In this document: piece after piece, positions 1 to 23,387 of the stretch | How positions within the stretch are numbered: the first letter of the stretch is position 1 | Layout of the letters: each line of letters starts with the position of its first letter | From: a virus | DNA length: 23,387 bases | IMG/VR virus record: IMGVR_UViG_3300025874_000101 | Span: 1-23,387 of that record | Strand: one strand, 5' to 3' | Made by a program: the position numbers and the translations under genes | The notes under the pieces: model-generated | What the model was told of the DNA's origin: nothing | What the model saw: only the letters and a program-made list of their open reading frames with translations | The model's database searches: none

Positions 1-1243
1 GTACTAATACTCCTTCGATTCCAGCATCAGCAACACCTCCACGAGTAGAAGCGTCGTTTAAGTATTTCCAGTCAGTTTTGTAGAAGTCATAAGAACCTCT
101 TCTGAAACCAGAGAAACCTAAGTTCAATGCCATTTCTTCAGAATTTTCGAATACACCAAAAGAACTACCACCTTGGTAACCAGCAGCAGGAGATCCTACG
201 TTAGATAACATATCATCAAAATCTAGAGAAGTTTCTCTATTTAAGAATAACATGTTTTCTTCGATAGCCCCTTGAGTATCTAAGTTTTTAAGAATTGAAT
301 CAAACTGAGCTAAACCAGTTGCTGCAGTAAAGTCTACTAATACATTTCCACGGCTTTTAACAGCAGCGAAAAGACCTTCAGTACCTTTAGCAGTTGTAGT
401 TGAACTTCCAGATTTTAATTCACCTTCTACCATAGACATTTCTAAGTAATCTTCAAAACGTAATCTTGTTTCAGATTCAGCTTTTAAGTACCATAAGAAA
501 CCTCCTTGACCAGACTCAGTAGCTACTTCAACCCATCCAATCTGAGCAGTGTCAGATCCGTTGATTGCGTACTTGTCTTTAATGATAATAGGAGAGTTAG
601 AGTATTGAGTGAAAGAAGGTGTTACAGAAACTCTGTTAGCATCTCCAGTTCCTTTTCCATACTCAGATCCATATACAAAAATCTTAAGTGTTGGTCCACC
701 AGTCACTAAATCTACTTCAGCAGCTCCTGCTCCAGTTCCATCTAAAGCTTCTTGCGAATAAGGCGCTACAGTTAATACACCTGCACCTAATGCGCTACCA
801 GGAGTAGCTCCAGAAGCAACAACGTAACAGTTTAATTCTGCTCCAGTTGCTGGATTCATAACTACGATTGTAGAACCAGGAGACACAACGTTTTCAACAA
901 GAGTTGCACCAGACCCACCAATATTCTGAATAGTTAAAGTAGATACTTTTGCTCCTACTATACCTGTATTAGTTGCTATTACATTATCATAAGAGATGTG
1001 TAATCTATTTTGTTCAGACCATACTACTTGGTCAGAAGTCATTGGCATTTCAGCTCCTACCATTCTTAAGAAACCACCTAAGGTTCTATTCCCATAACGC
1101 TCTACTTCAGCTTCATAGATTTCTGGTAAGTACTGTTGTGCGAAATCATTCGTCCCATCAGTAAAGTTTAAATAATTGCCTTCTAAGGCTTGTTTTTTTT
1201 GCGTTGGGATTAAACTCCCGAACGCTGGGCTTACATTTGCCAT
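1..1243 (-). CDS. major capsid protein, C-terminus cut by the window edge
   Basis: Open from an ATG at 1243 (start MANVSPAFGSLIPTQKK) through 414 codons to the left edge with no stop, so the C-terminus is missing. It is recognised as a tailed-phage major capsid protein by family resemblance. The N-terminal part has YLPEIYEAEVERYGNRTL, then a segment with QVVWSEQNRLHISYDN. A Gly/Ala/Thr-rich beta segment follows, then an IIIKDKYAINGSDTAQIGW block and an FLWYLKAESETRLRFEDYLE block, both of which I recognise from capsid proteins of marine phages. It forms the icosahedral shell and would be the most abundant virion protein. It is the last gene of the terL-portal-scaffold-capsid order, 16 bp after the scaffold stop, with an A-rich leader and no Shine-Dalgarno site. 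The HK97-type fold is assumed for tailed phages and not shown directly. Confidence 0.85.
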   Translation of the reverse strand, partial: MANVSPAFGSLIPTQKKQALEGNYLNFTDGTNDFAQQYLPEIYEAEVERYGNRTLGGFLRMVGAEMPMTSDQVVWSEQNRLHISYDNVIATNTGIVGAKVSTLTIQNIGGSGATLVENVVSPGSTIVVMNPATGAELNCYVVASGATPGSALGAGVLTVAPYSQEALDGTGAGAAEVDLVTGGPTLKIFVYGSEYGKGTGDANRVSVTPSFTQYSNSPIIIKDKYAINGSDTAQIGWVEVATESGQGGFLWYLKAESETRLRFEDYLEMSMVEGELKSGSSTTTAKGTEGLFAAVKSRGNVLVDFTAATGLAQFDSILKNLDTQGAIEENMLFLNRETSLDFDDMLSNVGSPAAGYQGGSSFGVFENSEEMALNLGFSGFRRGSYDFYKTDWKYLNDASTRGGVADAGIEGVLV

Positions 1244-1259
1244 AATTTTTTAATTTTTT

Positions 1260-2402
1260 TTAGTTAAATTTTTTTGTTTTAATTCTAAGTTTAGAAGAAT
1301 CATAACCGCTTATTGACTTAACTTTTATTCCGTTTACAAACTCACCTGATCCAGATTTTCTTGGTTCTGTGCTAGGATTTTTAGAGCTACTAACTATTTC
1401 TTTAGTAGCATCTGTTCTTCCTTGTTCATAAAAATGATTAATAATCTTGTCAGCATTTGAAGCGATGTAAATAGCTTTGTGATAACCTTTCGTATCTTTT
1501 ATATTACCGCTATCGTCAAGAAACTTTCCTACGAAATTGTTAATACTTGATTGGTTTTCTGCAACTTTATTAGGATCTTGTAAACCATATCTAAACTTCT
1601 TTTTACCTACATTGAAGTCAAAACCTTTGAATTCATTAGTAAAGTAATCATTTGTTTTTGATTTAAAGTCCGAATGCTGTTGCTCAGCTATCTTCTGATC
1701 TTCTTGATATCGGTTGAAAAACTCTGTTGCTTTTTGTTGTTCCTGAGTAACGCCGGGTCTCAACTTGATTTCGTCGTAATATTTACTCTTGGTATTTTCC
1801 AAAAAGCCTTTTGCTTTTGCAACTTCTTCTTTAAACGCAATTTTCTTTTTGCGTATATCTCTTTCCTCATCTAAGTCTTCGTCATAGTCGTAGTCTTCTA
1901 ATAGTAGGCTAACGTCATCTGATTCTAAATAAGGTTTTGTTTGTTTGTAATATTCTTTTAATAGTGTTTTATCATCAACACTTGAGTAGTCTGCGTTTAA
2001 TCTAACGTAGTCGCTAATTGTACCACCGGTTTCTTCCATAAAAGAAACTAGCTTTTCAATGTTTTCTGGTAATTTAGCACCTGTTTTTTCGTTGTTAGTT
2101 AAAGCGTTATCAAATTGTTCTTCTAAAACCTCTACTTCATCTTGAACAGGCTCTTCATCTACAATTTCTATAATACCATCTTCTTCCCCACTTTCCTGAG
2201 TATCGTTAACAACTACAACAGGTTCTTCAATAACGTCTTCTTTAACCTCTGGTATTACTACCTTAGCGGCTTCTTCAGCTACTGGTTCTTTTACTTCATC
2301 TATGTTAACCTTTATAGGTTCATTAGATTGATCGCCTAATTTTTTAGGACTTGTTTTTTTGGATTTAATTTTAAAATCCCCTTCTTGTTTTACTTCTGAC
2401 AT
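1260..2402 (-). CDS. acidic head scaffold-like protein
   Basis: A 380-residue protein between portal and capsid genes, the usual place for the internal scaffold (sometimes fused to or accompanied by a protease). Roughly residues 30-100 are extremely acidic and low in complexity, rich in Glu, Val and Asp (for example VVVVNDTQESGEEDGIIEI). The middle, about 150-240, is charged and probably helical or coiled-coil (DEDLDEERDIRKKKIAFKEE). The C-terminal part is basic (KSISGYDSSKLRIKTKKFN), as in scaffold proteins that contact the capsid protein through a basic tail. No serine protease triad could be recognised, so maturation protease activity is not claimed. The assignment rests mostly on composition and position. 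Confidence 0.65.
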   Translation of the reverse strand: MSEVKQEGDFKIKSKKTSPKKLGDQSNEPIKVNIDEVKEPVAEEAAKVVIPEVKEDVIEEPVVVVNDTQESGEEDGIIEIVDEEPVQDEVEVLEEQFDNALTNNEKTGAKLPENIEKLVSFMEETGGTISDYVRLNADYSSVDDKTLLKEYYKQTKPYLESDDVSLLLEDYDYDEDLDEERDIRKKKIAFKEEVAKAKGFLENTKSKYYDEIKLRPGVTQEQQKATEFFNRYQEDQKIAEQQHSDFKSKTNDYFTNEFKGFDFNVGKKKFRYGLQDPNKVAENQSSINNFVGKFLDDSGNIKDTKGYHKAIYIASNADKIINHFYEQGRTDATKEIVSSSKNPSTEPRKSGSGEFVNGIKVKSISGYDSSKLRIKTKKFN

Positions 2403-2434
2403 AATATAATATAATTAAATAATTGTTTGTAATC

Positions 2435-4843
2435 TTATCTAGATGTAAACTGCTCTAGTCCAAAACCATCTAGATTATCGTTTCCAGCAGACTCAAAATT
2501 AGTAGGTAATAAATCGTTTTGTCTTTGATTTATTAATTCAGATTGTTGAGTTCCTTGTATTTTTACTCTTTTATCTTTTCTATCTTCTATTTCACTTTCT
2601 TTCTGCTGTTGAACTTTTGCAGTTGCTTGAGCTAATTGCATTTGATAATTAAACTCTTCAGCCATTAACTCTCTTTTTATTTGAGCCTCAGTTTGCATTC
2701 TTTGTATTTCAAACTGTGATTTAGCTTGCTCTATACTAACTTTTTCTTGAGTGAGCGCTTGTTGTTTCTGTACTTCAGCCATTGCAGCTTTTTCAGCTGA
2801 TTCAGCGTTTGCTTGCGCTTGTGCTTGGATATTAGCTTGCTGCTGCTCTTGTTCTCTTTTTATTTTTTGACTTTGCCTCATTTTCAAGAACTGATTAGCT
2901 AGTTTTATATTTTTAATATTCCTAATATCAATAGCGTCTGATAAAGCAATTGCTTGTGTTTGTAAAGCTACTTGTATGTTTTGTTCTAATAAAGCTTTTT
3001 CTTCATCTTCAGGTTCTAACTCTAAATAAATACCAAAATCATGTAGCTGCAGGTTAATCAACTCCTCAAGAGTTTTAGTATTAAATGTACTTATAGCATT
3101 TGTTAAAGCATTTTCTGTTAAAGGATTTTCAATTACATCAGCTACCTTTAGACTTATATTTTCACAAGTTCTAACAGTTAAATATAACAACGAATCTAAT
3201 ACATGCTTAGTTGCGATATTAGAAGCATTAGCCGCCATTTTTTGCAAACCTAATAAAGAGTCTTTATTTGGAGCGCTACCGTCTCTTGCTTCATTTAATC
3301 CGGTTACATCTCTTATCATTTGTAGATAATATTGATATGTACCAATTAAACTTTGTATTTTTCCTTGACCACTTGAAGATGACAGTTCTTGTACAGGCAC
3401 TTTACCTCTATTTAATTCGCCGTCTTGAGTCAATGATCTACCTACAACAGAACCTGTCTGGAAGTACATGTTCAACGCCTCGGCTGGATTGTATGTTGTC
3501 CCGTTACCTAAATCAACTTCAGCTAAACCATCCATATCTAAGAATACACCATCTGGCACTATTCTAGACATTACTTGTTGTAATTTAAGGTGTGTTATTT
3601 GAATCATATCAGCAAAGCTAGTAATTTTACTAACTATAGACTCTATGCGTCCTTTGTACATCCTAGGTGCAGATATACAGTAATTCATCATTACCTTTGT
3701 AGTATCAGCTGTTGGTCTAGTCATATTCTCAGCCAACTTCCACTCTAGCATTATATTTGTACCTAACACTTTAGCTCCAGTATATAAAACTTCTATTGTT
3801 CTAGATATTCTTTCAAAGTTATCATTAGCTGGAGGATTAAACGTGTCAGGCTTTTCTAATGTTTTCTCTAATCCTTGATCTGTTTTCTTTATTTTAAATA
3901 CTTGGTCTGAATACGTTTTGTACTCAAAGTACAATACTTGTATTGTATTTTCATCATAATTACCCCAGTTAGTTACATACTGCGAATTGCCAGGCATATC
4001 TTGTATTTTTTCTAATTCAGCTGGTGATAAATTTGGAAACTGTTTTTTAAGCTCTGCTAAAGAAATTGATTTAACTTCACCTACATAATATATATCTTCA
4101 AAGTTTGGATCCTCTGTATATGAATAAATCATATTAGCAGGGTCAACATAGTCAGTAACTATACCTTCAGATTTGTTAAACGAAGTTTTAACAGCTCCAA
4201 TACCTATAGTGGTTAAATCGTGAGCTAATCTTTTCTTTGTTTCATTGTACTTATTAAACGAGAGGACATTATTTATAACTTCTTCTTCTGCAATCTCCAC
4301 GTTTTGTTTATACGTCATTTGCATATGTATATCTAACTCTTCCTTACTTTGAGGTAGAGCTTGTAAGTCGCCTGTCATTGAAAAGTCCATACCTAGGTTT
4401 TGCTGTATATTTTGCAAAGCTTCTTTAGTATTCATATCTCTTTCAACAGCCGCAGCATAATCAGTTCTGCTTTTTACAGAAAATGGATCTTGAGCAAAAG
4501 CACTTATTTCATAAGTCTTATTAGACATTCCATTTACAACAATATCAACAAACTTTGATATAACTGGTATTGGTTTCCAGTCTAAATTAAGATAAGACAA
4601 ATCACCGTTTATGGATAATTCATCTTTATACTTCTGTATTGATTGCTCACCTCTAGCGTATAAACGTAGTGAGTGAAAGCTATTCCAATTGTTCAAATAT
4701 CTATTACCATTACCTCTTCCTTGATTGAACCATTCTTGTTCAATAGCTCTAGAGACTTGTAAGCCGTAATCGTAACTAGCTTTTACTTCGTCACTAACAA
4801 CCTGGTTAGGGAAAGAACTATCGGTATTTGTTTGTATTTTCAT
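2435..4843 (-). CDS. portal protein
   Basis: An 802-residue protein whose ATG immediately follows the terL stop, the standard place of a portal. The portal forms a dodecameric ring at one capsid vertex, docks the terminase and later the tail. The N-terminal two thirds have portal-like features: a basic/aromatic start with WNSFHSLRLYARGEQSIQKY, then a mixed alpha/beta body with MTRPTADTTKVMMNYCISAP and GLNEARDGSAPNKDSLLGLQK, a pattern seen in many portals just before the crown. From about residue 660 to 760 there is a long Gln/Ala/Glu-rich coiled coil (KIKREQEQQQANIQAQAQAN and onward), longer than in typical 500-600 residue portals. This may form an extended helical barrel or crown. Large portals with Q-rich ends occur in several phages of Bacteroidota, but I do not assign a family. 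Confidence 0.8.
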   Translation of the reverse strand: MKIQTNTDSSFPNQVVSDEVKASYDYGLQVSRAIEQEWFNQGRGNGNRYLNNWNSFHSLRLYARGEQSIQKYKDELSINGDLSYLNLDWKPIPVISKFVDIVVNGMSNKTYEISAFAQDPFSVKSRTDYAAAVERDMNTKEALQNIQQNLGMDFSMTGDLQALPQSKEELDIHMQMTYKQNVEIAEEEVINNVLSFNKYNETKKRLAHDLTTIGIGAVKTSFNKSEGIVTDYVDPANMIYSYTEDPNFEDIYYVGEVKSISLAELKKQFPNLSPAELEKIQDMPGNSQYVTNWGNYDENTIQVLYFEYKTYSDQVFKIKKTDQGLEKTLEKPDTFNPPANDNFERISRTIEVLYTGAKVLGTNIMLEWKLAENMTRPTADTTKVMMNYCISAPRMYKGRIESIVSKITSFADMIQITHLKLQQVMSRIVPDGVFLDMDGLAEVDLGNGTTYNPAEALNMYFQTGSVVGRSLTQDGELNRGKVPVQELSSSSGQGKIQSLIGTYQYYLQMIRDVTGLNEARDGSAPNKDSLLGLQKMAANASNIATKHVLDSLLYLTVRTCENISLKVADVIENPLTENALTNAISTFNTKTLEELINLQLHDFGIYLELEPEDEEKALLEQNIQVALQTQAIALSDAIDIRNIKNIKLANQFLKMRQSQKIKREQEQQQANIQAQAQANAESAEKAAMAEVQKQQALTQEKVSIEQAKSQFEIQRMQTEAQIKRELMAEEFNYQMQLAQATAKVQQQKESEIEDRKDKRVKIQGTQQSELINQRQNDLLPTNFESAGNDNLDGFGLEQFTSR

Positions 4844-7054
4844 TTATCTTAATATTTTAGACGTAGAACCTCTATTGTCATATCTTTTAATTCCTAAATC
4901 GTAAACCTTTTTTTGCACTGGACTAACCGGTGAATATAGGTTTTTGTTACAAGCCATTATTGCTAAACCAGAACTTATAGAAGCATCGTGCTTTGTTCTA
5001 TTGTTTATATTGAATTTACCCCAGTCCTCTAATGTTCTTTGGAAGTACATATCACCATACCCAGCTTCATTTCGTCCAACACAAGTTTCTATATATGATT
5101 CTATAGCTGCAGCGTGCGCTTGCTTTATATCTTCACTAGAGTTTGGTATACCACCTATTTCTCTTTCAGTTACAGATAATTTGTTTAATCTTTTATCAGG
5201 CCTATTCATTGAAAAGCCTCTATAGCCCCTTCTTTTAAAATGATACAGTAATCTAGGTTTATTGTTTTCCGCAAGTATTGGCATACCGTAAAATACGCAA
5301 GCCATCAAAACATCTTCAAAAAATATTTCAGCAGTTTGCGGTCTAGCTATATACTCTAAAAAGAATCTGTTAGGTGGAACATCTTCCATACTAAACTTAG
5401 TTAAACCGTGCAAAGCTCCGTTAGAACCTCTTTTATCAACTGTACCTGATATATCATAACTGTCACAACCAAAAGCGCCACAGTGTTCGTTACCTGGGTA
5501 CTTTGTATTACCTTTTATTATAACTCTGTTTTGCATCTGTACAGGTGGTACCCAACTAACGTTGAACCTACCGTTTTTGTTTGGTACAAATATTACCTTA
5601 GTATCTTTTATACCGTTTTCCCACATAAAACTTCCAGTGGTTATTATCGATGTATTTCTAAGGTCTTCGTTATAATCTATTTGTTCATATATCTTCGTTA
5701 AATTAAACAAAGATTGTTTTGCTTCATCTCTAAAAGCGTGTTGCTCTGTTCTTGGAAATTGGCGATAGTATTCATTTAAACCATCTTGATCTCCTTTTAA
5801 TCCTTCAACTTCATTTGTCCAGTATTCAATTACCCCTTGCCTTATAGGTGATCCGTCAGGACCTTCAGCTGGTTTTTTTGGCGTTTCAAATACAGGAAAT
5901 CCAAAAGAATCAATGTAGCCTTCGTAGTTCCATTCCATAGGAATGAACAAGCTATAGAGTCCCGAACGAGTCTGTCCATTTGCATTTCTTTTTGTTGCGT
6001 CGGAGTCATAGTATAGTTTTTTAAAGTTTTCGCCACCCTTATCTAAAGCATTTGATGTACTACCCATCATACACTTACCTATAATTTTTGAACCTAATCT
6101 CAAACAAGTTTTTGTAACTCTCCAGTTATTTAATATATTTGTAGGTCTTTCCCATTTACCACTTTCATCGTGGACTAATAGTTTTAATTTTTCACCGTCG
6201 TATGAGTTGTCCCCGGTGTTCTTCCAGTCGATCGTTGTATCGAGACCGGTGATTTCCTGTAGCTTTTCATTGGTGTCAAGCTTTTTTCTGGTAAATTTGG
6301 ACGCTGGTACCCTGTACGCGAGTTCTGTCTTCGGCCTGTCCATACCGTCCTGGATGGGTTTGAAGAAGAAGGGATAATTAACCGAGATGGGTACCACTTT
6401 ATCAGTAAACATCTTTTTTGCATCTGGACCAGACTTTGATAAAATTCCGAATCTAGAGTCTGTGGATATTGTAGCTTGATTAACCGTTTCGCCTGAGGCC
6501 ATGAAAGAAAACCCTGACCGTCTGTTCTTAAGATAGCACATTCCGTAACAACGTACATCTGATTTACAAGCTTCCCAGAATATAAAGAATAATCTGTTTG
6601 ACTCCCTAAAGTCTGCTGCCCCAACATCAATCTTGGACCACTGCAGGTACATGTAGTGAGTGCCAGTAATATAAGAAGGCTTGTCTTTGTTAAAAAACCA
6701 AAAACCTTCTTCACGCCTTTTAAATTCTGTATCAATATAGTCATACCATTTCTCTTTAAATTGTGAAGGGTATTCGTCCCAATCAAACACCGATTTTATT
6801 TTTGAAAGCTCTTTTGGGTATTCCATGTGTTTCCACTTGTCTCCTTCAAACTTAATAACATCATTTTCTTTTGGTAATGCTATTTTTACTCCTTGTATTT
6901 CGTAAATCTCACCTATCTGTCCGGTCTTACTGATTACAACTACGTCATGCTCTTCGTTATAACCGTACTCCCATTTCTTATATCTGTTTAACCTTTTTAA
7001 TATCTTAGGTTTAATATAGTCTTTTAATATTGCTACTAAGGTTTGTTCGTACAT
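4844..7054 (-). CDS. terL: terminase large subunit (packaging ATPase and nuclease)
   Basis: A 736-residue motor protein that drives DNA into the prohead and cuts concatemers. A strong Walker B with catalytic Glu is at about residue 297 (LKLLVHDES), followed by a coupling motif near 340 (CMMGSTSNALDKGG). A nuclease-domain acidic block lies near 530 (GAFGCDSYDISGT), and the QFPRTEQHAFRDE linker region near 440 is characteristic of large terminases. The Walker A position is unusual: near residue 178 it reads LKNRRSGFSFMASGE, lacking a clean GxxxxGKS/T, as in other divergent viral terminases. Its ATG overlaps the preceding stop (TAATG) and its stop abuts the portal ATG, so the genes are translationally coupled. 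The segment encoding about residues 130-290 is much richer in G+C than the rest of the gene (see findings). Confidence 0.88.
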   Translation of the reverse strand: MYEQTLVAILKDYIKPKILKRLNRYKKWEYGYNEEHDVVVISKTGQIGEIYEIQGVKIALPKENDVIKFEGDKWKHMEYPKELSKIKSVFDWDEYPSQFKEKWYDYIDTEFKRREEGFWFFNKDKPSYITGTHYMYLQWSKIDVGAADFRESNRLFFIFWEACKSDVRCYGMCYLKNRRSGFSFMASGETVNQATISTDSRFGILSKSGPDAKKMFTDKVVPISVNYPFFFKPIQDGMDRPKTELAYRVPASKFTRKKLDTNEKLQEITGLDTTIDWKNTGDNSYDGEKLKLLVHDESGKWERPTNILNNWRVTKTCLRLGSKIIGKCMMGSTSNALDKGGENFKKLYYDSDATKRNANGQTRSGLYSLFIPMEWNYEGYIDSFGFPVFETPKKPAEGPDGSPIRQGVIEYWTNEVEGLKGDQDGLNEYYRQFPRTEQHAFRDEAKQSLFNLTKIYEQIDYNEDLRNTSIITTGSFMWENGIKDTKVIFVPNKNGRFNVSWVPPVQMQNRVIIKGNTKYPGNEHCGAFGCDSYDISGTVDKRGSNGALHGLTKFSMEDVPPNRFFLEYIARPQTAEIFFEDVLMACVFYGMPILAENNKPRLLYHFKRRGYRGFSMNRPDKRLNKLSVTEREIGGIPNSSEDIKQAHAAAIESYIETCVGRNEAGYGDMYFQRTLEDWGKFNINNRTKHDASISSGLAIMACNKNLYSPVSPVQKKVYDLGIKRYDNRGSTSKILR

Positions 7055-7329
7055 TATCTAGATCTTCCTTCTGCAAAACCCCTAAAAGCTTTTTCTTCTT
7101 TAGCTTCTTTTGGGTTTTCATTTAACATAGCGTCTTCCTCTTCTATTCTAGCAAGTATTTCAAAAGCATCGAATATAGCTAATTTTTTAGTTGCGGCAGC
7201 ATTTTTAAGTCTGTCAGCTGATAAATCATCTTCTGAGTCAACGATCTTTTCTTCTGCCACTTTAATTAACTCCTTAACTGCTTTTTGCCCAGCTAGGATT
7301 ATATTCTTCTTGGTTTCCTTTGTGTTCAT
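7054..7329 (-). CDS. small helical protein before terL, possible small terminase subunit
   Basis: A 91-residue, charged, mostly helical protein (KKNIILAGQKAVKELIKVAE, then SADRLKNAAATKKLAIFDAF). It sits directly upstream of terL and overlaps it by one base. Small terminase subunits, which recognise packaging sites, often occupy this place, and the size is at the low end for that role. No clear helix-turn-helix can be pointed to, so the function is a positional guess. The first 56 bases overlap the end of the tandem GroES-like gene in another frame. No later Met exists before residue 68, so this start is the best available. Confidence 0.6.
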   Translation of the reverse strand: MNTKETKKNIILAGQKAVKELIKVAEEKIVDSEDDLSADRLKNAAATKKLAIFDAFEILARIEEEDAMLNENPKEAKEEKAFRGFAEGRSR

Positions 7330-7879
7330 ACTTAATTACAATATCATTAGATTTCATACAATAAACTCTTTGATCGTCTATTATAAAATCCCATTCACTA
7401 CCGGGCGTAAACCCTACTGTGTCTCCTGGATTGATATTAAGCGCTTTTAAAGAACTATTACCTATTTTTAATATACCAATAAGGTCTTGCTCTTTTTGTG
7501 ATCTTAAAGTGTCTTTGTTTTTTAAAGGTATTACAAAGCATCTGTCTCCAAATGATTTCCAATCCTCTGTATTTTTATACAAATATATTTGATCTGCCGA
7601 ACAAAAGTGTAAGTCATCTTTAAAATGAGATCTACTTCTTTTCTTATTACCTCGGATATCATAAAAAACTCTAAATACATTATGATGTATTATTATGATA
7701 TCGCCTTTTTTTATACTTGTTTTAAAAGCTTTTGGTGTTTCAACCACTATAGCTAAATTGTTTACAGACTTAAAGTCTTCAATTTTAGTGTTTAGTATTA
7801 ATGTAACGTCGCCTAGCTTTACCTTGTTATCGTATCTATCGCCAATAGGTTTGACGATAAAATCGTATAGACTTCTCAT
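7274..7879 (-). CDS. tandem GroES-like protein (two GroES-type folds), candidate co-chaperonin
   Basis: A 201-residue protein whose two halves each follow the GroES plan. Half one has FIVKPIGDRY, a strand-loop with VTLILNT where the GroES mobile loop lies, NLAIVVETP, then IKKGDIIIIHHNVF, and ends in ADQIYLYK. Half two has CFVIPL, LIGILKIGN, INPGDTVGFTPGS, then RVYCMKSNDIVIKYE. Escherichia coli GroES has the same order: RVIVKR, GGIVL, GEVLAVG, VKVGDIVIFND, then VLIMSESDILAIVE. The correspondence of VxxGDxVxF with a closing SDI strand in both halves is the main evidence. GroES caps the GroEL chamber; T4 gp31 does the same job for its capsid protein. Whether this protein binds GroEL is inference. 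It is double the length of normal GroES and sits beside the packaging and capsid genes, away from the groEL-groES pair. It might instead be a virion protein that reuses the fold. Confidence 0.55.
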   Translation of the reverse strand: MRSLYDFIVKPIGDRYDNKVKLGDVTLILNTKIEDFKSVNNLAIVVETPKAFKTSIKKGDIIIIHHNVFRVFYDIRGNKKRSRSHFKDDLHFCSADQIYLYKNTEDWKSFGDRCFVIPLKNKDTLRSQKEQDLIGILKIGNSSLKALNINPGDTVGFTPGSEWDFIIDDQRVYCMKSNDIVIKYEHKGNQEEYNPSWAKSS

Positions 7880-8107
7880 TTAATATTCTAAATCATACTC
7901 AACGGATATTGCCATGTTAGAATTAAACTTCTTCCATGGCATCACCTCATTTCCTTTCTTTATGTAAATACTGTAAGAATTAGATTGTGCATCGTGTAAT
8001 ATGCAATCTATAGTATGTCCACCATAAACGTTTTGACCTACTGAATAGTGCATAGCGTCATTCTTATAGTCAGAACCTATACTTATTTTTCTTACAACAG
8101 AACTCAT
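7880..8107 (-). CDS. small protein of unknown function
   Basis: A 75-residue protein that I do not recognise functionally. It is predicted mostly beta, with short strands and many polar residues (RKISIGSDYKNDAMHYSVGQ, then SYSIYIKKGNEVMPWKKFNS). There is no signal peptide or membrane segment. Its ATG overlaps the stop of the coiled-coil gene by one base (TAATG), and its own stop abuts the start of the tandem GroES-like gene, so all three are probably made from one transcript with coupled translation. Position between holin and packaging genes suggests a head or DNA-end accessory role at most. Confidence 0.6.
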   Translation of the reverse strand: MSSVVRKISIGSDYKNDAMHYSVGQNVYGGHTIDCILHDAQSNSYSIYIKKGNEVMPWKKFNSNMAISVEYDLEY

Positions 8108-8364
8108 TATTCCGCTATCTCAAGAGTTTTTGTTTTTTCTTGCTTAGCTTTCTCATAAGTACCATCAGCTAAGTTTACAGTAATGTCACCATACTCTTCT
8201 CTGATTTCAGTCTTAATACCATCTAATTCTTTTGCCGCTTCAAAATGCGCTGCTAGGTATTCTGCTTTTTTTGCCTCTAAAAATCCTACTTCTGTAAGTA
8301 TAGAGTTAATTTTTCCTGTTGCGTCTTTAATAGACTTTAATTGTTCATCTGTTAATTTTCCCAT
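8107..8364 (-). CDS. small coiled-coil protein
   Basis: An 85-residue protein, largely one or two amphipathic helices (EQLKSIKDATGKINSILTEV, then FLEAKKAEYLAAHFEAAKEL), ending in a short beta-like tail with EEYGDITVNLADGTYE. Similar helical proteins with a terminal YGD/NxxDG segment are common in marine phages, and no function is established to my knowledge. It starts a sub-block: the 55 bp before it carry an A/T leader with ATTTA-type pentamers and a 16-bp element that also occurs before groEL. It may therefore have its own promoter or enhanced translation. Oligomerisation is likely but inferred. Confidence 0.65.
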   Translation of the reverse strand: MGKLTDEQLKSIKDATGKINSILTEVGFLEAKKAEYLAAHFEAAKELDGIKTEIREEYGDITVNLADGTYEKAKQEKTKTLEIAE

Positions 8365-8395
8365 TTTATTTAATTTAATTGGTTATTGTTATTAT

Positions 8396-8423
8396 TATTA
8401 TTACTCGTTTTTAATATTTTTAC
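8396..8423 (-). promoter_or_regulatory. shared leader motif, copy 1 (upstream of the coiled-coil gene)
   Basis: The 16 bp TATTATTACTCGTTTT (plus-strand reading, 8396-8411) followed after 4 bp by ATTTTTAC is repeated before groEL at 16398-16413 and 16419-16426 with a 5-bp gap. On the coding strand this reads GTAAAAAT, a short spacer, then AAAACGAGTAATAATA. In both places an ATTTA-type pentamer leader lies between motif and ATG. It could be a phage-specific promoter or an RNA leader element. It does not match the Bacteroidota TTG/TAnnTTTG consensus well. Confidence 0.4.
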
Positions 8424-8851
8424 TTTTTAAACACTGGTGCTAGCTTATCTACTATTTTTTCACCACTTCTACCTATTACATAACCTCCAATACCTATTTC
8501 TAATAAGCTCCAAAATTCTGGTTCTAAAACAGGTGTTACTAGGTATGTTGATAGTTGTGATATGAATTTTGTATATATGATTATAAAACCAAATGAAAGC
8601 ATTAGTATAGGTCTCCAGCTTCTTTGCAGCCAATTACCTTTAGCTTCTGCTACAATAATCTCAGTTTGCATTCTTTGCAGCTCTAGTTGAGCATCATGCA
8701 ATACTTTAAATATTTTATTTCTAGCATTAAGTCTTTCTTCTTCGCTAGTGAATAGGTTGTCAACCACATCACCAACTTGTTTGAAGACTTTAGTACTGAA
8801 AAATTCTAATATTTTTTTCACTCTATTTTCTTTTAGTAATATCTCCAGCAC
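8420..8851 (-). CDS. holin-like membrane protein (three-TM, gene-transfer-agent holin type)
   Basis: A 143-residue protein matching the plan of the 3-TM holin family known from gene transfer agents and marine phages. It has an N-terminal amphipathic helix region (VKKILEFFSTKVFKQVGDVV), a conserved helix with EIIVAEAKGNWLQRSWRPI, then a hydrophobic segment (LMLSFGFIIIYTKFISQL) and a second one around FWSLLEIGIGGYVIGRSGEK. The WLQRSWRPI block just before the membrane segment is the recognisable signature. Holins make the lesion in the inner membrane that triggers lysis. No endolysin is seen in this window. Its start overlaps the preceding gene by 29 bp; an in-frame start further in is possible. 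Confidence 0.75.
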   Translation of the reverse strand: MLEILLKENRVKKILEFFSTKVFKQVGDVVDNLFTSEEERLNARNKIFKVLHDAQLELQRMQTEIIVAEAKGNWLQRSWRPILMLSFGFIIIYTKFISQLSTYLVTPVLEPEFWSLLEIGIGGYVIGRSGEKIVDKLAPVFKK

Positions 8852-9269
8852 TGTTATAACTATGCTTCATATTCTGGTAATTAAGCTTCACCATGCCTTT
8901 TGACTTTATATTTGAAGCTAAATTTTCTCTAGTAATTTCCTTAACTGGAAGTTTACCAGGTTTTCTAACATATACGTTACCACTTGTTGGATCACTACCA
9001 ACAATTTTGAAACCTTTACGACCAATTCTTTGTCCTTTTGTTGGAAATTTAAGGCTTAAATCTTTTTCCTTATGCTCTGATTTTATTTTATTCTGAGCCC
9101 TAGTGTTAATAGTATTAAGCGCTTGAGCTTCAGCACTGTCGCCTCCCATTTTATCAGCATCGCCAAGAGGCTTATAACCTGGGTAATGCTTTTTCTTTTC
9201 AGTTTTAGGGTTTCTTGGATCTTCTTCTATGCGAAGAGGAGATATAAATCTTTGTATTTTAAATGCCAT
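8823..9269 (-). CDS. small basic protein of unknown function, MAFKIQ start
   Basis: A 148-residue, very basic protein not recognised by function. The N-terminus (MAFKIQRFISPLRIEEDPRN) resembles that of the HExxH protein at 12647-12958 (MAFKIQPFYNIDNTPIYSID). The middle is Lys-rich and polar. The C-terminal half has a compact KGQRIGRKGFKIVGSDPTSG segment that reads like beta strands. It lies directly downstream of the S74 fibre and overlaps the holin gene. The shared N-terminal tag suggests a common docking or processing signal among small virion proteins, which is inference. Confidence 0.6.
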   Translation of the reverse strand: MAFKIQRFISPLRIEEDPRNPKTEKKKHYPGYKPLGDADKMGGDSAEAQALNTINTRAQNKIKSEHKEKDLSLKFPTKGQRIGRKGFKIVGSDPTSGNVYVRKPGKLPVKEITRENLASNIKSKGMVKLNYQNMKHSYNSAGDITKRK

Positions 9270-9272
9270 AAT

Positions 9273-12230
9273 TTATGATTTTAATAATTCTATTTCTGCT
9301 TTTAATTCTTGAATTGCTTTTACTAAAACTGGTATAAGTCTTCCGTAGCTTGCTTCTAATTTTTCGGGATTTTTATCCTCAACCAACTGTGTGTAGTCAT
9401 CATTTACTTCTTGTAAATCTTGAGCAATAAAACCTAAGTCTTTAATTCCAACTTTTGCTCCATCTCTCATATTCCAATCAAACGTAACTGGTTTAAGTTT
9501 GCTAATTAAATCTAAACCATATTCAGAATCCTGTATGTTAGTTTTATCTCTTTTATCTGATAAACTTGTGATAGTTTGTACTTGACATTTTAAAGCAGTT
9601 ATAGATGAATTACCAAGAACAATCGTATTACTACCACCACCTACAGCATTGTAACCTATAGCAATTTCATTTGTTACACCGTCTGCAGAAGCAATAGCAT
9701 TATTACCTAAATAAGTCGAATTATTTATGACTGTCTCTCTTCCGCTAAAGTTTCCAGAATTATATCCTAAACAGGTGTTATTAGAACCTTCAACTATCTC
9801 ACTCATAGATTTAGTTCCTATTAAAGTATTTCGAAGAGCTGCCCCATCTTCTTCACCAAAAGCAACCCCAGCATCTGAACCTAAAGCTATATTTTGATAA
9901 CCTTCTATAAGATTTCCAAAAGTATTATCGCCAATACCAACGTTTTGATAACCATCAGAGTTTGTTCTTAGCTCTGCTAGAGAATTAGCACCTATACCTA
10001 TATTTTGATAAGAAGAAGTAATTGAATTACCAGAATTACTACCTATAAAAACATTTTGATAACCAGAAGTAATTGAATTACCAGAATTATATCCTAAAGT
10101 TGCATTTTGATAACCAGAGGTAATACGCTGTAATGCCGCTGAACCCATAGCCGAGTTTTGATAGCCAGAAGTAATGTCTCGCATAGACCTTAGACCAATA
10201 GCAACATTATTATTTCCACTTGCTCCAACTGCACCTTCTAAAGCTTGATAACCTAAAGAAACATTATGATAACCATTTACGTTGTTTTTCATAGCAAAAG
10301 TACCAACAGCTGTATTGTCATAACCTTCAACAGTATTTCTTAAAGATTCATAACCAACAGCAGTATTTTCATTTGCTAAATTATTTGCAAACAAACTTTC
10401 ATAACCAATAGCTGTATTTCTACGGCCAGGGCCAGCGGCTCTAACGTCTATCTCTAGTGCTAAGTCTCCACCGCCACCACCTAAGCTATCTTCGTCAATA
10501 TTTACCTCAAATACAATAGCAGTAGTCATTCCTGTAATAACCCCGTAATTATAATCGTCTGGCTCCTCCTCATAGCCTACAGGAATATCTATATAAGATA
10601 AAGTAAGACCATTTCCTAGAGATATATTAGTATAATTTCCAGCAACTGCGCCTCTCCTTCTATCACCCTCAGGATATATATTAGCAATAAAACCAACAGT
10701 ACTACTATATAAAGCCCTATAGCCAACACCTACATTAGCATCCCCGACAGACATTGTAAATCCAGCTTCAGCCCCTATCATTACATTATCAAATCCAGTG
10801 GTTATATTTTGTGAAGCTTTATAACCAATAGCTACATTAGTATCTCCTGAGGTTGTATCATTACCAGCGTTAAAACCTACCCAAGTATTCTTTGTTGCAG
10901 TTTCAGCTGCGTTACCAGCTCCTACACCTAAAGCTGTTTTACCGCCAGGAGTGTCTGAATCTGAATTGGTAACACCTGCTAAAGATGCAGGAATATTAGG
11001 CTTATTTAGTATAACAGCACTACCGGCAACAGCGTTCCAATCGGATTGAACATTTGAAACTTTCATAGCATTATTTTCTATTGCAGTCGCTTGTTCAGGC
11101 GTAATTGTTACAGTATCACCTGCCATAGCTTCAGTACTTGAGGATCCAAGTGTTAATGATGTAAAACTATCAGGGTTACCATCACTATAAGGTGTAAAAC
11201 CTAAAGCAGTTGTAATATCTTGAGATGTTATATTTAATGTTGCACTTGTTAAATACGTACTTTCGTCTACAGATCCATCAGCCTTTAAGAATTGGGCACT
11301 TGTTCCACCAGTTTTAACAAAACTAGTTGATTCAAGTAATCCACCAAATCTAGATGGAAGTGTAGAAAGAGAATTAATTGCTCTTGAAGTTCCACTTACA
11401 TTTGACCATGTGTCATTTTGTATTCTAAGATATGATGTATCTCCAGTAATTGTTTCTCCAGCATTGCTATCGTAATCTAGTAATAATACATCCACATTTC
11501 TAGCAGTTCCACCAAATATCTCACACGATATATGAGCTCCTTGCATGTTAGTAACTGTCGCTCCACCAGAGTGTCTAGATGTCATGTCTGCTGCTCTCAT
11601 GTAGCCTAAAGTACCACCTGAAGTATTTTTTACCTCTGACCATAGCATTGCTCCAATAGTAAAGTTATTTGTACCATTATTACCATTTGGATCAGTTCCT
11701 CTATAAGAGGCGTTATTGTATGCTCCAACAGTGTAGTTCTTTAATCCACCACTTCCCTCATAACGACTCCAAGATTCAGTTCCCGTAATATATCCTACTA
11801 ATTTGTCGTTAGTGTTTTTAGTCCTAGTTACTCCACCAGTATAGTAAGCATATTGAGAATCTACAGCAGGATTACCTAAAATCTCTGTCCAACTAGTTAC
11901 TGAATTTCCAGCAGATGAAGTCGTACTATAAAAAGTTGCCGAATTACCTATTTGTGGTCCAGCAGTCCCTTGTGGATCTGAATAAATTCTATCGATTGTC
12001 AAATCATTAAATTCTACATTATCTGTAGTGCTTAAGGTTTGATCGTATAATGTAATTGAATTCCCTTCTGAAATAGATATTTGATTACCAGATATACTTA
12101 AGGTTTGACTATCTGCAATCATATTACCTGGCGCTATGCGTACGTTATCTGTTCCATTGTACCCTACTATAAACTGTACATTTGCTGGGTCCGTCTGTTC
12201 TTGAAATTGTGAAAATTTTAAATTTGGCAT
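9273..12230 (-). CDS. trimeric tail fibre with YadA-head-like repeats and S74 chaperone end
   Basis: A 985-residue fibre. The N-terminal 85 residues (MPNLKFSQFQEQTDPANVQF, later NVRIAPGNMI) look like a virion-attachment domain. A middle module holds TGGTSAQFLKADGSVDESTY, also present in the other S74 fibre. From about residue 430 to 860 there are repeats of the GYQNxxxGxxS type, typical of left-handed YadA-head beta rolls in trimeric adhesins. They are interrupted near residues 512-606 by a non-repeat insert with a GGGGG run. The C-terminus is a peptidase S74 intramolecular chaperone: the SDKRDKTNI block carries the expected catalytic Ser and Lys, followed by DLGFIAQDLQEV and a final helix. 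In this family the chaperone trimerises the fibre and then cuts itself off just before the Ser. It is likely a receptor-binding or side fibre. Confidence 0.85.
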   Translation of the reverse strand: MPNLKFSQFQEQTDPANVQFIVGYNGTDNVRIAPGNMIADSQTLSISGNQISISEGNSITLYDQTLSTTDNVEFNDLTIDRIYSDPQGTAGPQIGNSATFYSTTSSAGNSVTSWTEILGNPAVDSQYAYYTGGVTRTKNTNDKLVGYITGTESWSRYEGSGGLKNYTVGAYNNASYRGTDPNGNNGTNNFTIGAMLWSEVKNTSGGTLGYMRAADMTSRHSGGATVTNMQGAHISCEIFGGTARNVDVLLLDYDSNAGETITGDTSYLRIQNDTWSNVSGTSRAINSLSTLPSRFGGLLESTSFVKTGGTSAQFLKADGSVDESTYLTSATLNITSQDITTALGFTPYSDGNPDSFTSLTLGSSSTEAMAGDTVTITPEQATAIENNAMKVSNVQSDWNAVAGSAVILNKPNIPASLAGVTNSDSDTPGGKTALGVGAGNAAETATKNTWVGFNAGNDTTSGDTNVAIGYKASQNITTGFDNVMIGAEAGFTMSVGDANVGVGYRALYSSTVGFIANIYPEGDRRRGAVAGNYTNISLGNGLTLSYIDIPVGYEEEPDDYNYGVITGMTTAIVFEVNIDEDSLGGGGGDLALEIDVRAAGPGRRNTAIGYESLFANNLANENTAVGYESLRNTVEGYDNTAVGTFAMKNNVNGYHNVSLGYQALEGAVGASGNNNVAIGLRSMRDITSGYQNSAMGSAALQRITSGYQNATLGYNSGNSITSGYQNVFIGSNSGNSITSSYQNIGIGANSLAELRTNSDGYQNVGIGDNTFGNLIEGYQNIALGSDAGVAFGEEDGAALRNTLIGTKSMSEIVEGSNNTCLGYNSGNFSGRETVINNSTYLGNNAIASADGVTNEIAIGYNAVGGGSNTIVLGNSSITALKCQVQTITSLSDKRDKTNIQDSEYGLDLISKLKPVTFDWNMRDGAKVGIKDLGFIAQDLQEVNDDYTQLVEDKNPEKLEASYGRLIPVLVKAIQELKAEIELLKS
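9885..10175 (-). repeat. 51-bp direct repeats encoding YadA-type coils
   Basis: On the plus strand the core TTTTGATA recurs, with one-base variants, at 9892, 9943, 10003, 10054, 10105 and 10156. The steps are 51, 60, 51, 51 and 51 bp. Each unit encodes 17 residues of the form ITSGYQNxxxGxxSGNS (20 in the longer one). Two neighbouring units share over 20 identical bases around GTAATTGAATTACCAG. Such repeats can change copy number by slippage or recombination and so alter fibre length. Confidence 0.85.
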
Positions 12231-12243
12231 TTTATATATTTTA

Positions 12244-12396
12244 TTACTGTTCTGTTATAAGGAATGTTGGAGATGCTACGCTCTCGGATATAAGAAAATC
12301 CCCGCTCTCTGCTAATATTTCAAAAAAAGGAGTTGGTTGTATTGGGTTCCCTGCTGTGCTTGTGATACCTATACCAATACCTATTGCAAGTCCCAT
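12244..12396 (-). CDS. 50-residue Gly/Ile-rich fibre-associated microprotein
   Basis: A short frame read from ATG at 12396 to TAA at 12244, filling the gap between the spike-base-like gene and the S74 fibre. The protein begins MGLAIGIGIGITSTAGNPIQ and ends with two similar blocks, DFLISES and TFLITEQ. Similar short proteins with a GIGIGI start lie next to fibre genes in phages of Bacteroidota, to my recollection, so a small virion or tail-tip role is plausible. The tight fit between neighbours (1 bp and 13 bp gaps) supports it as a real gene. Confidence 0.6.
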   Translation of the reverse strand: MGLAIGIGIGITSTAGNPIQPTPFFEILAESGDFLISESVASPTFLITEQ

Positions 12397-12397
12397 G

Positions 12398-12643
12398 TTA
12401 CTTTACAGCTATAATGTCTGAAACAGTAGTGTTTGCACCCGCTATAATAGAGCTAACTATGACTGGCAGAAAAGACCCGTTAGGTATATTTTTGAATACA
12501 ACAGGAGTAGAATTACTTACTGCGGTTACCTCTATATTACCACCTGTTCCAATATAAAGCGCACTGCTCTCTACATTAGTTGTACCAACTACTACAGCTT
12601 CAGCTGATGTAGCAAAATCTGGTTGATTTGCGTATTGTCCCAT
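12398..12643 (-). CDS. small virion protein resembling spike-base proteins
   Basis: An 81-residue, Ala/Val/Thr-rich, all-beta-looking protein. The layout SSALYIGTGGNIEVTAVSNS, then VVFKNIPNGSFLPVIVSSII, and a final TTVSDIIAVK matches a widespread small phage family. That family has LYvGtgGdlkV, then vtFknvPaGtfLPv, then DIvai, and includes a spike-base protein of the Rhodobacter gene transfer agent. It probably sits at the head spike or tail-fibre junction. It is compactly placed, 3 bp after the metallopeptidase-like gene. Confidence 0.65.
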   Translation of the reverse strand: MGQYANQPDFATSAEAVVVGTTNVESSALYIGTGGNIEVTAVSNSTPVVFKNIPNGSFLPVIVSSIIAGANTTVSDIIAVK

Positions 12644-12646
12644 TAT

Positions 12647-12958
12647 TTATTTTTTAGTTTTATTATATGCTTCTTTTTCCCAGGGTAAGTTTTTTGCCCC
12701 TTCTTTCATTTGTTTGCGTGAATATTTTTTACCTTTCCAGTATACGTTTTGATCGTCATAGTCTAAATCACCCCTCTTCATTTGATCTATGTGTACCATT
12801 TCGTGTTTTATAACACTATTTAATTTAGCTGGTGATAAATTATTATTTATAACAATAGTACCATTGTTATTGGCTTTACCTAAAACGCCATCTTCCATAT
12901 CTATACTATAAATAGGAGTATTGTCTATATTATAAAATGGTTGAATTTTAAAAGCCAT
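12647..12958 (-). CDS. small HExxH metallopeptidase-like protein
   Basis: A 103-residue protein with a zinc-peptidase motif, H52-E53-M-V-H56, inside NSVIKHEMVHIDQMKRG. A Trp-Glu-Lys-Glu-Ala block near the end (E94 and E96) could give the third zinc ligand in gluzincin style. A TIVINNNLSP segment just before the motif resembles the edge strand that small metalloproteases use to hold substrate. It is much shorter than typical secreted peptidases, more like the small phage peptidase-like proteins found near tail genes. Substrate and activity are unknown: virion maturation or cell-wall entry would be guesses. The N-terminus MAFKIQPF is shared with the protein at 8823-9269. The candidate structured RNA ends 10 bp before its ATG. 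Confidence 0.6.
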   Translation of the reverse strand: MAFKIQPFYNIDNTPIYSIDMEDGVLGKANNNGTIVINNNLSPAKLNSVIKHEMVHIDQMKRGDLDYDDQNVYWKGKKYSRKQMKEGAKNLPWEKEAYNKTKK

Positions 12959-12968
12959 AGTTTTTTTT

Positions 12969-13093
12969 AAATAAAAAGCGGTCCTGACTAGTAAGTCATT
13001 GTGAGAGTTCTATCACTTAGTTCCTTATAGGTGTCCTCACGTTGATGGAAGGTTCCACCATTAAATGACGAATGAGGACCGCTACTTTTATTT
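12969..13093 (-). ncRNA. candidate structured RNA, about 125 nt, multibranched
   Basis: The ends pair strongly on the coding strand. AAAUAAAA (13093-13086) pairs with UUUUAUUU (12976-12969), and AGCGGUCCU (13083-13075) pairs with AGGACCGCU (12985-12977), giving 17 bp with one 2-nt bulge. Inside, GUCAUU pairs with AAUGAC, enclosing two hairpins: UGGUGGA/UCCAUCA with loop ACCU, and GUGAG/CUCAC around a larger loop region. The hairpin contains a G-U pair that would be a C-A mismatch on the other strand, favouring the minus strand. The 5' arm overlaps the stop codon of the upstream gene, and the 3' arm is followed by an A8 run and the next ATG. It has no coding content. No known ribozyme or riboswitch core was recognised. 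Confidence 0.55.
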
Positions 13094-13250
13094 AACAGTT
13101 ACAATGTTTAGACATCCAAGAACCTTTCATCGATAATGGACTTGAACCACTACATCCTTTCTTGTCCAAAGGGCTTCCGTAGTTTGCCATTGATCCTTTT
13201 TTTTCTTTTGTTGCTTTTTCTACTAATTTACTTTTTTCTCCGTAAGGCAT
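13092..13250 (-). CDS. 52-residue Cys-containing microprotein
   Basis: Read from ATG at 13250 to TAA at 13092. The product starts MPYGEKSKLVEKATKEKKGS and ends in a segment with GSPLDKKGCSGSSPLSMKGS and a final KHCNC, giving three Cys. A GCSxxS plus MKG pattern also occurs near the end of the 58-residue protein at 13719-13895, suggesting related small proteins. The function is unknown, and with three Cys it could bind metal or form disulfides after release. Its stop codon lies at the foot of the candidate RNA stem. Confidence 0.6.
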   Translation of the reverse strand: MPYGEKSKLVEKATKEKKGSMANYGSPLDKKGCSGSSPLSMKGSWMSKHCNC

Positions 13251-13271
13251 AATTATTTGTTTTTTGTTTAT

Positions 13272-13562
13272 TTAAAATCTACTACAGCACCATCTTTTTC
13301 TAGCTGCCTTACCTCTTTCACCGTTCCAGCTCTTTGATCTAGAGCAAAATGCTTTTTGTCTTTTATAAGCTTTAGTTCCGGGTTTTACATCACATTTAGT
13401 AACAGCTGTTTTTAGTTTACTGCCTGGGTTTTGTTTTCTATACTTCTTAACACCAGCAGCTGTCATACCAGCTCCCTCACTAGCTGTTCTAAAATTTCTT
13501 CCTTTACCTTTTGTTGTTTTTCTAACTCTCAATAGAGGAGATTCTTTTTGAACATAAGCCAT
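13272..13562 (-). CDS. small basic Cys-containing phage protein (DUF6321-like)
   Basis: A 96-residue, strongly basic protein of a type common in marine myo- and podoviruses and, as I recall, listed as a domain of unknown function (DUF6321). The diagnostic run is SEGAGMTAAGVKKYRKQNPG, then LKTAVTKCDVKPGTKAYKRQ, then the end FCSRSKSWNGERGKAARKRW plus CC. The several Cys and Arg/Lys suggest nucleic-acid or metal binding, but no function is established that I know of. It begins MAYVQKESPLLRV, with an SPL near the start like several neighbours. Confidence 0.75.
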   Translation of the reverse strand: MAYVQKESPLLRVRKTTKGKGRNFRTASEGAGMTAAGVKKYRKQNPGSKLKTAVTKCDVKPGTKAYKRQKAFCSRSKSWNGERGKAARKRWCCSRF

Positions 13563-13565
13563 ATC

Positions 13566-13712
13566 TTATTCTTTTAGTTTAACCCACTTAGATAACGTAT
13601 AACCTATAGTTACCAGTAGTAATAATATTTTTAAATATACTTCTATATTAGTCATAGTTACCGCCATTGTAGCGAGGTTTATTGCGTATAATTTTACATC
13701 CTGAGCTAGCAT
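13566..13712 (-). CDS. 48-residue small membrane protein
   Basis: A short frame from ATG at 13712 to TAA at 13566. It encodes a polar start (MLAQDVKLYAINLATMAVTM) and then one hydrophobic segment (VYLKILLLLVTIGYTLSKWV) with a basic end KLKE. One or two transmembrane helices are likely. It fits precisely between its neighbours (3 bp and 6 bp gaps), and small membrane proteins of this type sit among the minor virion genes of many marine phages. It could be a second lysis factor, such as a pinholin, or a membrane-penetration protein for genome entry. Neither is shown. Confidence 0.65.
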   Translation of the reverse strand: MLAQDVKLYAINLATMAVTMTNIEVYLKILLLLVTIGYTLSKWVKLKE

Positions 13713-13718
13713 AGTTTA

Positions 13719-13895
13719 CTATTTAGCTCGTTGCGTGATAGGTCCTTTCATAGAGCTACACCCACAGTGCGCTTTAGAAATTTCCATTCCGTATTTACCT
13801 GAACTAGATCCTTTACCTTTTGGCAGTGCATCTAAATCTAATGGTCCATCCCATATAGCGTTTTGACCTGATGCTTTTTTATTAATGTTATCCAT
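13719..13895 (-). CDS. 58-residue Gly/Cys microprotein
   Basis: Read from the ATG at 13895, five bases after the preceding gene stops. A longer upstream extension in this frame merely shadows that gene, so this start is preferred. The product has AIWDGPLDLDALPKGKGSSS, then GMEISKAHCGCSSMKGPITQ. The HCGCS element with MKG recalls the protein at 13092-13250. No function is recognised. Confidence 0.6.
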   Translation of the reverse strand: MDNINKKASGQNAIWDGPLDLDALPKGKGSSSGKYGMEISKAHCGCSSMKGPITQRAK

Positions 13896-13899
13896 ATTT

Positions 13900-14124
13900 T
13901 TATTTTTTAAATTGTTCAAAATTTTCTCTTTGAGGCATGCTTTTAGCTCTTTGAAGTGGTGTTCCAAACATATACAGGGCGCTTGCAGCTTGATTTGGAT
14001 TAAATACAGGTTTAGCATTCCCCATTTCATTTGAAGGCACAGATACTCCTGGATTCTGCAAAACTGGTTGCTCAGGGTTTTGGAAAATTGGTTGACCCAA
14101 TAAGTTTTCATCTTGTTTTATCAT
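13900..14124 (-). CDS. small Asn/Pro/Gln-rich protein of unknown function
   Basis: A 74-residue protein, low in predicted structure, rich in Asn, Pro and Gln: MIKQDENLLGQPIFQNPEQP, then KPVFNPNQAASALYMFGTPL, and a polar basic end. It overlaps the preceding winged-helix-like gene by 17 bp. The composition suggests a flexible minor virion or linker protein. No family is recognised. Confidence 0.55.
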   Translation of the reverse strand: MIKQDENLLGQPIFQNPEQPVLQNPGVSVPSNEMGNAKPVFNPNQAASALYMFGTPLQRAKSMPQRENFEQFKK

Positions 14125-14548
14125 TGTTGACGTTTTTTATAGACACGCTTAATACTTTATCTGTATAAGTATCTCCTTTCATTATTTTGTTTCTACTACT
14201 CGTAGGTATATCATCTTGACCTAACATTATCCTATAAATTCTATTTATAAGTTGTTTGCCTTTAAATGATACTTTATATATATGATACTTTTGAGTAGTT
14301 CTATTTCTTTTTCGCCAAACAGAGATCCAGTTTTCCTTCAATAACTTATTCCATCTTCTATTATCCCAACTGTATGAAAACGTACCTGTTTTAAAATCTT
14401 GTTTAGTAAACATGTCTAAACAATCTAAATAAATTAATAGTTCTAGATCAGCGTCGTTTAAGTCATTATTTCTACATGCCCATTTTCGTATGATTCTGTA
14501 GTGTTTCAACAACCCTAATTTTTTAACATCACTAGCATCTATTCTCAT
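14108..14548 (-). CDS. possible winged-helix DNA-binding protein
   Basis: A 146-residue basic protein directly after groES, with an ATGA overlap. The first 100 residues read like a small winged helix: helices in KHYRIIRKWACRNNDLNDAD and LELLIYLDCLDMFTKQDF, a recognition-helix-like segment in WNKLLKENWISVWR, and a wing-like hairpin in NRTTQKYHIYKVSFKGKQLI. A KGK..I.R.Y step follows, as in MarR-like proteins. The role would be a regulator or DNA-end binding protein, but no signature residues fix this. Similar proteins are frequent in marine phage structural regions. The last 40 residues are polar and probably disordered. Confidence 0.5.
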   Translation of the reverse strand: MRIDASDVKKLGLLKHYRIIRKWACRNNDLNDADLELLIYLDCLDMFTKQDFKTGTFSYSWDNRRWNKLLKENWISVWRKRNRTTQKYHIYKVSFKGKQLINRIYRIMLGQDDIPTSSRNKIMKGDTYTDKVLSVSIKNVNNDKTR

Positions 14549-14811
14549 AAAACTACAACTATATCTTGCATTTTTATAACTTGATACGGATCACCTTCTA
14601 TTTCTATTGTGTGACCAGCGTGTCTATCGTAGTAAATTAAATCACCCTTGGTTAGACCTGCTTTGGTTGCTTCTTCTCCAGGAGATATTACAGATGCTTT
14701 AATGTATCTTATATCTTCCCTTTGTTTCTCGGCAAGAAGTAAACCGCCTTTAGTAGCGGCCACTCCTTCTTTTTGTTTTTTTATTATTAAGTTTCTACCT
14801 ATCGCCTTCAT
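14545..14811 (-). CDS. groES: co-chaperonin GroES
   Basis: An 88-residue GroES, slightly shorter than the cellular 94-97. The order is strand NLIIKK, then a mobile loop with KEGVAATKGGLLLAEKQ in which G22-G23-L24-L25-L26 stands for the GroEL-binding GGIVL of E. coli. ASVISPGEEA, TKGDLIYYDR and a closing VIKMQDIVVVL strand follow. The roof hairpin that closes the dome is short. It would cap the phage GroEL and possibly the host GroEL, making the folding chamber. Its ATG lies 17 bp inside the end of groEL, so the two are coupled, but in the order groEL then groES, the reverse of the usual bacterial operon. No Shine-Dalgarno sequence precedes it. Confidence 0.88.
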   Translation of the reverse strand: MKAIGRNLIIKKQKEGVAATKGGLLLAEKQREDIRYIKASVISPGEEATKAGLTKGDLIYYDRHAGHTIEIEGDPYQVIKMQDIVVVL

Positions 14812-16348
14812 TTGCTCTTAAATTATTAATTACACAATCAGTTGATAATATTGTAGTAGCTACAGATGCAGCATTTCTTAATGCACTTTTGGTTACCATT
14901 AACGGATCAATTATACCGTGTTTAACCATATCTACAGGTTCTCCTGTTATTGCATTTAAGCCAACACCTTTGTCTTGTGGCTGCGATGCCGTGATACCTG
15001 CATTTTCTAATATTGTAAAGTAAGGCGCTTTTATAGCTCTTAATAAAACTTCTTCACCTAATCCTTCACTTTTAATATATGTTGAAGCATTTAATAATGC
15101 AACGCCACCACCTGGTACAATACCTTCTTTTACGGCTGCTTTTGTTGCGCAAATAGCATCTTCAACTCTATCAGTTTTTTCTTTTAACTCTACTTCAGAG
15201 TTTGCACCAACTTTAACCACTGCAATTTTAGCAGTTAGCATTGATAATCTTTTTTCAAGCTTTATAACTTCCCAGCTTTTTAGCGTGTTATTCGTAAGCT
15301 TTTCTTTTATGCTACGTATTACATCCTTTATCTTTTCGGACGCCTCAGAGACCGTTATAACAGTGTCCTCGTGCGAGGTAACGCTTTTTAAACAAGATCC
15401 TAAATAATCTACGTCAATTGAATCAAGGTCATCGCCTAAATCTTCGTTAACTATTGTAGCTCCAGTTAGTAAGGAAAGATCTTCAAGTACTTCTCGTTTG
15501 CTAATACCATAAGTAGGAGCATTGATTACATTTACTTTTAAATTACCTTTCTTTTTATTGGTAGCCAGAGTTGATAAAACACCTTGTTCTAAATCGCCTA
15601 TAATAAGCAAAGGTTTATTGTTTTTTATTACGTACTCCAGCACTTTCTGTATATCTCTTATAGTATTAACTGGTGATTCCATGATTAACACTAATGGATT
15701 TTCTAATTCCGCTGTTTTTGTTTGTTCGTTTGTAATGAAATGAGAATTTGTTAAACCTTTATCATAAGGTACACCTTCAATTAATTCAGAAACAGTTTTA
15801 CCGTCACCGGCAGTTTCCATCATTACAATACCTGTATTATCTACAGATCTAAACGCATCAGCTATAATAGAACCTAATTCATTGTCGTTGTTAACGGATA
15901 TAGAAGCTATATTATCTAGCATATCTCCTTTTACATCAACCGCTAGCTTTTCTAAATACTTAATTACTTTTTCAACTGCAGAATTAATACCATCTTTTAT
16001 TTCTCTGGCATTTTTCTTTTCTGAAACAGCATAAGCTTCTTTTAATATAGCGTGTGCTAAAACAGTTGCGGTAGTTGTACCGTCACCTGCTTCTTGAACA
16101 GTTTTTCTAGCGGCTTCTTTTAACAGTGTAGATCCCATATTTTCAACCGGATCAAACAATATTATTGAATCAGCTACAGTAACACCATCTTTTGTTATAA
16201 CAGGTTTGCCTGTGCCGTCTTCTAGCATCACGCATTTACCGCCGGCTCCTAATGTAGAGCTGACAGCATTTGCTAACTTTTCTATTCCTTTAAATACTTG
16301 ATCTCTAGCATCGTCACCAAAGTTCAAGTTTTTGACAATTCCGTTCAT
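14795..16348 (-). CDS. groEL: chaperonin GroEL (phage-encoded, tail-less)
   Basis: A 517-residue chaperonin, full length except for the C-terminus. ATP-site elements are present: ITKDG (D54, the E. coli D52), GDGTTTATVLA (D89, the E. coli D87), VEDAICATKAAVKEGIVPGG with the Asp equivalent to D398, and GLNAITGE with GIIDP. All three domains are present, so ATP-driven folding is expected. Oddities: TLGPKG is TLGAGG. The apical groove has changes at positions equal to E. coli Y199 (L), Y203 (H), L234 (Q), V263 (A) and V264 (T), while F204, L237 and L259 are kept. The C-terminal Gly-Gly-Met tail is absent, with the protein ending ANEGDR. It heads the cassette with groES, after a leader holding pentamer repeats and a hairpin. 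Confidence 0.95.
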   Translation of the reverse strand: MNGIVKNLNFGDDARDQVFKGIEKLANAVSSTLGAGGKCVMLEDGTGKPVITKDGVTVADSIILFDPVENMGSTLLKEAARKTVQEAGDGTTTATVLAHAILKEAYAVSEKKNAREIKDGINSAVEKVIKYLEKLAVDVKGDMLDNIASISVNNDNELGSIIADAFRSVDNTGIVMMETAGDGKTVSELIEGVPYDKGLTNSHFITNEQTKTAELENPLVLIMESPVNTIRDIQKVLEYVIKNNKPLLIIGDLEQGVLSTLATNKKKGNLKVNVINAPTYGISKREVLEDLSLLTGATIVNEDLGDDLDSIDVDYLGSCLKSVTSHEDTVITVSEASEKIKDVIRSIKEKLTNNTLKSWEVIKLEKRLSMLTAKIAVVKVGANSEVELKEKTDRVEDAICATKAAVKEGIVPGGGVALLNASTYIKSEGLGEEVLLRAIKAPYFTILENAGITASQPQDKGVGLNAITGEPVDMVKHGIIDPLMVTKSALRNAASVATTILSTDCVINNLRANEGDR

Positions 16349-16378
16349 ATTTAATTTAATTTGATTTGATTTAATTTA
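16349..16378 (-). promoter_or_regulatory. A/T-rich pentamer leader of groEL
   Basis: Immediately before the groEL ATG the plus strand reads six pentamers: ATTTA, ATTTA, ATTTG, ATTTG, ATTTA, ATTTA. On the mRNA this is a run of UAAAU and CAAAU units with no Shine-Dalgarno sequence. Unstructured A-rich leaders favour initiation in Bacteroidota. The coiled-coil gene at 8364 has a shorter version. Confidence 0.6.
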
Positions 16379-16384
16379 CCCTTT

Positions 16385-16430
16385 TTAGGTATACGAGTAT
16401 TATTACTCGTTTTATTGGATTTTTACCTAA
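16385..16430 (-). promoter_or_regulatory. nested inverted repeats and shared motif copy 2 before groEL
   Basis: TTAGGTA (16385-16391) pairs with TACCTAA (16424-16430). Inside it ACGAGTA (16393-16399) pairs with TACTCGT (16404-16410) around a 4-nt loop TTAT. The second arm includes the 16-bp motif also found at 8396-8411, which there lacks the hairpin partner. It starts right at the upstream gene's stop codon. It could be a terminator-antiterminator, a processing site or an operator; there is no U run on the coding side, so a simple terminator is unlikely. Confidence 0.45.
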
Positions 16431-16802
16431 TTAATCTTCAATTTCAGGCTCCTGCGGTATAGGATCTCCAATCACCAACGTGACACTTGTAGGTGTAATT
16501 AATTTGTCTATCTGATTTTGTATGCTTGTTTCAATATTAGCAACTTGCTCTTCGCCCATTGCTCCTTGAGTCCAAGCAACTACCTCGTCGTTTGTTAATT
16601 GGTTAAATGGTATAAAGTTTTTTATCTGACTTGTATCTAGAGTTTGCGTTCCAATTTTTGTAGCTGAGTAAGGGTTTCCCTCAGAATCTACCTCATCAGA
16701 TACACCTGTTACAACCCAATGTACATTATACACTACATCCGCTTCGTTGTTTTGTTCTGGATAGCAATCTACTGTTTTGCAATTCCAATTGTAAGTTGTC
16801 AT
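16431..16802 (-). CDS. small fibre-associated protein of unknown function
   Basis: A 123-residue acidic protein of a type common next to tail fibres in marine phages. It starts MTTYNWNCKTVDCYPEQNNE, has a beta-rich middle with VVYNVHWVVTGVSDEVDSEG, and then a helical part with FNQLTNDEVVAWTQGAMGEE and EQVANIETSIQNQIDKL. The end is Pro-rich. The W..g.....e..v...i..qi layout is what I recognise from small structural proteins of unknown role. Two Cys near the start (C8, C13) are unusual. It is the last gene before the groEL leader. Confidence 0.6.
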   Translation of the reverse strand: MTTYNWNCKTVDCYPEQNNEADVVYNVHWVVTGVSDEVDSEGNPYSATKIGTQTLDTSQIKNFIPFNQLTNDEVVAWTQGAMGEEQVANIETSIQNQIDKLITPTSVTLVIGDPIPQEPEIED

Positions 16803-16832
16803 AATTTTTGTTTTTGTTTATTTGTTTGTTAA

Positions 16833-17261
16833 TTAACAATTTGCCCTAGCTGTCACAACTCCTTGAGCGTTTGTTGAGAATGCAGCGTTTACTTCTACGG
16901 AGTTTGTAGGGAAATATTTACGTGATTTATTAACCATTGGAGAATTACCAGCTGCATCAAAATAACAGTAATCATTTACAACCGGACCTGGCCCACTACC
17001 ATTGTGATATGCTGTAATCTGATTACTTGTGGGTTCGTTACAAGGTATAGGTTCCGTGGGGTTACCTGAACACGTAAAAGCTGTTAAACTAGAAGAATCA
17101 TAATTTCTAAAATTCAACAATCTATCCTTTGACCCACTATAAGAGGAATCGAACTTGCTAGCTACAGCGTCCGCAAAAGAATCAACTAAATCATCTGTTG
17201 TTGGATTTACTGTATTAACAACGTCTTGTAATGAGAAAGTGCTGGTGTTAGGTACGCCCAT
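16833..17261 (-). CDS. small fibre-associated protein (TFSLQDVVNxV type)
   Basis: A 142-residue protein starting MGVPNTSTFSLQDVVNTVNP, then DDLVDSFADAVASKFDSSYS and DRLLNFRNYDSS. This N-terminal layout is one I recognise from proteins beside fibres in phages of flavobacterial hosts. The C-terminal half has four Cys (FTCSGNPTEPIPCNE, DYCYFDAAGN, final RANC) and reads as a small beta domain. The ATG overlaps the S74 fibre stop by one base (TAATG). It may be a fibre tip or adaptor. Confidence 0.6.
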   Translation of the reverse strand: MGVPNTSTFSLQDVVNTVNPTTDDLVDSFADAVASKFDSSYSGSKDRLLNFRNYDSSSLTAFTCSGNPTEPIPCNEPTSNQITAYHNGSGPGPVVNDYCYFDAAGNSPMVNKSRKYFPTNSVEVNAAFSTNAQGVVTARANC

Positions 17262-20200
17262 TATTTTTCTAGTTTCTCTAATCTTGCTTCTAACTCAGCA
17301 ATTTTAGCAATTAATAAATCTATATAAGCAACAGACTTAAACCCTTGACTGTCTTCTCTTACAAACTCAGGATTAGTCTTCTCTAACTCTTGAGCTATAA
17401 CACCGTATCTTTTCTGTCCTTTTTCTGTTTTTAATTCAAAAGTTTTCCAATCTGCTTTAACTCTATTATCACATACTTGTTCAATATTTTCTTTTAGTCT
17501 TTCATCAGAAGATAATATGAAGTTTGTAGCTGTAACGGTATTGCTGAAAGTGGTTGCACCAGTTCCGCCCATCCACATCCTAGTAGCGTGACCGCCTCCG
17601 TTACCTAATCTAATAGCAAATCCACTATTACCATTATCTCTTCCTTGAATCACTGTTGCTCCAAACTTTCCAAATGGATCCTCTGTACCTGAACTCGGGT
17701 TAGTTGTATATATAAAAGTATGATCTGCTAAAGCGTTTGCTTGCCCTTCTGTAACATAGCTTCTAATACCTATATCCCTCCAGGTTTGATTATCGGTTGC
17801 TGATATTCTAATTCCATTGTTAGTACCAGATATTATGTCTAATTGCTGCGTAGGTAAGTTTGCTGTGTTTATACCAACATAGCCGCCATAAGGGTTTAGT
17901 ACTATTGGTCTACCAGTTGTAGCTGCGTTATTAAGTCCTTGTATATACTGTTGACTATTTAAACCAGTCGCAAAATTAAGCTTACTGTCATAATTACTAG
18001 AAGACTTAACGCTAAGACCAGCTCTAGTTGAAACGTCACCTCTACTTACAGCGTAACTGGAAACATTTCTAAAAGAAGTAAGTCTAGCATCTGGGTTAGT
18101 TGTTCCAACACCTAAATTACCTCCATTGATATAACTATTGGTATCTGCATTTATTCTAACATTAAGATTATTTGAATCATCTCTAAGTAATAATTGAGCG
18201 TCTCCGTTTTCAAAATACAATCCACTATCTGCTGTGTTAGCGCTATTTCTAGCTTGTAAAACCCAAGCAGTTGTAGCTGTAGCATTGGGAACGTAGAATC
18301 TATTAGCAGCAGAAATTCCATTTACAACTAACGGGTAATTAGGACCAGTAGTTCCAATACCTACGTTACCTGCAGTATCAATAGTCATCCTTACAGCTGT
18401 TGTGTCGTTGTTGTAAAATTGAAGCTTATTGTTGCTTGAATTAAACTTTATAGCAGCCGCTTGAGACAGGCCAGCATCGACATCTCTAAAAATTATACCC
18501 GAGTCTGTTTCTGTGGTATCACTTATGTATATATAAGCTTCAGGACCTTTAACCTCTAGAAGCCCTGCGGGAGTAGTCGTTCCTACCCCTATTTTACCAT
18601 CAACTATAACATTAGAGGACTCAACATTTCCATCCTCACCTCCAAACCTCCAACCTTCAGTAGCTGTATGTTCGTATTCAGCACCCGTATAACCTGGATC
18701 TGTAGTTGTTGGTGTTATTACTTCATCAGCTAATGGATATATACACACTTCAGCTGTTGTAGTACTTCCCCCGTTATGCTTGGCTTCGATGGAAAAATCT
18801 TCGTTATTATTAGATGTTATCCTTAGCGTAACTTCTGTGTAGTCACCGTTAGAAGATTTAACATGTATATCCGTTGAATGATTTACTGTTATATCAAAAG
18901 TACAAGCAAATACCACACCACTGCTTGTACCAGTCATTGTCATCTTTAAAATAGAAGCAAGATTGTCACCATTAACAGTAGCCAGCATAGTGTACGTACT
19001 AGCATTTATACCTGATCTAGTAAACTGTACCATTCTAGCTCCAGTTTCAGTTGTCAAGTATGTATTTGAATCTACACTTCCATCCGCTTTTAAGAATTGA
19101 GAACTTGTTCCGCCGTCTTTGATCAGTGAGTCAGCGGTAGTGCTTCCGCTTACTATTAAGGTACCATTAGGAATTTCTACATTGTTATCATTATCTGTTA
19201 CCAGCGTATTAACTCCACCGTTATTTCTCAGCTTTATAGTGCTTCCGTCACTAACTATATAAGACCCATCGCCTAGTCCTTCAATATCACCTAACGAAAA
19301 ACTAGCGGCTGAAGAAGTAACAAGTGCTCTAAATACGTCGTCTCCTGTTCCGTCTGTAAGTGATGAGACCTTAAATTCACCTTGAGCTATTGTATCAGCA
19401 TTTAACTTAATAACACTAGCACCATCATCTATTGCAATATTAGTACCTGCTGTTTTACCTCCTGATGAAAGCGTTAAAATATCATCAGTGGTATAAATAA
19501 TACCATTAGGCCCACTAGACATTTCAAGTTCTCCATCTATAGTTAGTGTTCCTGTAAACGTATCTGTTGTGTTTAGTAAGTAATCACCAGACGCGGTTGA
19601 AATAGCGCTTGTTACAAAAGCTGTTGTAGCTATCTTTGTAGTATTGTTACCAGCTGTTTGAGTTACACCAGTTGTAGAAGTATTTATTGTGCCATTTAAG
19701 TCACCTAATAATGTAGTTGCATATACCGATGCCCATTTAGAGGTAGTAGTACCAAGTGCCATTGTATTATTAGCGGCAGGTCTAAAACCACCAGTATGCA
19801 TATTCCCTATAGCAATACTATTTGCTCTGAATGCTATTTTACTTGCGGAAAATTGTATATCGTTTACACCAGAAACCCCACCAATGTCTAAACCATCATA
19901 GTATATACTGGTTATACCTGTTTGAGCAGGTGTTACAGCAATATCATCGGCATTAATAGTCATACCTGTTCCAGCTCCTACGTTCAATGTAGGTATAGGT
20001 CCAGATAAATTTGTTCCTGTTAAACCATCTCCAGCACCAACCCCTGTTATATCACCTTGCGGAACTCCTGCTACAGCATTGTCAACGTATGTTTTATTAG
20101 CAGCATCTGTTCCAGAGGTTACTGTATCAACACCTTGAATACGACCTGTGCCACCTAAAACTATTTGTCCATTACCTACCGTTACAGTACCCTGCGTATT

Positions 20201-20344
20201 TAGTGTACCGTCAGTTGATATATTACCTGCCACATCTAACATCTCGCTAGGATTATCAGTTCCTATACCGACTCTATTATTCGCGGTGTCTACGTATAAA
20301 ACGTCTGTATCTACTTGTACGGTATTTAAGAACTGTATCGCCAT
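17261..20344 (-). CDS. large tail fibre with S74 chaperone end
   Basis: A 1027-residue fibre. The N-terminus (MAIQFLNTVQVDTDVLYVDT) leads into VGIGTDNPSEMLDVAGNIS, the first of several hGIGTxxPxxxLxVxG repeats. Others lie near residues 590 (VGVGTTTP-like), 655 (NVGIGTTGPNYPLVVNG), 740 (LGVGTTNPDARL) and 825 (YVGINTANLPTQQLDI). A module with DGGTSSQFLKADGSVDSNTY near residue 420 is also found in the other S74 fibre. The C-terminus is peptidase S74: SSDERLKENIEQV holds the catalytic Ser and Lys, followed by RYGVIAQELEKTNPEFV and a final coiled coil (IAKIAELEARLEKLEK). The chaperone trimerises the shaft and then cleaves itself off before the Ser. It is likely a receptor-binding fibre. Confidence 0.85.
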   Translation of the reverse strand: MAIQFLNTVQVDTDVLYVDTANNRVGIGTDNPSEMLDVAGNISTDGTLNTQGTVTVGNGQIVLGGTGRIQGVDTVTSGTDAANKTYVDNAVAGVPQGDITGVGAGDGLTGTNLSGPIPTLNVGAGTGMTINADDIAVTPAQTGITSIYYDGLDIGGVSGVNDIQFSASKIAFRANSIAIGNMHTGGFRPAANNTMALGTTTSKWASVYATTLLGDLNGTINTSTTGVTQTAGNNTTKIATTAFVTSAISTASGDYLLNTTDTFTGTLTIDGELEMSSGPNGIIYTTDDILTLSSGGKTAGTNIAIDDGASVIKLNADTIAQGEFKVSSLTDGTGDDVFRALVTSSAASFSLGDIEGLGDGSYIVSDGSTIKLRNNGGVNTLVTDNDNNVEIPNGTLIVSGSTTADSLIKDGGTSSQFLKADGSVDSNTYLTTETGARMVQFTRSGINASTYTMLATVNGDNLASILKMTMTGTSSGVVFACTFDITVNHSTDIHVKSSNGDYTEVTLRITSNNNEDFSIEAKHNGGSTTTAEVCIYPLADEVITPTTTDPGYTGAEYEHTATEGWRFGGEDGNVESSNVIVDGKIGVGTTTPAGLLEVKGPEAYIYISDTTETDSGIIFRDVDAGLSQAAAIKFNSSNNKLQFYNNDTTAVRMTIDTAGNVGIGTTGPNYPLVVNGISAANRFYVPNATATTAWVLQARNSANTADSGLYFENGDAQLLLRDDSNNLNVRINADTNSYINGGNLGVGTTNPDARLTSFRNVSSYAVSRGDVSTRAGLSVKSSSNYDSKLNFATGLNSQQYIQGLNNAATTGRPIVLNPYGGYVGINTANLPTQQLDIISGTNNGIRISATDNQTWRDIGIRSYVTEGQANALADHTFIYTTNPSSGTEDPFGKFGATVIQGRDNGNSGFAIRLGNGGGHATRMWMGGTGATTFSNTVTATNFILSSDERLKENIEQVCDNRVKADWKTFELKTEKGQKRYGVIAQELEKTNPEFVREDSQGFKSVAYIDLLIAKIAELEARLEKLEK

Positions 20345-20361
20345 TTAAATAAATTTAATTA

Positions 20362-22008
20362 TTAACCTATTTTCTGCACTAAAATTGTAATATCTGTAGC
20401 TTCAGCTGTTGCTATTGTTGCTACGGAAGTAGTAGCAGTTCTACTTATATCACAGTACACTGTGTTACCAGAAGAATCTATTGTTTGCACTATTGTATTG
20501 ATACCAAATGCGTGCGTTACTGTTCCAGTTAAATTACCTGCCGTGATTGTTCCAGTAGCTGTATTACCTGAGTTTGTTTCCGTGTTTGTTACAGTTGCAG
20601 TACCGCCTGAATAAGCTACACTTATACCAGTACCACCAGATACGATTACAGCACCTTTTTGAGCAGCAGCTGAATCTTTTATACCAACAGTTGCGGTTCC
20701 AGACGCATAACTTACTTCTATAGGATCTGAGGGTGCAACTATTACAGCACCTTTCTGCGCAGCTGTTGAATCAACAACATCTAATGTAGCTGTCCCAGCC
20801 GTATACGGCGCAGTTATTGTTCCACTTGTTCCGGGAACTACATTTCCTAGACCAATAGTTGTAGCATCGGCTAAATCAATGTTATTTTGTACAGTTGTCC
20901 AATTTGCTAAAGCCGTTGGAGCATCTTGTTCTGCAATTAAAACATCACCTACTCTTACTTGTTCAGTAAAGAAAGTTCCATCTGCTGTAACAGTATATGT
21001 CCAACCTTTTTTAATCGATGAACTTGGTGAAGAATCTAAGTCCGGTGTATTTGTAGCTGCGTCATATCCGCCTTGATAAATTAAACCACCAACTATTAAA
21101 CTATCAGCATAAGCTTTAACCGCAGCTGAAGTTGGTAGCGTAGTGTCATTATCGTTGTTTTCTATTCCTTCAGCCTCTGTTACAACAGCTGCAGTGTTTA
21201 TCATAGCAAAATCAACAGCGCCTGCTGAAATAGTCGTAGTTATGTCACTCCCTGTAGCTCCGGATCCTGTTACGTCGCCTATTAGAGTTACAGTAAATGA
21301 ACTAGGTATACTAGGGAAAGTTGTTAAATTACCTTCACCATCTATGTAATCAGTAGCAGCTCCATTCATTGTAATAGCAAGAGTTCCTGAAGTTGTGATA
21401 GGAGAACCTCCTACTGTAAATGCGTTACCCCCGTGTGTTTGAGCTACAGAAGTAACTGTACCTTCGTACTGATCAGCTGAATTTATAGTTATAGTTTTAC
21501 TAGCTCTACTTACCGTTGTTGTTCCAGTACCTACAAAATCTACAGTATTACCGCTACTTATATCTACAGTAGCACCTCCTGCTGCTGACAGCTTCCAGTT
21601 TCCGTAGTTATCTAACGCAGCCCATGTCCCATTACCTTTTAAGAAATTGCTAGCTGTACCACCGGTAGGTACATAACCTATATTATCTCCACCTGCATAA
21701 GCAAATGAATTTATAGTTACATCACCTGTAGCGTCTGTTAACACTGTTAAAGTATTACCTGTAGAATCACCTGTTTGTGTAGTTGATAGTGTTTCTACAC
21801 CACCACCTACTTCTACCCACTCGTAGGTTTTAGGATTTGTCGCGGGTAGTATTTCTCTACCTACTTTAAGAACTTGAGATGTTGTGTTAAAATACAGTTG
21901 ACCCTCGACCGGAGTTCCAGCTAAAGCGTCACTTGCTTGATTCTCTATTGTACCATGTATCAGTTCATTCTGATTTAGGTCAATACTGTTTAAATAATTA
22001 ATTGCCAT
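20362..22008 (-). CDS. tail fibre / structural protein with Gly-Thr repeats
   Basis: A 548-residue, acidic, beta-rich protein. The start MAINYLNSIDLNQNELIHGT, then GTPVEGQLYFNTTSQVLKVG, is the usual head of fibres that build on a plate. GGTASNFLKGNGTWAALDN is a variant of the module in both S74 fibres. Two near-identical internal segments, DSTAAQKGAVIVAPSDPIEV and DSAAAQKGAVIVSGGTGISV, appear about 35 residues apart and look like a recent duplication. There is no S74 end, so it does not process itself. It may be an upstream part of the same fibre assembly as its neighbour. Confidence 0.75.
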   Translation of the reverse strand: MAINYLNSIDLNQNELIHGTIENQASDALAGTPVEGQLYFNTTSQVLKVGREILPATNPKTYEWVEVGGGVETLSTTQTGDSTGNTLTVLTDATGDVTINSFAYAGGDNIGYVPTGGTASNFLKGNGTWAALDNYGNWKLSAAGGATVDISSGNTVDFVGTGTTTVSRASKTITINSADQYEGTVTSVAQTHGGNAFTVGGSPITTSGTLAITMNGAATDYIDGEGNLTTFPSIPSSFTVTLIGDVTGSGATGSDITTTISAGAVDFAMINTAAVVTEAEGIENNDNDTTLPTSAAVKAYADSLIVGGLIYQGGYDAATNTPDLDSSPSSSIKKGWTYTVTADGTFFTEQVRVGDVLIAEQDAPTALANWTTVQNNIDLADATTIGLGNVVPGTSGTITAPYTAGTATLDVVDSTAAQKGAVIVAPSDPIEVSYASGTATVGIKDSAAAQKGAVIVSGGTGISVAYSGGTATVTNTETNSGNTATGTITAGNLTGTVTHAFGINTIVQTIDSSGNTVYCDISRTATTSVATIATAEATDITILVQKIG

Positions 22009-22024
22009 TTTTTTTGTTTTGGTT

Positions 22025-22882
22025 TTAGTTTAAGTACGCTTTTCCTGAAAAGCCTCCTGAGAAAGTTATTGTTAAGTTATTATTATCTACATATACGACA
22101 TTGCCATATACAATCATGTTATTATTATTTACCGCTGAAACTGACGGCAACTTGTCCATGTTATGTTGTATGGTCCATATCACGGAAGGCACTGCTTGTG
22201 TAAATACAAAATCTTTATCTGCTTTAATCCAAGTGTTATCTCCTCGAAGGAATGTAGTATTATCAGGCGTACCAGTAGCTGACAATGATGCTGTTATTAC
22301 TACGTTACCCGCTGTAGGCGCTGTAGGTGTCATATCTATAAACGTGGTATCAGATGTATCAACACTGCCAACACCTGAAGCTCCTTGTTCTAAGTAAAAA
22401 TTAACAAGAGTGTAATAGTGATCCATATCTATAGACCCATTACCTCCTATGTATTCTAATGTTAATGTATAAAAGTTAGTTGTACCAATTTGCGTATACC
22501 CTCTCATTATATAGTGCCCAAATGAACCTTTACCGGCTACATCCTGGAACAGTACTTGCTCATCTACTAAATACTCTAAGAATGACGAAACAATCTGACC
22601 AGATAGGTCCATATTTGATATTACTATAGACGTAATGCTAGACCACGGCGTATTATCTCCTTGACCGCCAGGGAAAGCAAAGGTACCACCTTTAAAAGAA
22701 GGGTCCTCAACAAACTGATAGTTCATTTGGCCAGCAATTGCAACCCTACCGTTTATATTCAAATAATCCGCTACTGCTTTAGCTGTGTACTGCTTAGTCT
22801 GTCTATTGACGGAGTCAGTTCCAACCCAAGCATCTGTATCAGTTATAGTCTGATCGTAAGGGTATGAATATATTATTGCCAT
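22025..22882 (-). CDS. tail or receptor-binding protein
   Basis: A 285-residue protein starting MAIIYSYPYDQTITDTDAWV and then SVNRQTKQYTAKAVADYLN, a head also typical of fibre-linked proteins. A central beta part (GSFGHYIMRGYTQIGTTNFY) is followed by NTTFLRGDNTWIKADKDF, the tail-fibre FLRGDGTW motif. A C-terminal domain with VIWTIQHNMDKLPSVSAVNN and FSGGFSGKAYLN follows. The W.I.HNmdk.PSV step is seen at the end of many tail fibres and collar proteins. It could be a short fibre or baseplate protein. It follows the basic Cys protein by 2 bp. Confidence 0.7.
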   Translation of the reverse strand: MAIIYSYPYDQTITDTDAWVGTDSVNRQTKQYTAKAVADYLNINGRVAIAGQMNYQFVEDPSFKGGTFAFPGGQGDNTPWSSITSIVISNMDLSGQIVSSFLEYLVDEQVLFQDVAGKGSFGHYIMRGYTQIGTTNFYTLTLEYIGGNGSIDMDHYYTLVNFYLEQGASGVGSVDTSDTTFIDMTPTAPTAGNVVITASLSATGTPDNTTFLRGDNTWIKADKDFVFTQAVPSVIWTIQHNMDKLPSVSAVNNNNMIVYGNVVYVDNNNLTITFSGGFSGKAYLN

Positions 22883-22884
22883 GT

Positions 22885-23151
22885 TTATCTTTTATTTTGC
22901 TTTCTTTCAGCTTTAGTACCGTCTTTTTTGCTTCTACTCTGCGTTCCACCTCTGTTATGAGACGATGTAACACATCTTTTAGTATTATGGTCGTAATCGT
23001 GTCCTTTAGGACAATCCTTTCTTTGACTCTCAGCCTTCATCTTTCTTCTTCTGTCGGTCATAGCGTACTTCTTGTCCCTGATTGCCTTAGCCTTCGCTGC
23101 TGCTGGACTTAATTTTTGCTTCGGTCCGCCTTTTCTTCTTGGTTTTGCCAT
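22885..23151 (-). CDS. small basic Cys/His protein
   Basis: An 88-residue, strongly basic protein (MAKPRRKGGPKQKLSPAAAK, then DRRRKMKAESQRKDCPKGHD). A CPKGHDYDHNTKRC core has two Cys and two His spaced so they could hold a zinc ion. The C-terminal third is Ser/Arg/Lys-rich and likely disordered. The core resembles small proteins of unknown function in large marine phages. A nucleic-acid-binding or head-interior role is plausible from charge alone. It is the first gene of the right end of the window. Confidence 0.6.
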   Translation of the reverse strand: MAKPRRKGGPKQKLSPAAAKAKAIRDKKYAMTDRRRKMKAESQRKDCPKGHDYDHNTKRCVTSSHNRGGTQSRSKKDGTKAERKQNKR

Positions 23152-23387
23152 AATAGTGTTTTCGTATACATTATATACTTACATGTTATACCTAAATTTT
23201 ACAATACCCGTAAATGCGACGATAGCCTCTTATTAATATATATAACTAGCTAATGTCACACTGGGCTGAAATAAAAAAACGTTGCAAATAGAGAGCAATG
23301 GGGTTGCACCTTTACATTACCTCAACATTTCTATAGGAAAACGCGTTTCAATTTTAGGGGCCCCCAGCCTTTTTTTCGGCTTCGGCG
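23152..23387. other. 236-bp gene-free region upstream of the fibre operon
   Basis: No frame of useful length is seen on either strand. It is A/T-rich near the gene (repeated TATA steps around 23160-23260) and would be expected to hold the promoter of the fibre block, but no consensus was recognised. At the far right the composition changes to a GGGGCCCC palindrome (23357-23364), followed by AGCC-T7C-GGCT, which can form a 4-bp hairpin, and a C/G-rich TCGGCTTCGGCG end. This could be a terminator of an upstream block, a boundary of an assembly contig, or the end of another gene. Confidence 0.5.

Follow-up and report, generated by a model that had tools for sequence, protein, structure and literature searches.

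Why should a marine Bacteroidota phage which has its own GroEL and a single GroES also carry, just before its large terminase gene, a protein with two GroES-type domains in one chain? The question arises from a viral stretch of 23,387 nt (IMG/VR virus record IMGVR_UViG_3300025874_000101, positions 1 to 23,387), which we will call the window. We discuss below the gene itself, which we will call the tandem gene, the fold of its product, its distribution in other phages and the function which it may have.

The tandem gene and its neighbours

The tandem gene is found on the minus strand in positions 7274..7879. It starts with ATG and codes for a protein of 201 aa, which belongs to PHROG 13932 ('co-chaperonin GroES'). 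An earlier note, made by reading the sequence alone, had placed an open reading frame in this position. The frame is real and has conserved homologues, but its strand has to be corrected to minus: the plus strand is full of stops in the same interval.

Directly upstream, with a TAAATG junction, there is an ORF of 75 aa (7880..8107, minus). Its position and sequence are kept in four related lineages (MW202828, Panino, elemo and phi38:1); a homologue was looked for in phi13:2 and not found. This ORF has no family match; its product is a possible partner of the tandem protein. On the other side a helical ORF of 91 aa (7054..7329, minus) overlaps the 3' end of the tandem gene. It was presented in the earlier note as the small terminase, a label which finds no support in Pfam and PHROG scans. 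Homologues of this ORF are separate ORFs at the equivalent place in MW202828 and phi13:2. No such ORF is present in elemo, Panino and phi38:1, whose TerL is longer by about 140 residues at its N-terminal end. The 91-aa ORF is possibly a small terminase, and its fusion with the start of TerL in these three phages is a reading with weak support.

The other neighbours, TerL, portal, capsid and a canonical GroES near GroEL, had been named correctly. The large terminase (TerL, 736 aa) is found in 4844..7054 (minus; PHROG 6681, E 4e-165), the portal in 2435-4843 (minus) and a capsid-like ORF in 2-1243 (minus), which runs off the left end of the window and probably codes for the capsid protein. The complete order on the minus strand is GroEL, GroES, several small genes with a fibre protein which has an S74 chaperone, holin, an 85-aa ORF, the 75-aa ORF, the tandem gene, the 91-aa ORF, TerL, portal, a 380-aa acidic protein and the probable capsid protein. 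The holin-like gene (8420-8851, minus) belongs to the GTA_holin_3TM family (Pfam E 2.5e-10; PHROG 3427, E 2.7e-31). Two large fibre-like proteins (9273-12230 and 17261-20344, minus) end in a Peptidase_S74 domain (E 1.2e-13 and 9.2e-10). These are intramolecular chaperone domains, so that in addition to the chaperonin genes there are two auto-chaperoned fibres in the window. A protein of 103 aa (12647-12958, minus) has a HEMVH motif, which is HExxH-like, and a weak similarity to the putative metallopeptidase DUF6782 (E 1.3e-4, under the cut-off).

The phage GroEL (14795..16348, minus; 517 aa; Pfam Cpn60 E 1.4e-59) is 38.7% identical to E. coli GroEL; in the alignment the ATPase residues D52, D87 and D398 are kept. 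GroEL has been reported in phi38:1-like environmental genomes (PMC5332604), and the GroEL of phi38:1 is produced during infection: methylated peptides were detected (PMC13288928). The canonical single GroES (14545..14811, minus; 88 aa) has 43.2 bits with Pfam Cpn10 and a GGLLL mobile-loop motif. It has no roof hairpin, and the same is true of almost every single GroES in related phages, where the roof segment has 12–14 residues, compared with 21 in E. coli.

Two GroES-type domains and their loops

The earlier note had proposed two GroES folds in the 201-aa chain. Structure prediction of the full chain and of the N half, with profile comparison of each half, indicates that both are of GroES type. 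The full-length protein was modelled with AlphaFold, using an alignment of 106 diverse homologues from IMG/VR scans (pLDDT 87.8, pTM 0.79). The possibility of another fold was considered, and the predicted models show a GroES beta-barrel in each half. The N-terminal domain comprises residues 1-104 (7568..7879, minus), with evidence from AF2, Foldseek, hhalign and conservation; the C-terminal domain comprises residues 105-201 (7277..7567, minus), with evidence from hhalign and loop lengths. With the canonical single GroES the phage has three GroES-type domains, the number which had been anticipated.

When the full-length model is compared with the PDB by Foldseek, the first match is the chloroplast Cpn20 (7ekq_R; E 1.9e-5, TM 0.56, prob 1.00), with 205 aligned columns which span the full length of the tandem protein. 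It is followed by about 30 GroES/Cpn10 chains with TM about 0.3, one domain each. Cpn20, a target with two domains, is aligned over its full length and its TM is about double that of the one-domain targets, which indicates that in the model the two halves are arranged roughly as in Cpn20, head to tail in one chain. In a viral library the best matches are related phage proteins, including the 'Chaperonin cpn10' of phi18:3 (200 aa, TM 0.76), and after them single-domain phage GroES proteins.

Chain R of 7ekq is part of the Chlamydomonas ClpP assembly, and this best match could suggest that the tandem protein serves ClpP, or some other seven-fold ring, as a lid or adaptor. We find this very improbable: Cpn20 is primarily a chaperonin cofactor, the tandem phages carry groEL and a ClpP gene was not seen among the window proteins scanned. 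The nearest folds, all of them soluble co-chaperonins, also argue against a structural role in the virion for this GroES-like protein. The location of the gene within the late structural and packaging cluster would fit such a protein, but the record of phi38:1 labels many products as structural and its gp089 only as co-chaperonin, so that this alternative appears quite improbable.

As regards sequence, PHROG 13932 (200 positions) matches the tandem protein with E 9.5e-23 (residues 1-182 against profile positions 1-197). The GroES/Cpn10 fold (PF00166) is common to both halves, and in the C half it is also recognized by profile: hhalign with GroES gives prob 95% and P 6.7e-9, aligned over the length of the half. 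With Pfam Cpn10 the window protein has 13.8–14 bits, under the gathering cut-off of 21.1, while the C half of its relatives is over it (phi13:2 31.9, L158 30.6, L159 36.1 and phi38:1 28.2 bits). The N half has a weak hhalign match with GroES (prob 26%, score 24.5) in the correct register; this score was reached by none of 300 column shuffles (maximum 20.7). In every lineage tested the N half has no Pfam Cpn10 match, so that its assignment to GroES rests on structure and on a weak profile match. By sequence it is thus only weakly a GroES, which we count against the co-chaperonin reading. Folded alone (AF2, pLDDT 83), the N half has a modest match to GroES/Cpn10 (best E 2e-3, TM 0.44–0.55): ranks 1–27 in the PDB are all GroES/Cpn10, with prob 0.80–1.00, and nothing else is above noise. 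Residues Y16, P49 and F69 of the N domain are conserved in the alignment of 106 homologues. A comparison of the N half with the C half by hhalign was not significant, a result compatible both with an internal duplication and with the fusion of two different GroES genes. When the single tandem sequence was searched against the PDB with phmmer, the sole match was a fragment of BamB, which we consider spurious.

The chloroplast proteins Cpn20/Cpn21/Cpn23 (PDB 7ekq chains R and Q) share with the tandem protein its two GroES domains head to tail and its length of about 200 aa; Cpn20 is also found alongside single Cpn10 and Cpn60, as the tandem protein is found with single GroES and GroEL. However the two proteins have 14% identity and no orthology was detected by sequence beyond the domain family; a profile search against the PDB gave E 0.085 for 7ekq_P and 1.9 for 7ekq_R, both weak. 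They also differ in that the tandem protein is encoded by a phage, beside terL, and in the window lineage has a full mobile loop only in its N domain. It is likely that the fusion of the tandem protein is independent of plastid Cpn20. According to a review, tandem GroES co-chaperonins occur only in chloroplasts and in the apicoplast, which is related to them. In RefSeq, GenBank and PHROGs the phage family already has the name co-chaperonin GroES/cpn10, and the gene of phi13:2 was annotated as cpn10 on PF00166; we found no paper in the open-licence literature on a two-domain architecture of this family or on its comparison with Cpn20.

Loop anatomy was measured in 198 representatives, with landmarks shared with E. 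coli GroES. The N domain has a long segment similar to a mobile loop (residues 12-44), with a hydrophobic LIL at 27-29. The loop interval (P11-V45) has 35–36 residues in 190 of the 198 representatives, compared with 28 residues for the mobile loop of E. coli GroES by the same landmarks, and a hydrophobic triplet is present at residues 27-29 in most of them (about 190). A HHN motif (residues 65-67; 7679-7687, minus), just past the GDxVxV strand, is nearly invariant in the N domain: it is kept in the window-like and Pervagoviridae sequences, whereas the phi13:2 group has DVN instead. The loop of the C domain has 19–23 residues in 187 of the 198 representatives. It has 19 in the window, about 10 residues short, which we count against the co-chaperonin reading. 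In contrast, phi38:1, L158, L159 and the phi13:2 group have a C loop of GroES length (29–31 residues), still GroES-like in appearance (GFNLL, GLRVI, SLIYI). Long C loops are present in two separate TerL lineages of a tree whose deep forks are open, so that the short C loop of the window, elemo and Panino is likely the derived state.

A shortened C loop might also be expected in a vestigial duplicate without function. This is hardly credible, since the homologues are intact and number in the hundreds, with invariant residues at 30–40% identity. Furthermore, the core genes of Pervagoviridae include a 'chaperonin cpn10' (PMC8776804), in a table which is silent on which of the two genes is meant.

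The roof hairpin is short by at least 6 residues in both tandem domains and in the single GroES of the phage (15 and 14 residues compared with 21). An elongated mobile loop, here in the N domain, and the absence of a roof hairpin are features of T4 gp31, which is also a phage co-chaperonin with the GroES fold. In gp31 the mobile loop has 22 residues compared with 16 and the roof loops are absent, two features which are said to give the T4 capsid protein a larger GroEL-gp31 cage (PMC6318259). However gp31 has a single domain, is homoheptameric and uses the host GroEL. No direct sequence relation with the tandem protein was found, and the Foldseek match is weak (E 0.15–0.4).

Distribution of the family

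Tandem homologues are found in at least 597 confirmed stretches in one IMG/VR scan, and the family is known from Elemovirus, Pervagoviridae and Pachyviridae. Their members, such as gp089 of phi38:1 (Pervagoviridae), gp096 of phi13:2 (Pachyviridae) and the Elemovirus protein, belong to PHROG 13932 and are placed before TerL, as in the window. All 57 loci which were seeded on TerL and have enough upstream sequence contain the tandem gene directly before TerL; the same arrangement is found in phi13:2, phi38:1, elemo, Panino and MW202828. One contig of IMG/VR with 129,537 bases (our L029 and L039) has two copies of the tandem gene at a distance of 63,479 bases. This spacing is close to the size of the nearly identical record L010 (63.6 kb), which points to a doubled assembly of a genome unit of about 63.5 kb. 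In bacterial genomes we found 30 loci, all of them in MAG contigs which are short or of mixed taxonomy; by these contig features they look like binned phage, and they were set aside.

The chaperonin genes accompany the tandem gene. Among 40 metagenomic virus records with the tandem gene 34 have groEL, and the same 34 have a single groES or a GroES-type match which exceeds the cut-off of Pfam. In the records of at least 56 kb both genes are present in all cases (13 of 13). In 20 of the 21 records which were measured groEL lies 2.9–17.4 kb upstream of the tandem gene; in the remaining one groEL is found across the contig ends. The six records without groEL are truncated 1.1–9.0 kb upstream of the tandem gene, and were rejected as counter-examples. 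All three genes are also present in phi38:1, elemo, Panino and MW202828. As a baseline, chaperonins are encoded by 7 of 2,429 reference viral genomes (PMC5332604). These counts come mostly from one phage lineage, so that the records are not independent events. A search of other phages with GroEL (Vibrio, Pseudomonas EL, AR9 and others; 214 records, E < 1e-20) gave no significant tandem match. In Cellulophaga phi13:2 the tandem gene and a single GroES are found without groEL, which we count against the co-chaperonin reading: the lid would have to serve there the host GroEL. The earlier note had asked whether the homologues occur in phages without chaperonin needs; we find them in phages which encode GroEL, a single GroES or both.

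The strict synteny with TerL in the 57 loci and the five named phages could also correspond to a packaging or head-assembly factor which has re-used the GroES fold, with TerL, the small terminase or the portal as partner and GroEL binding lost. The shortened C loop would agree with such a loss, but the near-fixed length and the hydrophobic triplet of the N loop are as expected for a loop which docks on GroEL. A single GroES accompanies the tandem gene in every sufficiently complete genome tested. Moreover Gundel_1, a more distant relative by its TerL, has no tandem gene, groES or groEL. We therefore judge a packaging factor unlikely.

A possible lid for GroEL

The tandem protein is rather probably a Cpn20-like co-chaperonin which works with the GroEL and GroES of the phage. 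Two features of the window are counted against this reading, besides those given above. Several apical contact positions of the phage GroEL are unlike those of E. coli (L234Q, V263A, V264T), and the tandem gene is 7 kb away from groEL/groES, in the packaging cluster.

As a co-chaperonin the tandem protein would cap a GroEL ring, that of the phage or, in phages such as phi13:2, that of the host, on which its N domain would dock by the long mobile loop. It is probably a lid specialised in the folding of phage proteins; by analogy with gp31 and from the position of the gene, these may be structural ones, for example the capsid protein. The earlier note had suggested capping by a different symmetry or a capsid job similar to that of gp31; this suggestion agrees with the anatomy of loops and roof and with the presence of chaperonin genes in the same phages.

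A ring needs seven domains and in the window lineage the C domain has no full loop, so that the tandem protein and the single GroES may join in a mixed ring. If the lid were built of three tandem chains with one single GroES, it would have seven domains and, for the window lineage, exactly four loops, an arithmetic which is suggestive only. In Chlamydomonas and Arabidopsis Cpn20 and Cpn10 form working mixed rings, and at least four of the seven GroES subunits are said to be required in working form (PMC4242682, PMC5780408); homo-oligomers with one domain excluded or missing also function in vitro (PMC5780408). An asymmetric hetero-oligomeric lid with three two-domain chains and one GroES, dedicated to the capsid, would be a viral counterpart of the Cpn20/Cpn10 ring with an independent origin. 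We offer it as a tentative and rather doubtful proposal.

A virus group which encodes the tandem protein as well as a GroEL and a single GroES of its own is a small and tractable system. In it one may ask how subunits with two domains fit a seven-fold ring, what drives the evolution of mixed lids and for which phage protein they are required. As a conserved gene, the tandem gene also marks an abundant group of phages of marine Bacteroidota.

Follow-up and report, generated by a model that had tools for sequence, protein, structure and literature searches.

The window, which is the whole 23,387-nt stretch of viral DNA analysed here, contains a structured non-coding element of 125 nt on the minus strand at 12969-13093 (RNA A). 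At the same slot, directly upstream of a peptidase-like gene, related phages carry RNA A, a second RNA with covarying helices (RNA B) or neither of them, and the RNAs and the genes on their two sides do not share one history. Because relatives hold a different RNA or none at this spot, RNA A reads as an exchangeable accessory and not as a fixed part of the virus. The explanation we prefer, to which we give slightly less than an even chance, is that a marine phage related to flavobacterial podoviruses carries RNA A as an exchangeable accessory, a non-coding RNA that is freed from the operon transcript and acts in trans.

Position and predicted fold of RNA A

RNA A is flanked by a 52-aa ORF and a 103-aa metalloprotease-like ORF, the two tiny genes between which the initial annotation had placed it. 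That annotation also saw no coding sense in the region, and consistently, no ORF of at least 20 aa lies within 12969-13093. Its edge is overlapped by one 23-aa plus-strand ORF and by the end of the 52-aa gene. The absence of ORFs in RNA A, together with the 1-nt indels between copies of RNA B, rules out a coding sequence as the reading of the element. The features of the region, from upstream to downstream, are as follows.

13092-13250, minus strand: 52-aa ORF (..MKGSWMSKHCNC), upstream of RNA A, left border of the slot
12969-13093, minus strand: RNA A, structured non-coding element without an ORF of at least 20 aa and without an Rfam match
13075-13093, minus strand: 5' arm of the closing stem P1 (AAAUAAAA, 2-nt bulge, AGCGGUCCU), from the predicted fold; pair probability of the GC-rich part about 1 except for the last pair (0.57)
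12995-13069, minus strand: possible stem P2 (GUCAUU with AAUGAC) around P3 and P4; complementary, with a predicted probability below 1% in the window and about 16% in L025
13043-13060, minus strand: hairpin P3 (UGGUGG AACCUU CCAUCA); pair probability 0.92-1.0; a G.U pair is G-C in L025 (U49C)
13001-13039, minus strand: possible hairpin P4 (GUGAG...CUCAC, inner CUAU/AUAG); the C64-G84 pair is reversed to G-C in L025
12969-12985, minus strand: 3' arm of P1 (AGGACCGCU then UUUUAUUU), where a U-rich tract comes after a GC-rich stem, as in a terminator
12647-12958, minus strand: 103-aa metalloprotease-like ORF (HExxH), downstream of RNA A, right border of the slot; phrog_16532 (E 1.3e-11) and phrog_87 metallo-protease (E 4e-5)

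The 103-aa ORF also matched DUF6782 with an E value of 1.3e-4, which is under the Pfam cut-off for DUF6782, and the 52-aa ORF had no match in PHROGs, Pfam or PADLOC. The genes around RNA A are head, tail-fibre, chaperonin and small genes, all on the same strand. Portal, terminase and fibre genes are also within the window, and the large terminase is of the ordinary type. Among the 87 phage records that matched the terminase, 86 are named for Flavobacterium, Cellulophaga, Tenacibaculum or Maribacter, which suggests a flavobacterial host for the window phage. The phage also encodes GroEL and two GroES-like proteins (14795-16348, 14545-14811 and 7274-7879).

The minus strand of 12969-13093, whose folding was proposed in the initial annotation, has a predicted energy of -39.2 kcal/mol against a mean of -22.5 kcal/mol for dinucleotide shuffles (z -4.68), and none of the 200 shuffles folded as low. 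The plus strand also gave a z of -3.61, so the strand is not decided by folding energy alone. Nor does folding energy alone single out RNA A, since 12961-13090 ranked only third among 1163 sliding windows (minus-strand folding energy, GC-corrected). The closing stem P1 has the 17 bp and the one small bulge first described: 8 A-U pairs, a bulge of 2 nt and 9 pairs (AGCGGUCCU/AGGACCGCU). The 9-mer inverted repeat in P1 is one of only two such GC-rich repeat pairs with a spacing of 50-260 nt in the whole window. The interior described with it, a second 6-bp stem and two hairpins, held up in part. The letters of P2 are complementary, and P2 is a minor predicted state, with the minimum-energy fold using other pairs. 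P3 is firmly predicted, and the hairpins other than P3 are uncertain in the model.

RNA A is present in only five contigs, as two variants with four base differences. The copies in L001 and L002 are identical to that in the window, those in L023 and L025 are 97% identical, and the RNA always stands before the same peptidase gene. Between the window and L025, U49C changes the G.U pair in P3 to G-C, C64G and G84C keep the CUAU/AUAG helix, and A86U lies in a loop. The initial annotation had taken a wobble pair as support for the minus strand; the G.U to G-C change in P3 confirms this argument only partly. The compensating change C64G/G84C is suggestive of P4, and random sets of four substitutions produced a compensated stem of at least 4 pairs in 1317 of 20000 trials. 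Because there are only two variants, too few for a proof by covariation, the predicted inner fold of RNA A rests on folding energy plus one weak compensating change.

RNA A was compared with the 4227 families of Rfam 15, where membership means that the covariance-model score reaches the gathering cut-off. No family, ribozymes and riboswitches included, matched anywhere in the window at these cut-offs. When E values up to 10 were allowed, the RNA A region gave three sub-threshold rows, the best with 14.3 bits where the cut-off is 40, and PreQ1 was the sole riboswitch among them (11.1 bits, cut-off 39). RNA B had no Rfam match, also at E values up to 10, and phi29 prohead RNA (pRNA) was absent from the matches to both RNAs over the same range. 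A tRNA or tmRNA was rejected, as ARAGORN found 0 genes in the window. A tRNA-Met (CAT) gene is present in the terminase-related contig L444 (2571-2647). A type III toxin-antitoxin RNA, for which direct repeats next to a ToxN-like toxin gene would be expected, was also rejected, with no direct repeats in 12900-13150 and no PADLOC match for the neighbouring genes.

Pattern scans of viral contigs for further RNA A returned the same contigs and otherwise scattered matches. No near or distant homologue of RNA A or RNA B was found in annotated phages. Neighbours sought through the 96-aa gene or the terminase (the best 80 of at least 600) gave only records already known to carry them, and no report of either RNA was found within open-licence papers. 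The proposal of a novel structured phage RNA is thus supported by the missing Rfam match, the non-coding sequence, the strong predicted fold and the covarying RNA that occupies the same slot in relatives.

RNA B and the slot in related phages

RNA B is about 165 nt long and was found in nine contigs as six distinct sequences. The copies differ by 1-nt indels, which makes it unlikely to be coding. Its plan combines a closing stem with a three-way junction and a pair of hairpins, between whose loops there is covariation, and it has a conserved loop GAGAYYUUGG and a U-rich tract at the end. In the alignment of the six sequences, 94.8% of the 248 cells pair, and 9 of the 42 stem pairs show a two-sided compensating change; the six sequences represent few lineages, so that independent events are fewer than cells. 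The covariation score was equalled by none of 500 shuffles. When the partners were slid, pairing fell to 37-50%, a comparison that favours the true structure because the structure was derived from the same alignment. By our sum over the pair table, 22 of the 248 cells are G-U pairs, which argue for the RNA strand, as they would be mismatches on the opposite strand.

The loops of P3 and P4 in RNA B can pair with each other as GAC/GUC in three sequences and as GAU/AUC in the other three. All unpaired columns were scanned for extra helices of 3 or more pairs that every one of the six sequences retains and that include one or more covarying pairs; the only hit was the P3/P4 loop contact. This sequence evidence marks RNA B as a structured RNA. 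When viral contigs were scanned for the pattern of RNA B, only the B contigs and short matches came up, and a further candidate, L277, was rejected after checking because it is coding. A scan of bacterial genomes with the core of RNA B gave 14 loci, none from Bacteroidota by record title, and the similarity was local only, over about 22-39 nt.

RNA A and RNA B have the same position, the same orientation, a long closing stem and a U-rich end in common. RNA A was rejected as a divergent RNA B, as the covariance model of RNA B scored it at 2.0 bits (right strand, filters off), and the same model with default filters had no match in the whole window. Homology of the two RNAs is not shown by their sequences.

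Among 80 peptidase loci, RNA A is directly upstream in 4, RNA B in 5 and neither in 71, some of these 71 being truncated at a contig end. L206 is a sixth case of RNA B in the peptidase slot, and its upstream gene is nearly identical to that of the window, which holds RNA A. Empty sites of the slot are found in L029/L224 and L044/L207. In L050, L054 and L056, RNA B follows a 129-aa relative of the 96-aa gene and precedes a different gene. All observed copies of both RNAs are oriented alike relative to the genes next to them. A plain, terminator-like hairpin with a T-tract lies just upstream of the peptidase-like gene in L049, L050, L054, L056, L059 and L061.

The histories of the RNAs and their flanks are discordant. 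The RNA B copies of L206 and L031 are 98.2% identical, while the 250 nt upstream are 59.8% and the 300 nt downstream 83.4% identical. Between the window and L206, the upstream sequence is 97.1% and the downstream sequence 81.8% identical, and the RNAs, A and B, look unrelated. Between the window and L025, RNA A is 96.7%, the upstream sequence 99.6% and the downstream sequence 81.8% identical. Most other pairs of RNA B are 70-77% identical, lower than the downstream gene, and are not discordant in the manner of L206 and L031.

Complete phages of this relationship are 60-61 kb in size. Five relatives of 60-66 kb (L034, L055, L069, L078 and L251), roughly full-length and not certified complete, had no match to the RNA B model, and RNA A was unmatched in them by DNA similarity, a search with no positive control in this set. 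This weakens the suggestion of a packaging guide as far as an essential role is meant. The suggestion that the element switches translation of the peptidase-like gene loses weight as well, since RNA B also stands before another gene and several relatives have the peptidase-like gene with neither RNA. A search of structured gaps in the relatives for a third RNA cassette found none; it returned only hairpins resembling terminators, a tRNA-Met and a single further hairpin family. A second conserved hairpin (GACAATAGC ... GCTAATGTC) is present in 4 of 463 loci (L384 10685-10724, L387 13467-13506, L413 9136-9175 and L462 4402-4441) and absent from the window; its outer stem differs in L462 and L384.

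How the RNAs might act

In the preferred explanation, RNA A would be transcribed with the operon from the minus strand, and the long closing stem, with its 3' arm running into the U-rich tract, would serve to delimit the RNA or to release it, through termination or processing. Once released, RNA A would work in trans, as RNA B probably does too, on some factor of the host or the phage. Recombination would swap A, B or no RNA independently of the flanking genes, in the manner of accessory genes under host-driven selection such as counter-defence. A search for a trans target of RNA A found none, one 12-nt complementarity to the upstream ORF being near chance. The P3 segment at 13044-13055 is complementary at 11 of 12 positions to the MKGS-coding stretch of the 52-aa ORF (13120-13131), which 10 of 300 shuffles equalled, and at 10 of 12 in L025. 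The same-slot exchange could also come from a recombination-prone gene boundary alone, and the U-tract and the nearness to the start codon also fit a terminator acting in cis.

The main rival is such a cis-acting terminator, attenuator or processing element, which would set the level of the downstream gene, the interior being a large loop carried by a terminator stem. It owes this rank to the U-rich 3' end and to the plain hairpin with T-tract that some relatives have before the same gene (directly so in L049, L050 and L059). This rival is possible, if on the unlikely side. As in intrinsic terminators, including those with long insertions, the GC-rich stem of RNA A is directly followed by a U-rich tract (AGGACCGCUUUUUAUUU), which ends about 10 nt before the ATG, and RNA B likewise ends U-rich. 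A terminator scan, which covered loops of 3-8 nt, did not list the 3' arm of RNA A. However, the interior of RNA B differs from that of such terminators in its covarying helices and its conserved, covarying loop-loop contact, which are beyond the needs of termination. The arms are also about 90 nt apart in RNA A and at least 130 nt apart in RNA B, several relatives lack such a hairpin in the slot (L029 and L044), and RNA B is also found before a different gene.

A further proposal, which we consider rather unlikely, is an exchange slot for RNA-only cassettes. In marine phages related to flavobacterial podoviruses, non-homologous structured RNAs (A, B and possibly more) would replace each other as units at one junction of the operon, all built on a plan in which a closing stem and a three-way junction go with two hairpins that touch by their loops. 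Their trans action would be directed against host factors or serve the assembly of virions, so that they would be to RNA what swappable counter-defence proteins are to protein.

An element acting at the DNA level, such as a recombination hot spot or a small inverted-repeat mobile element, would need no RNA function. Its appeal lies in the inverted repeat with A/T-tract ends, the movement independent of the flanks and the two insertion sites of RNA B. We regard it as improbable, because the inner helices of RNA B carry compensating changes and G-U cells, the RNA A variant changes G.U to G-C, and all copies share one orientation to their neighbours.

A self-assembling structural RNA like the phi29 pRNA, aiding packaging or virion assembly, is very improbable. 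The plan of RNA B and the portal, terminase and fibre genes in the window are in line with it, and RNA A can be drawn on the same plan with a loop match CCUU/AAGG. One study (PMC5340915) describes pRNAs as having little sequence in common and a conserved structure. However, neither RNA matches pRNA or any other Rfam family, the 4-bp loop match of RNA A is equalled in 4031 of 20000 shuffled loops, and a loop contact could equally form within one molecule. Moreover, neither RNA was found in the near-full-length relatives and so is probably not essential there, and the phage has an ordinary large terminase. An undescribed class of self-cleaving ribozyme or metabolite riboswitch is the least probable reading: a compact multi-helix fold directly before a gene and the conserved loop of RNA B would suit it, against which stand the finding that Rfam, up to E 10, holds no matching ribozyme and no credibly matching riboswitch for either RNA and the fact that RNA B is not bound to one downstream gene.

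Relation to known systems

Like the phi29-type pRNA, RNA A and RNA B are phage-encoded. The pRNA plan, in which a closing helix and a three-way junction go with two hairpins of complementary loops, is supported by covariation in RNA B, where the loop contact is of 3 bp, and can only be drawn for RNA A. They differ from it in having no Rfam match, in being apparently accessory and in belonging to another phage group with an ordinary large terminase, and the loop contact in RNA A is not beyond chance. With pRNA the likeness is thus far one of plan alone. GOLLD, ROOL and other ornate RNAs are likewise structured, linked to phages and without an assigned function. These RNAs are several hundred nt long, in contrast to the 125 nt of RNA A and the roughly 165 nt of RNA B, which have no Rfam match.

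A parallel in behaviour may be found in phage accessory genes (morons), which are present, absent or replaced at a slot between close relatives and have a history apart from their flanks. Phage accessory slots are usually viewed as protein slots. The A/B cassette differs in being RNA only, with no protein gene. If the preferred explanation is true, phages trade small functional RNAs as cassettes, two unrelated-looking RNAs exchanging at one slot and moving independently of the genes beside them. With two concrete RNAs whose ends are defined, and with a site that is naturally empty, this is testable in phages of cultivable Bacteroidetes.

Follow-up and report, generated by a model that had tools for sequence, protein, structure and literature searches.

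A groEL-first chaperonin pair, likely dedicated and vertically inherited, in a lineage of tailed phages

We here describe a groEL–groES pair, arranged with groEL first, on a 23,387-bp virus fragment (the window, i.e. the whole stretch of DNA that was analysed; GC content 35.5%), which is a fragment of a tailed phage. We consider it likely that the pair constitutes a dedicated, vertically inherited phage chaperonin which serves the folding of phage proteins. A phage lineage would then possess a complete chaperonin machine as a lasting component, with a gene order and a ring–lid interface of its own, and not as an occasional host gene.

Both genes lie on the minus strand. The first cassette gene, groEL (14795–16348), encodes a group I chaperonin of 517 aa (Pfam PF00118, 1.4e-59; PHROG 5725, 9.6e-135), and the second, groES (14545–14811), a co-chaperonin of 88 aa (Pfam PF00166, 4.1e-11; PHROG GroES, 1.8e-11). 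Both exceed the Pfam gathering score (Cpn60_TCP1 and Cpn10, respectively), and profile PF00118 covers GroEL over its full length (positions 1–487 of 490). The genes share 17 bp (14795–14811, minus strand), an overlap which is a candidate for translational coupling. The positions, the upstream placement of groEL and the 17 shared bp, all given in an earlier note on this DNA, were confirmed in the sequence. The same holds for the intact ATP site proposed there: the residues for ATP binding and hydrolysis (D52, GDGTTT, D398, G415 and D495) are all present in the window GroEL and invariant in 76 of 76 lineage representatives sharing less than 90% identity. GroES matches the Cpn10 profile and carries the hydrophobic motif of the mobile loop, which reads TKGGLLL in the window and is largely conserved in an alignment of 31 relatives. 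Compared to the nearest clearly diverged relative (L087), dN/dS amounts to 0.08 for groEL and 0.10 for groES, with a range of 0.07–0.25 for the pair; both genes are under purifying selection. A chance reading frame or a falsely assigned GroES is ruled out by the Pfam matches, the dN/dS values and the conservation.

In agreement with the earlier note, the pair is found amid virion genes. Based on Pfam and PHROG, its surroundings comprise the large terminase subunit (4844–7054, minus strand; PHROG 6681, 4e-165), a portal, a capsid-type protein and two large tail/fibre proteins, as well as a holin. The terminase served as lineage marker, which renders the sampling independent of the chaperonins. 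IMG/VR was scanned with alignments of the terminase, GroEL and a two-domain GroES-like protein (see below), and repeated contigs were removed. Among the related viral contigs, 101 distinct ones carry groEL; in every one of them groES follows in the same orientation, at a distance of −17 bp (61 contigs), −4 bp (18), −20 bp (11), −1 bp (8) or +1 bp (3). In the terminase scan, which involves no selection for chaperonins, 13 contigs extend more than 9.5 kb upstream of the terminase, and groEL was present in each of them, namely 11 times at the locus and twice elsewhere in the record. The linked pair, previously regarded as uncommon, is thus the rule in this lineage, and it also occurs in the public Elemovirus and MW202828 genomes.

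Bacterial operons show the opposite order, as had been assumed: groES precedes groEL in 51 of 51 sampled loci (36 Bacteroidota, 15 Pseudomonadota; spacing 8–168 bp), and E. coli K-12 likewise reads groES then groEL. Among other phages, Immuto and Bacteroides phage DAC23 have groES first, while in Maribacter phage Panino groEL is followed by one small gene and then an unannotated groES. The latter is the product annotated as hypothetical protein at 38129–38395 of Panino, a GroES (PHROG 3188, 1.2e-5) downstream of groEL. One record, CAKLQH020000021 ('Acinetobacter phage MD-2021a'), is probably mislabelled; the stretch resembles a bacterial chromosome (glpD, pckG, acrB, groS-groL).

The 76 GroEL representatives were further compared, residue by residue, with those of 36 Bacteroidota hosts. 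At the eight classic apical hydrophobic positions only 33% of the cells match the hosts, and the shifts lead to shared residues, i.e. L234Q in 74, V264M in 75, V263A in 66 and Y203H in 56 of the 76 representatives, while 36 of 36 hosts keep L234, V264 and Y203. The window GroEL retains F204, L237 and L259 and carries the changes Y199L, Y203H, L234Q, V263A and V264T. Judged from the alignment, the apical surface that grips GroES and substrate is remodelled consistently across the lineage, which would fit a ring and a lid that are mutually adapted. Alternatively, the remodelled groove could signify weak or no GroES binding, by analogy with the chaperonin of phage EL. At the inter-ring contact positions, 13% of the cells match the host consensus, compared to 77% in the hosts. 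The canonical double-ring contacts are mostly lost, and the equatorial part lacks about 7 residues at one site and about 5 at another. From the sequence, either a single ring or a modified double ring would be predicted. Variation at the inter-ring contact positions is also seen in some other phage GroELs.

Apart from the cassette, the window encodes a second GroES-like protein of 201 aa, which the earlier note does not mention. Its gene lies two genes before the terminase (7274–7879, minus strand; PHROG 13932, co-chaperonin GroES, 9.5e-23), and the predicted structure (AF2, pLDDT 86) shows two Cpn10 folds in tandem. The best Foldseek match is a Cpn20 chain (7ekq_R, E = 1.9e-5 over 199 columns, with a TM score of only about 0.53), followed by many Cpn10 chains. 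The window copy does not reach the Pfam cut-off for Cpn10, and a PDB sequence search with the profile of the two-domain protein returned no genuine match, so that only the fold search revealed the likeness. The gene is present in all 67 terminase loci with upstream sequence. A distant two-domain version occurs in Cellulophaga phage phi46:3, a member of a sister group, whose 73-kb genome contains no groEL anywhere; in Gundel_1 there is neither a groEL nor a two-domain gene directly before the terminase. Since phi46:3 lacks groEL, its two-domain protein could work only with a host GroEL. For the same reason, the co-occurrence of the two-domain gene with groEL, perfect by tblastn, was dropped as proof of a partnership. 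Probably, the two-domain protein serves as a further lid or represents an older one. Either an ancestral lid for the host's GroEL may have been retained next to the phage groEL, or the protein may be a repurposed structural one; a role in virion structure or in packaging, in place of one as GroEL lid, is also conceivable.

The earlier note had argued that the reverse order speaks against simple capture of a host operon, and had proposed that trees of both proteins be examined for a common viral clade. In the GroEL tree, a branch with a support of 97/90 keeps all 17 groEL-first rows together on one side, which is consistent with a single change of gene order; the deep branches are long, which makes the rooting of the viral group and its internal branching uncertain. 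In the GroES tree, which comprises only 98 columns and is used as supporting evidence only, the phage proteins, Callevirus included, are split from those of bacteria with a support of 99/100. A common viral group is thus seen in both trees, and neither protein is nested within one host genus. In raw identity, the window GroEL shares 43% with a Flavobacterium-type host protein, slightly more than with the GroELs of Elemovirus (39%) and Panino (36%), which would favor a recent capture of a host groESL operon followed by rearrangement; the values for ctfjg026 and phage EL are 34% and 29%. However, raw identity to the host protein misleads because the phage branches are long. Such a capture is moreover at odds with the uniform gene order across the lineage and with the position of the pair in the viral group of both trees, and it is unlikely because all sampled bacterial loci, including the 36 of Bacteroidota, are groES first; we thus regard it as very improbable. 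As far as the compared sequences tell, the reversed order is characteristic of one viral GroEL group and was not copied from a present-day host operon.

The changed apical GroES-binding residues and the lost inter-ring contacts would also be expected of a phage GroEL that merely prevents aggregation as a holdase, similar to gp146 of Pseudomonas phage EL, with the adjacent GroES being a weak or vestigial partner. In line with this, the chaperonin of phage EL shows no interaction with E. coli GroES and acts without encapsulation (PMC7185714). However, gp146, although likewise a phage-encoded chaperonin ATPase ring, has no adjacent groES, and neither have the GroELs of phages K364 and phiKT1024. 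In the present lineage, by contrast, groES adjoins groEL in every contig, is under purifying selection and keeps its hydrophobic mobile-loop motif, which leaves the holdase reading with a small probability. The GroES-like proteins might instead act mainly with the host GroEL, with the phage GroEL having another role. A precedent is T4 gp31, a phage co-chaperonin of GroES fold which uses host GroEL; here the phage brings its own. The two-domain protein of phi46:3, encoded in a genome devoid of groEL, speaks for this possibility, whereas the small groES abuts groEL throughout and its divergence from host GroES parallels that of groEL, and we give the idea hardly any credence.

We thus favor a dedicated chaperonin consisting of an autonomous GroEL ring and its own co-evolved GroES lid, which would have been long inherited in a Bacteroidota-infecting, podovirus-like lineage. 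Most likely it would fold phage virion proteins during infection, independent of host GroES, by the usual cycle of ATP-driven binding, lid closure and release. The overlapping, groEL-first translation would supply the lid in step with the ring, the members of the pair would bind each other and not host partners, and the clients would be capsid, tail or fibre proteins. Because the inter-ring contacts are lost and the apical groove is less hydrophobic, one may speculate that the chaperonin works as a naturally occurring single ring, assisted by a weakened lid of its own and by a second, double-domain lid, i.e. one ring using two lids. We regard this extension as tentative and rather doubtful. 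An engineered single-ring GroEL works once its lid is weakened (PMC5575113), and nature would, if the prediction is true, reproduce this combination. A single ring or a ring with two lids would further provide a natural test case for ring–lid co-evolution, and for the question of why a phage insulates the folding of its virion from the host.

Related arrangements exist in public genomes. Elemovirus (Flavobacterium phage elemo) and Podoviridae sp. ctfjg026 (MW202828), both annotated, are likewise groEL first with an overlapping groES, and both possess a two-domain GroES-like gene just before the terminase, as in the window. Callevirus/Pervagoviridae (Cellulophaga phages phi38:1 and Calle_1) also encode GroEL, GroES and a two-domain Cpn10 before the terminase; unlike in the window, their pair is located among the DNA replication genes, with groES ahead of groEL and separated from it by one gene. 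Cpn10 is listed among the core genes of Pervagoviridae (PMC8776804), and mass spectrometry has revealed phi38:1 GroEL both in infected cells and in samples of free virions (PMC13288928). A 2017 study reported GroEL from 36 genomes of the marine group around phi38:1 (PMC5332604), and in virioplankton the order of the chaperonin subunit genes was linked to viral GroEL phylogeny (Marine et al. 2017, as cited in PMC9611531). Both that phages of this group possess a GroEL and that gene order is linked to its phylogeny have thus been published, and these GroELs belong to marine phages, as that of the window probably does. In the text on Marine et al. (via the citing paper) and in the portions of PMC5332604 available, we found no description of the apical and inter-ring changes or of the two-domain GroES.

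Since the terminase relatives in GTDB assemblies reside mostly in Bacteroidota, the hosts, as far as this comparison indicates, are probably Flavobacteriia and their kin, and the virus probably infects marine Bacteroidota. Some terminase relatives (L217, L219, L224, L227, L230, L233 and L237) occur in assemblies labelled Woesearchaeota, Pacearchaeota, Aliivibrio or Pseudomonadales, where they probably represent mis-binned phage contigs. In both large tail/fibre proteins of the window (9273–12230 and 17261–20344), the C-terminus bears an intramolecular chaperone domain of the S74 endosialidase type; the two may be folding-demanding clients. A small, putative metallopeptidase-like protein with an HEMVH stretch is encoded at 12647–12958; its DUF6782 match lies below the cut-off, and relatives are present in 108 of 124 groEL loci. 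Rfam and tRNA searches of the whole window gave no matches.

The cassette contains a third gene (14108–14548, minus strand), also absent from the earlier note, which overlaps groES by 4 bp and encodes a protein of 146 aa with a predicted MarR-type winged-helix (AF2, pLDDT 89). The Foldseek matches listed belong to the MarR family or to related regulators with a winged helix (best E = 4.6e-3, TM score about 0.5), a moderate similarity of the model which is suggestive of a MarR fold. The gene is present in all 124 groEL loci, adjoins groES in the common gene orders and, with a median identity of 73%, is more conserved than groEL or groES. In the window it follows groES on the same strand, whereas in ctfjg026 it is convergent to groES and in Elemovirus it was not found in the stretch examined. 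Its product may regulate the cassette.

Upstream of groEL lies an 82-bp gap (16349–16430, minus strand) with an AT-rich leader of AAATT/AAATC pentamers. Across 87 distinct leaders, the 30 nt before groEL (16349–16378 in the window) have a mean GC content of 9.6%, pentamer repeats occur in 72, and the last 20 nt contain no Shine-Dalgarno-like motif. The Bacteroidota promoter motif TAnnTTTG was rejected as a candidate, as it was found upstream of groEL in 3 of 90 cases, which is no excess over shuffled sequence (3.9). The gap further contains a 7-bp hairpin (ACGAGTA-TTAT-TACTCGT, 16393–16410), which recurs in the relatives L009 and L163 and, with one change, in L087.
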